Shown: in pieces, positions 1-64,000 of the stretch
Position numbering within the stretch: position 1 is the first letter of the stretch
Layout: each line of letters begins with the position of its first letter
Source: Candidatus Onthocola gallistercoris
GTDB lineage: Bacteria > Bacillota > Clostridia > Lachnospirales > Lachnospiraceae
Reading direction: 5' to 3'
Assembly: GCA_018715345.1 (NCBI GenBank)
Contig: DVLT01000055.1
Coordinates: forward strand, 20,836-84,835
Length of the DNA: 64,000 nucleotides
Position numbers and translations under genes: made by a program
Notes under the pieces: model-generated
Databases searched by the model: none
Told to the model about the DNA's origin: nothing
What the model saw: the letters and a program-made list of their open reading frames with translations, nothing else

Positions 1-92
1 GTGCAGATCAAATATCTTTCTTTTTTCAAAATCCCCATACTTTATGCTCCAAAATAGCCACTGTAAGACCTATACCCATTTCGCAACATAAA

Positions 93-131
93 AGCAACCG
101 CTATCATTCATCCCAAATAATAACGGTTGCT
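93..131 (-). terminator. Candidate intrinsic terminator of a (decayed) minus-strand unit
   Basis: Inverted repeat AGCAACCGctat...ataaCGGTTGCT; on the minus strand the stem pairs with one G-U and is followed by TTTTATG. Confidence 0.45.
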
Positions 132-249
132 CTAATAATGAATCGGTTCTAACATACCTTAGTTCCTTTCTTGTAATGCTGCCATATATACTTCATATCA
201 CAGATTACAATTTTTTATCTCTATTCAGTTATAATTATAATTGATCGTC

Positions 250-838
250 TTTACCACTATCGGAGTGTTTATGTATCAATTGACCTCTTTGCTTTGTTAT
301 CAGATTCTTTTTGGAACTTCGATATCTAAAAATCATACTTAAATCAATGTATCTTCCAGTTCATCTCCGACATTCATATCATATACTGATCGTGTATCTG
401 GATATCTATACTTAAATCTTCAGGCATTTTGAAAAGATGCTACTCATTGATGGCGCAAAGAATATAATTTTTAAATATCGGATCTAACTATTTCATTGGA
501 CTCTCCTCCTTACCCTTTTCGTTTTGACTTCTCGGAATCGTTTTCTTTAGAAGTTCTGGAATCTTTTAGATGATCTTCTGAAGTACTTTTTCTTTCAGTA
601 AGAATATTTCTATGGGAAGGTGATCAAACTTTTTTAAATATCTTCTTCACATTATCTTTCTTCTTTTAGATGACATCTTCCGGAAGTCGATCAATCTGTT
701 TCTGAAATATCCATCTTTAAGTTTTTGACCTTCTGAGAAAAATTTCTTCTGAAGTTTCTCTTCATCCAAATCACTTTTTCTAAAAGTTCTTCGACTTCTT
801 TAAAAAAGTATTTCTTTTGAAGTTGTCTTTTGTTTATG
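250..838 (-). pseudogene. AT-rich, frame-broken Lys/Glu-rich coding remnants
   Basis: Minus-strand reading gives protein-like stretches interrupted by stops, e.g. ...DSRTSKENDSEKSKRKG* then AAGGAGGAGAGTCCA-ATG AAA TAG (MK*LDPIFKNYILCAINE*HLFKMPEDLSIDIQIHDQYMI*). Good SD but internal TAG codons; no long ORF. Confidence 0.35.
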
Positions 839-843
839 TCTAT

Positions 844-872
844 ATACTACCATTCAGTTTTTATTTTGTCAA
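844..872 (-). promoter_or_regulatory. Sigma-A-like promoter
   Basis: Minus strand TTGACA-17 bp-TAGTAT directly upstream of the remnant region. Confidence 0.5.
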
Positions 873-978
873 CACTTTTTTCAAAATTTATTTTAATTAT
901 TTTTATTCTTTTAATAAATTGTCTGTTTTTTCAGTCTATTCATCCTCTCTACACGTCAAAAAAGTACTATACATAAAT

Positions 979-1012
979 CGAAGGCCATAAAACAACCATT
1001 TTACAGCCTTCG
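979..1012 (-). terminator. Candidate hairpin terminator immediately after jetC-like gene
   Basis: CGAAGGCtgTAAAAtggttgtTTTAtgGCCTTCG just after the stop of the 1496-aa ORF; weak T-tract. Confidence 0.5.
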
Positions 1013-1022
1013 ACTTACTGTA

Positions 1023-4000
1023 TCACAGGAAATCAAAAACTTCCTGTTCAAAATCCATTTTCACATATTCCATTTGCTCGATATCCACATTGGAACTGTA
1101 ATCCACCACAACCGTCTGCTGCATATGATCCACCATACGCTGACCCAGTATATAATTCACATCAAATTTTCCGGTTATAGCCGGTGTCGCCCCCCGGGTG
1201 GGAACGATCAGCTGTACGTGATTCGTCCGCAGCAATTCAAAGATGGGCTGCCAGATATAGATATCTTTTGCCGCTCCAAAAGGATTATCAATAAACAGAA
1301 CCTTTTTCAAAGTACTCTCCTGCCCATGGCCGGAATAGATCGTCGCGATATAATTGATGACAGCGATCAGAAATTGGATATAGATTCCTTGAGACTGTCC
1401 GGTACTGCCAACCGCCTCCTCATATTTTAGATAGCGGCTTTGCTCTTTTATCCTCTCCCGTTTATATAAGCTCAGTCTGATGCTGTTCATATCCGATACG
1501 ATGACTGAGAACAGCCGCTTCCAAGACAACTGCCGTCTTATATAGCGCATACGTTCTTCACTCTGGGTATACTGATCTGCCTGGCCAACGATATCATCTA
1601 TATATTCCGACATCCGTGACTCAAACGTTTCCTCCGGTACGTAAGGGATCTTTAAAACGACCATCGGTATTTCCCGTCCATCCAGAACGATCCGAGAATA
1701 GGAAGCGAAGCGATCCAATTCTGTTTTCATGCTGCGGCAACGCTGCAGACATTGCTTTTCAAAATTTTGTTTGATCTGGACCATATTTTGGATCGTTTTT
1801 TCGATACGTTCTTTTTCGATACGTATGATCTGCACAGTTTCCAGCAGCCGTTCTTTCAGATCCCGTGCCTCTTCCCCGGATACGGGTACAGTCACCTCAT
1901 GTCTCAGCATATCGGCAAGTTCTGCAGCCCCCAGCAGACTCATACTGGAAGCCGCTTTTTCTCGATCCTGTTCAAACATTTCTTTACGACGCATGCCATC
2001 CTGACGCAGTTTCTGGAATCGGTCTGTCAACTCCCTATATTTACCGAACAAATTCGTATCCATGGGATATAGTTCACCGGTACGGTTGAACCGGATGCCT
2101 TCATGGCGGATCATCCGTTCAATGTCCCGCCGGACATCTTCCTCACTGTGCATTTCCCGGAACAGACGGTCAATGTTCTGGCCAGCCTGGACATATTTTG
2201 CCTTCATCTGGCTTAACGCTTCTTTCTGCCCGGATATATAATCCGCGAAATCCATCTGGGAAATATCCACTTCTTTGAAACTGCCATACTTTTCTTCTAT
2301 GGCTGCAATGCCATGTTGGACACTTCCAAAAATCCGGTTTTTTTCAGCCTTAAGTTGATCCAGTTTTTCTCCCGCTCCATCTGCGGCTTTTTGCCGGTCA
2401 CGGATCCAACTCCGCCATTCAGACAACTGTTCTTCCGATGTTCGTCCAAAAGGCGTTTCCTGCGCCTGCTTTTTCAGGCTTTCCGGTTCGCTTCCCCTGT
2501 TCAGCATCAGTCTTTTCAGTTTATCCATCATTTGCAGATAACTTTGTAAAAGCCTGGTCTTATCCTGCATGTCCGCATGCTCTTTTTCATAGGCTTCTTT
2601 CAGCCCGATAAATCGGGCCTCGAAGGCGGCTCCATCTGTTTCAGCCAGGTTTCCCTCTTCTATATTTTCCGGATCATTTTTCTGGTTTTTGCTGTCCAGA
2701 TCAATCTGACTGTCAGTCTCTCCTTGCGGCAGATCCTCTTCCGGAACATGGTACGGTGCATAAATCGACTGCCATCTCTGATCGATGCCAGCTGTCTCTT
2801 CCCGCAGAACGCTCTTTTGCTTTTCCAACTGCTGCAATGTCTGCCGAGCCCATCTAAGCTTTTCACCCAGCCGTTCCAAAAGACCTGCGTTTTTCTCCGT
2901 TTGTTCTTTGACCTGCTCCGACTGCCTTTCCAGATCTTGGATCGTTTCATCCAACGTATGGAGTTTTGACAATGCTTCCAGTTCTTTTTGTTCCTCTTCT
3001 GCAGTCCGGGTCGTCTCGCGGATAAACTCTGAAAGTTTTTTATTATCCAGCTGGGTAGTTTTCAGGCTTTCCTGCTCCTTTTGACGCGCAGACAATGCTT
3101 CTTCCAGTTCAGCGGCCAGCGGCTCCATATCGGCCATGACTTCCATGTATTTCTTGTGATAAACTGTCCGGAAAAATACCGCGTACTGGTAATCTTTTTC
3201 CATGGTCTGTTCATTATCCCGCAGGCGTTTACACTGCTTTTCCATATCCTGGATCTGTTTTTCCAATGCCGCCTTCCGTTCTTCCCGTCTGGCGCTTTCT
3301 GTGAAAATCTTAGGATCCCTTGATATGAAAAGAACTTTTTCCCCATCCAAAACAGAAGCCTGGGACATGACCGTATCCAATCCGATGACCGGTACGGTAC
3401 CATCGCCAAAATCTTTTTCGATAAACACCCGATCCTCCCGGAGTTTACGTATGCCTTCTTTGACAATAATGGCGCAAGGCAAAAAAGGCATCTGTTTCAA
3501 AAGTACATTCCGGTCATAATCACCGGCGTCCTTCAGGTAGTCGCTTCCAAAAACACATGTCATGCCGTGACATCTGCGGATGTATTCCATGATGGCCTGA
3601 GCCTGTTTTCCGGGAACAGCCAATAGATCTTGGGATAACTGCCGCAGCCGTTCTTTCCCGTTCTCCAACGCTTCCTGCTTTTTCTCACTGTCTGAGATCA
3701 CCTTTCTCAGCCGTTCGCGTATGGTCTGTTCCAGACTGGAAAGCTCCGAAACATCATATACTTTAAATAATTTATCGCATTTTTCCTTTTCTTTCTGATA
3801 TGTCTCCAGAAAATCGTCCAAGGACTTCCGACGCTGCTGCAGGCTGTCGATGATGTCCTGGCGGTGGGAAAGGGAAGCAGTCAGCCGGATCTGCTGTTCG
3901 GATCGATCCTGACGCTCTTTCATGGCCTCCTGGACTGCTTTTAAATGCACATCCACATCCCGTTTCTTTTGACCGCATGCCTGGGACAGGTTTTCCAGCA

Positions 4001-5495
4001 AAAGTACCGGCACCTGTTTACGTACATTGGCAAATTCTGCCCGATATCTCCGTAATTCTTTGTCCAGCTCATTTTTGCGGCTTTCCAGAACAGCCTGATG
4101 ATTGTCCAATTTCCGTTCTTCTTCCTGGCTTTCCCTGGCGATCTCGCTTGTCTCGCCATAACTTTTCTCAATATTCCATATTTTTCGGTTCAGGATCTGT
4201 TTTTGCTTTTTATCCGCATGAAACTTTTGTCCGGCCATGGCCTGGAGGGCGGACAGAATGTGATCTCGGCTGCTTTGATCCTGACCAAGAAAAGTTCGGA
4301 TAGACTGACATTTTCCATCCAGTTCAGCATATTCCAGATAATCATTCATGTTTTCCGCCGTCTGAAGTTCTCCCATCCGAATCTGTATCTCATCCTTCAT
4401 CTTGCGGATGTTTTCTTCATCGGCCATTTCCTGCTTCTCAAGTTCGGCAAGCCTTGCCCGATCCGCCTGGACCTTTGCTGTATCCAGCCGGCGTCCGATT
4501 TCATTCAAATGCTTTTCGCAAAATGCTTTTTCCTTTTCAGCCACATCCAGTTCTTTTTTCTTTTTTCTGCTCCGGGCTGCCGCCGTATTATATGTTTTGA
4601 CCAGATCGTCCTTCCAGATTTCACTTTCACTATAAAAGGTGTTCAGTGTATCCACCCGGCCGGCAAAGCTTTGAAGGATCTCTGCCTGACTGTCATAATG
4701 GCTGATCTCCTCTTTCCGCCTGGACAGTTCCAACAGCTTGTCTTTGATCTCCATCAACGTCTGAGCCATATCGTCTGATCCTCTTTTTTCCGGATCCTCG
4801 TAAGCTTTCTGGATGATTTCTTCTATGAGCAGATCCTCGACCACTTTTCGGGTCGTTTTATAATGATTCTCGAAATATGTACGGACATGTCCTTCGGTCT
4901 GGTTGATCCCCCGGATGATCTCCCACTGGCTTTCATAAAGGCCGTACCGACTGATAAACCGCTGATATTCTCCTTTCCGTTCAAACAAATGCACATCCAA
5001 AGACATATCTTTTTTGGAAAGTTCCTTGAGATAGCTTTTTAATCCGGTGTAGGTTATCCGTTCTTTTCCATCGGAAAGGGGCAGGTTTACAATATCATTG
5101 TCATTATACCCCGGATAGAAAACAACGTAATTGAAGTATTCAACGGCTGCCGTTTCCCGTTTTTCTTCCTTGGCCTTTCGGGCGCAAAAACCGGTAAGCA
5201 TATATTTTCTGCCATTATAAACAAATCTATCGTCCAGCTGCCATTCGATGAGGGAGTGGATGACCGTGCTGCCCTGGTCCGTCCGGAACAGTTTTTCAAT
5301 GGGTTGTTTTTCATCCAGCGTACAGTTTGGGATCAGATTCTGAAAAAGGAGCAGCATCAGCACACTCTTGCCGCCGCCATTGGCCAGATCATACAGCGCA
5401 TTTCTGCCGTCAAAACGCAGGATAAAGTCATCATAAAACTGTGTGCCAAAATTGTATTTTACGTTATTTACTCGAACCCGGTTAATATGGGGCAT
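1023..5495 (-). CDS. jetC: SMC/MukB-like ATPase, Wadjet JetC-like
   Basis: ~1490 aa; N-terminal Walker A ...DLANGGGKSVLMLLLF, very long coiled coil, C-terminal signature-like STGQSQGIYIQF and Walker-B-like KKVLFIDNPFG. ORF opens at 5513, but ATG at 5495 has SD AAGGAGGCGGGG. Confidence 0.8.
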   Translation of the reverse strand: MPHINRVRVNNVKYNFGTQFYDDFILRFDGRNALYDLANGGGKSVLMLLLFQNLIPNCTLDEKQPIEKLFRTDQGSTVIHSLIEWQLDDRFVYNGRKYMLTGFCARKAKEEKRETAAVEYFNYVVFYPGYNDNDIVNLPLSDGKERITYTGLKSYLKELSKKDMSLDVHLFERKGEYQRFISRYGLYESQWEIIRGINQTEGHVRTYFENHYKTTRKVVEDLLIEEIIQKAYEDPEKRGSDDMAQTLMEIKDKLLELSRRKEEISHYDSQAEILQSFAGRVDTLNTFYSESEIWKDDLVKTYNTAAARSRKKKKELDVAEKEKAFCEKHLNEIGRRLDTAKVQADRARLAELEKQEMADEENIRKMKDEIQIRMGELQTAENMNDYLEYAELDGKCQSIRTFLGQDQSSRDHILSALQAMAGQKFHADKKQKQILNRKIWNIEKSYGETSEIARESQEEERKLDNHQAVLESRKNELDKELRRYRAEFANVRKQVPVLLLENLSQACGQKKRDVDVHLKAVQEAMKERQDRSEQQIRLTASLSHRQDIIDSLQQRRKSLDDFLETYQKEKEKCDKLFKVYDVSELSSLEQTIRERLRKVISDSEKKQEALENGKERLRQLSQDLLAVPGKQAQAIMEYIRRCHGMTCVFGSDYLKDAGDYDRNVLLKQMPFLPCAIIVKEGIRKLREDRVFIEKDFGDGTVPVIGLDTVMSQASVLDGEKVLFISRDPKIFTESARREERKAALEKQIQDMEKQCKRLRDNEQTMEKDYQYAVFFRTVYHKKYMEVMADMEPLAAELEEALSARQKEQESLKTTQLDNKKLSEFIRETTRTAEEEQKELEALSKLHTLDETIQDLERQSEQVKEQTEKNAGLLERLGEKLRWARQTLQQLEKQKSVLREETAGIDQRWQSIYAPYHVPEEDLPQGETDSQIDLDSKNQKNDPENIEEGNLAETDGAAFEARFIGLKEAYEKEHADMQDKTRLLQSYLQMMDKLKRLMLNRGSEPESLKKQAQETPFGRTSEEQLSEWRSWIRDRQKAADGAGEKLDQLKAEKNRIFGSVQHGIAAIEEKYGSFKEVDISQMDFADYISGQKEALSQMKAKYVQAGQNIDRLFREMHSEEDVRRDIERMIRHEGIRFNRTGELYPMDTNLFGKYRELTDRFQKLRQDGMRRKEMFEQDREKAASSMSLLGAAELADMLRHEVTVPVSGEEARDLKERLLETVQIIRIEKERIEKTIQNMVQIKQNFEKQCLQRCRSMKTELDRFASYSRIVLDGREIPMVVLKIPYVPEETFESRMSEYIDDIVGQADQYTQSEERMRYIRRQLSWKRLFSVIVSDMNSIRLSLYKRERIKEQSRYLKYEEAVGSTGQSQGIYIQFLIAVINYIATIYSGHGQESTLKKVLFIDNPFGAAKDIYIWQPIFELLRTNHVQLIVPTRGATPAITGKFDVNYILGQRMVDHMQQTVVVDYSSNVDIEQMEYVKMDFEQEVFDFL

Positions 5496-6204
5496 CTTCC
5501 CCGCCTCCTTCATTGATCAGAGTATAGAGCCTTCCCCTGTATTCTGCATAATAATTTTCTGTGATCGCCTTGAATCGGGATGTGGCATAATAGCGATCCT
5601 CTGATTCAAAAAACAGATTCTGGGATATCATAAAATTGAACACCAGTTTGACAAATCCTACTTTTGATCCTCTAGCTGCTTTCAATGAGGACATATCATC
5701 GTTGGCTGCTGTCATGGGCATGTCTTCCCACAGGGCGCCGATCACCTGGAAACTGTTGGCCTCGATCTCATTCAACGCTTTTTCGTGAAGGTCTTTCAGA
5801 ACTTTTGCCAATGAAGCATTTACCTGATCGATCACGTCTTCCGTTTTTATGTACTCACAATAGGAGGGGCTGGCAGAATCCGTGTAAAATAGCAGGATCA
5901 CATTGTATATCACAAAGTAGGCCAGGTATAATTCCCGGTTCAATCGAAGGCCTATGGCTTTTTTCAGTTCTTCATTCGTAAAGCCAAATACCCTGTTGCC
6001 TTCGCCAGCTGAAAGGTACAGCGCATTTTCATATTCATAAAGATTCAGATTGGATTTTTTCAGTACAGAATCCAAAATATCGTAGACTTCCGCATTGCTT
6101 CGCCAAACTTCATAAAGATCGCTGTTTTCCGTTTCTCCCACCGGTTCACCTACGATCAGTTTCGCGAACAACTCCATGGCTTTATCCAAATTTCTCGCAT
6201 CCAT
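5482..6204 (-). CDS. jetB: MukE/JetB-like protein (DUF6063-like)
   Basis: ~240 aa, lies between the MukF-like and MukB-like genes with overlapping/abutting ends; start MDARNLDKAMELF preceded by AAAGGAGGGGGATG. Confidence 0.65.
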   Translation of the reverse strand: MDARNLDKAMELFAKLIVGEPVGETENSDLYEVWRSNAEVYDILDSVLKKSNLNLYEYENALYLSAGEGNRVFGFTNEELKKAIGLRLNRELYLAYFVIYNVILLFYTDSASPSYCEYIKTEDVIDQVNASLAKVLKDLHEKALNEIEANSFQVIGALWEDMPMTAANDDMSSLKAARGSKVGFVKLVFNFMISQNLFFESEDRYYATSRFKAITENYYAEYRGRLYTLINEGGGEDAPY

Positions 6205-6208
6205 CTTC

Positions 6209-7720
6209 TCACATCCCCCTCCTTTCAAATTCAATATTGGTCATATATGTATGTTCTCCAAGGTGTATCTTTTCTTCGGGTAAAAAATGCAGCAAAATAC
6301 GCATACCTTCGTAATCTTTCTTTTTGTCCTTTCTCAATACCGCAGCCATCCGATCCTCCAAAAAGGTATCCGGATGATCCTTTACCATATCCAGATCATA
6401 TTCATCCTTTTGACTCAGATGGGTCAGAAAGGCAAAATAATCTCCGTTTCTTTCTATATTATCTGTAAAACGCATCACCAATAAATGGTGCAGTTCCTTT
6501 AACGTCAGCTTCCGTCGGCCAGACAGGATGTCAAAAAAGGCTTTGACCAGCAATTCCATGTTGTATTGGATCCTTTGTTCTTCTTTCTCATCCTCATATT
6601 CATAGTCTTGCAAAACACCTGGGGATACGCTTTCTTTCTTTTCATTATCCTCCAACGGATATTGGAGCATTTCATCCAGCCGCTCCATGGAAAATGTCTT
6701 TTTTATGTTCAGGCTGAACAAAGGAGCCACCATGGCCTCTAAAGTCCGTATATCATCTTTGCGGATACTCCGCCCCAACAAATCTCTAAAGTCCATGGCT
6801 TGGCGAAAACGGCTCCGCTTGGCCGCTGCCAGCATATCATCTGCCTGTACCTGGAGCCGGGTACAGGCGGCCAACAGTTGTCTGTGCTGTTCCATGGAAT
6901 TTTTCAATTCCTGGTTGAGCAGATAAATCTCTTCCGGGACCGGAGTTTCTTCTCCCCCCGTTGTCTTTAATGCCTTACGCACCAATTCCAGATTGGAGTC
7001 AAAAAGTCTCTGTTCCTCATCAAACCATTTGAGACCCGTCTGGGAAAATTCTTCCAGTGCTTCCACCCCTTCAAAAATATTCCTTCCAAGCAAGGCAACG
7101 ATCTCATCTTTCCGGCTCATCAGCCGGCGGACTTCTCCATTTATCCGGCGGATCACATCCACGCCGCCTTGATAGTTCCTGGAACGGATCATCTTTTCCA
7201 GCAAAAGCTGTTGGATGCTGATCTTGCTCTCATCCTTCGTCTCCTTTGTATCCAGATAAAATTCCACAGCTTCAGAGGTGATCCGATAACCTATGCCCCC
7301 GTCCTGATAATGACTCTCGATCAGCCGGACTCTTCCTCTATGTTTTTCTTTTTTTTCCGGATCGTAATATGTATAGTAAAAAGGTCGGCCTTCGTTACAG
7401 ATCTTGTCAAACAGATACTGGATAAATTCCTTGTCATCCGGACTTTTTGGCAGATCAAAATCCCGCTGCAAAAGTTCGGTCATGAATTTTTCATAACTTT
7501 CATAAGTCACATCCATATCTTTGAAGTTATTTTCTTCTATAAAAAATCTCAGGACAGCCATGGTCACATAACCCATATCCACAGATTCATAACGTCCATC
7601 TTTGAATGCATTCAATGACAATTCCTGAAGTTTGAAAAAGGGATAATATTTTTTCAGATTCTCCATCCTGTCCCTGTGTTCTGAAAGGATCTCGTGGATC
7701 AGTATATGTTCTGTGCTCAA
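6209..7720 (-). CDS. jetA: MukF/JetA-like protein (Wadjet JetA family)
   Basis: 503 aa, winged-helix/kleisin-like N-terminus (FKLQELSLNAFKDGRYESVDMGYVTMAVLRFFIEEN), first gene of the cassette; TTG start. Confidence 0.7.
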   Translation of the reverse strand: MSTEHILIHEILSEHRDRMENLKKYYPFFKLQELSLNAFKDGRYESVDMGYVTMAVLRFFIEENNFKDMDVTYESYEKFMTELLQRDFDLPKSPDDKEFIQYLFDKICNEGRPFYYTYYDPEKKEKHRGRVRLIESHYQDGGIGYRITSEAVEFYLDTKETKDESKISIQQLLLEKMIRSRNYQGGVDVIRRINGEVRRLMSRKDEIVALLGRNIFEGVEALEEFSQTGLKWFDEEQRLFDSNLELVRKALKTTGGEETPVPEEIYLLNQELKNSMEQHRQLLAACTRLQVQADDMLAAAKRSRFRQAMDFRDLLGRSIRKDDIRTLEAMVAPLFSLNIKKTFSMERLDEMLQYPLEDNEKKESVSPGVLQDYEYEDEKEEQRIQYNMELLVKAFFDILSGRRKLTLKELHHLLVMRFTDNIERNGDYFAFLTHLSQKDEYDLDMVKDHPDTFLEDRMAAVLRKDKKKDYEGMRILLHFLPEEKIHLGEHTYMTNIEFERRGM

Positions 7721-7880
7721 AATGTCTGCCCTTCTTTCTTTGCTTTCTTGGCCTGTGCAAGCGCACGGAACATCCTACGGCTGTCCGCGCACGGCTCGGT
7801 GCTTTCGCGAACATTATATCATACTGTGGGTGGGGTAGCAATGTGTGGGCTTTTTGAAGTCTTTGCTTTGTTCCACTACA

Positions 7881-7912
7881 AAAAAATAAGGCCCTCATCA
7901 GGCCTTATCTTG
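7881..7912 (-). terminator. Intrinsic terminator of PfoR-like gene
   Basis: AAGATAAGGCCTGATGAGGGCCTTATTTTTTT on the minus strand right after the stop codon. Confidence 0.7.
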
Positions 7913-8983
7913 TCATACATCCAATTTCATATCATTTTTATGTATATAGCCGATTTTTCTCATGCCTTCTGCCACAGCCAGTGTGATCACTGCGGGCAGG
8001 ATAAAATGAAAGACTGCGATTTTGATCAAAACCAGCGCCGGCGGCTCTGTGGCCGTCATCGTCTGATAGGTCATGATCTGGCCGACCAAACCGGACGTTC
8101 CCATACCGGAACCGGTGGGATTATTGGTCATGTTAAAGATGGGCATGATGGCGATGGGCCCAAGTATAGCGGATGAAACAATGGGCGGTATCCATATGAG
8201 CGGTCGTTTGACAATGTTCGGCACCTGAAGCATACTGGTTCCCAGCGCCTGGGCCAAGCTGCCTCCGAGGCCGTTATCTCTGAAACTGGAAACCGCAAAG
8301 CCGATCATCTGGCAGCAGCAGCCGATGGTCGCCGCGCCAGCCGCTATACCATTCAGCCCCAGTATCACCCCGAGCGCTGCAGAACTGATCGGCAATGTGA
8401 GTACCATACCCATGATGACCGATACAACAATGCCCATGATGATCGGCTGCTGGACAGTTCCCCAGTTGATCAGGCTTCCCAGCCAGCTCATAAAATCCGA
8501 TATGGTGGGACCGACCAATATGCCCACAGTACCTCCGGTCAATATGGTCACCGCCGGCGTGATCAAAAGATCCACTTTCGTCTTTCCTGCCACAAGACGT
8601 CCAAGTTCGATACCAACATAAGCCGCGATAAAAGCGCCCAGCGGTTCCCCGGGCCCGCCAAGCACCAGTGCCCCGCTGTCATTAAACAGCGTACCTGCTG
8701 TGATCTGGCTGGCATAAGCACCGATCATACCCGCCGTAGCTGCTGAAAGTGTCACATATGTGGATTCTTTAAACTTATAAGCCACACCTACTCCAATGCC
8801 CACGCCTGTCAGCCGCTGGGCCACCAGGGCAAAGGCACATATGTAGGAACCGATATTCCCGCCGACCAGTTCGCCCACCTGGTTCAATATGGTGCCAATG
8901 ATCAATGTGGAAAAAAGTCCCAGCCCCATACCGGTGAGACCGTCAATAAATACTCTGTTAAACCATTTTTTTATGATCTTCAT
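7913..8983 (-). CDS. PTS_EIIC_2 / PfoR-like integral membrane protein
   Basis: 356 aa, ~10 hydrophobic segments, Gly-rich IGGNIGSYICAFALVAQRLTG...; resembles COG3641 PfoR-like PTS IIC proteins. Confidence 0.65.
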   Translation of the reverse strand: MKIIKKWFNRVFIDGLTGMGLGLFSTLIIGTILNQVGELVGGNIGSYICAFALVAQRLTGVGIGVGVAYKFKESTYVTLSAATAGMIGAYASQITAGTLFNDSGALVLGGPGEPLGAFIAAYVGIELGRLVAGKTKVDLLITPAVTILTGGTVGILVGPTISDFMSWLGSLINWGTVQQPIIMGIVVSVIMGMVLTLPISSAALGVILGLNGIAAGAATIGCCCQMIGFAVSSFRDNGLGGSLAQALGTSMLQVPNIVKRPLIWIPPIVSSAILGPIAIMPIFNMTNNPTGSGMGTSGLVGQIMTYQTMTATEPPALVLIKIAVFHFILPAVITLAVAEGMRKIGYIHKNDMKLDV

Positions 8984-9051
8984 AAATTTCCCCTCTGCGC
9001 TGTATATACTGCTGTCTTGTCACAACTGTCCATAAGAATATCATACTTTAT

Positions 9052-9567
9052 CTACGAAATCAAGTATCCTTTTGCTTTCAGATCCTCTTCTATATTATCT
9101 AAGATCTTTTCAGAAGATGCTTCCACTGTGTGAATATGGTTTCCATCGGACATGGCCAGAAGAGGCCCCGCCTTACTTTCCCGGATACGGACATTAAAGG
9201 CATCCACATCTTCCCGTGTTTCCAATATCAAGTCGGCCTGGATCTGTCCGTAAACATCATGGGCCACGATCACATTGAGAACTTTACCGCCATTATCGAT
9301 AATGGTATACAGTTCATCCACGATCTGCTCTCGGGTATGGTTGACGGCATAGGAACGACGATACCGCTTATGCATACGTCTGTCCAAAACATATCCTCTA
9401 GGTGTGGCAAAAATCTCTTCATTGACTGCCCGCAGCAAAGCGATATCCTGGACGATGATCTGTCTACTCACATGCAGCATCTTTGCCAGGCTTCCCCCGG
9501 AAACAGGTTCCGTGCTGTTTTCCAATATACGGATCAGTTGTTGTCTTCTTTCTTGTCCATCTCTCAT
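9052..9567 (-). CDS. niaR: NiaR-type transcriptional repressor (HTH_11 + 3H domain)
   Basis: N-terminal HTH (RRQQLIRILENSTEPVSGGSLAKMLHVSRQIIVQDIALLR) followed by 3H-domain-like region with conserved His (IVAHDVYG, DGNHIHTVEA). Confidence 0.75.
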   Translation of the reverse strand: MRDGQERRQQLIRILENSTEPVSGGSLAKMLHVSRQIIVQDIALLRAVNEEIFATPRGYVLDRRMHKRYRRSYAVNHTREQIVDELYTIIDNGGKVLNVIVAHDVYGQIQADLILETREDVDAFNVRIRESKAGPLLAMSDGNHIHTVEASSEKILDNIEEDLKAKGYLIS

Positions 9568-9580
9568 AATGTCACCTCTT

Positions 9581-9602
9581 GTAAAATATACCATATTTTT
9601 AC
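9581..9602. promoter_or_regulatory. Inverted repeat upstream of niaR-like start (candidate operator)
   Basis: GTAAAATATACCATATTTTTAC, a near-perfect dyad 14 bp upstream of the ATG. Confidence 0.4.
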
Positions 9603-9742
9603 CGGAGGCTCAACTGTTTCGCCTTGCGTATCCGCCAAATTTTTCCTTTATCAATCCACTGCCTTTAGTGTATAATAGCCTTTAGCATACAGTGTCAGCC
9701 CTCTGACCGCTCTATACCGGATATGAAGAAAGGAAGATTTTC

Positions 9743-10009
9743 ATGTTTCGTATGTGGGGAAAGATTTTTAAACAAAACCGTTTGATACAGGATACAGTCA
9801 TCTGCATTGATGATGAAACTTTAAGCCGTACAGCCAAGGTCTTTCAGGCAGTCAATGATATCTGCCTGGAATTTGATCTGTCCCAGCCCATTTGGCTGGA
9901 CACAAACATACGAGAATTTCAAGCCCATAACAAAACCCGTTTCCACAGCGACCATTTTGTGGAAAGTATTGATTTTGATTTCCTTGAAGTCCATCTGATC
10001 GAAGAATAA
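9743..10009 (+). CDS. Small conserved hypothetical protein
   Basis: 88-aa ORF with SD GAAAGGAAGA, followed by an intrinsic terminator. Confidence 0.6.
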   Translation: MFRMWGKIFKQNRLIQDTVICIDDETLSRTAKVFQAVNDICLEFDLSQPIWLDTNIREFQAHNKTRFHSDHFVESIDFDFLEVHLIEE

Positions 10010-10042
10010 AAAAGCATCCGGTTTTCAGCCGGATGCTTTTCA
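10009..10042 (+). terminator. Intrinsic terminator
   Basis: AAAAGCATCCGGttttcagCCGGATGCTTTT. Confidence 0.8.
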
Positions 10043-10309
10043 TTTGCAGGGAAAAATGTTAATGATTGTTTTTGTTGCCTAATGTATTGGTTACTGTCGC
10101 TCTCTTCCTTCTGATGCCAGGATACCTATTGACGTCTGAGAGCTTTTCTTCATGCTTTTTCCATCTCACTCCTTTCTTTTGATGTAAAATAAGCATAGCG
10201 CAAAAATGTGTCTATTCAGTGATCACTTTCTAACCATTTTGTAAGAAATATGTATCTTATTTTTTCCCCACTCATACATATGGAATAAGAAAAGTTCTGG
10301 AGTATCCTG

Positions 10310-11074
10310 ATGGAAAAATTTATCAAGACCGGTTGCATCATCTGCATGCTCTTTCTGATCGGCGCCTTGATCTTTCAGGCCGCCGGATCCCAGATCCTGG
10401 TTTCTGCCAATGCAAGCGGCAAAGAACTTCCCATCTACTGTGTCGAAACAGACAATCCCCAGATTGCCCTCTCCTTTGACGCAGCCTGGGGGGCCGATGA
10501 TACATCGATCATCCTGGAAATCCTGGAAACCCATGGGGTCAAAGCCACCTTTTTTATGACTGGAGACTGGGTTTCTTCCTATCCTGAGGAAGTTAAAGCC
10601 ATAGCGGCCGCCGGTCACGATCTGGGAAATCACAGCGAAAATCACAAACATATGACGGAACTTTCCGATTCGGAATGCCAGTCGGAGTTAATGTCCGTAC
10701 ATGAAAAGGTCAAAGAACTGACGGGCGTGGATATGTTTTTATTCCGACCGCCTTACGGCGATTACGATAATCATGTGATCACCAATGCCCAGGCCTGCGG
10801 TTATTATGCGATCCAATGGGATGTGGACAGCCTGGACTGGAAAAACTACGGAGTCCAATCCATTGTGGATACGGTTTTAAATCATAAAAATCTTGGAAAC
10901 GGCTCCATCATCCTCTGCCATAACGGAGCGGATCACACAGCGGAAGCCTTGGACGGCCTGATCACCGGCCTGAAAGAAAAGGGATATGAGTTTGTCCCCA
11001 TATCCCAGCTGATCATCAAAGATCATTATCATATTGATTTTACAGGCCGACAGATCCCCGATTCGGACTCTTAG
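10310..11074 (+). CDS. Polysaccharide deacetylase (NodB homology domain, PdaB-like)
   Basis: ALSFDAAWGADDT, GHDLGNHSENHKHM, FRPPYGDYD motifs; N-terminal signal/TM. Confidence 0.85.
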   Translation: MEKFIKTGCIICMLFLIGALIFQAAGSQILVSANASGKELPIYCVETDNPQIALSFDAAWGADDTSIILEILETHGVKATFFMTGDWVSSYPEEVKAIAAAGHDLGNHSENHKHMTELSDSECQSELMSVHEKVKELTGVDMFLFRPPYGDYDNHVITNAQACGYYAIQWDVDSLDWKNYGVQSIVDTVLNHKNLGNGSIILCHNGADHTAEALDGLITGLKEKGYEFVPISQLIIKDHYHIDFTGRQIPDSDS

Positions 11075-11910
11075 ATCAGTCCTTCTGACTCTCCGATGGC
11101 CACAATGCTATCATATAGAAATCTTTTAAAACGAGGCGCCGTCTGATCTGCCATCTCCTGTACTTCTTCATGGGAAAGCGGTTTTTCAGATATGCCGCTG
11201 GCCATATTTGAAATGCAGGAAATACCGCAAATCTTCATCCCCATATGGTTGGCCGCCACTGCTTCACAGGCTGTGCTCATCCCGACGGCGTCCGCTCCCA
11301 ATGTTTTGCACATCCTCACTTCTGCCGGCGATTCATAATTCGGTCCGCCCATTTGCAGATAGATTCCTTTTTTCAGGGGCATATCCAGTGCAGCCGCTGT
11401 TTTTTCCAAAATCTGCCCAAGGCTTTTATCATAAATACAGCTCATATCCGGGAAACGCGGACCCAGCTGTTCCATATTCGCCCCCCTTAAAGGCGAAGGT
11501 ACAAAACTGCTGATCTGATCCGTGATCAGCATCAGATCCCCCGGACACAGAGATGGAGCGATCCCGCCTGCCGCATTGGTCAGTATGAGTGTCTTTGCTC
11601 CCAGCATATACATAAGCCTTATGGGCAGCACCACATCGGCCATGTCATAACCCTCGTAATAATGAACACGCCCTTGCATGATCACCACCGGTACATTTTC
11701 CACATATCCAAACACAAAACGGCCCTTATGACCAGCCACTGTGGATACCGGAAAGCCTTCTATCGAAGAATAGTCGATCGTTTCACAGATTCGGATCGTT
11801 TCCGCAAAGTCCCCCAGGCCGGATCCCAGCACCAGAGCCAGCTTGGGGACAAAGTTTGTCCGGCTTCGGATATTGTCATAACACATTGCCAGTTTTTCGT
11901 ATATTTCCAT
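11071..11910 (-). CDS. Purine nucleoside phosphorylase (trimeric PNP/MTAP family)
   Basis: LVLGSGLGDFAE, VAGHKGRFVFG, TNAAGG, MGGPNYESPAE, VGMSTACE motifs. Confidence 0.9.
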   Translation of the reverse strand: MEIYEKLAMCYDNIRSRTNFVPKLALVLGSGLGDFAETIRICETIDYSSIEGFPVSTVAGHKGRFVFGYVENVPVVIMQGRVHYYEGYDMADVVLPIRLMYMLGAKTLILTNAAGGIAPSLCPGDLMLITDQISSFVPSPLRGANMEQLGPRFPDMSCIYDKSLGQILEKTAAALDMPLKKGIYLQMGGPNYESPAEVRMCKTLGADAVGMSTACEAVAANHMGMKICGISCISNMASGISEKPLSHEEVQEMADQTAPRFKRFLYDSIVAIGESEGLI

Positions 11911-11999
11911 ATATATCTCCTCCTATTATGTCAGAGCAATGGACAGCCTATCCTCCTGTTTGGTTGGGCCCCCGGTCCATTTTGTCCCTCCACTCTGCG

Positions 12000-12494
12000 T
12001 CATTTGATGAAAGGTTCCATTGCCTGTCTCCAGATATCTGTCAGCCTCGCCAGAGAATAGGCCGCATTGGCTGGACTTGTGGAGGGGAGACAGATGATAC
12101 CTCTGCCCGTTTTTTCTTCCGCATATTTATGGTATAACTGGCAGGCCTTTCCACCGTTTCCAAAAATCTGCTGAATGGGCGCTTTGTCCAAAAGACCGCC
12201 TATATCCGCCGGGCGCACATTTTTTATACTGCTGTCACTGGAGCCTTGTATGTCACAGCTGGATACCACATCCCATATGGCGATATGATGTTTTAACAAC
12301 ATGGCCTTTTTCTCCGGTATGGTTTCCGGGCAAGCTTCCCCTGTCAGATCTGCGAGCACAGCCCAAAACCGGTTCCTCGGATGATGGTAATAAAAACCCG
12401 CTTCCCGTGACCGCACAGAGGGAAAGGTACCTAATATCAATATTCGGGACCGGCTGTCATAAATCGGCTCAAATGTGTGTTCCACATGTTCCAT
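12000..12494 (-). CDS. DNA-deoxyinosine glycosylase / UDG-superfamily protein
   Basis: LILGTFPSVRSREAGFYYHHPRNRFW and LPSTSPANA motifs. Confidence 0.8.
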   Translation of the reverse strand: MEHVEHTFEPIYDSRSRILILGTFPSVRSREAGFYYHHPRNRFWAVLADLTGEACPETIPEKKAMLLKHHIAIWDVVSSCDIQGSSDSSIKNVRPADIGGLLDKAPIQQIFGNGGKACQLYHKYAEEKTGRGIICLPSTSPANAAYSLARLTDIWRQAMEPFIK

Positions 12495-12540
12495 CGCGTT
12501 CTTACTCCATTTCCAAAGGGCATATCGCCCCTATCCAAAA

Positions 12541-12585
12541 AAGCCGGCATGGACCCGGGAAAATACTCTCGGATCATGGCCGGCC
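12541..12585 (-). terminator. Intrinsic terminator after hom
   Basis: Minus strand GCCGGCcATG...CATGCCGGCTTTTTT. Confidence 0.65.
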
Positions 12586-12598
12586 TGCTGTTCATCGC

Positions 12599-13888
12599 TT
12601 ATGCATACACACGGATGATCGAAGAAACTTCTTCGATGAAAGATTTCCCCCTTAATTCATCCATTGCCTGTTTAAAATCATCTTCGCTGACGATATCCGT
12701 GATCGCCACGATCTCTGCCACGTCATCGGTCACCGGTGTTTGGATCAGTTTTTCAAAGCTGACGCTATGATTTCCAAGGATCGTGGCAATATTGCCCAAT
12801 ACGCCTGCATAGTCTTTTACCAAAAGGCGCAGGAAATACTTGCTTTCAATATCCGCCATCTTTTTGATGGGAAGATTTTTATAACATGTACAGCCGATCC
12901 GGGCCAGACAGTTGCAATGGATATTTCTGGCCACATCGATCACATCGCCTACGATGGCACTGGCTGTCGGCATCTCACCGGCGCCTCTTCCATAAAACAT
13001 GGTGTCGTCCACCGCATCTCCATGGACAAATACCGCGTTAAATACGTCGTTGACAGACGCCAACGGATGGTTTGTGGGGATCAATGTGGGATGGACCCGG
13101 ACTTCGATCCCTTTCTCCGTATCTCTGGCAATACCCAACAGCTTAATGGTACAGTCCATGGCCTTCGCATGACGGATATCGCTGGATGTGATCTTTGTTA
13201 TACCTTCTGTATATACATCACCAAACGTAACTCTGGAATGGAACGCTATGGAACTCATGATGGCCATCTTCCGTCCGGCATCCAATCCTTCGATATCTGC
13301 AGTCGGATCGGCTTCTGCATAGCCCAGTTCCTTGGCATTGGCCAGAGCCTCTTCAAATTCCATGCCCTCTTTTTCCATCTTGGTGAGGATATAATTGGTG
13401 GTGCCATTGACAATCCCCATCACTTCTGTGATATGATTGCCGCACAGACACTGTTTTAAAGGCCGGATGATGGGAATGCCTCCAGCACAGGATGCTTCAA
13501 AAAGGAAATCCACATGATTCTGCTCTGCCGTGTCCAGCAGTTCCTTCCCATGTACAGCGATCAGATCTTTATTGGCTGATACGACGCTTTTTCCCGCATT
13601 CATAGCTCTCAGGATAAAGGTTCGGGCAGGTTCGATCCCTCCCATGACTTCAATAACGATCTGAACTTCCTCGTCATTGATGATATCTTCAAAGTCCTCT
13701 GTCAACAGGGCCGGATCCACATCCTTTCTTGTCTCCGGAATACTTTTTACCAATATCTTCTTCAGTTCCAGACTCTCTCCGATCTTATCATACATCTCAT
13801 CCTGACGCATCTTTAATAATTTATATACACCGCCGCCGACGGTACCAGCTCCCAACATGGCAACTTTGATCACTTTGTTACTGTCCAT
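12599..13888 (-). CDS. hom: Homoserine dehydrogenase with C-terminal ACT domain
   Basis: VAMLGAGTVGGGVYKLL, SVVSANKDLIAVHG, GIVNGTTNYILTKM, EADPTADIEGLDAGRK motifs; C-terminal ACT-like region. Confidence 0.92.
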   Translation of the reverse strand: MDSNKVIKVAMLGAGTVGGGVYKLLKMRQDEMYDKIGESLELKKILVKSIPETRKDVDPALLTEDFEDIINDEEVQIVIEVMGGIEPARTFILRAMNAGKSVVSANKDLIAVHGKELLDTAEQNHVDFLFEASCAGGIPIIRPLKQCLCGNHITEVMGIVNGTTNYILTKMEKEGMEFEEALANAKELGYAEADPTADIEGLDAGRKMAIMSSIAFHSRVTFGDVYTEGITKITSSDIRHAKAMDCTIKLLGIARDTEKGIEVRVHPTLIPTNHPLASVNDVFNAVFVHGDAVDDTMFYGRGAGEMPTASAIVGDVIDVARNIHCNCLARIGCTCYKNLPIKKMADIESKYFLRLLVKDYAGVLGNIATILGNHSVSFEKLIQTPVTDDVAEIVAITDIVSEDDFKQAMDELRGKSFIEEVSSIIRVYA

Positions 13889-14007
13889 TTCTCTATCCCC
13901 TTTCGTGTCCATTTATACTGCTTCTTCATTCACTTCGTGCAAATAGTATATCATGAAAACGCATTTTGTCTATGGATATTTTTTATTAAGCTGCGGAATT
14001 TCAAGAA

Positions 14008-14056
14008 ATAAAAGAGTATTTTACAGGCTTTTTACACCCGCAAAATACTCTTTTTT
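14008..14056. terminator. Bidirectional-type terminator hairpin between ferritin and hom
   Basis: AAAAGAGTATTTTacagg...cccgcAAAATACTCTTTTTT. Confidence 0.65.
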
Positions 14057-14101
14057 ATAAAAATACATCGTTTATCCCGATCGGTATGACGCGCTTTTTC
14101 C

Positions 14102-14614
14102 TTACAACACTAAGGACGGCGCACTGTAAACCCGAGATTTCAGCTCGCTGTTGAGCATATACAGACTCTTGGGATCTGAGCCGAACAGTTCCATCTTTGT
14201 GATCAGATCGGTGGCGTTTGTCTCCTCTTCTCCCTGTTCTTTGATAAACCAATCCAAAAACTGCATGGTCCGGAAATCTTTCACATCATATGCAGCCGCA
14301 TAGATATTATTGATGAGAGAGGTCACATAACGTTCATGCTCCAAGCCAGCTTTAAGGGGATCCATTGTATTGGCAAAAACTTTATCCGGTTTGTCGATGG
14401 TCTCCAAAGTGATCTTTTCGCTGTTGTTCTGCATATACTGGTAGAACAGCATGGCATGATCTCTTTCTTCCTGGGCCTGGATCTTATACCAGTTGGCGAA
14501 TCCATCCAAGCCTTTTCTTTCGTAGTAATTGGCAAAATCCAGATACAAATATGCAGAATAAAATTCTTTTGTTATCTGCTCATTTAATAAAGCAGCAACT
14601 TTTTCGTTTAACAT
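14102..14614 (-). CDS. ftnA: Ferritin (non-heme)
   Basis: 170 aa; NEQITKEFYSAYLYLDFANYYERKGLDGFANWYKIQAQEERDHAMLFYQYM. Confidence 0.92.
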   Translation of the reverse strand: MLNEKVAALLNEQITKEFYSAYLYLDFANYYERKGLDGFANWYKIQAQEERDHAMLFYQYMQNNSEKITLETIDKPDKVFANTMDPLKAGLEHERYVTSLINNIYAAAYDVKDFRTMQFLDWFIKEQGEEETNATDLITKMELFGSDPKSLYMLNSELKSRVYSAPSLVL

Positions 14615-14631
14615 CGCATCTCCTCCTGGGA

Positions 14632-16143
14632 TCAGTTCTCCTGATGGACGCCGGCCATTAAAAGGCCCAGCTGATGTCTGGTCGCTTCTTTCTGGGGAAG
14701 GATATCCATAACCTGTCCTTCGTAGATCACAAGGATACGGTCGGACAATTCCATGATCTCCTCCAACTCTGTGGATACGAGGAGCACGGCTGCGCCTCGA
14801 TCCCTGGCTTCCACGATCTGATTTTGTATATACTTCGTGGCGCCGATATCCAGACCTCTGTCCGGATGAACAGCGATCAAAAGATCCGGCTCTCTTTCCA
14901 TCTCACGGGCAACGACGACTTTCTGTTGATTTCCTCCGGAAAGATTGCCTGCCAATTCGCTGACCGACGGGGTTTTTACATTATAAGTTTCGCAAAGCTG
15001 TTCATTCTTCGCTGTGATCTTCTTCCAGTCAAACAGACCATGTTTATTATATTCCGGTTTGCGGTATGTCATGAGCAAAAGGTTCTCATTAACGTTCATC
15101 TCCCGCACCATGCCATATTTCAAACGGTCCTCCGGAATATGGGATACACCCATACTAAGGATATCCCGCGGTTTGGAATGGGTCATATCCTTTCCTTTTA
15201 TCGTAAACTGTCCCGATGTGGCCGTCTCAAGGCCGGTCAGGCAGTGTACCAGCTCTGACTGGCCGTTGCCGTCCACGCCGCAGATACCCAGTATCTCGCC
15301 GCCGTACACATCAAATGAAATATTTTTAAGTACCTGAACTTTCTTTTTATTGACAAAGGAAAGGTCTTTCACATCCAGGATCTTATCTCCCCGGGGAATA
15401 TCCTTTTTCTCGATCGTCATATCCACCTGATGCCCCACCATCAGGGCAGCCAGTTCTTTTCGATCATGGATCTCGGATATCTTTGTGGTCTTGACCACCC
15501 GGCCCTGTCTGAGGACGGTACACCGGTCGCAGATCTCCATGATCTCCACCAGTTTATGGCTGATGAAGATGATGGTGTGCCCCTCTTTTGTCAGCCCCCG
15601 GATCATCTCGAACAGACCTTCCACCTCTTGGGGCGTCAGCACAGCCGTGGGCTCATCCAGAATGAGCAGATCCGCTTTTCTGTAAAGGGCTTTCAGGATT
15701 TCCAGACGCTGCTGCTGGCCTACAGACAACTGGCTTACCTTGGCCCACGGATCGATCTCCATGCCGTATTTCTTGGCCAGTTCGGAAAATTCCTTTGCTG
15801 CCGTCTTTAAGTCCAGCACAAACTTCTGTCCCTGGAGTCCCAGCACCACATTTTCAATGACCGACAATGCCGGTATGAGCATGAAATGCTGATGCACCAT
15901 TCCGATCCCTTTTGCGATGGAATCTTTCGGATCTTTTATATGGACCAACTCGCCGTTTAAGTAGATCTCGCCTTCACTCTGGGAATACATACCGTACAGG
16001 ATGTTCATCAATGTACTTTTTCCCGCGCCGTTTTCTCCAAGAAGGGCATGTACTTCCCCTTTCTCCACGCTCAGGTTTACATCCACGTTGGCAGCCACAT
16101 CACCGAAATATTTACTGATATGTTTCATTTCCAAAAATGCCAT
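14632..16143 (-). CDS. Nucleoside ABC transporter, duplicated ATP-binding protein (YufO/NupO-like)
   Basis: Two ABC cassettes: GENGAGKSTLMNILYG...LSVGQQQRLEILKAL and GVDGNGQSEL...LSGGNQQKVVVAREM; sits with BMP lipoprotein and two permeases. Confidence 0.9.
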   Translation of the reverse strand: MAFLEMKHISKYFGDVAANVDVNLSVEKGEVHALLGENGAGKSTLMNILYGMYSQSEGEIYLNGELVHIKDPKDSIAKGIGMVHQHFMLIPALSVIENVVLGLQGQKFVLDLKTAAKEFSELAKKYGMEIDPWAKVSQLSVGQQQRLEILKALYRKADLLILDEPTAVLTPQEVEGLFEMIRGLTKEGHTIIFISHKLVEIMEICDRCTVLRQGRVVKTTKISEIHDRKELAALMVGHQVDMTIEKKDIPRGDKILDVKDLSFVNKKKVQVLKNISFDVYGGEILGICGVDGNGQSELVHCLTGLETATSGQFTIKGKDMTHSKPRDILSMGVSHIPEDRLKYGMVREMNVNENLLLMTYRKPEYNKHGLFDWKKITAKNEQLCETYNVKTPSVSELAGNLSGGNQQKVVVAREMEREPDLLIAVHPDRGLDIGATKYIQNQIVEARDRGAAVLLVSTELEEIMELSDRILVIYEGQVMDILPQKEATRHQLGLLMAGVHQEN

Positions 16144-16155
16144 GGTGTATCCCTC

Positions 16156-17073
16156 CTAGTGCTTGTCATAAGGCTTTCCTGAGCTGGCAGCCTGATTGGA
16201 ACTTTTACGGTACAGACAGATCGCGATGATCGTAATGATATAAGGAAGCATCAGCCAGAACTGATACGGCACACTGACCGCGGTAGCCTGCATACGATAC
16301 TGAAGGGCGCTGGCTGCGCCAAAGATCAATGTTGCCGCCAGGACACCGCCAGGCATATAGTTGCCAAGTACAACGGCTGCCAAAGCGATAAAACCTCGGC
16401 CGGCGATCATATCCTCTGTAAAGGAACTTAACTGACCCATGGATACGTAAGCGCCTGCCAGTCCGGCCAGGGCGCCGCTGAAAAGGATCGTGCCATAACG
16501 GACACGGTATACGTTGATCCCCACCGTATCGCAGGCCTGGGGATTCTCACCCACAGAACGGATCTTCAATCCCAGACTGGTCTTCATGAGAATAAACCAC
16601 AAAACCGGAACAGCAATAAGCGCGATATAAACAGGGATAGCCTGATTAAAAACAGCCTCACCGATGATCGGGATCTTACTCAATCCCGGAATCGCTACCC
16701 GGTCAAATACAGCGATATTCTGGGAAGTGCCCACGCCAAAGATAACACGGTTCACCGTGACCGTCAGACCAGTGGCAAATGTATTGATGGCTGTACCGAT
16801 AACGTTCTGATCCGCTTTGATCGTTACAGCGAAGAAGGCAAATACAAGGGATACGATAAGGTTCACACCTATGGCCACCAATGCCCCCATGAGCGCGGAA
16901 CCGGTATAATAGGAACCGACAACACCCATCAGAGAACCGATCAGCATCATACCTTCCACACCGATATTGACGATACCGGCTCTGGAACAATAAACCAGGC
17001 CCAATGCGGCGATCAAAAGAGACGTTGCCATACGTATATCTGTTGATAAAAAGCTTGTGATCATGTCTATCAT
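16156..17073 (-). CDS. Nucleoside ABC transporter permease (YufQ/NupQ-like)
   Basis: 305-aa membrane protein; YCSRAGIVNIGVEGMMLIGS, VGENPQACDTVGINVYRVRY. Confidence 0.88.
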   Translation of the reverse strand: MIDMITSFLSTDIRMATSLLIAALGLVYCSRAGIVNIGVEGMMLIGSLMGVVGSYYTGSALMGALVAIGVNLIVSLVFAFFAVTIKADQNVIGTAINTFATGLTVTVNRVIFGVGTSQNIAVFDRVAIPGLSKIPIIGEAVFNQAIPVYIALIAVPVLWFILMKTSLGLKIRSVGENPQACDTVGINVYRVRYGTILFSGALAGLAGAYVSMGQLSSFTEDMIAGRGFIALAAVVLGNYMPGGVLAATLIFGAASALQYRMQATAVSVPYQFWLMLPYIITIIAICLYRKSSNQAASSGKPYDKH

Positions 17074-17079
17074 ATGTCC

Positions 17080-18162
17080 TTACGCCTCCTTCACATGTTT
17101 TTTCTTTCTGAATTTCTTACGGATACCTTCAAACCGGAACATGTTCCTTCCAACGACCAAAAGAATGATCAGGCCCTGGATCATATAGATCATGGCATTT
17201 GGAACCCTGGCCAGCATCTCCATGGTACTGGAACCATTGTTCAGCATACCAAACAGGAAGGCAGAAATGCCGATGCCGATGGGAGAATTGTTTCCAAGGA
17301 GGGCAACAGCCACACCGTCAAACCCTGTATTGCCGGCAAATGCCTGCATCAGACGGGTCTGGACCGAGAGGATCTCGATACAGCCGCCAAGGCCGGCCAT
17401 ACCGCCGGCGATCACCATGGCGATCATCTGGTTCTTACGGACATTCATACCCGCGTAGACACCGGCATATTTGTTCGCTCCCACGACCCGCACTTCATAA
17501 CCTCTACGGGTCCACCACAAAAATACATAGTAAAAGACAATAGCTAATATGGCAATGATCAGCCCTGCATGGAGTCTGGTGCCGTCCAGTAAGATCGGCA
17601 ATTCCGCGCTCTCCAGTATCCTGGCCGACTGGGGAAAACTGCTGGAAGCATTGTCCTTCATCGGTCCGGTTACCATATAACTGATCAACTGGATGGCGAT
17701 ATTGTTCAACATGATGGTGGTGATCAGCTCACTGGCGCCGAAACGGCTTTTTAAAAAGCTGACGATCCACCCCATCAAGCCGCCTCCCAGGAATCCGGCG
17801 ATCAATGTGAGCGGCAGATGGATGAAAATAGGAAGGCCGGCAAAATGCGTTCCCACAAAGGTGCCGAACAAAGCTCCGATATAGAGCTGTCCGGTGGCGC
17901 CCAGGTTGATGATGCCGCTTCGCATGGCCATGGCAAAGGAAAGGCCCATGAATACCAGCGGGATACCCTTAACAAAATTTTCACTGAAGGAAGCCACACT
18001 ACCGAAAGCTCCCTGGAACAAATACATATACGCATTTATCGGATCAAATCCCAGTGCCTGCATCATGAGGCCCGAGAGCAAAATGGCTACAACCACAGCG
18101 ATGACCGGATAATAGAGCGCTTCTAATAATTTTACAAATTTATTCTTCTTTGTTTTTTGCAC
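17080..18162 (-). CDS. Nucleoside ABC transporter permease (YufP/NupP-like)
   Basis: 360-aa membrane protein; GIINLGATGQLYIGAL, VVGANKYAGVYAGMNVRKN. Confidence 0.88.
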   Translation of the reverse strand: MQKTKKNKFVKLLEALYYPVIAVVVAILLSGLMMQALGFDPINAYMYLFQGAFGSVASFSENFVKGIPLVFMGLSFAMAMRSGIINLGATGQLYIGALFGTFVGTHFAGLPIFIHLPLTLIAGFLGGGLMGWIVSFLKSRFGASELITTIMLNNIAIQLISYMVTGPMKDNASSSFPQSARILESAELPILLDGTRLHAGLIIAILAIVFYYVFLWWTRRGYEVRVVGANKYAGVYAGMNVRKNQMIAMVIAGGMAGLGGCIEILSVQTRLMQAFAGNTGFDGVAVALLGNNSPIGIGISAFLFGMLNNGSSTMEMLARVPNAMIYMIQGLIILLVVGRNMFRFEGIRKKFRKKKHVKEA

Positions 18163-18190
18163 GCGATCAGTCCCCTCTTGTACATCCTGT

Positions 18191-18239
18191 CCGCAGCATA
18201 GTTATTGCCGCACAGACTGCTGCAATAGCTATACTGCGG
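18191..18239. promoter_or_regulatory. Strong inverted repeat between BMP lipoprotein and permease genes
   Basis: CCGCAGcATAGttATTGC...GCAATAgctATaCTGCGG. Confidence 0.5.
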
Positions 18240-18251
18240 TAATCACAAAGG

Positions 18252-18280
18252 AATCAGTGGATGAAACTTCACCCACTGAT
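18252..18280. promoter_or_regulatory. Second inverted repeat downstream of BMP lipoprotein
   Basis: ATCAGTGGatgaaacttcacCCACTGAT. Confidence 0.5.
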
Positions 18281-18313
18281 CCCCCTAGAAGTTACTTTGT
18301 TTCTGTATTCCTA

Positions 18314-19387
18314 TCAGTCCAGGCTGATTTCGATCTCGCCGTTTACTAACTGCTGATAAATGTCTTCCACAGACTGTTTCTGTTCATCTGTCAGGACTTC
18401 ATCCGCACATGCCTGCCAATCACCCAGAGATACAACGCCTTCTGCCGCGCCGTATTTCGGAACTGTGGAATCTGTCGGCAGTTCGTTGTTCAGATACTGT
18501 TCAAAAGCTGCCAGATAAGCAACCGCTGTATCTTTGTTTACAGCGATCAGCATGGAATTGGGACCGCTGGATTCCTGGCCTTCGCCGGTTCCTACAGAAT
18601 GGATACCCTGATCCTCAGCGCCTTCCAGAACACCAAGGCTGGCATTATCTGCCATCGGAACAACCACATCGCATCCTGCGTCAGCCAACGCGATGGACTG
18701 CTCTTTCGCGGCAGCCGTATCGGTCATGCTTCCTGTCATGGTCGTGGTCACTTGGATGCTGTCGTTCACATATTTCGCGCCCTGTTCAAAGCCTTTGGAA
18801 CCGTTGATGATCGGTGTGATCTCCTGTCCGCCCACAAAGCCTACGGAACCGCTCTGGGAAGCTGTGGCTGCGATAACACCCATCATGAATCCCTGTTCCT
18901 CATCGGAAACCTGTACGGAACAAACATTGCCTTCATTTACAGAACCGTTGATGATGATAAACTGCATATCCGGATAGTCGGGCGCTGCTTCCAGTGTAAT
19001 ATCCTGATAACTGTCAGAGCTTACAAATACCAGGTCAACACCGGCTGTGCTGTATGTACGGAACTGATCCGGCGCGTCTGCCGTCTGGACGTTCTCCTGA
19101 TAGAAAACTTCCGCGCCCTGCTCCTCGATCTTCATCAGGCCCTGATATGCGGTGTAGTTCCAGCTCATATCGCTGATGGGACCGCTCAGGATCAAACCGA
19201 CTTTCAATCCCTCCGCGCTTTTTGCCTCGGAACCGCTGTCCGCAGCCGTCTCACCGGACTCCGCTGCGCCGGTTGTCTCGGCTGTTGTCTGTGCTGTGGT
19301 CTCACCGGATCCGCTGCAGGCAGTCAAAGCCAACGCCATCATGGCTGCCAAAGAAACAGCCAAGAATTTTCTTATACCTTTTTTCAT
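18314..19387 (-). CDS. BMP-family (PnrA-like) nucleoside-binding lipoprotein, copy 1
   Basis: Signal peptide with lipobox (MALALTACSGS); VGLILSGPISDMSWNYTAYQGLMKIEEQGAEV; MKKGIRKF start with SD AGGAGGAG (ORF opens at 19465). Confidence 0.9.
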   Translation of the reverse strand: MKKGIRKFLAVSLAAMMALALTACSGSGETTAQTTAETTGAAESGETAADSGSEAKSAEGLKVGLILSGPISDMSWNYTAYQGLMKIEEQGAEVFYQENVQTADAPDQFRTYSTAGVDLVFVSSDSYQDITLEAAPDYPDMQFIIINGSVNEGNVCSVQVSDEEQGFMMGVIAATASQSGSVGFVGGQEITPIINGSKGFEQGAKYVNDSIQVTTTMTGSMTDTAAAKEQSIALADAGCDVVVPMADNASLGVLEGAEDQGIHSVGTGEGQESSGPNSMLIAVNKDTAVAYLAAFEQYLNNELPTDSTVPKYGAAEGVVSLGDWQACADEVLTDEQKQSVEDIYQQLVNGEIEISLD

Positions 19388-19461
19388 GTGAATCTCCTCC
19401 TCTTTTTTAGGACCGGACGCATATCTCGATCTGCGTCCTTCTTCTATATGCTCTTCCCGAA

Positions 19462-20022
19462 TCACCCTTTAAAGTTTTCTGATGGATGCCAGTAATTCTC
19501 ATGGCACTTCATCAGTTCCGGCTCCAGCTCCAGGAACGGTCCAAGCACCTCGACCTTCTTCTGGCCGCTGGCAAATACAACTCTGGACGGAAGATCCAAC
19601 GTGGGGTTGCGGATATCGTCTCCAGTATATTTCTTTAATTCAGACTCACGACCGATATAAACGACTCTGCCCAGGTTGCCCCAGTAGATCGCACCAGCGC
19701 ACATGGCGCAGGGATCGCCGCAGTTATACATGGTAAAATGAGCCATCTCTTCTTTTGTATATTTCTTCGTTGCCTTACGCATCAGGGCTGTCTCTGCATG
19801 GCAGGTACAGTCGCCGCCTTCTGTGACCTCTTCGTTGCCCTGTTCCATGAGGATGTTGCCTTCCTCATCTGCCAGCAAACAACCAAACGGATGATTCCCC
19901 TTCTCTCTGGCTTCCCAGCAGATTTCGATCACCCGTTTCAGTAAGTCCACCTCATATGGTTTTAAGTCGGAGAGTTTATACTCTTTCTCTTCTTCATAAG
20001 TCCGTGTAAATGTTGTCTCCAT
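19462..20022 (-). CDS. Nucleoside deaminase (CDA superfamily, GuaD-like)
   Basis: CHAE and GDPCAMCAGAIYWGNLGRVVY zinc motifs; SD AGGAGG. Confidence 0.88.
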   Translation of the reverse strand: METTFTRTYEEEKEYKLSDLKPYEVDLLKRVIEICWEAREKGNHPFGCLLADEEGNILMEQGNEEVTEGGDCTCHAETALMRKATKKYTKEEMAHFTMYNCGDPCAMCAGAIYWGNLGRVVYIGRESELKKYTGDDIRNPTLDLPSRVVFASGQKKVEVLGPFLELEPELMKCHENYWHPSENFKG

Positions 20023-20065
20023 AACTTCCTCCTAAATGCACCTTAATGATACAAATTTCGATTTC

Positions 20066-20094
20066 AGTATAACAACCGATTTTTTATCAGTCAA
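20066..20094 (-). promoter_or_regulatory. Sigma-A-like promoter of deaminase-BMP1-transporter operon
   Basis: Minus strand TTGACT-17 bp-TATACT. Confidence 0.7.
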
Positions 20095-20110
20095 TGTGTT
20101 TAAAAAAAAA

Positions 20111-20157
20111 ACAAACATTTCAACCAAACAGTTAAACTGTTTGGTCAAAATATTTGT
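20111..20157 (-). promoter_or_regulatory. 47-bp dyad element, copy 1
   Basis: Plus strand ACAAACATTTCAACCAAACAGTTAAACTGTTTGGTCAAAATATTTGT; 16 bp upstream of the -35; matches copy 2 at 21404-21450. Confidence 0.8.
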
Positions 20158-20255
20158 TTGGTCTTAAAAATATTTTTTGGTTCTCCTTATCTAAAACTTC
20201 TCACCGCATTTTTCGCCTTAGCAAGCGCCTTGTCCTATCTCCAAGTCGGCTTTGA

Positions 20256-21314
20256 TCAATCCAGTTCGATCTCTATCTCGCCGTTGACCAGCTTTTCATA
20301 GATATCCTGAATGGACTGTTTCTGCTCGTCTGTCAGCACTTCGTCCGCGCATGCCTGCCACGGTCCCAGCGTCACAACGCCCTGATCCGCGCCGTATTTC
20401 GGAACCGTATCGGTATCAGAAGTCAGTTCCCCATTGAGATACTGTTCAAATGCTGCCAGATAGGCAACAGATGTATCTTTATTCACAGCCAGCAGCATGG
20501 AATTGGGACCGCTCGTCTCCTGACCTTCACCGGTTCCAATGGAATACACACCGCTGTCCTCTGCCGCTTCAAGTACGCCCAGGCTGGCATTATTGGCCAT
20601 GGGTACCAGTACATCTGCGCCAAATTCCTCAAGCGCGATGGCTTGTTCTTTAGCTGCTGCTGTATCGGTCATACTTCCGGTCATGACCGTGCGTACTTCC
20701 GCATCCGGATTTACATAGGCCACGCCCTGTTCAAAACCTTTCGATCCGTTGATGATCGGGGTGATCTCCGTACCGCCCACAAAGCCGACAGAAGCATTCT
20801 TGGATGCTGTGGCCGCAATGACGCCCATCATGAATCCCTGCTCTTCGTCAGCCACCTGGACGGAGCATACATTGCCCTCATTGGCGCTGCCATTGATGAT
20901 GATAAACTGTGTGTCCGGATAATTGGGCGCATTTTCCAGAGTAACTTCCTGATAACTGTCCGAGCTTACAAATACCACATCAATGCCGGCTGTACTATAT
21001 GTACGGAACTGCTCGGGAATATCTGCCGGTTCCACATTCTCCTGATAAAACACTTCCGCTCCCTGCTCCTGGATCTTTTGTAATCCCTGATAGGCTGTGT
21101 AGTTCCAGCTCATATCGCTGATCGCTCCGCTTAAGATCAAACCGACTTTCACATCTTTCGCTTCTTTCGTGCCGCTGCCCGCATCGGCTGTGGACTCTGT
21201 CCCAGAGTCGGCTGTACTTGTGGTTTCACCGGCGGAATTGCCACAGGCTGCCAAAGACATCATCAGTACGGCTGCCAGCGCAAGCGCTGCAAGTTTACTT
21301 AAATTTCTTTTCAT
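20256..21314 (-). CDS. BMP-family (PnrA-like) nucleoside-binding lipoprotein, copy 2
   Basis: Closely similar to copy 1 throughout; lipobox MMSLAACGN; MKRNLSKL start with SD GAGGAGGAAGAGGAG (ORF opens at 21338). Confidence 0.9.
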   Translation of the reverse strand: MKRNLSKLAALALAAVLMMSLAACGNSAGETTSTADSGTESTADAGSGTKEAKDVKVGLILSGAISDMSWNYTAYQGLQKIQEQGAEVFYQENVEPADIPEQFRTYSTAGIDVVFVSSDSYQEVTLENAPNYPDTQFIIINGSANEGNVCSVQVADEEQGFMMGVIAATASKNASVGFVGGTEITPIINGSKGFEQGVAYVNPDAEVRTVMTGSMTDTAAAKEQAIALEEFGADVLVPMANNASLGVLEAAEDSGVYSIGTGEGQETSGPNSMLLAVNKDTSVAYLAAFEQYLNGELTSDTDTVPKYGADQGVVTLGPWQACADEVLTDEQKQSIQDIYEKLVNGEIEIELD

Positions 21315-21357
21315 TCTCCTCTTCCTCCTCGTAATCATGGATCTTGAAAGCCGTTTA

Positions 21358-21387
21358 AGTATACCAACATTGCTCAGACATCGTCAA
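21358..21387 (-). promoter_or_regulatory. Sigma-A-like promoter of BMP copy 2
   Basis: Minus strand TTGACG-18 bp-TATACT. Confidence 0.65.
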
Positions 21388-21403
21388 TGCTCTGCAATAA
21401 AAA

Positions 21404-21450
21404 ACAAATATTTCAACCAGGTGGTCAAACCATCTGGTCAAAATATTTGT
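21404..21450 (-). promoter_or_regulatory. 47-bp dyad element, copy 2
   Basis: Plus strand ACAAATATTTCAACCAGGTGGTCAAACCATCTGGTCAAAATATTTGT; 16 bp upstream of the -35. Confidence 0.8.
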
Positions 21451-21513
21451 CTATGGATCTTTTTATCCTATTTTAAAAACACTTTCATCTGCTGCCTCAC
21501 AGGTCAGCCCGGA

Positions 21514-22551
21514 TCATTGCGCTGAAGCCTTCCACTGTTCCACCCAAGCGTCAAATTCTTTCAGATGATGCTGCCCGCGGATGGAATAAAGCAAACTATT
21601 GCGTTCCAGCTCAATGATATCGTCCTCTGTCAGATTCAACGCGTCGGCTGTCTTTAACATGGTCTCGATCAGATCTCCCACATAGGGCGGATCATCCGAG
21701 TTGATAGAACACGGAATCCCCTGTTCCATCAAGAACTTCAGAGGATGCTCCTCAAGGGTCGGGAACACATGAGGACAGTTGCTCGTGGGGCAAGTGGTCA
21801 AAAGGATCTTCTTTTCTGCCAGATGCTTCATCAACGCTTCATCCCGGATGGACAATACACCGTGCTCGATACGCACACAACCCATCTTATCCACCGCATC
21901 CCATACATTCTGGACAGCCATATCGCCGGCATGGGGATCTTCTCCGGCATGGGCGCTTAAATACAGCCCCATTTCTTTTGCCAAGTCATAAGCTGCCTTA
22001 TGCTTGATGCAGGGGTGGCCGTTCTCTTCACAATCCATACCGATGGCCGGAATGATATCTTTGTAAGGTTCAATATCCTGGATGAACTTCAAGCTCATCT
22101 CCGATGACAGGGATCGATCGATGCCTGCTATAAAGACAATGTCAACCCCCAGTTCTTTCATCGCTTTCTGCCTACCCGCCTCATATCCGTTCACCACCGT
22201 TTCCAGAGAAATGCCCCGGACTTCATTCAACGGATAATCCAGCAGATACTCGGTATAGATAATATTCTGGTCTTTTGCCTGTTTTGCGAGGGCATAAAGC
22301 ACTTCCGCATAATCTTCTTCCGTCTGGCATACGGAATTGACCAGACGGTCGCTCTCCATAAACGCATCCAGACTGGCAAAAGGCTTCCTTAAGTGGGCAG
22401 CCAGTTCTTCCGCCGTCTCCCACGGCAGATCCACACCGTTCTTTTTCGCCAGGCGGATGGCCACTTCCGGCGGAATGGAACCTTCGATATGGATGTGATT
22501 CTCCCCCTTCGGGATCTCGTAAATGAGTTTTTTCATACGTTCTGTCAGCAT
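21514..22551 (-). CDS. add: Adenosine deaminase family protein
   Basis: ENHIHIEGSIPPE, SAHAGE, RIEHGV, CPTSN, SINSDDPP motifs. Confidence 0.92.
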   Translation of the reverse strand: MLTERMKKLIYEIPKGENHIHIEGSIPPEVAIRLAKKNGVDLPWETAEELAAHLRKPFASLDAFMESDRLVNSVCQTEEDYAEVLYALAKQAKDQNIIYTEYLLDYPLNEVRGISLETVVNGYEAGRQKAMKELGVDIVFIAGIDRSLSSEMSLKFIQDIEPYKDIIPAIGMDCEENGHPCIKHKAAYDLAKEMGLYLSAHAGEDPHAGDMAVQNVWDAVDKMGCVRIEHGVLSIRDEALMKHLAEKKILLTTCPTSNCPHVFPTLEEHPLKFLMEQGIPCSINSDDPPYVGDLIETMLKTADALNLTEDDIIELERNSLLYSIRGQHHLKEFDAWVEQWKASAQ

Positions 22552-22666
22552 GTTGGTCCTCCTTCTCATATTTATAGATCGGACAGTTGTCACAACCCCT
22601 TTTATCCCGGCGGGATCCGGTCAACACACCGTATCCCACTGTATACAATTATATCAAACCTACATC

Positions 22667-24124
22667 TTAAAGCAAGGTTTCCTCCGGTATATCTTCATCC
22701 TTTGTAAAATCCGGGTGGATGATCCGGGCATAATAATGTTTCTCCCGAAACGCATCCGTCAGATCGGTCATACATTTCTCACACCACTCTGCCGCTTTTG
22801 CCACATAACGCTCTTCATCGATCTGTGTAAATTCTCCATTTCTCCGGATAAACTGTCCATCCACCATGGTCTCTGCTGTCGTTGTCCCTGCACAATTTCT
22901 TGTAAACAGGAAATAAAGCAGTTCCGGCTGTACATCCAGCAATGCGGTGCACATGGGCAGCATATGAGACGCTTTTTTCAGATCAATGGTGATGATATCC
23001 GCCCGTTTGCCCACTTCCAGACTGCCCGTCTGCTTTTCCAGGCCATAGGCCCGGGCCGTCCCCAGGGTGGCCGCCTTGAACGGTTCCCAGTAATCCAAAC
23101 CTTTTAAAGGTCTTGGCATGATATTATGTATCATCAGCATCAGCTTCATGGAAGTCATCACATCCAAGGAGCCATAGTCGCATCCCAATCCCACATTGAC
23201 GCCAGCCTCCAGCATCTTGGGGATATAGGCACAATTACCGCAGTTGGTACCATTGATATCCGGATTATGTATGACAGATGCGCCGGTCTCTGCCAACCGT
23301 TCGATCTCCTCCGGCTGCAGCATGGAACCATGGAAAAGCACGCTCCGATCCGTCACGATCCCCAGGTTCATATAATGCTCAAAAGCTCCTTCCGGCCACA
23401 GGGCATCGCCCCGGCGGACCGCATCGGCAAACTCCCAGAAATGGAGCACATATTTCACGTCATAGTCCTCCGCGATCTGATAGGCTTCTGTCATCAGCCT
23501 TTCTGTGCAATCCCAAAGATCATGGATATGGACAGCCACAGACATCCTCTCCTCCGGCCGGTGATAATCTTTGATGCACCGCTCTGCCTGAGCCAGATAC
23601 TGTTTCCAGTTTAAAGGTTCCGAATCGAGCCGGAAAGACGTGGCCATCTGGGGCGCCAGTATGCCCCGGATGCCTGCGTCATCCATGGCCCGGTAGGCAG
23701 TGTCCGGCAGGATCGTGCTGTTTTCGATCGTGGTGGCGCCATGTTTCACATCATTGATGATGGATGCCATGGATATATCATATATACTTTCTTCTGTCAG
23801 CCATCCATAAGGATTATGGATGGTGGTCAGCATATGTTTAGCAATATTATCGTAATCCAGACGAAAGGCCCGCGCCATATTCATATGGGTGTTGCACAGA
23901 TGATTATGCCCATCCATCAGGCCAGGCATAACGATCTTATCACTGCAGTCCACCACTTCCGTATCCGGTCCGGATCCATAACGTTTTTCGATCGCTTCTG
24001 CCGGACCGATATCCAGGATCTTTTTCCCAGAGACCACGATGGAACGTCCTGTATGGATGCCGTTCTTATCCGGAGTCTCGAAAGAAAACCGGCAATTCTT
24101 AAAAATAATGTTCTTCACTTTCAT
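22667..24124 (-). CDS. Amidohydrolase/chlorohydrolase-family deaminase (SsnA/guanine deaminase-like)
   Basis: MPGLMDGHNHLCN, LHFWEFAD, VLFHGS, GLGCDYGSLD, GKRADIITIDL motifs. Confidence 0.82.
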   Translation of the reverse strand: MKVKNIIFKNCRFSFETPDKNGIHTGRSIVVSGKKILDIGPAEAIEKRYGSGPDTEVVDCSDKIVMPGLMDGHNHLCNTHMNMARAFRLDYDNIAKHMLTTIHNPYGWLTEESIYDISMASIINDVKHGATTIENSTILPDTAYRAMDDAGIRGILAPQMATSFRLDSEPLNWKQYLAQAERCIKDYHRPEERMSVAVHIHDLWDCTERLMTEAYQIAEDYDVKYVLHFWEFADAVRRGDALWPEGAFEHYMNLGIVTDRSVLFHGSMLQPEEIERLAETGASVIHNPDINGTNCGNCAYIPKMLEAGVNVGLGCDYGSLDVMTSMKLMLMIHNIMPRPLKGLDYWEPFKAATLGTARAYGLEKQTGSLEVGKRADIITIDLKKASHMLPMCTALLDVQPELLYFLFTRNCAGTTTAETMVDGQFIRRNGEFTQIDEERYVAKAAEWCEKCMTDLTDAFREKHYYARIIHPDFTKDEDIPEETLL

Positions 24125-24132
24125 ACCTCCTC

Positions 24133-25089
24133 CTATTCCCGCCGCCGTCGTTTCCGCCTTTGGGATTCCATCTTCTTTTCTGCCACACAGTCATCTTCTC
24201 GAAGCTCGCCACACAAAATCGGCGAAGTCCTATCATACTTTGCCGACACAAGGGGATAGCGTTTCAGATCATTGGCATAGCAATAGACACAATGATTGGG
24301 GCAGGTGTGGTATGTCCCAATCTCCACGCTTTCGATGCAGCCGCAGGTTTTACGCTGATACCGATCCCTTTTCCCCCGTATCTGATAGTCTGTGATGCTT
24401 TCGATCCGCGTCTTGTCAATACAGGCTCCAGCATGGATGCCATATTGCTCCAGGGATAAATCCTCTCCGCAGGTCTGGACCTTCATATCGTAATGTCCAG
24501 CCGTCCTGCTGATGAAGGCAGCCAACCGGGAAATGACCGCTTCCTCCGGCCGCAAAAACGCCAGACGCCGGACGGCTTTCTGTATTTTCTGATACATATC
24601 CACAAAACTGATCACCACCGTATCCGTATATCCGCAAAGCTGACCGGCCAGATGTTCAAAAGTTTCCATGTGCCACGCTTCCGTATAGGTATCCGTAAAC
24701 AGGATCGGATCATATCGCCATACGACCCTCTTCTTTCCGATTTTTTCAGAAAGTTTCCGAAAGACCGGTACCCGGACTGTATCCGCATCCGGCATCCCCG
24801 GCTCGATATCCGGTCCGTAGCCGTTAAGTGTAAACTGGAAATAATATTTATATGCCTCCAGTTCATCCAGACGCTCCAACATAGGGGCCGGATTTTTTGT
24901 CCAGAACACGATCATATCCAGCACCTCCGGTGACAGGCAGATCCGGCTGACCTGATGGGCATTGATCGGATTGCGCACACAGACATAGCCCTCTTCCAGG
25001 CGTTGGAAAAACCAGTCGGAATAGTGGTTTGGGATATCTGTACGCCTACTCACACTTAAAATCATCCTCGTCCCCTCCATATACGTCAT
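24133..25089 (-). CDS. DUF1848 family protein with C-terminal CX3CX2C motif
   Basis: LSVSRRTDIPNHYSDWFFQRL start; WTKNP; C-terminal CGCIESVEIGTYHTCPNHCVYCYAN. Confidence 0.82.
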   Translation of the reverse strand: MTYMEGTRMILSVSRRTDIPNHYSDWFFQRLEEGYVCVRNPINAHQVSRICLSPEVLDMIVFWTKNPAPMLERLDELEAYKYYFQFTLNGYGPDIEPGMPDADTVRVPVFRKLSEKIGKKRVVWRYDPILFTDTYTEAWHMETFEHLAGQLCGYTDTVVISFVDMYQKIQKAVRRLAFLRPEEAVISRLAAFISRTAGHYDMKVQTCGEDLSLEQYGIHAGACIDKTRIESITDYQIRGKRDRYQRKTCGCIESVEIGTYHTCPNHCVYCYANDLKRYPLVSAKYDRTSPILCGELREDDCVAEKKMESQRRKRRRRE

Positions 25090-25153
25090 TATATAATATG
25101 AGGACGTGAAAGAAAAGCTCTCACGTCCTCCATTCCTTTATACTTCCATTTCT

Positions 25154-26074
25154 TTATCTGTTCTTTGCGTCTGCAGTCCGAACTTTCGTCCTAACGTTTT
25201 GATCCGGCCCGCTTTTGGCTGTCATGAGCACAGCCACAGCTCCCAGTATGACGAGACAGCCGACAATCTTTGCCGCGGGAAAGGCTTCATGAAGCAGAAG
25301 CCAGCTGCAGATGCAGGATGATACCGGCTCAAACAGACAGAAAATAGCTGCTGTTGTTGCACTTAAATGTTTGATACCCACCTGCAAAAGAACAACGCCG
25401 AGGAAAGATGTTCCCAAAGACACGATAAAACTATACAGCAAAGCCTTCGGCGGCAGCGCAAATACGATATGGCCTGTGGGAATATTGTAGATCAGCATGG
25501 CAATCGATACCACACAGGCGATATAAAACGATATCTTATAAGGATTCAACTTTTTCAGACCCTTTTTATCCATACCTACCATATAAATGGCATAGGTCAA
25601 GCCAGAACCGGCCGCCAGTATGATACCTGGCAGTGACGCCAACACGTTCCCGTTAGGATCGATAAAGAAAAGGACCCCGACACTGGCAATGATCAGGGCG
25701 ATCACTTTCTGCCGTCCCAGATGTTCTTTATATACAAAAAAGCATATGAGCGCCACAAAAACCGGATAGAGAAAATGGAGCGTTGTTGCAGTGCCCACAC
25801 CGACAAACTGATAAGCCGAATACAAGGTCAACGTTGTCACACCACAACCCAGCAGCCCATATATGACCAGGTTCTTAAAAGCATGTTTCGGAAGTTTCAT
25901 CTCATCCTTCTGGATACACAATACGATAAAAAGCATGGGAACCGCGAACAGGTTCCTGTAAAATGTCAAAGTCTCCGGATTGCTGCCCATCGTGTAAGTC
26001 TGTGACGCGATGATGGGAGTGAAACCAAACAGCAGAGCGGAAAGTACGGTTGCTGCAATACCCTTGGCCTTCAT
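25154..26074 (-). CDS. EamA/DMT-family transporter
   Basis: ~306 aa, 10 TM segments in two EamA-like repeats. Confidence 0.85.
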   Translation of the reverse strand: MKAKGIAATVLSALLFGFTPIIASQTYTMGSNPETLTFYRNLFAVPMLFIVLCIQKDEMKLPKHAFKNLVIYGLLGCGVTTLTLYSAYQFVGVGTATTLHFLYPVFVALICFFVYKEHLGRQKVIALIIASVGVLFFIDPNGNVLASLPGIILAAGSGLTYAIYMVGMDKKGLKKLNPYKISFYIACVVSIAMLIYNIPTGHIVFALPPKALLYSFIVSLGTSFLGVVLLQVGIKHLSATTAAIFCLFEPVSSCICSWLLLHEAFPAAKIVGCLVILGAVAVLMTAKSGPDQNVRTKVRTADAKNR

Positions 26075-26212
26075 AAAAATGTCCTCCTCACGATCACCGG
26101 TTCCCGCCGGCTTTTTCTCTTCCGATCCGCGTTCATTATATAGCACAGCTATATAAAAGTCCACCCCAAAAAAGGAGATTTTTTACAGTAGGATAGCGTT
26201 GTCCGACCGTCA

Positions 26213-26908
26213 TCAAAAAATCCAGGAGGCTACCGCCGGCGCGGCAAACACAGTGATGATACCGCTGGCCACGATGGCCAGAGAACTCATGGCTCCCTGA
26301 ATCTCTCCAAGTTCTAAAGCCTTGGTCGTACCAATGGCATGGGCAGATGTGCCGCAGGCCAGTCCCTGAGCCACAGGTTCTTCAATTTTAAACAGACGAA
26401 AGACCGTTCCCGCCACCACAGCTCCGATGATGCCTGTGATGATAACAGCCGCCACAGTGATCGCAGAAATGCCATTCAACTCCTCCGTGACCCCGATGGC
26501 AATGGCAGTCGTAATGGATTTTGGCAGCAAAGAAACCGTTAATGTCTGCTCCATTTTCATAAACCAGCCGCACAACAGGACCAATCCCAGTGTGACAGCG
26601 CAGCCGCTGACCACACCGGCCAGTACAGGCAGCCAGTTCGCCTTCAGCACCTTCATCTGACGGTACATAGGCAACGCCAGACATACTGTGGAGGGGGTCA
26701 GCAGATAAGACAGGTACTGGGCCCCCTGGTTAAAGGTGGCATAGGAGATATGCCCCAATGCCAGGCAGACGATACACAATAGGATCGAGATCAGCAGTGG
26801 ATTCAATATGGTCCATTTAAACCGGTTTTTGATCTTCACGCCGATCCAGTAAGTAAACAGGGACAAAAACAATCCGAAAAAAACCGAATCCTGAAGCATG
26901 TCATTCAT
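26213..26908 (-). CDS. lrgB: LrgB family protein
   Basis: LPKSITTAIAIGVTEELNGI, GTSAHAIGTTKALELGEIQGAMS. Confidence 0.9.
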   Translation of the reverse strand: MNDMLQDSVFFGLFLSLFTYWIGVKIKNRFKWTILNPLLISILLCIVCLALGHISYATFNQGAQYLSYLLTPSTVCLALPMYRQMKVLKANWLPVLAGVVSGCAVTLGLVLLCGWFMKMEQTLTVSLLPKSITTAIAIGVTEELNGISAITVAAVIITGIIGAVVAGTVFRLFKIEEPVAQGLACGTSAHAIGTTKALELGEIQGAMSSLAIVASGIITVFAAPAVASWIF

Positions 26909-27266
26909 CTTTCCTTCCTCCCTTCTTCCATCGTATGACCGCCTGAGAAACCAACCCTGTCACCGCCATCACGATGGCGGTCGTCAAAATTACAGTTATG
27001 ATAAAAGGTACAATGGCGCCAGATATGGCTCCATAATTGTCGATAATGCCCACACCCGGTCCGACAAATAGCACAGGCATGATCAGGAGCAGAAAATCTG
27101 CCGTTTCCTGGATCTGTTCCGGTTTGATGATCTTTAAACACAGGCATAAAAACAGGAGTATCATTCCATATACACTGGCCGGTACCGGCAGAGGCAGCCA
27201 GACATGGAGCATCTCTCCCACAAATGTGATGCCACCGATGATCATCATCTGAAAAACATATTTCAT
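26901..27266 (-). CDS. lrgA: CidA/LrgA family protein
   Basis: ~121 aa; PVPASVYGMILLFLCL, overlaps lrgB. Confidence 0.88.
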   Translation of the reverse strand: MKYVFQMMIIGGITFVGEMLHVWLPLPVPASVYGMILLFLCLCLKIIKPEQIQETADFLLLIMPVLFVGPGVGIIDNYGAISGAIVPFIITVILTTAIVMAVTGLVSQAVIRWKKGGRKDE

Positions 27267-27428
27267 CTTCGTCCCCCTTTGCATGACTGATAAATGTGCA
27301 TAATGATCAACCCATATCGCCTTTATTGTACAGGTCAAACTCTTTCCATGCAATGTTTTTATCCACGGAAAATCCATCAGGAGCTTCAGTGAAACAGAAA
27401 AGAGCCTAATAACTAGGCTCTTTTCATG

Positions 27429-27515
27429 TGCCGGCGACCGGAATCGAACCGGTACGGGAGATTAGTCCCGCAGGATTTTAAGTCCTGTGCGTCTGCCAGT
27501 TCCGCCACGCCGGCA
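27429..27515 (-). tRNA. tRNA-Leu (TAA)
   Basis: 87 nt with long variable arm, GGTTCGATTCC T-arm, acceptor GCCGGCG/CGCCGGC, anticodon TAA. Confidence 0.95.
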
Positions 27516-27519
27516 AAAG

Positions 27520-27601
27520 TGGATGGAGAAGGATTCGAACCTTCGAAGTCGTCGACAACAGATTTACAGTCTGCCCCCTTTGGCCACTCGGGAATCCATC
27601 C
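27520..27601 (-). tRNA. tRNA-Tyr (GTA)
   Basis: Acceptor GGATGGA/TCCATCC, anticodon loop CTGTAAA, GGTTCGAATCC T-arm. Confidence 0.95.
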
Positions 27602-27659
27602 ACATTCATCCTGACAGTATATTAATTTATCATATATTTATGGAAAATGCAAGATATTT

Positions 27660-29777
27660 TTATCCGTTCTCCGCCCTCAATATATAAGCGCTGTGGGGCT
27701 GTGCGGAGAAGATCAGCTTGCCCCGTTCCGGTATATAATCCTGTTTTTGTACAGAATAGCCTTCTTCACCGGTGGCCATCAGACAACGCAGCCGGTTTTC
27801 GCTGCGAAGGCCCAGTTCCCACACCGGAATATTGAGTACCTGATCATTTTCCGAATTGTTGACGATGATCACAAGCTGCTCCTCCCGGTTAAACCGGCCA
27901 TAGGACAGCCACTGATAACCCCCGGCCAGCAGTTTGCAGGATCCGGTCTTTAAAGCCTCATACTTTTTATGGATCCGTATGATATCTTTGTGAAACTGGA
28001 TCAATGATGCATCTTCCTTGCCCCATGGATAGGTCCGCCGGTTGTCCGGATCCGTCCAACCGCAGACACCGGCCTCATCTCCGTAATAGATGGTCGGCGC
28101 TCCCGGCCAGGTCATCTGGATCACAACAGCCGCCCGGAAGATACCGTAATTGATCCCTTCGCCAGCCGCCTGCGGTCCCGCTGAAGCCAGGCGTCCCACC
28201 CGATGATTGGTCCGGGTCAGGAATCGGGAATGATCGTGGTTGGACAGTTCATTCATGGCAGTGACCAGAGAGGGCTGCAAAAAATGGGACATATGATGAC
28301 CCATGGCATTTTTAAAGCAGTCGTAATTGCCATACAGATCCTCTCTGTATTCATCGCTATGTTTTTCCATACCGGTGAGCATCCAGGATACCGGTTCCAT
28401 AAACGCATCATAATTCATGACACTGTCCCACTCGTCTCCGGCAAGCCAGGGAGACGGATCGCCATAATGTTCAGCAAGGATAAAGGCATCCGGGTTCACC
28501 GACTTGACGGTATTTCGGAAATCTTTCCAGAAGCGGTGGTTTAATTCCGGGGACAATCCCAGATCCGCCGCCACATCCAGCCGCCAGCCATCAATATTAT
28601 AAGGTTCCGACAGCCATTTTTTTGCAATCCCCAGAATATACTGGTAGAGTTCTTCCGATTCTTCATAATTCAGCTTGGGCAGCGTCTCATGGCCCCACCA
28701 GCCGTCATACTCTCTGTTATAGGGCCAGTTGTTCCCATGAAAACGGAAGAAATGCCGGTAGGGGCTGTCCTCCGCTATATAGGCGCCCTTGGGATAATCG
28801 GGCTGTTCTTCGTATATGCGTTCTCGGTCCATCCATTTGTTAAAGGAACCACAGTGATTGAACACGCCGTCCAGGATGATCTTCATCCCCCGGCGGTGGA
28901 TCTCCTTTGTCAGCTGAGCAAGCAGTTCATTGCTGGCTTCCAAGTTTGCTTTATCCGTCACCCGGGTGATAAACCGGGATGCATGTCGATTATCCTTGTC
29001 CCCTTCTGTCAAAAGTTCACCTTCATCTTTAACGATACGGCCATAATGGGGATCCACATAATCATAATCCTGTATGTCATATTTGTGATTGGACGGCGAT
29101 ACAAAAATGGGACTCAGATAAATGGCATCCACGCCCAGAGACTGGAGATAATCCAGCTTCTCAAGAACGCCTCTAAGATCGCCGCCATAAAAACGAGATA
29201 CATCCATAGTATGTATATCCGAATCCCACTGGCTTACCCTTTCAGTCAACTGATTGATGTAGATATACTCTCCGCTTTGCACATCATTCGTTTCATCCCC
29301 GTTGTAAAACCGGTCCACGAATATCTGATAAAACACTGCGCCTTTCGCCCAATCCGGCGTATTAAAGGCCGGTTTCAACCGAAAATCATAATAGGGCTGC
29401 CGCTCATCCGACACGCCTCGCTGATTGTAAAAGATCCGTTCTTTTCCGGAAACGATCTGAAAACAGTAGGAGATACCCTCTGCCCCACAGTCCAGACTCA
29501 CTGTATAATAGTCAAAATTCCTCACAATTTCTGATTTTTCCATCAGCATCTGCTGTTCATTCACAAAAGCATAAACTTTTTCCACATTGTTCTTTGCTGT
29601 CCGCAGTCTCAACTGGATACGATACCCGTCTTCCTTATCATCTATCTTAACATAATCCTGCGTACAGTCCGCAAACAAAGCTTCCCGGATAACCACCGGC
29701 TTCATATGACTTAAATAAAAAGCTTTCAATTCGTCAAGGCCGCACATGTTCATATTCCACAAAAAGTCCATGGTCAT
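27660..29777 (-). CDS. Glycoside hydrolase family 13 (neopullulanase/cyclomaltodextrinase-like)
   Basis: VDAIYLSPIF, DGVFNHCG, DGWRLDVAADL, ILAEHYGD, LSNHDHSRF conserved GH13 regions. Confidence 0.92.
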   Translation of the reverse strand: MTMDFLWNMNMCGLDELKAFYLSHMKPVVIREALFADCTQDYVKIDDKEDGYRIQLRLRTAKNNVEKVYAFVNEQQMLMEKSEIVRNFDYYTVSLDCGAEGISYCFQIVSGKERIFYNQRGVSDERQPYYDFRLKPAFNTPDWAKGAVFYQIFVDRFYNGDETNDVQSGEYIYINQLTERVSQWDSDIHTMDVSRFYGGDLRGVLEKLDYLQSLGVDAIYLSPIFVSPSNHKYDIQDYDYVDPHYGRIVKDEGELLTEGDKDNRHASRFITRVTDKANLEASNELLAQLTKEIHRRGMKIILDGVFNHCGSFNKWMDRERIYEEQPDYPKGAYIAEDSPYRHFFRFHGNNWPYNREYDGWWGHETLPKLNYEESEELYQYILGIAKKWLSEPYNIDGWRLDVAADLGLSPELNHRFWKDFRNTVKSVNPDAFILAEHYGDPSPWLAGDEWDSVMNYDAFMEPVSWMLTGMEKHSDEYREDLYGNYDCFKNAMGHHMSHFLQPSLVTAMNELSNHDHSRFLTRTNHRVGRLASAGPQAAGEGINYGIFRAAVVIQMTWPGAPTIYYGDEAGVCGWTDPDNRRTYPWGKEDASLIQFHKDIIRIHKKYEALKTGSCKLLAGGYQWLSYGRFNREEQLVIIVNNSENDQVLNIPVWELGLRSENRLRCLMATGEEGYSVQKQDYIPERGKLIFSAQPHSAYILRAENG

Positions 29778-29887
29778 CGTTCCTCCTGATAATAAGTATA
29801 CAAGAAGCTCTCTTTTTCAACAAGCCATTTCTTTAAACTTTGCCTGTCCGCGAAAATGGCAGACAAAGGAATTTTTCCCGCGCAATG

Positions 29888-29992
29888 AAAAAAGGACAGC
29901 TATCCGATCCGCTGTCCTTTTTCCGGAGAAGGTATTTTTTGTTTCTTATGGGGTGTAACAAAAAACTATATAATGTATTGGGGGGGTTTACG
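29888..29992 (-). ncRNA. Candidate small RNA (C-rich) ending in an intrinsic terminator
   Basis: Minus-strand TATAAT at 29999-30004, then CCCCCCC single-stranded run, 9-bp hairpin with ACACCCC loop, and terminator AAAAAGGACAGC...GCTGTCCTTTTTT; between ftsH and GH13. Confidence 0.35.
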
Positions 29993-30116
29993 ATATTTAT
30001 TATAAGGTACAAGTCCGAATAAATGTTAACAAACTTGCATTTTTTTCTTTTTGTTTTTTATACAATGTGCATTATCAGCTCATCGCTCTTCGTCATTTTA
30101 TAAGCCCATGACATGA

Positions 30117-30148
30117 AAAAGGCGAAATATTTTGTATATTTCGCCTTA
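30117..30148 (-). terminator. Intrinsic terminator after ftsH
   Basis: AAGGCGAAATAT-acaaa-ATATTTCGCCTTTTTC on the minus strand. Confidence 0.8.
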
Positions 30149-30159
30149 AATCAAACGTT

Positions 30160-32046
30160 CTATTCATCCATGGACGGTTCCACAGCAACTTTTTCAAGAC
30201 TAACTTTCTTTGCAGTATCGTCCTCTGACGGTTCATCAAAGAGGGCTTCAAACTCTTCCCGGGTGATCTTTTCCTTCTCAAGGAGCAGATTGGCAGATTT
30301 TTCCAGCACATCCATGTGCTCCCGGATCAGTTCTCTTGCCTTTTCATGACACTCGTCCACGATCCGTTTCACTTCCTGATCGATGACAGAAGCAATACCT
30401 TCCCCGTAGGGTTTTGTATGGGCCAGATCCCTTCCGATAAATACTTCGTCATCCTCTCCGCCATAATCGATCAATCCGACTGCATCGGACATACCATATT
30501 TGGTCACCATAGCCCTTGCCGTCTGGGTCGCGGACTTGATGTCCTGTGATGCCCCAGTGGTAATGTCGTCAAAGATCAACTCTTCCGCCACACGGCCTCC
30601 CAAAGACACGATGATATTCTGGATCATCTTACCCTTGGTCATGAACATCTCATCCTTTTCCGGAAGAGGCATGGTATAGCCGGCTGCGCCAATGCCTGTG
30701 GGGATGATGGAAACCGAATATACCGGTCCCACATCCGGAAGGACATGGAAAAGGATCGCATGACCGGACTCATGATAAGCTGTGATCTTCTTTTCTTTAT
30801 CCGAAATGATACGGCTCTTTTTCTCCGTACCGATACCTACTTTGACAAATGCTTTCTGGATATCGGCCTGGATGATATAGGGCCGGTTGGCTTTTGCTGC
30901 CACAATAGCGGCCTCATTCATCAGATTCTCCAGATCCGCGCCTGTAAAACCGGCCGTCGTCTGGGCGATCTGATCCAGATCCACATCATCTGCCATTGGT
31001 TTGCCTTTGGAATGGACAGCCAAGATTTCCCGCCGTCCCTTCACATCCGGGCGGCCGATGCCCACTTTCCTGTCAAAGCGCCCCGGACGCAGGATAGCCG
31101 GATCCAGGATATCCACCCGGTTGGTGGCCGCCATGACGATGATGCCCTGATTTACACCAAAACCATCCATCTCCACCAGCAGCTGGTTCAATGTCTGTTC
31201 TCTTTCATCGTGACCGCCGCCCATGCCGGTGCCTCTGCGCCTTGCCACAGCATCGATCTCATCGATGAATACGATACACGGCGCATGTTTCTTGGCATCC
31301 TCAAACAGATCCCGGACACGGGATGCGCCTACACCAACGAACATCTCCACGAAATCCGAACCAGAGATACTGAAGAAAGGTACGCCCGCCTCGCCGGCGA
31401 CCGCCTTTGCAAGGAGCGTCTTACCGGTTCCAGGCGGTCCCACAAGAAGGACGCCCTTCGGGATCCGGGCTCCCAGTTCCGTATATTTCTTCGGATTCTT
31501 CAGGAAATCCACGATCTCTCTTAATTCTTCTTTTTCTTCTTCCAGTCCGGCCACTTTTTTAAAGGTCGTGTTCTTAGCCGTCTCGTCCGACATTCTGGCC
31601 CGGCTTTTGCCAAAATTCATCATCTTGGCATTGGAACCGCCTTGCTGACTGGAAAAATAGGAAAATAAAAACAGCAGCGCCACGCCGCCCAGGAGCAGTG
31701 CCACGCCATTCTCCGCCCACCAGGAGGGCCGGTTTGCATCTGTCACATACCAGTTTGTCAAACCTTCCTCTGTCAGGAGATCCTGGACTTCTCCCACATC
31801 TGTGACAAAGCATCTGCTCGTATCACCGTTCAGCCACTGCACTGTCACAGATCCAGTGGGTACTTCCACGTTGGGCCGGATGATGATAGTCTCCATGGCT
31901 GCTGAATTGGCATCCACGTCCTGTACAAACTGGCTGTAAGTGTATTGACCCGCATTATTCAGAAGCAGACTATCTGACAGCATAACAGCGATGACAAGGA
32001 TGACAAGCACGAGCGGCCAGATACCTAATCCTCTTCTCTTATTCAA
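30160..32046 (-). CDS. ftsH: ATP-dependent zinc metalloprotease FtsH
   Basis: [25 protein letters not shown] region, HESGH zinc motif, N-terminal TMs. Confidence 0.97.
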
Positions 32047-32060
32047 CTGATAATAACCTC

Positions 32061-32585
32061 CTATTCAAACACCACGGCTCCGACGAAGGGCAGATTACGA
32101 TACTTCTGCGCATAATCCAGACCATAGCCGACAACAAATTCATCTGGGATCTCAAAGCCGGTATAGTCCACCTTCACATCCGCCACACGACGGTCCGGTT
32201 TATCTAAAAGTGTGCAAATACGTATGCTCTTTGGCTGTCTCTTATAAAGGATCTCCACCAGATAATGGAGTGTGTTTCCCGAATCGATAATATCTTCAAC
32301 GATCAGTACATTCTTATCTTCCAGCGGTTCATCCAGATCCTTGATGATCTTTACCGCGCCTGAGGATGATGTACCATTGCCATAGCTGGATACGGACAGA
32401 AAATCCATGGACACCGGAACGGTAATGCGTTTGGCAAGTTCACACATAAAAAAGACTCCGCCTTTTAACACACATATCAGATGTACACTTTCTCCGGCAT
32501 AGTCTTCGCTGATCTGTTCTCCCAATTCCCGGATCCTCTGATCCACTTCTTCTTCTGTCAGCAAAATCCTGATATTATCTTCCAT
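32061..32585 (-). CDS. hpt: Hypoxanthine phosphoribosyltransferase
   Basis: VLKGGVFFMCELAKR, VLIVEDIIDSGNTL motifs. Confidence 0.95.
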   Translation of the reverse strand: MEDNIRILLTEEEVDQRIRELGEQISEDYAGESVHLICVLKGGVFFMCELAKRITVPVSMDFLSVSSYGNGTSSSGAVKIIKDLDEPLEDKNVLIVEDIIDSGNTLHYLVEILYKRQPKSIRICTLLDKPDRRVADVKVDYTGFEIPDEFVVGYGLDYAQKYRNLPFVGAVVFE

Positions 32586-34005
32586 GCTTTTCTTCTCCTT
32601 TTATCTCGGCGACTAACACCTTTTTTGTAGAATCGGTTATCTTGTACCCCTCACTTATACGGTATCCCACAACCCAGAGGATATGACTGCCGTCTGCCAA
32701 GAGCAGCACGCTGTCCCGTTCATCCCTGGGAATACGGGCATCGATCATAAACCGGTTCAGGGTCTTTTTATGTCCTGCTTCATCAAAGACGATAAAATCC
32801 CCGTTTTGTCTGGTACGAATTGCCAAAGTACCCTTTATTCTATCACAGTCAAACCATTTCGTATATACGTTTCTTGGAATTTCTTCATTTTCCTTATATT
32901 CCCGGCAGGTCAGGCTCATGAACATACCCGGCCCCGGCAGCGCATAAGTTCCGGGAATATGCTTGACCGGTATGCCTTCCTCAGGATTTTGCGTCTCTTG
33001 CACCTTTGACCGGATGGTCACCCCTTCATAAGTACGTCTGGCTGTCATATCATAGGGTAGATCCAGTTCTCTTCCCGCATATTTTTCAAACAACCCATCG
33101 ATCAGTTCCACATGGACATATTCGATATCCTTAAGCCTGCCCGCTACAACAGCCATGCAGCGGCGTATCAACTCGCTGCGGATGACGGGATGTTCGTTCC
33201 GGTAGGCCTTTTCCCGGATCAGACAGCCCACCGGCCGATCCATCAGACAGACACACCGGTCAAAAGCAGCCGATGTCTGTTCATCTAAAAAATCACAGAT
33301 GCCCGCCATCATCCTTGCCGTCTGTTCAATATGTTCTCCCGCTCTTTCATTAATATGTGCGTGAATGTAGGGCAGCAATTCATGGCGCACCCGATTTCTC
33401 ATATATAATGTGTCCGCATTGGTATGGTCTTCTCGCCATTCCACACCCGCTTCTTTCAGATAAACTTCGATATCCGTCCGCGATACACAAAGAAGCGGAC
33501 GGATGATCCGATCCCGCACCGGCAAGATCCCCGTCAGTCCGCGGATACCGCTGCCCCGGAACAGATTCATCAACACGGTTTCACAGCAGTCGTCCTGATG
33601 GTGAGCCACCGCGATCCGATTGGCGCCAAAATTCTCCCGGACCCGTTCGAAGCATTCATAACGATAATGTCTCCCCGCTTCTTCTTCAGACATTTTTCTG
33701 GCGGATGCCATACGTCTTATATCCGCTTTAAAGCTGTAGCAAGGCACTTGATATTTCCGGCAGATCTCTTCCACATACCGCTGGTCATCGTCTGCTGCCC
33801 GTCCCCGGATGCCGTGGTTGACATGCACGCCGATCACCGTTATACCGAGGATCTGGCGCAGCTCCAAAAGCACAAAAAGAAGGCACATGGAATCTGCGCC
33901 TCCTGAAATGCCGGCCACCACTTTCTGGCCTTCGTTTAACATATGATTCTCACGAATATATCCCAAAACCTTTTCCGCCAACGGACTCATCTGCGAAACC
34001 TCCAA
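32575..34005 (-). CDS. tilS: tRNA(Ile)-lysidine synthetase
   Basis: VVAGISGGADSMCLLFVL PP-loop, HVNHGIRG, AHHQDDCCET. Confidence 0.95.
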   Translation of the reverse strand: MEVSQMSPLAEKVLGYIRENHMLNEGQKVVAGISGGADSMCLLFVLLELRQILGITVIGVHVNHGIRGRAADDDQRYVEEICRKYQVPCYSFKADIRRMASARKMSEEEAGRHYRYECFERVRENFGANRIAVAHHQDDCCETVLMNLFRGSGIRGLTGILPVRDRIIRPLLCVSRTDIEVYLKEAGVEWREDHTNADTLYMRNRVRHELLPYIHAHINERAGEHIEQTARMMAGICDFLDEQTSAAFDRCVCLMDRPVGCLIREKAYRNEHPVIRSELIRRCMAVVAGRLKDIEYVHVELIDGLFEKYAGRELDLPYDMTARRTYEGVTIRSKVQETQNPEEGIPVKHIPGTYALPGPGMFMSLTCREYKENEEIPRNVYTKWFDCDRIKGTLAIRTRQNGDFIVFDEAGHKKTLNRFMIDARIPRDERDSVLLLADGSHILWVVGYRISEGYKITDSTKKVLVAEIKGEEKHGR

Positions 34006-34014
34006 GTATTTGTA

Positions 34015-35922
34015 TCATATCACAGAAAATGATTTCTTACAAATCATACATGCCAAAACCGTCATATCGTCATCCCCGTATTCTCCCGGCTGGGCCAAGG
34101 CGTAGTCCAACAGTCGTCCTGCCGCTCCATTTGGATTCGTTTCCTCCATGGTTTTAAGCATCTGGGTTATACACTCATTGCCTGTCCCTTCAGGAAAACG
34201 GTTGATCACACCATCAGACACCATAAAGATCATGTCCCCATCAAAAAGATTCCTGGCAAAGCCTTCCCAGTCCACTTCCGGAAAAGCTCCCACCGGCAAA
34301 GACTCAGAAGTGATGCACTCCACTTGGTGGTCCCTCAAAATAAAGGTGGAGGATGCGCCGATCTTTATAAATTCGCACAACCCGCCATACAGATCCACCA
34401 CAGTCAGATCCATGGAAGAAAATACCTGCCGGTTGCCATGGAGCATCATCACCGAATTGAGCATCCGCAATGCAGAACGCCTTCCAAATCCAGTATCCAC
34501 CATCTGTTCCAGCAGACTGATCATCAGTTCACTCTCTTCCTTGGCCAACGGGCCGCTGCCCATCCCATCTGAAAGGGACATGAGCACCTGACCCGAATCC
34601 AGATAGATAAACGCATAACTGTCTCCGTTTACAGCCTGTCCTTCTTTTGTCCGCCGTGCGATCCCCTGGATCAGCTGATATTTGGTATCTTCCACAAATT
34701 CCATGATGCCATATTTCCTGCGCACCACCGATGGTCCTCCCGTCTCAGGAATAAACCGTCTGCCCGCGGCTTTGCTGATCCATTCTGCCAATTCTTTTGC
34801 TGTTATACACCGGCCCTGACTTACCCGGACCATCATATAGATCCGTTGCCTGTGGCTGTGGCTGCTTTCTTCTGTCACAGAAATCTTCTTTATCTTTAAT
34901 TTCTGTTTTTCCAATTTCTGTACCAATGTACCGGCCAGCTGGCCAGAACTATCCTCCCGATCTTTCAGTTCTCCCGAAAGATCATCGATGATCTCAGCCA
35001 CTTCCCCGATCTGCCCTGCAAATGCCAGCCGATTTTCTTCCAACCGGTTTCTCCATGCCAGATTGACCTGGGCTGCCTGCATGATCCGATTTGTCTCCTG
35101 CAAAAAACGATCCATATTGATACAACGCCGGCGCAGACCGGACGGTACCTGCTTTCGCTCCAAAGGTCCGCTTTTGGGGAACAGATTCAACAACTGCCAG
35201 GTACTGTGATAGGTATCATAGTATTCTTTTTCCCAACACCGCTCCTTCCTGCTGCATCCGGCACACATGCTGGTCGTCAGTTCGTCAAACGCTTCTTTCA
35301 CATCCTCATCTGCCAGTTCCTTCTTCTCCGGGATCTCATCCCGGAGCATACGGGACAATTTTCTGAAAGAAGCCGATATATCTTTCAAACGGCATTTTAC
35401 AAAATTCTCTTCATCCCTCATCTGAATTTCCGGTCCAAAAAGCGGGGCCGTCTCTTCCACAGGATCCGTCCTTCCTTCAAACACCTTCATCACTTGTCCA
35501 AAAAGCAGAAAGGCAAGTGCGGCTCCCACCGCTTCCACGATACCAGCCTGGAGATAGTACACTGCATATTCCCGGGATATCCCGGATATGGCCATCCCAT
35601 ACCCCACACTGGACGCCAAAATGAGCAGCGCCATGGCAGCCAGTGCCTTACCCCGGCCCACCGGCGCCTTCTTCCATTCCAATATACCGGTCATCAACAT
35701 GATCCCCACAAGGATCCCCATGTATTTTAACAGTATGGAAGCAGGGAGTCCCACCACCATGCCGATGAGTGTGATGACCGGCAGCATCCCCCGATCCACC
35801 GGATTCATATAAGCTGCGGCGAAATAAGCCGTCCCCAGAGGATTGATCCCCGGAAGGATGGTCCGCTGTAAAAATCCGCTCAGGATGACGACCATCCAGT
35901 TTCTGATATTCATATGCTTCAT
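34015..35922 (-). CDS. spoIIE: Stage II sporulation protein E (PP2C-like serine phosphatase)
   Basis: N-terminal TMs, C-terminal SLSDGMGSGPLAKEES and MVSDGVI PP2C motifs; syntenic position. ORF extends to 36222 but overlaps divIC; the likely start MKHMNIRN at 35922 has SD CAGGAGGGG. Confidence 0.9.
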   Translation of the reverse strand: MKHMNIRNWMVVILSGFLQRTILPGINPLGTAYFAAAYMNPVDRGMLPVITLIGMVVGLPASILLKYMGILVGIMLMTGILEWKKAPVGRGKALAAMALLILASSVGYGMAISGISREYAVYYLQAGIVEAVGAALAFLLFGQVMKVFEGRTDPVEETAPLFGPEIQMRDEENFVKCRLKDISASFRKLSRMLRDEIPEKKELADEDVKEAFDELTTSMCAGCSRKERCWEKEYYDTYHSTWQLLNLFPKSGPLERKQVPSGLRRRCINMDRFLQETNRIMQAAQVNLAWRNRLEENRLAFAGQIGEVAEIIDDLSGELKDREDSSGQLAGTLVQKLEKQKLKIKKISVTEESSHSHRQRIYMMVRVSQGRCITAKELAEWISKAAGRRFIPETGGPSVVRRKYGIMEFVEDTKYQLIQGIARRTKEGQAVNGDSYAFIYLDSGQVLMSLSDGMGSGPLAKEESELMISLLEQMVDTGFGRRSALRMLNSVMMLHGNRQVFSSMDLTVVDLYGGLCEFIKIGASSTFILRDHQVECITSESLPVGAFPEVDWEGFARNLFDGDMIFMVSDGVINRFPEGTGNECITQMLKTMEETNPNGAAGRLLDYALAQPGEYGDDDMTVLACMICKKSFSVI

Positions 35923-36046
35923 ATATGCCCCTCCTGACATCGCCTGTCCACTTTCAGGCATTATCATCCTATGAGGCATCCTGACACATATTGCATAAAA
36001 TCCTTCGACAAAAAACCCACTGCGTCCGGCAGCGGGTTCTCTTTCG

Positions 36047-36355
36047 TCAGTTATTCTGTTTTTTAAACAAGATATCGTTTTCGTCTGCAAGCCCCAGTTT
36101 TTCTCTGGCCAACTCTTTATAATATTCATCGGAATTGATATAATCCGCCTTCTCTTCCAGCGCTTGCTTGATCTCTTTTTGTTCGTCGATCTTTTCTTCA
36201 AGCTCCGTCTGTGCCTGTTCATACTCAGCCAGTCTCAGATTCATCTGATGGCTGTTATGGACCAGAACAACGCACAATATCAGAACGACTGCGGCGATCA
36301 ATCCCTTGCCTTTCCGATCCTTTTTAGTTCTGGTTTTTTTTGCTCTTTTCGCCAT
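36047..36355 (-). CDS. divIC: FtsB/DivIC septum formation initiator family
   Basis: Single TM plus coiled coil, ARELKLGLADENDI-like C-terminus (AREKLGLADENDILF). Confidence 0.85.
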   Translation of the reverse strand: MAKRAKKTRTKKDRKGKGLIAAVVLILCVVLVHNSHQMNLRLAEYEQAQTELEEKIDEQKEIKQALEEKADYINSDEYYKELAREKLGLADENDILFKKQNN

Positions 36356-36455
36356 AAATATCCACCTGAAATCTACACATTTTCCCAACTTCCTTTATTT
36401 TACCTGTTTATATCACTTTTTTCAATGTTTCCAATCAAAAAAAATGTGTATTTTT

Positions 36456-36842
36456 TCATTTTTCAGATGGCCGTCGACGAAAAATATGAAAAACCGCCAT
36501 CCGGATCCGTCTAAATAACCGAAAAAGAGGGGTAAAAAGCGTCACCGTTAAGTGGACAAATACCCGGCTGATGGTCAAAAGATAAAAAACTCCTCCGAAG
36601 ATCATCCCCAGAACGATAAAGATACGTATTTCTCCTTGATTATAACGGAACAAAAGGCTGTAGAACACAGCGGCGGCCGCCAGCCAATAAAGCACATCCT
36701 CTCCGTTGATCATCCAGCCCCGATGTCGGATCAGACGTCGGAAGATCCTCAAAATATCATAGGCTAAACACAGTCCGCCGCCCCAAAGCAAAGCCATGCC
36801 GAAAAGATAAAACTGATAACGGACTTCTGCGCTCATGCCCAC
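36456..36842 (-). CDS. yabQ: Spore cortex biosynthesis protein YabQ
   Basis: 128-aa membrane protein in conserved yabP-yabQ-divIC order. Confidence 0.8.
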   Translation of the reverse strand: MGMSAEVRYQFYLFGMALLWGGGLCLAYDILRIFRRLIRHRGWMINGEDVLYWLAAAAVFYSLLFRYNQGEIRIFIVLGMIFGGVFYLLTISRVFVHLTVTLFTPLFRLFRRIRMAVFHIFRRRPSEK

Positions 36843-37129
36843 TACTTAAACCACCGTCCCAATCCTTTCTCTCCGCTCTTAGCCGTCTTTTTCCCACTGG
36901 AATAAACAAGGCTGTCCACACTGCCGTCCACATTCACCTCTCCCTTTTCCAACGTCAGGTGGTTCACATGAAGGTTATCGCCACGGATCATCAAGAGGCC
37001 GTCTTCTGTATCCAAAACAATTTCATTGGTATCAAATGAAAGCACATCGTTGATCCCTGTCATCTGGATGGCGCTTCGGTTCACCATCGTCAGTTTATGG
37101 TTTTTGATGCCGCCTGTCCGTTCTTCCAT
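36842..37129 (-). CDS. yabP: Sporulation protein YabP
   Basis: 95 aa; LTMVNRSAIQMTGINDVLSFDTNEIVLDTEDGLLMIRGDNLHV. Confidence 0.9.
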   Translation of the reverse strand: MEERTGGIKNHKLTMVNRSAIQMTGINDVLSFDTNEIVLDTEDGLLMIRGDNLHVNHLTLEKGEVNVDGSVDSLVYSSGKKTAKSGEKGLGRWFK

Positions 37130-37201
37130 AAAAAAACCTCCTGTTACATCTGGATCAGCCTGAAGCTAATCTAAATATATTAGGAGGTTTAACTTAATAT
37201 T

Positions 37202-37441
37202 CTATAAATATTTAAATAAATCCCTGGCTTCTTCCTTACGGACTGTTTCTGTCACATTCAGGACTTCCACTTTAACACTGCGTGTACCAAAACCAATTTC
37301 GATCACATCACCAGGTTTTACATTCACAGACGCCTTGGCCGTTTTCCCGTTGACCATCACCCGGCCGGCATCACAGGCCTCATTGGCCACTGTCCGGCGC
37401 TTGATCAGCCGGGAGACTTTTAAAAATTTATCCAGACGCAT
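37202..37441 (-). CDS. rqcP: RqcP/YabO S4-domain RNA-binding protein
   Basis: MRLDKFLKVSRLIKRRTVANEACDAGRVMVNGKTAKAS. Confidence 0.92.
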   Translation of the reverse strand: MRLDKFLKVSRLIKRRTVANEACDAGRVMVNGKTAKASVNVKPGDVIEIGFGTRSVKVEVLNVTETVRKEEARDLFKYL

Positions 37442-37451
37442 AACGCTTTTA

Positions 37452-37730
37452 TCATTTACCGTTGATAACGTCTTTTAATGCTTTTCCAGCTTTAAATTTC
37501 GGAGATTTGGACGCTTCGATGGTCATCTTCTCACCGGTCTGAGGATTTCTTCCTTCTCTTGCTGCTCTTTCAGAAACTTCAAATGTACCAAAACCAACCA
37601 ACTGGATCTTTTCGCCTTTTTTCAGTTCTTCTCCGATAATATCAACAAATGCTTTTAATGCTTTCTCTGCATCTTTTTTAGACATTTCCGTACGTTCTGC
37701 CATTACTGCTACAAGTTCTGCCTTATTCAT
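37452..37730 (-). CDS. hup: HU family DNA-binding protein
   Basis: MNKAELVAVMAERTEMSKKDAEKAL...GFGTFEVSERAAREGRNPQTG. Confidence 0.96.
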   Translation of the reverse strand: MNKAELVAVMAERTEMSKKDAEKALKAFVDIIGEELKKGEKIQLVGFGTFEVSERAAREGRNPQTGEKMTIEASKSPKFKAGKALKDVINGK

Positions 37731-37762
37731 TACAAAATTCCTCCTTAAATCATACCCAAACA

Positions 37763-38569
37763 TCACTGTTCTTTCGGATGTTTTGTTTCACTCCATAATG
37801 TATCCATCTGCCGGATACTCATATCTGAAAGGTTAAAGCCGCGTTTTACGGCCTCTTCCTCCACATATTCAAATCTATTTATAAACTTTTCTGTAGCGTT
37901 TGTCAAGGCATTTTCCGCATTTACGCCTAAAAGACGGGATAAATTGATGACAGAAAACATCAAATCCCCGATCTCTTCCTGCAAATGGGAAAAATCACTG
38001 TTTTCGGCCGCTTCCGACACTTCCGAAAGTTCCTCTGAAATCTTTGCCGCCGCGCCTTTCCAGTCCTGAAAATCAAAGCCAACCTTGGCTGCCTTCTTCT
38101 GCACTTTGGATGCCCTTATGGTGGCCGGCAACGCTTTAGCCACCCGGCGCATGCCCTCTGTTATGGTCTGCTCAGATTTTTCCTTTTTCTTGATCTCCTC
38201 CCAGTTGTCCAAAACCTGAGCCGAGTTGTCCGCATGCCCTTGGCCGAATACATGGGGATGGCGGTTGATCATTTTCTTTGAAATCGAAGTGATCACATCA
38301 TCCACTGTGAACCGACCCTCTTCTTCACCGATCTGGGCATGCAGCATGACTTGGAGCATGATGTCGCCCAATTCTTCACAAAGATTGGTGTCATCTCCTG
38401 TTTTATGGTAAATATCGATACCCTCTGCCGCCTCATAGGCCTCTTCCAGCATACAGTCCCTCAGGCTTTCATGGGTCTGTTCCCGATCCCACGGACAGCC
38501 GTCCTTGTCTCTGAGTCTGGCGATGATCTTTCTAAAATCGTCAAACGAATAGCTGTCTTTTATCTCCAT
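37763..38569 (-). CDS. mazG: Nucleoside triphosphate pyrophosphohydrolase MazG
   Basis: CPWDREQTHESL, EEAYEAAEGI, EELGDIMLQVMLHAQI; second MazG-like repeat. Confidence 0.95.
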   Translation of the reverse strand: MEIKDSYSFDDFRKIIARLRDKDGCPWDREQTHESLRDCMLEEAYEAAEGIDIYHKTGDDTNLCEELGDIMLQVMLHAQIGEEEGRFTVDDVITSISKKMINRHPHVFGQGHADNSAQVLDNWEEIKKKEKSEQTITEGMRRVAKALPATIRASKVQKKAAKVGFDFQDWKGAAAKISEELSEVSEAAENSDFSHLQEEIGDLMFSVINLSRLLGVNAENALTNATEKFINRFEYVEEEAVKRGFNLSDMSIRQMDTLWSETKHPKEQ

Positions 38570-38687
38570 TTGACATGCCTCCTTTTATATCCTTTCCTTT
38601 ATTTTAAAGTCATATTCTTTTCCAAAAGAACATAATATATATTCATATGCGCATACTAAAACCGAAAAAAGCAGGAGGTATTATGCT

Positions 38688-39308
38688 ATGATGACTCAAA
38701 CGTATCCTTTTCACACAGTACCGCTCCCTTATGCCTATGAAGCTCTGGAGCCGTATATTGACGCAGAAACGCTCCATTATCATCATGATAAGCATCTGAG
38801 CGCTTACGTGGACAACCTGAACAAGATCTTAAAACCCCATCCAGAATATCACGACTGGACGCTCACCCGGCTTCTGGAAAATCTTGAAGAACTACCTGAA
38901 GAAATCCGCCAACCTGTTTTAAATAACGCTGGCGGGGTGTATAATCACATCCTTTATTTCCGGCTGATGAGCCCCTCCAATGGGCAAAACCCCATGGAGA
39001 CGATCCTTCGCAAAGCTTTCGGTTCTCTGGAAGCCTTTATCGAAAAAATGACCGAATGCGCCATGACCCAATTCGGTTCCGGATATGCCTGGCTGGTGGT
39101 CAATCCTGAAAAATCACTGGAAATCCTCAATACGCCCAATCAGAACAATCCGGTATCCAACGGCAACATCCCCATCCTTGCCATCGACGTGTGGGAACAT
39201 GCCTACTATCTGAAGTACAAAAACATGCGCAAAAATTATGTGGATAACTGGTTTCGGCTGATCAACTGGAAAATGGTCTACGATCTCTATCTTAAAGCTA
39301 TCCAATAA
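38688..39308 (+). CDS. sodA: Fe/Mn superoxide dismutase
   Basis: LPYAYEALEPYIDAETLHYHHDKHLSAYVDNLN, NNAGGVYNHILYF, DVWEHAYYLKY metal-ligand motifs. Confidence 0.92.
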   Translation: MMTQTYPFHTVPLPYAYEALEPYIDAETLHYHHDKHLSAYVDNLNKILKPHPEYHDWTLTRLLENLEELPEEIRQPVLNNAGGVYNHILYFRLMSPSNGQNPMETILRKAFGSLEAFIEKMTECAMTQFGSGYAWLVVNPEKSLEILNTPNQNNPVSNGNIPILAIDVWEHAYYLKYKNMRKNYVDNWFRLINWKMVYDLYLKAIQ

Positions 39309-39312
39309 TAGA

Positions 39313-39341
39313 GGGGACTGTCGTCAGACAGTCCCCATCTT
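39313..39341. terminator. Bidirectional terminator
   Basis: GGGGACTGTcgtcagACAGTCCCCatcTTTTTT. Confidence 0.75.
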
Positions 39342-39346
39342 TTTTG

Positions 39347-40261
39347 TCAGCCCCACAGATCCTCAGGATAAACACCTGCTTCTGTCAGCTGCTTAAAGGC
39401 GTTGACCACGCTTTCCTTGTCCTCCTGATAGGTCACTCCAAACCACTTGTCGCCGGTCTCCAACACTTTTACCGATGCTTTCCCGGAATGGATCAGCTTG
39501 TCCACGATGGACGGGAGAAGATACTCACTTTTTTCCGGATCTTTAAGATCGCTCAGAAACTCTGTAAAGCCTTTCTCCAGTTCATCGATAAATCCCGGCC
39601 GAAAGCCCCACATATTCATGGAAACATTCTGCTTTGGCGTGATGGCCATATCGCTGCCGTTATCATCATGGGCGATGGTCCCATCTTCAAGTTTACAGAT
39701 CCCGGAAGTCTCCACAACCTGATCCAAATAACCATCTTCATTGACCAGGCATACCCCTCTGGTCACTGTACCATTCTCACTTAATGTATTCTCCAACACA
39801 AAGCCGGCCATGCACATATCATACTGTACCGGAAGTTCATGTTCCTCCGTCAGGTAAGCATGTACCTTTCGAAACGCCTCTTTTCCGTAATAATCATCCG
39901 CATTGATCACCGCAAAGGGCTCATTGACAACGCCTTTGCAGCATAGAACTGCCTGCCCGGTCCCCCATGGTTTTTTTCGGTTCTCCGGCACGCTAAAGCC
40001 TTCCGGTATGGCATCCAGCGACTGGAACACATACGCCACATCCATGACTTTTTCAATACGGCTTCCGATGATCTCACGGAACTCTTTTTCAATATCTTTA
40101 CGGAGTATGAAAACAACTTTGTTGAAACCGGCCTCTTTTGCATCGTGAATGGAATAATCCATGATGATCTCGCCGTTCGGCCCCATTTTCTCCAACTGTT
40201 TGATCCCTTGTCCAAAGCGGCTTCCGATACCGGCCGCCATGATAACCAATGTGGTATTCAC
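39347..40261 (-). CDS. Nucleotidyltransferase (NTP_transferase-like)
   Basis: LVIMAAGIGSRFGQGIKQLEKMGPNGEIIMDYSIHDA; VINADDYYG. Confidence 0.85.
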   Translation of the reverse strand: MNTTLVIMAAGIGSRFGQGIKQLEKMGPNGEIIMDYSIHDAKEAGFNKVVFILRKDIEKEFREIIGSRIEKVMDVAYVFQSLDAIPEGFSVPENRKKPWGTGQAVLCCKGVVNEPFAVINADDYYGKEAFRKVHAYLTEEHELPVQYDMCMAGFVLENTLSENGTVTRGVCLVNEDGYLDQVVETSGICKLEDGTIAHDDNGSDMAITPKQNVSMNMWGFRPGFIDELEKGFTEFLSDLKDPEKSEYLLPSIVDKLIHSGKASVKVLETGDKWFGVTYQEDKESVVNAFKQLTEAGVYPEDLWG

Positions 40262-40267
40262 TTGAAA

Positions 40268-40786
40268 TTACGCTCCTTTGCACCGTTTTTTCTTCTGTTC
40301 AGTATACATGAATTTCACAAAATATACAACTATAATCGCACAGGCGCCAGCAAAACTGTCCAAAAGAACGTCTCTGACCATACCGGAACGTCCAGGTACG
40401 AACAGCTGATGGATCTCATCCACAGAAGCCGCCAGGAACACAAAAATCCATGCTTTTATCGGTTTATGCTGAAGTTTCCTGTAACCCACATGAAGATGTG
40501 CCAATGTCAGGAGGGCCAGGAAAAAATATTCGGCAAAATGGGCGCATTTTCGTATCGGCGCCCCAATGATATCGATCCAGTAAAGGATCTGCTCTTCATT
40601 TTGTCCAACCAGCCCCAACGATTCCAGCAGCCGCAGCAGTTTTTCTGAAAACCCATCGCTCAAGTCCTGGGATATTGTCCCATTTTGGGATGAAAAATAC
40701 CAGATCATACACAAACAGCCGATCACGGCCATGCCAGACAGGCCTGTCAGAACCTTTCTTTTCCTTTCTGTCATACTTTCTCTCAC
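40268..40786 (-). CDS. VanZ-family membrane protein
   Basis: IWYFSSQNG, RKCAHFAEYFFLALL, DEIHQLFVPGRSG motifs. Confidence 0.88.
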   Translation of the reverse strand: MRESMTERKRKVLTGLSGMAVIGCLCMIWYFSSQNGTISQDLSDGFSEKLLRLLESLGLVGQNEEQILYWIDIIGAPIRKCAHFAEYFFLALLTLAHLHVGYRKLQHKPIKAWIFVFLAASVDEIHQLFVPGRSGMVRDVLLDSFAGACAIIVVYFVKFMYTEQKKKRCKGA

Positions 40787-40830
40787 TTTCTCTTGAAATC
40801 CTCATGGACTTTGTGTTATAATCAGGCCAT

Positions 40831-40903
40831 GGGGCATTAGCGCAGCTGGGAGCGCGCCACAATGGCATTGTGGAGGCCACGGGTTCGAATCCCGTATGCT
40901 CCA
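40831..40903 (+). tRNA. tRNA-Ala (GGC)
   Basis: 73-nt cloverleaf, anticodon loop ATGGCAT, T-arm GGTTCGAATCC. Confidence 0.93.
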
Positions 40904-41230
40904 TTTTTTGTATAATACAGGGAAATTCCGATATCTTCAAGGATTATCGGAATTTTTCTTTGTATCCTTTTTCAGTCTGCGCTTCATCTCCTGCGCCATA
41001 CAGATCATTAGGATTATCTATTTTTATATGTGATTGTATCTTTTTGACCCAAATTGTAGTCCTCAAAATGATCTGAAAACCTAGTCTCATTTGCTTCTTG
41101 CCATTGTACTCATATTTCTTTGCTTTGTAATCATTGAGCATGGCTTTGGTATATTTTCCACAAAAAAACCGTCCATCCGGACGGTTTTTACTGTTTGACT
41201 GATCGCCTGCAAATCGAGCTTTTATGTGAG

Positions 41231-41303
41231 AGCTACTGACGAGATTCGAACTCGTGACCTACGCATTACGAGTGCGTCGCTCTACCGACTGAGCCACAGT
41301 AGC
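41231..41303 (-). tRNA. tRNA-Thr (CGT)
   Basis: Acceptor GCTACTG/CAGTAGC, anticodon CGT, T-arm AGTTCGAATCT. Confidence 0.93.
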
Positions 41304-41331
41304 TTACCTCACTTATTATAACAAAATTTTT

Positions 41332-41697
41332 TTATTTGTCCAGTCCCATTTTCTGCTTCCATGCATCTTCTTTAAAACCCACAAGCACAAAGTCCTCTCC
41401 GATGACCAGCGGCCGTTTGATGAGCATACCATCCGTGGCCAAAAGCTCTGCCATCTCATCTTCCGACATTTCTGCCAGCCGGTCCTTTATACCCATTTCC
41501 CGGTAAAGCTTTCCGCTCGTATTGAAAAATTTTTTGGCCGGAAGCCCGCTCCTGGCGATCCATTCCTGTAACTCGGCCGCTGTGGGGTTATCCTCCACAA
41601 TATGCCTGTCCTTAAAAGGGATCTCCTGTGTCTCCAGCCATTTCTTTGCCTTTCGGCAAGTGGAACATTTGGGATATTCAAGAAATTGGATCTTCAT
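41332..41697 (-). CDS. ArsC/Spx-family thioredoxin-fold protein
   Basis: FLEYPKCSTCRKAKKWLE, KRPLVIGEDFVLVGF. Confidence 0.92.
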   Translation of the reverse strand: MKIQFLEYPKCSTCRKAKKWLETQEIPFKDRHIVEDNPTAAELQEWIARSGLPAKKFFNTSGKLYREMGIKDRLAEMSEDEMAELLATDGMLIKRPLVIGEDFVLVGFKEDAWKQKMGLDK

Positions 41698-41786
41698 TTT
41701 ATTTCCTCCATGGTCATTTATTTTGTATTCATATCAATATATCTTTCCAGTTTCAAAGGTCTGTAGGGATCGGAATCCGCCCCGTT

Positions 41787-42845
41787 TCAATAACGGTTGT
41801 GGACCACCTCAATGGCGCATAGGAAATCACGCAGCTCCAATGTCGTTCCGTCATCCAACACCGCCTCGCCTGTCAATCTTCCAAACACCTGGTGCTGATC
41901 TGTCACGATCAATTTCAGATCCATTCGTGCCTTCCTGTCCAAGATCGGCCGAAAGATCCCTTCCAGACGGCCGTCTGATGAAGTGATTTCCCAATTCTCC
42001 ATATAAAGGCTGGCATTATCCGGCCCCTTTGGGATATGCATATCTACTTCTTCCAGCTTATGCAGCTTTCCATCATAGATCAGGGCATTTTCCGTCGCCG
42101 ATGATCGGTCGCTGAAGCCATAGCCGATATTCATACCAAAGGGCTTACCGCCAATCCAACCGCTTCCGGTACCCCAATACCACGTATTGTCATAAGTCCA
42201 AACACCTCTTCCCCAATCCAGCACACCCATGGCTGTGGATGAAGAAAACCGATATTCTTTACTTCCCAGGCGGACAATACCGCTGGCAGGCATACAGTTG
42301 ATCTTCTGGTTATAGTAAAAGGCTTTCGGATCCTCTTTCCATGGTGTGGCGATACACATGCTCTCAAGCGCCGGATCCTGTTTCAGCCAGATTTCTGCGC
42401 TGAGGGTATCTTCTCCAGAAAATCTGCGGAACTTGCACTGGATCCTGCGCCGGCCATCCATGACCGAATACTTGATGTGGGCCCGCCCATTCTGGACCTC
42501 TGCCTGACTTCTGTCCGAATGGCTTCCCAGATGGAATCTACCCATCGGAAAAGCCGTGAGCGTTGTCTGGGTCTGTTCCTCTTCCTTGTCAAAATCCAGC
42601 CAGGAAGCGCTCAGCATTCCTGCATATCCCAGATCTGCCAGGGTAAAAGCCACGCCAAAATGATCATTATATACAAGATAATAGTCCCATTCCTTGATCC
42701 GAAGCCGGGAAGCCTGGATCTTGTTCCGGTCGTATTTCCAGACCAGTCTGCGCGCATATCCCGGTTCTCCCACACAGCCTTTGCTGTCCAGTAAAGGCTG
42801 TTCTTTCAATACTTCATGTTGTCTGTCTTTAATGAATGTTTTCAT
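41787..42845 (-). CDS. DUF2804 family protein
   Basis: KEWDYYLVYNDHFGVAFTLADLGYAGMLS...DWGRGVWTYDNTWYWGTGSG. Confidence 0.82.
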   Translation of the reverse strand: MKTFIKDRQHEVLKEQPLLDSKGCVGEPGYARRLVWKYDRNKIQASRLRIKEWDYYLVYNDHFGVAFTLADLGYAGMLSASWLDFDKEEEQTQTTLTAFPMGRFHLGSHSDRSQAEVQNGRAHIKYSVMDGRRRIQCKFRRFSGEDTLSAEIWLKQDPALESMCIATPWKEDPKAFYYNQKINCMPASGIVRLGSKEYRFSSSTAMGVLDWGRGVWTYDNTWYWGTGSGWIGGKPFGMNIGYGFSDRSSATENALIYDGKLHKLEEVDMHIPKGPDNASLYMENWEITSSDGRLEGIFRPILDRKARMDLKLIVTDQHQVFGRLTGEAVLDDGTTLELRDFLCAIEVVHNRY

Positions 42846-42936
42846 AAGCATCCTTCCTTTCACGTCTTGCGATCATTCCGGCGCCACAACATTTTTTTCG
42901 CACCATTCTTTTGCTGTCGCGATCCATGCTTCCATA

Positions 42937-44235
42937 TCACAGCATTTTATAGATCAGATCCGGTCTGGATACTTTTTCCGGCACGATCACAAACCCATCC
43001 TCAAGGGCTTTCAGCCACTGGGATCCCAAAGGTTTCCGATGATGTACCCAGGCCAGTATCTCGCCTTTTTCCACCTTATCCGCCACTTTTTTGTTCAGGA
43101 CAATGCCCACTTCCGGCCAGATCTCATCTTCCTTTGTGGCTCTTCCGGCCCCGATCTGCATGGCCAGTGTCCCCAATCGCATGGCACGAAGCTCTTTCAC
43201 ATACCCTGTCGTCCGGCTTAAAACCGGCGTCACATGGTCTGCTTTAGGCAGTCTGTCCGGATCATCGATCTGGGAGACGTCGCCGCCTTGAGCTTTTACC
43301 ATGGCCCGGAGTTTTTCCAACGCGCTGCCGTCTGCGATCACCGCTTCCAACTGTTTTCGGGCTTTCTCCCGATCTTCTGAAGCGCCTGCTTCTGTCAGCA
43401 GGACACTGCCGGCAGTCAGACACAATTCGGTAAAATCTTCCGGTCCGTGTCCCCGGAGGGTATCAATGGCTTCCCGCACTTCCAAGGCATTACCGATGGC
43501 CCGTCCAAGGGGTTCATTCATATCTGTGATCATAGCCCGTGTCCTTCTGCCCAGGCTATTTCCGATCTGTATCATCGTCTCAGCCAACGCCACGGCCTCC
43601 TGAGGGGTCTGCATGAAAGCCCCGTCCCCGTATTTCACATCCAGGTCGATCACATCTGTTCCCGCCGCCAGCTTTTTAGACATGATACTGGAAGCGATCA
43701 GCGGGATCGAGGCCACTGTCGCTGTCACATCTCTTAAAGCATACAGCTTTTTATCCGCCGGAACCAGACGGTCACTTTGTCCGATCACCGCCAAGCCGAT
43801 GGCATTAACCTGTCGTATGAATGTCTCCTGATCCAGAAAGCAGTTGAAACCCCGGATGGATTCCAGCTTATCCAGCGTCCCTCCGGTATGGCCCAACCCC
43901 CTTCCAGACATCTTGGCCATCTTGACGCCGCAGGCTGCCACCATAGGCCCCAACGCCAGCGTTGTCTTATCCCCCACACCGCCGGTGGAGTGTTTGTCCA
44001 CTTTCACACCGTCAATGCTGCTCAGATCCACCACGTCACCGCTGTGCATCATGGCCATGGTCAGATCCGTCGTCTCCCTCAGGTCCATCCCATTTAAAAC
44101 GATGGCCATCAGCAAAGCGCTCACCTGATAGTCCGGTATATCCCCCGCTGTGTAAGCCTGTATCCAGTATCGGATCTCCTCTGTCGATAATCCACATCCT
44201 TCTCTTTTTTTCTCAATGATATCCACAAAACGCAT
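42937..44235 (-). CDS. pdp: Pyrimidine-nucleoside phosphorylase
   Basis: VDKHSTGGVGDKTTLALGPMVAACGVKMAKMSGRGLGHTGGTLDKLE. Confidence 0.96.
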   Translation of the reverse strand: MRFVDIIEKKREGCGLSTEEIRYWIQAYTAGDIPDYQVSALLMAIVLNGMDLRETTDLTMAMMHSGDVVDLSSIDGVKVDKHSTGGVGDKTTLALGPMVAACGVKMAKMSGRGLGHTGGTLDKLESIRGFNCFLDQETFIRQVNAIGLAVIGQSDRLVPADKKLYALRDVTATVASIPLIASSIMSKKLAAGTDVIDLDVKYGDGAFMQTPQEAVALAETMIQIGNSLGRRTRAMITDMNEPLGRAIGNALEVREAIDTLRGHGPEDFTELCLTAGSVLLTEAGASEDREKARKQLEAVIADGSALEKLRAMVKAQGGDVSQIDDPDRLPKADHVTPVLSRTTGYVKELRAMRLGTLAMQIGAGRATKEDEIWPEVGIVLNKKVADKVEKGEILAWVHHRKPLGSQWLKALEDGFVIVPEKVSRPDLIYKML

Positions 44236-44247
44236 AGAACCTCTCCC

Positions 44248-44841
44248 CTATCCTTGTTGGTAACTCCGATAAGTTTCGCAAAAAATATCTGCCAGCACCC
44301 GATAACCCTCCCGGGTGGGATGCAGTCCGTCCACATACCATTTCCCGTCTGTGATCCTTTCCATCCGATCAGGATATTCCCTATAAAAATCCACTGCGGG
44401 TATGGCTCGCTTTTTGCAAAAGTTTTCCAGCCAGTCATGAAATGCCCTGAACCGTTCCAGTGTCTCTTCCACCGTCCAGCAACTGTACCAGCACTGTTTC
44501 AGCATTTTTGCGTCCACGGAAATAGGGATGCCTATGATCGGCTGTATGTTTGACCGGAAAGCCCGTTCCACCAGCAATGTCACCGTTTCCCGGGTATGCG
44601 CCTGTTTAATGCCCATCAATATATCATTGGCGCCGCCCATGATGACCACCTCTTTCGGCTGATATCTGACCACATCCCATTCAAAACGACCCAGCATTTC
44701 ATCGGTGGTGTCACCGTTTTCACCACTGTTTATAATATGTTTACCCAACCGTCTGGCTGAGCGTTCCGGCCAGCCGCCGCCAGCCGGAGCTCCATAGCCA
44801 AAAACGATACTGTCACCAAGACATACAATATCTGTTTTCAT
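44248..44841 (-). CDS. SGNH/GDSL hydrolase
   Basis: CLGDSIVFGYG, GGANDI, DGLHPTREGY blocks; start MKTDIVCLG with SD TAGGAGA. Confidence 0.9.
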   Translation of the reverse strand: MKTDIVCLGDSIVFGYGAPAGGGWPERSARRLGKHIINSGENGDTTDEMLGRFEWDVVRYQPKEVVIMGGANDILMGIKQAHTRETVTLLVERAFRSNIQPIIGIPISVDAKMLKQCWYSCWTVEETLERFRAFHDWLENFCKKRAIPAVDFYREYPDRMERITDGKWYVDGLHPTREGYRVLADIFCETYRSYQQG

Positions 44842-44979
44842 TTTTGATCTCCTATTAATCTTAGTATACACCATTTTCTTTTTTCTGAATACTTTCCTGT
44901 TTTTTTCACATACTAACAGTGTAATCTTCCACAGGATTACTTCCTGATTTTATTTCACCATCGAAAGGAGTCAATCAAC

Positions 44980-45138
44980 ATGACAAAAAACGCATGTATC
45001 CAATGTTCGATCAAAGAATGCAAACATCACTGTGGTGACGAAAACTACTGTTCACTGAACCAGATCCGTATCGGCACCCATGAAGCGCATCCGACAAAGG
45101 TTGAATGTACGGACTGCGAATCTTTCGTATTGAAGTAA
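44980..45138 (+). CDS. DUF1540 Cys-rich small protein
   Basis: Not in the supplied ORF track (52 aa): MTKNACIQCSIKECKHHCGDENYCSLNQIRIGTHEAHPTKVECTDCESFVLK with SD GAAAGGAG. Confidence 0.85.
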   Translation: MTKNACIQCSIKECKHHCGDENYCSLNQIRIGTHEAHPTKVECTDCESFVLK

Positions 45139-45154
45139 AGATCCAATGTAAGGT

Positions 45155-45192
45155 AAAAGGGCCTTGGAGCATGTCTCCAAAGCCCTTTTATC
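45155..45192. terminator. Bidirectional terminator
   Basis: AAAAGGGCCTTGGAGcatgtCTCCAAAGCCCTTTT. Confidence 0.75.
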
Positions 45193-45195
45193 CTA

Positions 45196-45981
45196 TCAGA
45201 CGTTCAGCGGTCTGGCCTCTTTTATATGTTCCACAAAAATGTTCCTGAAAGATTCCAATTCTCCCAGGCCGCGCACCACACAGTCCACCTGGTAACCTTC
45301 CTTCTGGAAAATACACTTCCAGGAATCCTCCCCGTCCCCTGCCATATCATTGGTGGCATGATCGCCGGCCACCACCATCAACGGATACATAACGACCCGT
45401 TTAGGTTGATAAGCATGGAGCTTCTCCACCAGCGTATCGATGTCCGGATAACCTTCCACAGTCCCCACAAACACATTGGGATGCCCTTCTGTCTTAAACC
45501 GATAATCCAGCGCCGCATAGGCAGAATCCGCATAGTGTCTTGTTCCATGCCCCATGAATACCACCGCCGTATCTTCATCCGCAGCTTCAGATACCGCCGG
45601 CATCACTGCCTGGACAAGTTGGCTGTAATCCTGAGAAGATGTGAGCACAGGCGTCCCAAACAGAACCTGCTTAAAAGTTCCCGCACATCTCTCCACGCTC
45701 CGACGTACATTATCATACTCTTCGCCATTCATCATATGGGTTGGCTGTACGATCACCTTTTCAAAGCCTTCCTCGGCGAGTTTTCGGAGCGCCGTATCCA
45801 CATCGTCCACAAAGACCCCTTCCCTTTCCAACTTTTTTATGATCATGCCGCTGGTAAAGGCCCGGCGCACTTCATAGTCCGGGAACTGTTCTGCTATCGT
45901 ATGCTCGATCTGTCCGATCGTTTTTTTCCTTGTCTCATGATAACTGGTTCCAAAACTGACCACAAGGATACACTGCTTCAT
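45196..45981 (-). CDS. cbiK: Sirohydrochlorin cobaltochelatase CbiK-like
   Basis: ILVVSFGTSYHETRKKTIGQIE, VFMGHGTRH, PLMVVAGDHATNDMAGD. Confidence 0.93.
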   Translation of the reverse strand: MKQCILVVSFGTSYHETRKKTIGQIEHTIAEQFPDYEVRRAFTSGMIIKKLEREGVFVDDVDTALRKLAEEGFEKVIVQPTHMMNGEEYDNVRRSVERCAGTFKQVLFGTPVLTSSQDYSQLVQAVMPAVSEAADEDTAVVFMGHGTRHYADSAYAALDYRFKTEGHPNVFVGTVEGYPDIDTLVEKLHAYQPKRVVMYPLMVVAGDHATNDMAGDGEDSWKCIFQKEGYQVDCVVRGLGELESFRNIFVEHIKEARPLNV

Positions 45982-46086
45982 GCTTTCTTCTCCTGCCTTT
46001 TATAAAAAATCGGTAAATATTTCTGATTTTTCCGTATTGCAAAAGATGCTGTGAAATCTCCTGACTTCACAGCATCTTTATCTTCG

Positions 46087-46160
46087 TCGAAGCGACGTGA
46101 TTCGAACACGCGACCTCTGCGTCCCGAACGCAGCGCTCTACCAAACTGAGCCACGCTTCG
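46087..46160 (-). tRNA. tRNA-Pro (CGG)
   Basis: Acceptor CGAAGCG/CGCTTCG, anticodon loop TTCGGGA, T-arm TGTTCGAATCA. Confidence 0.92.
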
Positions 46161-46279
46161 CCATTGCTTGTATATTCTAACGCCTTTTTTAGAAAAAATC
46201 AAGTATTATTTTTAAAAAGCTTAAAAGTTTTTTACTCTTTTTTCATAAATTGACCACATAATTTTCACAGAAAACGGAT

Positions 46280-46403
46280 ATACTGTAACCATCAAATAGC
46301 TTACGAGTTATTTTTCGATAGATTTTTCATTATTCCATTTTTTAAATGGAACCCCTCCCTCTTTTTATTAATGTAGCAAAAAAGCCGCAGATGCGGCTTT
46401 TTT
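46280..46403 (+). ncRNA. Candidate small RNA (C-rich) with intrinsic terminator
   Basis: Plus strand: CCATTTtttAAATGG hairpin, unpaired AACCCCTCCCTC, then AAAAAAGCCGCAGATGCGGCTTTTTT. Promoter (TATACT near 46278) is weak. Confidence 0.25.
46378..46403. terminator. Bidirectional terminator (topB 3' end)
   Basis: AAAAAAGCCGCAGATGCGGCTTTTTT. Confidence 0.85.
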
Positions 46404-46415
46404 GTTATCTGAATA

Positions 46416-48644
46416 TTACTTTTTATCGCCTGTATCCAGATTCAACCGTGCAAAGGCATCGGCAAACGCGTTGTTCAGCGGCGCCGCAGCTTCCTTTTTC
46501 TGTTTCTGCATGTATTTTTGCACATCCTTCTTGCTCACACCCGCGCCTTCTTTTTTCCTTCTGGACTCAAAAGCAGACAGCTTTTCTTTATGACCGCAGG
46601 AACAGATGAAACGGGCATCCTCCCCTTTTCCATATAATTCCATCCGCTTATGGCATTTTGGACAACGGGCGTTGGTGATCCGGGCGATCACTTCCCGATG
46701 GCCGCAGGACCTGTCCTGGCAGACCAGCATCCGGCTGTTCTTTCCTTTGACAGACAGCATGAATTTGCCGCAGACCGGACACTTGGTCCGAGTCATGTTA
46801 TCGTGGCGGAATTGACCTTCTCCGCCTTTGATCTCTTCGATCAGATCTTTTGTGTATTTTTCAATATTATCAATAAAATTTTTCTTCTTCTGCTGACCTT
46901 TGGCGATCTTTGTCAACCGCAATTCCCAGTCCGCCGTCATCTCCGGTTTTTTCAGATCTTCCGGCACCAGTTTCAAAAGCTGTCTGCCTTTGGAAGTGAG
47001 GAAGATATCCTTCCCCCTTTTTTCCATCAGAAATGAATTGAACAGCTTGTCGATGATATCCGCCCGGGTGGCCACCGTTCCCAGTCCGCCGGTCTCTCCC
47101 AATACTTTGGCTGCATTTTTATCTTCCCCGGACAGGAAACGTACCGGATTTTCCATGGCAGACAGCAGCGTAGCCTCTGTGAAAGGCGCCGGCGGTTTTG
47201 TCTGGCCCTGGGTCCGTTTTACAGAAATCACATCCAACAGTTGACCCTCGTTGAATACCGGCAGTTTCTGCTCCTTCAACTTCTCATCCCCATCGTTTTT
47301 GCCTGCATCGTCCCAGGAATCCTGCCCGTCATCTTCTCTGGCGTAAACTTCCATCCAGCCTTCTGATCTCATTACTTTTCCTCTGGCTATGAACATTTCT
47401 CCTCCGCATTCCCCTTGCACATCCGTCTGCTCATACTCTGCTGCCGGATAAAGCACTGCCAAGAAACGCCTCACGACCAGATCATATATCCGCCGTTCAT
47501 CGATACTTAAATGTTCCAAGGATACATACTGTTCCGTTGGGATGATGGCATGATGATCGGAAACTTTACTATTATCCACGAACCGGCTGTTGGCCTTTAT
47601 CGGCTGATGGAGAAGTCGGCCAGCCAGCTTCCGATAGGGACCTGTTCCACAGGCTTTCAGCCGCTCCGGCAGGGTCTCCACCACATCGCTGCTCAAATAC
47701 CTGGAGTCGGTCCGGGGATAGGTCAAAACCTTATGATGTTCATAAAGCCGCTGCATGATATTTAATGTCTCCTTGGCGGAATAGCCGAACCGCAGGCTGG
47801 CTTCCCTCTGGAGTTCTGTCAGATCATAAAGCGCCGGAGCATAGGTTTTCTTTGCTTTCCTATTTATATGTAGGATCTTCAACGGTTTTCCAACGATCTT
47901 TTTCTGTATATCATCCATCCGTCCTTTATCGAAGGACCGGATACTCCCTGACTTTTTATCCCGCCACTGCCATTTTATGCCGCCAGCCGCAAGCTGTAAG
48001 CCATAATAATCTTCCGGACGGAATCCCCTTATCTCCTCTTCCCTGCTGGCGATCATGGCCAAGGTCGGAGTCTGGACGCGCCCACAAGATAACTGGGCAT
48101 TATATTTGCAGGTAAGCGCCCGGGTAGCATTGATCCCCACCAGCCAATCCGCTTCCGCCCGGGCCTCTGCCGCTGCGTACAGATCATTATAGGCTCTTCC
48201 ATCTTTCAGATGGGCAAAGCCTTCACGGATGGCTTTATCTGTCACAGACGAAATCCACAAGCGTTTCAATGGCCGGTCATTACCTGCCTTTTCGAGGATC
48301 CACCTGGCCACCAGCTCTCCTTCCCGCCCGGCATCCGTGGCAATGATGACTTCTTTCACATCTTTCCTGTGAAGCTGGGTTTTCACCGCCTGGAACTGTT
48401 TGCCCGTCTGCTTGATCACCACCAGTTTGAATCGGCTGGGTATCATGGGCAGATCCTCCATATTCCACGCCTTATATTTTTCATCATAACCTTCCGGATC
48501 CGCCAACGTGACCAAGTGTCCCAGTCCCCATGTGACAATATAATCCTTCCCTTCAAGGCCTCCGTTGATACCCGTTGTACAGTGGAGTACCCGGGCAATG
48601 TCTCGCCCCACTGAAGGTTTTTCTGCAATAACCAATGATTTCAT
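46416..48644 (-). CDS. topB: DNA topoisomerase III (type IA)
   Basis: MKSLVIAEKPSVGRDIARVL, TDAGREGELVARWI, LTYPRTDSRYLS, C-terminal zinc ribbons (CPVCGKFM, CPKCHKRM). Confidence 0.96.
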   Translation of the reverse strand: MKSLVIAEKPSVGRDIARVLHCTTGINGGLEGKDYIVTWGLGHLVTLADPEGYDEKYKAWNMEDLPMIPSRFKLVVIKQTGKQFQAVKTQLHRKDVKEVIIATDAGREGELVARWILEKAGNDRPLKRLWISSVTDKAIREGFAHLKDGRAYNDLYAAAEARAEADWLVGINATRALTCKYNAQLSCGRVQTPTLAMIASREEEIRGFRPEDYYGLQLAAGGIKWQWRDKKSGSIRSFDKGRMDDIQKKIVGKPLKILHINRKAKKTYAPALYDLTELQREASLRFGYSAKETLNIMQRLYEHHKVLTYPRTDSRYLSSDVVETLPERLKACGTGPYRKLAGRLLHQPIKANSRFVDNSKVSDHHAIIPTEQYVSLEHLSIDERRIYDLVVRRFLAVLYPAAEYEQTDVQGECGGEMFIARGKVMRSEGWMEVYAREDDGQDSWDDAGKNDGDEKLKEQKLPVFNEGQLLDVISVKRTQGQTKPPAPFTEATLLSAMENPVRFLSGEDKNAAKVLGETGGLGTVATRADIIDKLFNSFLMEKRGKDIFLTSKGRQLLKLVPEDLKKPEMTADWELRLTKIAKGQQKKKNFIDNIEKYTKDLIEEIKGGEGQFRHDNMTRTKCPVCGKFMLSVKGKNSRMLVCQDRSCGHREVIARITNARCPKCHKRMELYGKGEDARFICSCGHKEKLSAFESRRKKEGAGVSKKDVQKYMQKQKKEAAAPLNNAFADAFARLNLDTGDKK

Positions 48645-48659
48645 GGTATTTTCATCCTC

Positions 48660-49562
48660 CTATTTTCTATCTGCTATCGGCACAAAGCCTTCTCCCAGTA
48701 TTTCTCTCACTTCACTGACCATGACAAACGCATCCGGATCTGTTTCCCGGATGATCCGCCGTAACACGCCATATTCCCGTTTTCTGGCGGCGCACAGGAT
48801 GATATCCTGCGTCTCCTGGGTATAGGCCCCTTCCGCCTTTAAAAAAGTAGCGCCCCTGTCCAACTCCTGAAAAATAACCTGGGATATGAGCCGAGCTTTC
48901 CGTGAAATGATGATGAACAATTCTCCCTGAACGCTACCGTATATCATGCCATCGATGACTTTCCCCTGGCAAAACAGAGCGATCAGTCCAAATAGCGCGC
49001 TTTCTATATTTCCAAAAACAAGGATGGACAGGGCCAGGACGATACAATCTGTGAACATGATCAATTTTCCCAAAGCCACATGGGGAAATTTCATCCGAAT
49101 GAGAAAAGAAAGAATATCGGTACCCCCTGTGGAGGATCCTCTCAGGAAGATCATCCCCAGGCCAGCTCCAGACAAAAGTCCGCCGAATACAGACCCAAGA
49201 AACCGTTCACCCGTATAGACCGGGATCCAGGGCCGTACGACCCAATCCAGCATAAACATGCTGAATACGGCCACCCGAAGGGTACGGAGGGTAAAATCTT
49301 TTCCCAGATAACGCCATGCCAGAAAAAGCAGGGGAATATTGAACACAAAAGCCGCCAGACCTATGGGCACCTCCCACATATATCCGGCCATGATGGCCAG
49401 TCCGGAGACACCTCCCGGCGCGATATGCGCCGCATCTGCAAAACAATAAATACCCACCGCAGTGACAAAGCTGCCGCCAATTTCCCACAATATATCGACG
49501 CCCGTCTTTTTCCATATATATTCCCTGTCCAAAATATTTCCTCCTTTTGACGACACCTCCAA
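48660..49562 (-). CDS. YitT family membrane protein (DUF2179)
   Basis: FADAAHIAPGGVSGLAIMAGYM, LRGSSTGGTDILSFLI; likely TTG start near 49529 after SD AAAGGAGG. Confidence 0.9.
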   Translation of the reverse strand: MEVSSKGGNILDREYIWKKTGVDILWEIGGSFVTAVGIYCFADAAHIAPGGVSGLAIMAGYMWEVPIGLAAFVFNIPLLFLAWRYLGKDFTLRTLRVAVFSMFMLDWVVRPWIPVYTGERFLGSVFGGLLSGAGLGMIFLRGSSTGGTDILSFLIRMKFPHVALGKLIMFTDCIVLALSILVFGNIESALFGLIALFCQGKVIDGMIYGSVQGELFIIISRKARLISQVIFQELDRGATFLKAEGAYTQETQDIILCAARKREYGVLRRIIRETDPDAFVMVSEVREILGEGFVPIADRK

Positions 49563-49725
49563 TGATCCTTGATTAGTATTTCCTATTATATCGAAAATAA
49601 CGACATACGGCCAGTTTTCTTTTAACCGAATATTGCCAAATATCCGGTTATCATTTATAGTAAGGATAGCAATGCCGAAAGGCCGACTTTTGTCTGCCCT
49701 TCCGGCTATAAATCAAGGAGGAAAA

Positions 49726-50946
49726 ATGAAGAAAAATATCATCATCGGTCAGTCCGGCGGTCCCACCGCTGTCATCAATGGCAGTCTGTATGGAGCTGTA
49801 ACAAAAGGACTTCAGCACTCGGAATCCATCGGCCGTGTTTACGGTATGATCAACGGCATTGAAGGTTTTCTTCTTGGCAACTATATGGATATGTCCGAAT
49901 TAGCGGATGACGACAGTCTGGAACGGCTGCGCGTCACACCAGGCGCTTATCTTGGTTCCTGCCGTTATAAACTTCCTGAAGACCTGGGTGATCCGGTATA
50001 CCCCCAGATTTTTGAAAAATTCCAGGAACTGGATATTGAATATTTCTTCTATATCGGCGGGAATGACTCCATGGATACGGTAAGTAAGCTGTCCCGGTAC
50101 GCAAAAACCGTCAACAGTCCTTTAAGAGTGATCGGCATACCGAAAACGATTGATAATGATCTGATAAAAACCGACCATACCCCCGGTTTCGGAAGCGCCG
50201 CAAAGTATGTGGCCACAATGGTCCGGGAGATGAGTCTGGACGTCTCCGGCTATAAAAACACTCCATCCATCACCATTGTGGAGATCATGGGCCGCCATGC
50301 CGGGTGGCTCACCGGCGCCAGCGCATTGGCCCGCAAACATAAAAACGACAATCCGCTGCTGATCTATCTGCCGGAAACGGTTTTTGACATCGACACCTTT
50401 TTCGCCCAAGCCAAAAAGGCCCTCGCCATCACGCCCAATGTACTGGTCTGTATCTCTGAAGGTATACGGGATGCTGACGGAAAATTTATCTGTGAGTACA
50501 GCGGCGCCACCGGCACAGATACCTTTGGCCATAAAGAACTGGCCGGCGCCGGAAAATACCTGGAAAACCTCATCCGTTCAAAGTTTGGCATAAAGGTCCG
50601 TTCTGTGGAACTGAACATCTGCCAACGCTGTTCCTCTTCCTGTCTGTCTGCCACGGATCTCCAGGAAGCCATACAGGCTGGCGCCTTTGCGGTGGAAGCA
50701 GCTCTGGCCGGGGAAACCGGCAAGATGGTCACCTTTGTACGGGAAAGTGATACCCCCTATGCTCTTTCCTTCTCCCTTTCCGATGTGAATGAGATATGTA
50801 ACGCAGAAAAGAAAGTACCTCTGGATTGGATCACACCGGATGGCTGTGATGTCACCGAGGCATTTCTCACCTATGCCCGACCTCTGATCCAAGGTGAGGA
50901 GGAGGTCCCGCATAAAGACGGCCTGCCGGATTTCATTTATCGCTGA
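49726..50946 (+). CDS. pfp: 6-phosphofructokinase, probably PPi-dependent type
   Basis: IIIGQSGGPTAVINGSLYG, GGNDSMDT, PKTIDNDLIKTDHTPGFGSAAKY; SD AAGGAGG before ATG 49726. Confidence 0.9.
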   Translation: MKKNIIIGQSGGPTAVINGSLYGAVTKGLQHSESIGRVYGMINGIEGFLLGNYMDMSELADDDSLERLRVTPGAYLGSCRYKLPEDLGDPVYPQIFEKFQELDIEYFFYIGGNDSMDTVSKLSRYAKTVNSPLRVIGIPKTIDNDLIKTDHTPGFGSAAKYVATMVREMSLDVSGYKNTPSITIVEIMGRHAGWLTGASALARKHKNDNPLLIYLPETVFDIDTFFAQAKKALAITPNVLVCISEGIRDADGKFICEYSGATGTDTFGHKELAGAGKYLENLIRSKFGIKVRSVELNICQRCSSSCLSATDLQEAIQAGAFAVEAALAGETGKMVTFVRESDTPYALSFSLSDVNEICNAEKKVPLDWITPDGCDVTEAFLTYARPLIQGEEEVPHKDGLPDFIYR

Positions 50947-50989
50947 TATATCCTGACCGTCTTTCATGGCGCAGATCATTTCAGAGAAA

Positions 50990-51034
50990 AAAGTGCTGTC
51001 CGCCCATTTTCATGGGCCGAGACAGCACTTTTAT
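50990..51034. terminator. Bidirectional terminator
   Basis: AAGTGCTGTCcGCCCATtttcATGGGCcGAGACAGCACTTTT. Confidence 0.75.
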
Positions 51035-51039
51035 ATTTT

Positions 51040-51633
51040 TTATCCCATAATACCAATTTCATCGGGCACGATCACTTTTGCCTCTGTACATGCCAGTATG
51101 TCCTCTACCGTGTATCCGGGAGCCAGTTCCTTTAGCACCAACCCTTCCGGACTCACCTGGAAATAGCACCTTTCCGTGACGATGTCTGTCACACATTTAG
51201 CGCCTGTAAGGGGCAGCGTACATTTTTTCAGGATTTTCGATCTTCCGCTCTTCTCGCAATGATCCGTGGCCACAATGATCCGTTTAACTCCCGCGCACAG
51301 ATCCATGGCGCCGCCCATCCCCGGGACCAGCTTTCCTGGTATGGTCCAGTTGGCGATATTCCCCTCTTCATCCACCTGAAGGGTTCCCAGCACTGCCGCA
51401 TCGATATGTCCACCCCGGATATAGGCAAAAGAGGTCTCATGGTCACATACGCTTCCGCCTTTTATGACAGACGCAGGCTGTCCGCCGGCATCAATGACGT
51501 CGATGTCCTCTTCGCCCCATTTGGGTGTGGCGCCGCTGCCACATGGGACACAGATATCTCTTTTCACCGGTTCTCTCATAAACCATATCGATGATCGGCG
51601 CCGGAACATCGATCTCTTCCGGTCCCAGCTCAC
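51040..51633 (-). pseudogene. CoA-transferase beta subunit, N-terminally truncated (AtoA-like)
   Basis: Recognisable only from ATPKWGEEDIDVIDAGGQPASVIKGGS onward; upstream region containing the catalytic SENG motif is absent and the junction is out of frame with the alpha subunit. Confidence 0.75.
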
Positions 51634-52219
51634 CGACTTCCACGATCTCTTCCACTTCCACGATGACCCAATCTGCTGCCATGGCCATCGTACTATTGGT
51701 GGCTCTTGAATTCATTCGGAAGGAAATATTCCCAGCCGTGTCCGCCTTTGTCGCCTTGATCAAGGCCACATCGGCACGAAGGGGCAGTTCCAACAAATAC
51801 TCTTTGCCATTGATGGTCAGCTTTTCTTTCCCCTTTTCCACATCTGTGCCAAGACCAGTCAGTGTCAGGCAGCCTCCAAGTCCAGCTTCCCCGCACCGGA
51901 TCCGTTCTGCAAATGTGCCCTGGGGGCTGAACTCGATCTCCAGTTCTCCGGCAAACATCTGGTCTCTGGCGACCGGATTCAAGCCGATATGGGTGGTGAT
52001 CAGGCTTTTTACCCGTTTTTCATTGATAAGCCTTCCCACGCCCTGATCCGGCATGCCCGCCGATACCGCGATGGCGTGGATGTCTGTCACACCTTTCTCC
52101 AGCATACCGCTTATGATCTCTTCTGCCGAAAATTCACCATGCCAGTCCCCGAACATGATCGTCTGGCCACTTTTGATCTTCTCAAGAGCCTCTTCTCTTG
52201 TCACTACTTTTGACTTCAC
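51491..52219 (-). CDS. CoA-transferase alpha subunit (AtoD-like), altered C-terminus
   Basis: FSPQGTFAERIRCGEAGLGGCLTLTGLGTDVEKG...DVALIKATKADTAGNISFR...AMAADWVIVEVEEIVEVGELGPEEIDVPAPIID, then runs into beta-subunit DNA in another frame. Confidence 0.82.
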   Translation of the reverse strand: MKSKVVTREEALEKIKSGQTIMFGDWHGEFSAEEIISGMLEKGVTDIHAIAVSAGMPDQGVGRLINEKRVKSLITTHIGLNPVARDQMFAGELEIEFSPQGTFAERIRCGEAGLGGCLTLTGLGTDVEKGKEKLTINGKEYLLELPLRADVALIKATKADTAGNISFRMNSRATNSTMAMAADWVIVEVEEIVEVGELGPEEIDVPAPIIDMVYERTGEKRYLCPMWQRRHTQMGRRGHRRH

Positions 52220-52275
52220 TTTCTTCCCTCCTCCGGTTTCCTTGCGATACTCTGATCCTCCTTAACGCATCCTTG

Positions 52276-52992
52276 TCATTCGCCTTTAAACTCTGCTTTT
52301 CTTTTCTCGATAAACGCTTTGACACCTTCTATAAAATCCTTTGATGCCGCGCATTCCCCCTGCGTTGGTATCTCGCATTCATCCAAATATTTCTTGTAAT
52401 CATAAAATGCAGCCTGGTATATCTGTTTTTTGATATTTTTGTAAGAAAGCAGCGGCCCTGCGGCAAATCTTCTCGCCAGCTTCATGACCGCATCATCCAG
52501 TTCTTCTGCAGGCACCACATCATAGACGATCCCGGCATCCTTTGCTTCCGCCGCCTTCAAAGGCTGTCCTGTGGCGCACAACTCCATGGCCCGCTGAGCC
52601 CCCAGACTCTTTACGAGAAGATATGTACCGCCAGTATCCGGTACCAAGCCCAGATTGACAAAAGCCATGATAAATTTGGCATTATCCGAACATACGACAA
52701 AATCTGCCGAAAACGCCAGGCTGACTCCAGCGCCTGCAGCAGCGCCGCTCACCTGGGCAATGACCAGTTTGCTCATTTTCTTCAGACCATTTGGCACATT
52801 CCCCACCTTATCAAACAGGGAATCCATGTTCACTTCGCCGCCCTGTTGGATGATATTGTAAAAATATCCGATGTCACCGCCCGCCGAAAATGCCTTCGGC
52901 ATACCTTTAAGGACAACAACCTTTACCTGGGGATCTATTTCAAAAGTCACAGGACTTAAAAAAATAGAGTTACCCCCAGAAGGAATATCCAA
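52276..52992 (-). pseudogene. Enoyl-CoA hydratase/isomerase, apparently 5'-truncated
   Basis: Crotonase fold motifs (AFSAGGDIGYFYN, GAAAGAGVSLAFSADFVV, GLVPDTGGTYLL); homology appears to begin at EIDPQVKVVVLKG; the assigned TTG start lies in a terminator-like hairpin. Confidence 0.65.
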
Positions 52993-53020
52993 CGATCCTT
53001 CCGGGATAACTCTATCCGTT
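52950..53020 (-). terminator. Long hairpin + T7 inside the nominal 5' end of the crotonase ORF
   Basis: Minus strand ATAGAGTTAtCCCggAAGGA...TCCTTctGGGggTAACTCTATTTTTTT. Confidence 0.7.
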
Positions 53021-53117
53021 TTTTATGATCTTCATCCTGACTACGTTCCCATCTGCCGGAAAATAGGATTCCCGGACAATAGAGGCAGCCGCCGGTATGT
53101 AATGACTGTATCCACTG

Positions 53118-53393
53118 TTAAAGCAGCATGCCCTCGATCTCTTCCGAGGTCAGCACATCTTCCAGTTCATTCATGACCTTCTGCTCATCCGGTCCGTCAC
53201 ACATGAGGACAATCTCATCTCCGCACTTGATGGTTGCGGATACAATGTTCAAAATACTGTTCACATTGATCTCTTTATACTGGAAAAAGATCCGTGCTTT
53301 ACAGTTATACTGTCCACAAATCTTCGCCAGCTGTGTTGCCGGAAGCAGATGTAAACCACACTTTAATTTTACAGTAACCTTCTTTTCGATCAT
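53118..53393 (-). CDS. HPr-family phosphocarrier variant
   Basis: MIEKKVTVKLKCGLHLLPATQLAKICG...VNSILNIVSATIKCGDEIVLMCDGPDE; HPr-like length and His-loop but GLHLLPA instead of GLHARPA. Confidence 0.8.
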   Translation of the reverse strand: MIEKKVTVKLKCGLHLLPATQLAKICGQYNCKARIFFQYKEINVNSILNIVSATIKCGDEIVLMCDGPDEQKVMNELEDVLTSEEIEGMLL

Positions 53394-53562
53394 CTCTCTC
53401 ACCCCATTTTTGATATATTCCATTTTACCACTTTCCTGGCAAACAGCAAGCCTTTTTTGGCTACTTTTCACAAAGACTATTGACAGTTCTCCCGTTTCAT
53501 CTTATGATAAAACAGTGCAAAACGAAACAAAACATGACGATATTTTATATCAGGAGGGAACC

Positions 53563-54435
53563 TTGAAGAAAATAATCGCAACATTTTGTACATTAAGCCT
53601 GCTCATCGGCGCACTGGCCGGATGCAGCGCCACCAGCGAAACCCAGAGTACGACTTCTGCCGATACATCGGCCGAAGAAACGACCGCGGAAACAGCCGGA
53701 GGATCCACTGCCGGCACTGCCGAAGAAACGGAGATCCAGGTTTTTATCGCTGCCAGTCTTTCTGAAGCCATGACGGAGATCGCTGCAGAATATAACAAGG
53801 AACATCCGGAAGTGACCATCACTTACAATGCGGACAGTTCCGGCACCTTGATGCAGCAGATCGAAGAAGGTTTTGAATGTGATCTGTTCTTCTCCGCTTC
53901 CACAGATGAGGTGGATGAACTGAATGAACAAGGTTATGTGATGGACGGTTCCATCAAACAACTGCTGGAAAACTCGGTCGTCCTCATCTCAGCCAAAGAC
54001 AGCGGTACAGCCGTTACCGGTTTTGAGAATATCACCGATGCGGCCAATCTTGCTCTGGCCGGCGAAAGCGTCCCTGTGGGCAAGTATTCCAGAGAGATCT
54101 TCACCAACCTGGGTATTTACGATGACGTTATGTCCATGGAGATCAATGAGTGCAAGAACGTGACCGCTGTTAAGGAAGCGGTCAAAGAAGGCGCTAACGA
54201 GGTGGGAACCGTTTACTACTCCGATGCTTACTCTGTCAAAGACGATGTGGATATCATCGCCAGCGCTGACAGTAGCCTTTTGGACACGCCCATCATCTAT
54301 CCGGCAGCGTTGATCAAAAACGATCAGGCCGACGAAGCACAGACAGCAGCGGCAGAAGCCTTCCTTGAATATCTTTCTTCCGATACGGCAAAACAGATCT
54401 TTTCCGATTATATGTTTATCATTCACGAGGAATAA
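53563..54435 (+). CDS. modA: Molybdate ABC transporter substrate-binding lipoprotein
   Basis: TTG start with SD CAGGAGGG; lipobox LAGCSA; FIAASLSEAMTEIAAEYNKEHPEVTITYNADSSGTLMQQIEEG. ORF track start at 53128 is an artefact of an open frame. Confidence 0.92.
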   Translation: MKKIIATFCTLSLLIGALAGCSATSETQSTTSADTSAEETTAETAGGSTAGTAEETEIQVFIAASLSEAMTEIAAEYNKEHPEVTITYNADSSGTLMQQIEEGFECDLFFSASTDEVDELNEQGYVMDGSIKQLLENSVVLISAKDSGTAVTGFENITDAANLALAGESVPVGKYSREIFTNLGIYDDVMSMEINECKNVTAVKEAVKEGANEVGTVYYSDAYSVKDDVDIIASADSSLLDTPIIYPAALIKNDQADEAQTAAAEAFLEYLSSDTAKQIFSDYMFIIHEE

Positions 54436-54438
54436 TCT

Positions 54439-55140
54439 ATGGATTTAGACAGTATACTTTCGTCACTTGACTGGAGTCCGCTGTTCATATCCTTAAAAAC
54501 CGGTTTTGCGGCCACGCTGATCTCCTTTTTCCTGGGGATCGGCGCCGCATCGCTGGTGCTTCGGATATCGCCCCGGCTCCGGGCTGTCATCGACAGCATC
54601 CTTACGCTTCCTTTGGTCCTGCCGCCTACTGTGGCCGGATTTTTTTTGCTGTTATTATTCAGTGTGAGGCGGCCTTTTGGCTCTTTTCTCCTGGAAACTT
54701 TTAACATCCGTATCATCCAGTCCTGGACAGGGTGTGTGATCGCGGCGACGGTCATCGCATTTCCCCTCATGTACCGGAATGCCAGAGGCGCCTTTGAACA
54801 GGTGGACATCAATATCATCCATGCCGGACGTACTCTTGGGCTGTCCGAATGGACTATTTTCTGGAAGATCACCCTTCCGGCAGCCGCGCCGGGGATTTTG
54901 TCCGGCACTGTGCTCACCTTTGCCCGGGCCATGGGCGAATACGGCGCCACCTCCATGCTGGCCGGCAATATACTTGGAAAAACAAGCACCATATCCCAGA
55001 CTATTGCCATGGTCATGCAGGATGGCAACTATGCCAAAGCCGGTGTCTGGACCGGTATTGTCATCATCATCGCGTTTATCATCCTGTGGATCATGAATAA
55101 AGTGGGATCAAGGAAAACTTATCAGAAAGGCTGGTGGTAA
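54439..55140 (+). CDS. modB: Molybdate ABC transporter permease
   Basis: LPLVLPPTVAGFFLLLLF, ARTLGLSEWTIFWKITLPAAAPGILSG, RAMGEYGATSMLAGN (EAA loop and ModB signature). Confidence 0.95.
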   Translation: MDLDSILSSLDWSPLFISLKTGFAATLISFFLGIGAASLVLRISPRLRAVIDSILTLPLVLPPTVAGFFLLLLFSVRRPFGSFLLETFNIRIIQSWTGCVIAATVIAFPLMYRNARGAFEQVDINIIHAGRTLGLSEWTIFWKITLPAAAPGILSGTVLTFARAMGEYGATSMLAGNILGKTSTISQTIAMVMQDGNYAKAGVWTGIVIIIAFIILWIMNKVGSRKTYQKGWW

Positions 55141-55141
55141 T

Positions 55142-56209
55142 ATGGCTCTGGAAGTCTCCATACATAAACAACTGAAGGACTTTTCCTTGGACGTGGAATT
55201 CTCCACAGATAACGGATCCCTTGGCATACTGGGCGCTTCCGGCTGCGGAAAAAGTATGACTTTAAAATGTATCGCCGGCATAGAAAAACCCGATTCCGGC
55301 TATATCCGCTTAAACGGCCAGACTCTGTTTGACAGCAAGGCGCGTATCAATCTTCCGCCCAGGAAACGTAATGTGGGTTATCTGTTCCAGAATTACGCGC
55401 TTTTCCCCACCATGACTGTTCGGGAAAACATCGGCATATCCGTATCCGGCCCAAACAAAAAAGATAAGGTGGACACTTTTTTGAAACGATTCCAGCTGGA
55501 AAAGTTGGAAAAACGTTATCCCAGCGAATTATCCGGCGGCGAACAGCAGCGCACCGCCCTGGCACGGATGATGATCCGTTCGCCAAAACTTCTGATGTTT
55601 GACGAACCCTTTTCTGCCCTGGATGCATGGCTCAAGGATCAGCTGCTCCGTCAATTTTCCAATCTTTTTTCCGAATACACCGGCGACATACTCATCGTAT
55701 CCCATAACCGGGATGAGATCTATCAGCTGAGCCAGCGTCTGGCCATCATGGGAAACGGTACATTCATCACCACCGGTACAACGGAAGATGTGTTTAAAAA
55801 CCCCCGGACTGTGGGCGGCGCCCGGCTCACCGGATGTAAAAATATCTCCTCCGTGCGCAAAGTGGATGCCCATCACTACGAAGCCGTTGACTGGGGGCTG
55901 ACGCTTTACGTGGGGGAACCGCCCCTCATCAACCCGGAAAGTGTGGGTATACGAGCCCATGATCTGATCGTACGCAAAGAAACAAAGGGAACTCAGGCGG
56001 CGCCGAATACATTTTGTCTGCGTTGTGCCGAGCATATGGAAACCCCCTTTGAGGACATCTTCCTGCTGACGTCCGATCCTTCATCCGCTCAGCCTTTATG
56101 GTGGAAAAGGGCCAAGACATCCGCTCAGAAAGAGACCTATCCGACAGATACATCCTATAGTGTCACCCTTCCTGAAGCGGATCTGATCTGGTTGGAGGAC
56201 CGACTCTGA
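55142..56209 (+). CDS. modC: Molybdate ABC transporter ATP-binding protein
   Basis: LGASGCGKSMTLKCIAG, LSGGEQQRTALARMM, LLMFDEPFSALD; follows modB by 1 nt. Confidence 0.93.
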   Translation: MALEVSIHKQLKDFSLDVEFSTDNGSLGILGASGCGKSMTLKCIAGIEKPDSGYIRLNGQTLFDSKARINLPPRKRNVGYLFQNYALFPTMTVRENIGISVSGPNKKDKVDTFLKRFQLEKLEKRYPSELSGGEQQRTALARMMIRSPKLLMFDEPFSALDAWLKDQLLRQFSNLFSEYTGDILIVSHNRDEIYQLSQRLAIMGNGTFITTGTTEDVFKNPRTVGGARLTGCKNISSVRKVDAHHYEAVDWGLTLYVGEPPLINPESVGIRAHDLIVRKETKGTQAAPNTFCLRCAEHMETPFEDIFLLTSDPSSAQPLWWKRAKTSAQKETYPTDTSYSVTLPEADLIWLEDRL

Positions 56210-56248
56210 TACGGATACTTTTCCTGCTCATGGAATAAAGAAAAAACA

Positions 56249-56298
56249 AGGCCATCCGGTCCGCTGTCTTGCATTCGGGTCGGATGGCCTTGTCTTAT
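56249..56298. terminator. Terminator hairpin after modC
   Basis: CAAGGCCATCCGgtccgc...cattcgggtCGGATGGCCTTG. Confidence 0.65.
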
Positions 56299-56312
56299 CG
56301 TCCTCTATTCAT

Positions 56313-56795
56313 CTATTCATCTTTTTGATCCCCGTTCTTTTTTGGCTGCCGCGAAAGCCTCAACATATAGCTGTAAACAAAGGACATCCACAGCGCAGCA
56401 TAAAAACTTTTCAGGACCAGTTCCAGCAGATTCCGGGGGCTTCCGGAAAAAATGCTGATGTTGTTGCTGACGGGAATACTCATGGGAATGATAACCTGCA
56501 TGACAACAACCGAAATAAGGGTAAACTGGTTCAGATACTGCTTCTGTTTTTCAGTAAACGATTTCGTATCCACACCCACAAACAGATACTTACCGGCTGC
56601 CGTGGAAATAAGCACCATCAGTACCAGGACAACCACGACCATGCCCGCATTCTGCGCCCACTGGGTGGACACCGGAAGATGGGAGGCCAGTGCGCTGATC
56701 CCAACACTTACTCCATAAAGCGCCACCATTGCCACAAATATTTTTGCCATAAATACAGCGATCTTACCCAAATCTTTCATCTTTTCATCCTCCAA
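56313..56795 (-). CDS. Hypothetical membrane protein
   Basis: 160-aa ORF with four hydrophobic segments; overlapped spacing with potC-potD fusion. Confidence 0.65.
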   Translation of the reverse strand: MEDEKMKDLGKIAVFMAKIFVAMVALYGVSVGISALASHLPVSTQWAQNAGMVVVVLVLMVLISTAAGKYLFVGVDTKSFTEKQKQYLNQFTLISVVVMQVIIPMSIPVSNNISIFSGSPRNLLELVLKSFYAALWMSFVYSYMLRLSRQPKKNGDQKDE

Positions 56796-56809
56796 TATGT
56801 ACCAGAATA

Positions 56810-58669
56810 CTACTTAGCCTTAACTTTTGTCCAGAGTTCCGCGTAAATTTTCTTGATTTCTGTTTCCTGATAGACAAAAATCTCATTATTTTCATTATCC
56901 ACATCCGGTACATAGGCACCAATGCCCTCATAGATGGTCGTCTGCATCGCATCAAAGGCAGACCGGACGGTGGACGTATAGCCGACAAATTCTGTATTGG
57001 CCAAAGCTGCCTCCGAATCCAGCACAAAATTCATGAACGCATGGGCCAGATCGGTATTGGTACAGTCTTTTGTCAGGACCATGGCGTCATACCAGACATT
57101 CGTCCCCTCATCCGGCGTAAAATAAGCCATATCCGGATTTTCAGACATGATGTAGGCTGCGTCGCCGGAATAGACCACCGCCAACGCCTTATTGCCGGAT
57201 ACCATATTATCGATCACATCATCGCCTGCGTAAATGGGATCCATGGTGTCCCTTTGATCCGTCAGCCATTCATAGGCTTCCTGTATCTGTCCTTGATCTG
57301 TAGTATTCATGGAATATCCCAGCGCTTTAAGAGCCACCATGAAAGAATCCCTCTCCGAATCGTACATGTAAATATTCCCGGCATATTTTTCATTTCTTAA
57401 AATTTCCCAGCCTTCGGCCAGGTCCGCCTCATCCACCACGGTGGTGTCATATAAGATTCCCACCGTTCCCCAAAAGTAGGGGACCGAATACACATTACCC
57501 GGATCATAAGAACGATCCATCACATCCGGCAGTAAATGTTCACTGTTGGGAATGAGCGACCAGTCGATCTCTGCCAGATAATCTTCCTTGATCAGCCTTT
57601 CGATCATATAATCCGATGGCACAAGGATATCATAGGTTTCACCGCTGCTCAGCTTTGTATACATCATCTCATTGGATTCAAAGGTTTCATATATGACAGT
57701 ACAGTCATAAGCCTCCTCAAACTGGGTCAAAAGATCCGGATCGATATATTCCCCCGCATTGTATACTTTCAGAGTCTGCTTTTGGACGGGCTGGCTGCTT
57801 CTCTGGCACAACACGAGGCCAAACAGCACAAGACAGGCTGCGGCCGCCGCTGCCACCCGCCGAAAGATCTTTTTCCCCGAACGCCCCGGTTTTCTCCGCC
57901 GCTGGAGTCTGGGCAGAATATTGGCCGCCAGCAGGACCAGTATGATCACCACGATGACCACCGTGGACAGGGCGTTGATGGTGGGGTTGATCCGTTTTGT
58001 CATGTTGTAGACCACAATGGAGATATTCTTCACCCCATTGCCGGATACAAAGTAGGAAATGACAAAATCGTCAAAGGACATGGTGAATGCCAGAAGCGCT
58101 CCGGCATAAATTCCCGGTTTGATGATGGGAATGATGACCTTGGTCAAAGCCTGGGCCGGCGTGGCCCCCAGATCCATGGCCGCGTTGGCCAGATTCGGAT
58201 CCAAACTGCGTACCTTCGGATACACGCTGGTGATCACGTAAGGTGTACAAAACGCGATATGGGCCAACAGCATGGTCAGATAGCCCTTTGTCATTCCGAA
58301 GGACGAAAACAGCAGCATCAGGCTGATGGCTGTGACGATCTCCGGATTCAAAATGGGCAGATTGTTCACATTCAGCAAGTACTCCTTCAGGATCTTTCTG
58401 GAACGGGACAGACCGATGGCTGTGATCGTCCCCAACACAGTGGAGATGACTGTTGCCAATATGGCGATGGTCACCGACACATAGACGGCGGAGGCCACCT
58501 CGCTGTTCTGGAATAATTCGCCGTACCATTTCAGGGAAAACCCGGAAAACCGGGTCAATGATTTGGATGAATTGAACGAAAAAACAATGGTCACCAAAAT
58601 CGGTAAGTAGAAGAAAAGAAAACAGATCAATATATAGAGCTTGGAAAATATCCTCTTTGACTTTTTCAT
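56810..58669 (-). CDS. potCD: Polyamine ABC transporter permease/substrate-binding fusion (PotC-PotD)
   Basis: N-terminal PotC permease (LGATPAQALTKVIIPIIKPGIYAGALLAFTMSFDDFVISYF) continuous with C-terminal PotD-like SBP (LKVYNAGEYIDPDLLTQFEEAYDCTVIYETFESNEMMYTKL). Confidence 0.92.
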   Translation of the reverse strand: MKKSKRIFSKLYILICFLFFYLPILVTIVFSFNSSKSLTRFSGFSLKWYGELFQNSEVASAVYVSVTIAILATVISTVLGTITAIGLSRSRKILKEYLLNVNNLPILNPEIVTAISLMLLFSSFGMTKGYLTMLLAHIAFCTPYVITSVYPKVRSLDPNLANAAMDLGATPAQALTKVIIPIIKPGIYAGALLAFTMSFDDFVISYFVSGNGVKNISIVVYNMTKRINPTINALSTVVIVVIILVLLAANILPRLQRRRKPGRSGKKIFRRVAAAAAACLVLFGLVLCQRSSQPVQKQTLKVYNAGEYIDPDLLTQFEEAYDCTVIYETFESNEMMYTKLSSGETYDILVPSDYMIERLIKEDYLAEIDWSLIPNSEHLLPDVMDRSYDPGNVYSVPYFWGTVGILYDTTVVDEADLAEGWEILRNEKYAGNIYMYDSERDSFMVALKALGYSMNTTDQGQIQEAYEWLTDQRDTMDPIYAGDDVIDNMVSGNKALAVVYSGDAAYIMSENPDMAYFTPDEGTNVWYDAMVLTKDCTNTDLAHAFMNFVLDSEAALANTEFVGYTSTVRSAFDAMQTTIYEGIGAYVPDVDNENNEIFVYQETEIKKIYAELWTKVKAK

Positions 58670-58678
58670 CTGTACCTC

Positions 58679-59497
58679 CTACTCATCGCCTTTATCAAAC
58701 CGTTTCATAATGCCCATGGCGATCAGGATGATCACCGCCAGCAGAAAAGAGATGGCGCTGCCGAAATTCCAGTCGCCCACAGAAATAAACTGGGACTCGA
58801 TCAGATTCCCGATCAGGACATACTGCCCGCCGCCCAGAAGTTTCGGGATGACAAAGGTGGATATGGCCATCAAAAATACCATGACAATGCCATTGATCAC
58901 ACCCGGCATGGACAATTTTAACGTCACCTTTCGGAATGCCTGTACCTTGTTCGCTCCCAGATCATAGGCTGCCTCGATCAGGGAATGATCCATCTTGCTC
59001 AGAGACGTATGGATCGGGATCACCATGAACGGCAAAAAATTACAGACCAGGCCCAGTACCACGGAAAAGTCCGTATACATCATCGATATGGGGGACAGGC
59101 CCAATTTCATCAAAAAACGATTGATGATGCCGTTATCGGCCAGCAAATTCATCCAGGCATACGTTCTGAGCAAAAGATTGATCCACATGGGTATCGTTAC
59201 GAGCATGATCAGCAGATTTTGGGTCCCTTCTTTAAATCTGGAGATCATATAGGCCAGCGGATAACCGATGATCAGACAGATCACCGTCGTGATCACGCCT
59301 AAGACCAACGACTTTAAAAATACGTTCATATAGGTGGGCTCCAGGACTTTTTTCAGGTTATCCAATGTAAAATTCCATGTGAGTACCGAATTGCCGCCGG
59401 TGGTAAACGCATACAGCACGATCAGCAAGATCGGTATGACAATAATGACAAACGACCATATCAGGTACGGCCGGATCAGCTTCTTAAAATGTTTCAT
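58679..59497 (-). CDS. potB: Polyamine ABC transporter permease
   Basis: [19 protein letters not shown]...YDLGANKVQAFRKVTLKLSMPGVINGI. Confidence 0.92.
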   Translation of the reverse strand: MKHFKKLIRPYLIWSFVIIVIPILLIVLYAFTTGGNSVLTWNFTLDNLKKVLEPTYMNVFLKSLVLGVITTVICLIIGYPLAYMISRFKEGTQNLLIMLVTIPMWINLLLRTYAWMNLLADNGIINRFLMKLGLSPISMMYTDFSVVLGLVCNFLPFMVIPIHTSLSKMDHSLIEAAYDLGANKVQAFRKVTLKLSMPGVINGIVMVFLMAISTFVIPKLLGGGQYVLIGNLIESQFISVGDWNFGSAISFLLAVIILIAMGIMKRFDKGDE

Positions 59498-60540
59498 CAG
59501 TAACTCCCCATCGGCCACATAACGTGGATATCTTCCGGTTCAAAGGTCAACCCCACGTTTTTTCCGATTTCCGCGTAATCTGTCGTATGGACCATGTACA
59601 TACGTTTATCGGTTTCGATCATGATCTCATAATGAACGCCTTTAAAAGTAACCTGGCGGACCGTTCCTCGGATCTGGGCTTTTCCCGGATCCACCATGTC
59701 CAGATCCTCCGGCCTGAGGACCACTTCCACCGGTTCCATATCGCCGAATCCCCGGTCTACACATTCAAACCGGCAGCCGTCAAATTCCACCAGATAGTCC
59801 CTTATCATGGTAGCTTCCACAATATTGGATTCTCCGATAAAAGAGGCCACAAAACGGTTCTCCGGCTCATTATATATGTCTGTCGGCGAGCCGATCTGCT
59901 GGATCTTCCCTTCATTCATGACCACCACTGTATCCGACATGGACAGAGCTTCTTCCTGGTCATGAGTAACATAAATAAATGTTATGCCTACTTCCTGCTG
60001 GATCTTTTTCAATTCCACCTGCATCTGCTTCCGGATCTTGGCGTCCAATGCTCCCAAAGGTTCGTCCAACAGCAAGACTTTCGGTTCATTGACCAAAGCC
60101 CGTGCGATGGCCACCCGCTGTTGCTGACCTCCGGACAATAATGTCACGTCCCTTGGGGCAAATCCTTCCAGCCCCACCAGTTCCAGCATTTCTCCCACCT
60201 TCTGCCGGATGACCTGCTTGTCCATCTTTTTGATGTTCAGACCAAAAGCAATGTTGTCAAAAACATTCATATGGGGAAACAGGGCATATTTCTGAAAGAC
60301 TGTATTGACCTGCCGTTTATAAGGCGGCAATTTCGATATCTCCACTCCGTTAAACAGCACCTGACCGGAGTTTGGTTCTTCAAAACCTGCGATGATCCGC
60401 AGTGTGGTCGTCTTTCCGCATCCGCTGGGGCCCAGTAAGGTGAGAAATTCATTCTCATGCACATCCAGATCGATCCCCCGGAGCACCTGCTGGTCCTCAA
60501 AGTTCTTTGTCAGATTCTTAAGTTCGATCAACTTATTCAT
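59497..60540 (-). CDS. potA: Polyamine ABC transporter ATP-binding protein
   Basis: [46 protein letters not shown]; start [14 protein letters not shown]. Confidence 0.95.
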
Positions 60541-60563
60541 TCCGCTCCTCCTGTTCCTGTATA

Positions 60564-61097
60564 TTAAAAGGACGGCGGTGTCGACACCCAGATCACACTG
60601 GCCTCGCCTTCCCATTCATTGGCAAGATAGTGGGTTTTATCCCCCTTCATATAAAACGTCTGACCGCTTTTCAGCACATAACGGTCGTCACCGTTATAAA
60701 GCGCCACTTTTCCCTGCAAGATATAGCCCAATTCCTCGCCCTCATATGGCTCCATCTTCTCCGATACGCCGCCGCCCGGCAAGGTCAGCAGGATCGGTTC
60801 CATATCATTTTTCTGAGCATTGGGAACGATATAGGCCACCGAATATCCTTCCTGTTCATTGATAAAATAATCTTCCGCTGTAAAGATGATCTGTTCGTCT
60901 TTTTCCGCGGCAAAAAACGCCCCCAGTGTTGTTCCCAGAGCTTCCAGGATATCTTCCAGCGTGGCGATGGATGGCGATGTGAGGTTCCGTTCCACCTGAG
61001 ACAAAAAACCTTTTGTCAGTTCGCTCCGATTCGCCAGTTCTTCCAGTGTCAGCTGATTTTTGATCCTCAGCTGCCTGATCTTTCCTCCTATGTCCAT
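60564..61097 (-). CDS. XRE-HTH + cupin transcriptional regulator (PuuR-like)
   Basis: [53 protein letters not shown]; cupin [42 protein letters not shown]. Confidence 0.9.
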
Positions 61098-61158
61098 GAT
61101 CTCCTCCCGAAAAGGCACACCTTCCCGCCGGCTAAAACAAAGCCTGCCGGAAGTTTCT

Positions 61159-61260
61159 AAACAAAAAGTTCAGTAATGATAAACAGAACTTATTATACGA
61201 CGTTTCCCCCCCAAGTCAATCTTTTTTAAACAAAAAGTTTAATATTTTTAAACAATCATG
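61159..61260. promoter_or_regulatory. Repeated AAACAAAAAGTT boxes upstream of XRE-cupin regulator
   Basis: AAACAAAAAGTT at 61159-61170 and 61228-61239 plus related AAACAGAACTT (61181) and AAACAAT (61250). Confidence 0.5.
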
Positions 61261-62296
61261 CCTGCATCAAACTCTTATACCAATAACCAAAATCCGATGC
61301 TTCTCCCTTTTCTTCCCTTATCGGCTTAAAGGTGCGGAATCCGAACATGTTGGCCATAAAAGCTTCCTGACTGTGGTTCGTCCCCGGCACGCCCAGGATA
61401 TACGCCTTTCCATTGCCCGACTGGAGTCTGGCCAGGATCAGGTGCCGGTAACTGTAATAGCCGTGGAGGAGAAAACTATTGCTCCCATAGCACCAGCAGT
61501 CCATGGGCATACGGCCTATGTCCTGGGGTTCCAGCCGGACACATTCTTCAATGGCATCATCGCTGAAGGGATACATTCTTGGACAGGTATCCAGAATTTT
61601 CTCAAAATTTTTAAGCCTTCCCACATCCATTTCCGGCGACACGGCCGTTTCACCAGTGTACCCGTGCACTGCCATATCCATATCCCCCGGCCCCAGCTGC
61701 TTTTCATCTTCGTTTTCATCCATCTCCTCCACAGTCATCAGCGGGATCTCCCCCGTCTGTCGGTTCTCAGGCTGCTTTACCGCATCTTTAAGCATCTGAA
61801 GATCCTTGTCCATCTCCCCATCCGGTTCCGGCACTTCGATCTTTGGCAGTTCTTCCGTTATATCCGGTATCTGGGCTGCCTCCACCCCCAGATCCACTTC
61901 CTGCTGCCAACGGGTATTGAACCGGCTCATATCCAGTTCCCCGTGATCCCAGCGTGTCCCATAGTTTTTCCCCTGCCCGTCCTCTATGATCATGCCTGAT
62001 ACCTGATCCAGCCGGTAACCGGATCCGGCAATGTTGCCTGTATCTGTCCGGAACGTCCATTCTCCGCTGTGGTTTTTTATCCGTATATTTCCAAGATAGA
62101 TCCCTCTAAGTTCTTTTCCAAACCGTATGAACATATAGGCCTTGCAATATTCCGATCCGCTGTAAACATTTTTCAAGGATACACTCACCCGGCACTGGGC
62201 GTTTCGGCTCTCCACTTTGACAAATCCGGCATTCATCGTCTTAATTCCATTTTCATACAGGTAGATATAAGATACAAAACGGCTATAATCAGACAT
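61256..62296 (-). CDS. DUF6128-like protein
   Basis: 346 aa; YDSRF-like N-terminus (SDYSRFVSYIYLYENGIKTMNAGFVKVE) and C-terminal VPGTNHSQEAFMANMFGFRTFKP. Confidence 0.65.
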   Translation of the reverse strand: MSDYSRFVSYIYLYENGIKTMNAGFVKVESRNAQCRVSVSLKNVYSGSEYCKAYMFIRFGKELRGIYLGNIRIKNHSGEWTFRTDTGNIAGSGYRLDQVSGMIIEDGQGKNYGTRWDHGELDMSRFNTRWQQEVDLGVEAAQIPDITEELPKIEVPEPDGEMDKDLQMLKDAVKQPENRQTGEIPLMTVEEMDENEDEKQLGPGDMDMAVHGYTGETAVSPEMDVGRLKNFEKILDTCPRMYPFSDDAIEECVRLEPQDIGRMPMDCWCYGSNSFLLHGYYSYRHLILARLQSGNGKAYILGVPGTNHSQEAFMANMFGFRTFKPIREEKGEASDFGYWYKSLMQA

Positions 62297-62301
62297 AGAA
62301 A

Positions 62302-62344
62302 AATCCTCCTTTTAGAACTATCGTATTCGTTCCAAAGGAGGATT
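62302..62344 (-). promoter_or_regulatory. Hairpin whose 3' arm contains the SD of the DUF6128-like gene
   Basis: Minus strand AATCCTCCTTTggAACgaatacgataGTTctaAAAGGAGGATTTTTCTATG. Confidence 0.6.
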
Positions 62345-62378
62345 ATGCCAACGGATCGCATCGCTCCGATCCATTGTT

Positions 62379-62918
62379 TTATTCCATATGTCTGTCCGCA
62401 TTCATCTTTCTCGTATTGGCCAAAAGCCAGATGAGCATGATCAAAAAAACTCCGATGCTGATCCAGTAAAACATGAATCCCGAAACCGCGTACAAATAAA
62501 TATACACGATCGACAAGATGAGCAGCGCCGCTGAGCAGCCATAGGCCAGCCCTTTCCACCGGTTCATCATCTCCTGTACGGATTCCATATCCGTATAAAT
62601 CTCATAGGCAGATTCCGGTTCCCCTTCCTTGATCTGCTTTCGGAAATAATGCCAATCGTTGAAGGTGGTATTCAGATGCTCCCAACCCTGTTCTTCAAAA
62701 GTCTCTATATACCGGTCCGCTTCTTTTCCGGCAGGCATCTTCTTATAATCCAGACGAATGCAGTACTGGCGGGCGTCGTCCTTTACAAATTCCTGCGAAA
62801 AGCAGCCGCCCTTTACAAGCTGCCAGCCGGACCTGGACATCCGGTTCAGCCATTCTTCTTCCTGTTTATACTCCCACGCCATAAACACCCGATGGGTTTT
62901 CCTGATCTCCTGACTCAT
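62379..62918 (-). CDS. DUF2812 domain-containing membrane protein
   Basis: VFMAWEYKQEEEWLNRMSRSGWQLVKGGCFSQEFVKDD; paired with PadR regulator. Confidence 0.85.
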   Translation of the reverse strand: MSQEIRKTHRVFMAWEYKQEEEWLNRMSRSGWQLVKGGCFSQEFVKDDARQYCIRLDYKKMPAGKEADRYIETFEEQGWEHLNTTFNDWHYFRKQIKEGEPESAYEIYTDMESVQEMMNRWKGLAYGCSAALLILSIVYIYLYAVSGFMFYWISIGVFLIMLIWLLANTRKMNADRHME

Positions 62919-63255
62919 CTTTCAAACCTCCATTCTCCATTCCAAGAATACTGTCGGCGCTTTCCACCTGTTCTTTCAGCCTCTCCACTTCCAGTATCAG
63001 CACTTTCCGGCCGGCCTCCGTCAGCTCATAAAGCCGCCGCCGTTCATCTTCCGGATCTGTGCTCCGTATCTCCCGGATCCACTGTTTTTTGATCATCTTT
63101 CCCGTGGCGCCGTACATGGTCCCGGAGCCGATCACGACCCGTCCGCCGGTGATCTGGGAAGTCATCTGCATGATGCCATAGCCGTGCAGCGGCCGCTGCC
63201 ACAGGCAAAGCAGTATATAAAAATAGCTTTCTGTCAAAGGCTCTTCTTTCCTCAT
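62866..63255 (-). CDS. PadR-family transcriptional regulator
   Basis: LTESYFYILLCLWQRPLHGYGIMQMTSQITGGRVVIGSGTMYGATGKMIKKQWI. Confidence 0.92.
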   Translation of the reverse strand: MRKEEPLTESYFYILLCLWQRPLHGYGIMQMTSQITGGRVVIGSGTMYGATGKMIKKQWIREIRSTDPEDERRRLYELTEAGRKVLILEVERLKEQVESADSILGMENGGLKDESGDQENPSGVYGVGV

Positions 63256-63293
63256 CCTGCGCTATATACCTCCTTCCCATATTATGTCGATGC

Positions 63294-63333
63294 ACGATAT
63301 ATCGTTCTGTGAATATATCGTACCACGATATAT
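63294..63333. promoter_or_regulatory. Candidate PadR operator cluster
   Basis: Palindrome ACGATATATCGT (63294-63305) followed by inverted repeat ATATATCGT-acc-ACGATATAT (63313-63333). Confidence 0.6.
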
Positions 63334-63341
63334 GTCGTCTG

Positions 63342-63998
63342 TCAACATATATTTTTCTTTTTCCACGCTTTGATCGCTTCAAGACGCTTCCTGAACCGTT
63401 CTTCCAGCCCCTGATCCGTAGGTTTATAATATTCCCGCCCTGCCAGAGAATCCGGCAGGCACTGCATATTGGTCAGTTTTTCCTTTGTATCATGAGCATA
63501 CTGATAACCTTTTCCATAATCCAGGTCTTTCATGAGCCGGGTGGGGGCATTACGGATCACCAGAGGCACCGGCTCCGCCAACTGGGACAGGGCGTCGGTT
63601 TTTGCAGCCTCATAGGCAGTATACAGAGCATTGGACTTGGGTACCATGGACATATATACCACCGCCTGGGTCAGATTGACGCTGCATTCCGGCATTCCGA
63701 TAAAATGGCAGGCCTGATAGGCGGACACAGCGATCTCTAAAGCCCTGGGATCCGCCAGCCCCACATCTTCGCTGGCAAAGCGGATCACCCGCCGGGCCAC
63801 ATACAGGGGATCCTCTCCCGCCTCCAACATACGGGCCAGCCAATAAACAGCCGCGTCCGGATCCGAATTGCGCATGGATTTGTGCAAAGCAGATATCAGA
63901 TTGTAATGCTCCTCCCCCTTTTTATCGTACAAAAGGGATTTCCTGGACGTACACTGCTCCACCGTTTCTTCGGTCACTGTTGTGATATCGCCTTCCAC
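63342..63998 (-). CDS. rarA: Replication-associated recombination protein A (RarA/MgsA), C-terminal part, runs off window
   Basis: LISALHKSMRNSDPDAAVYWLARMLEAGEDPLYVARRVIRFASEDVGLADPRAL; open to window edge. Confidence 0.93.
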   Translation of the reverse strand: MEGDITTVTEETVEQCTSRKSLLYDKKGEEHYNLISALHKSMRNSDPDAAVYWLARMLEAGEDPLYVARRVIRFASEDVGLADPRALEIAVSAYQACHFIGMPECSVNLTQAVVYMSMVPKSNALYTAYEAAKTDALSQLAEPVPLVIRNAPTRLMKDLDYGKGYQYAHDTKEKLTNMQCLPDSLAGREYYKPTDQGLEERFRKRLEAIKAWKKKNIC

Positions 63999-64000
63999 AT

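Follow-up and report, generated by a model that had tools for sequence, protein, structure and literature searches.

Two matching palindromes in a purine uptake and deamination island are probably Rho-independent terminators duplicated with a promoter and a BMP gene

Introduction

In the textbook Rho-independent terminator, a GC-rich stem adjoins the U-tract. Control of nucleoside uptake has been described in Bacillus thuringiensis, where NupR, a regulator of the GntR/HutC type, controls a BMP-type nucleoside transporter; the nup site there spans 20 bp and is of GntR type, for example AAAGGTCAGACATCTTACGT (PMC9430930). The NupR paper was the sole relevant find when we looked in the literature for dual terminator-operator or PnrA/GntR systems.

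The 64-kb stretch of DNA analyzed here (the window) contains an island of purine uptake and deamination genes with two 47-bp dyads, each just upstream of a promoter. The original prediction took the dyads for a common site, operator or activator, at which a purine-responsive regulator acts; as an alternative, it offered that each serves the upstream gene as an intrinsic terminator. Here we compare the dyads with each other, with their counterparts in a sister species and with the terminators of neighbouring genes.

Results

The two dyads lie on the minus strand at 20111..20157 (dyad 1) and 21404..21450 (dyad 2). They are indeed the ungapped look-alikes that had been predicted, identical at 38 of 47 positions, with 40/47 self-complementary positions in dyad 1 and 38/47 in dyad 2; judging from dinucleotide shuffles, no dyad match is expected by chance. 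The surrounding genes, also on the minus strand, make up a purine set of BMP lipoproteins, an ABC transporter, deaminases and an amidohydrolase. Upstream of dyad 2 are an amidohydrolase of a purine deaminase-like family (22667..24124) and an adenosine deaminase-like gene (21514..22550). BMP2 (20256..21314), a paralogue of BMP1, lies between the dyads, and dyad 1 precedes an operon encoding a cytidine deaminase-like nucleoside/base deaminase (PF00383; 19462..20022), the PnrA-like substrate-binding lipoprotein BMP1 (PF02608; 18314..19390) and an ABC transporter of two permeases and an ATPase (14632..18162).

The promoters proposed for the two units, minus-strand TTGAC(T/G)-17/18-TATACT after each dyad, were both confirmed. 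That of the deaminase-BMP1-transporter operon (TTGACT-17-TATACT; 20066..20094, minus strand) has the extended -10 element TGTTATACT and is conserved in the sister species, while that of BMP2 (TTGACG-18-TATACT; 21358..21387, minus strand) has the extended -10 element TGGTATACT. The gap between dyad and -35 box is exactly 16 nt at both promoters, and is 16 bp in all four copies from the two species. Dyad 1 is 88 nt from the deaminase start codon (20022) and dyad 2 about 89 nt from the likely BMP2 start (~21314), which bears out the distances first given.

On the coding strand, the dyads have the anatomy of terminators. The minus-strand RNA forms a hairpin of 22 pairs at dyad 1 and of 21 pairs, with one mismatch, at dyad 2, including two conserved G-U pairs, and T's follow directly on the 3' side: a run of nine at dyad 1 (20102..20110, minus strand) and the T-rich tract TTTTTATT at dyad 2 (21396..21403, minus strand). 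T-rich octamers occupy 3% of intergenic positions, and the tracts after the dyads are kept in both species. Fold energies are -25.4 kcal/mol for dyad 1 with its T-tract and -23.5 kcal/mol for dyad 2. We scored the 64-kb window for terminators by the formula of d'Aubenton Carafa (d score). Dyad 1 (d = 49.0) was the best site on the minus strand and dyad 2 (d = 28.7) the eighth. On the real minus strand 16 sites scored above d = 20, vs. none when the sequence was reversed, and neither dyad had a plus-strand terminator score. Dyad 1 begins 100 nt past the BMP2 stop codon. Dyad 2 begins about 64 nt past that of the adenosine deaminase gene, a distance of about 30 nt in the sister species. From each of these stop codons to the promoter that follows, no terminator-like hairpin other than the dyad is present. 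We thus read dyad 1 as the probable intrinsic terminator of BMP2 and dyad 2 as that of the adenosine deaminase gene. An asymmetry in G-U wobble between the strands also points to the coding-strand RNA (2 unpaired of 88, vs. 10), but comes from too few independent events to serve as proof. At the gathering threshold, Rfam gave no match in the window, and the sub-threshold matches at the dyads were chance-like microRNA and sRNA hairpins; no purine aptamer model matched, in agreement with the earlier failure to recognize a purine riboswitch.

The stems do depart from the textbook arrangement: their outer 10 pairs are AT-rich and the GC pairs lie in the core. Another long AT-rich hairpin (14010-14054, minus strand; 19 pairs) is found after a ferritin gene and followed at a distance of 37 bp by a promoter-like TAGACA-16-TATACT, indicating that long-stem terminators beside promoters also occur elsewhere in the window.

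The two hairpins have not diverged evenly. The outer arms, ACAAATATTTTGACCA and TGGTTGAAATATTTGT, are nearly invariant, differing at 1 of 32 positions between the copies of this genome, vs. 8 of 15 in the inner part (Fisher p=1.5e-4). The inner part covaries: the inner-arm sequences differ between dyads with pairing mostly retained, as had been claimed, and a further, compensatory change is seen in the sister species (CAG/CTG to CGG/CCG).

To follow the dyads across species, we turned to a sister species of the same genus (G004; also CALWEE010000003.1, uncultured Lachnospiraceae bacterium), in which the genes are in the same order and both dyads recur at the same places. Dyad 1 differs from its orthologue at 4/47 positions (91% identical) and dyad 2 at 1/47 (98%; 46/47 conserved), vs. 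42-56% of four-fold degenerate sites in the island genes. As a control, we took the eight neighbouring terminators that could be placed in the stretch shared with the sister species. Two are lost there, and the stems of the other six are 77-100% identical (23/25, 28/29, 30/30, 22/25, 24/31 and 30/36). Since these terminators are as well conserved, the conservation of the dyads is ordinary and needs no extra role; the alignment of orthologous intergenic regions suggested with the original prediction thus recovers both dyads, conserved no more than their neighbours. We accordingly dropped interspecies conservation as support for an operator. Faster change on the loop side is also seen in some of the neighbouring terminators, in a small sample.

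No third copy of the dyad was found in the genome, either with a relaxed pattern or with a looser outer-arm pattern, both of which returned the same two sites; the genome-wide motif search proposed earlier thus yields the two dyads and no further site. Half-sites with 0-1 mismatches in this genome all fall inside the two dyads, with no excess elsewhere. When 84,980 species genomes were scanned with a pattern, 47 loci matched; only the sites of the sister species have a self-complementary interior, the others being chance matches.

Homologue searches, run at family, order and class level for the deaminase and at family level for BMP2, added only two further close homologues, in G275 (deaminase 75% identical) and G830 (70%). 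Both operons have an adjacent GntR-type regulator gene and are without the dyad: it is absent upstream of the G275 deaminase operon in a scan allowing up to 9 mismatches over the stretches examined, and absent at the G830 operon by the genome-collection pattern scan and gene order. Nor was a dyad present upstream of the other deaminase homologues that we fetched. The G275 GntR has weak matches in our genome and no good counterpart there. In G275, the GntR/UTRA regulator is the last gene of the deaminase-BMP operon, a palindrome, ATAGGTAGTACCTAT, lies just past the -10 box, and a Clostridiales-1 RNA (RF01699; L010 2099-2251, minus strand) is found directly upstream of the operon.

The two upstream regions in the island are similar over ~96 bp (75%), a span that ends at the outer edge of the dyad on one side and takes in the -10 box on the other. 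The DNA between dyad and gene had been described as diverged; given this homology, the part between dyad and promoter is at least partly related. BMP1 shares 75% identity with BMP2, and each is 86-87% identical to its orthologue and 53-60% to the G275 BMP. Since the two are closer to each other than to the G275 protein and both occur in the two species, the duplication is lineage-specific and pre-dates the species split. The paralogous dyads differ at 8-9 of 47 positions, about 3 times the mean of the orthologous differences, vs. about 2 times for the proteins. These differences fit the duplication history, so that no extra force is needed to explain the likeness of the copies.

Two other elements were noticed. 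One is a dispersed element of ~130-150 nt, made up of a promoter-like TATGATATAATGT, GAAAGCACCGAGCCGTGCG, a variable long hairpin, CATAGGGCGAATGCCCGTGAGCGAG and a closing GCACGGC. Full copies occur in this genome (L093, L097, L099, L101, L102) and in the sister species (L094, L098), with a degenerate copy in the window (7788-7842, minus strand). Its 5' core has nine copies in this genome and three in the sister species, and is absent from G275 and from three further species of the genus. Changes on both sides affect 21 of 42 consensus pairs (7 sequences), and Rfam gave no match. The element, which is unrelated to the dyads, has the look of a structured RNA or leader not described so far; it seems more interesting than they are and merits its own study. 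The other is a segment of ~100 bp between ftsH-like and amylase-like genes (about 29883-29986, minus strand), identical in the two species, with a promoter-like TATAAT upstream, a terminator at 29891-29920 and no Rfam match; it is a candidate small RNA.

Discussion

Three features count against reading the dyads as plain terminators: the AT-rich base of the stem, the arm-biased divergence and the fixed 16-bp spacing. The last two could be accommodated by a double role, in which the dyads would terminate the upstream transcript and a putative protein, candidately a purine-responsive regulator, would bind the outer arms and control the promoter 16 bp downstream. The near-invariance of these arms beside a covarying inner part favours sequence reading over pairing alone, and both promoters drive purine uptake genes. 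However, one duplication could pass on spacing and sequence alike, the loop side of other local terminators also changes faster, and neither a third site nor an excess of half-sites exists beyond the two dyads. We consider a double role unlikely; if true, it would be a compact means of tying the end of one transcript to the control of the operon that follows.

Less probable still is that the dyads are purely the operator or activator site of a purine-responsive regulator, the T-tract being a mere AT-rich promoter element. At both purine promoters the dyad centre does lie ~40 bp ahead of the -35 box, and interspecies conservation is strong when set against four-fold degenerate sites, but neighbouring terminators match it, and the polarity of the hairpins and their T-tracts suit the upstream genes. 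A regulon could consist of just two sites. Among the predicted ORFs of the island, we saw no regulator gene in either species (judged partly by reading the ORFs), and the G275 and G830 operons, which do have a GntR gene beside them, have no dyad. The shared purine operator of the original prediction thus lacks support, and the hairpin, T-tract, polarity, d scores and conservation control speak rather for its alternative, intrinsic termination of the gene before each dyad. Insertion of a mobile palindromic repeat (MITE or REP-like) at two places would account for two near-identical palindromes whose outer-flank DNA is unrelated, but there are just two genomic copies, whose places are the same in the sister species, and the sister alone among the 84,980 other species genomes has copies with a palindromic loop. 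Copy number refutes this idea for practical purposes, and we regard it as very improbable.

Taking as observed the anatomy, polarity, copy number and conservation of the dyads and the paralogy of the BMP genes, we infer, with a probability of roughly three in four, that the dyads are Rho-independent terminators that mark transcript ends and were duplicated once, together with promoter and BMP gene. Dyad 2 would end the adenosine deaminase transcript and dyad 1 the BMP2 transcript, and a new promoter just past each terminator would start the next unit. The duplication of terminator, promoter and BMP gene as one block would have taken place in this lineage before the two species separated, after which the hairpins would have drifted at the slow rate of other local terminators, the loop side most. 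The case calls for caution, as a duplicated terminator-promoter block mimics a regulon, with matching palindromes at equal promoter distances; it was the use of neighbouring terminators as a yardstick that exposed the conservation of the dyads as ordinary.

Compared with known systems, the dyads share with purine riboswitches (Rfam) the presence of RNA hairpins near purine genes, but sit upstream of the promoter. What links the NupR system to the present case is its subject, the regulation of an operon for a nucleoside-binding protein and an ABC transporter (PMC9430930); the nup site, however, is by eye unlike the 47-bp dyad, and a NupR-type regulator gene is absent from the island. The dyads have in common with the Rho-independent terminators of Firmicutes a hairpin past the stop codon, an immediate T-tract, coding-strand polarity and compensatory change, and differ from them in stems that are longer than usual (21-22 pairs), an AT-rich base and an arm sequence that is common to two copies through duplication.
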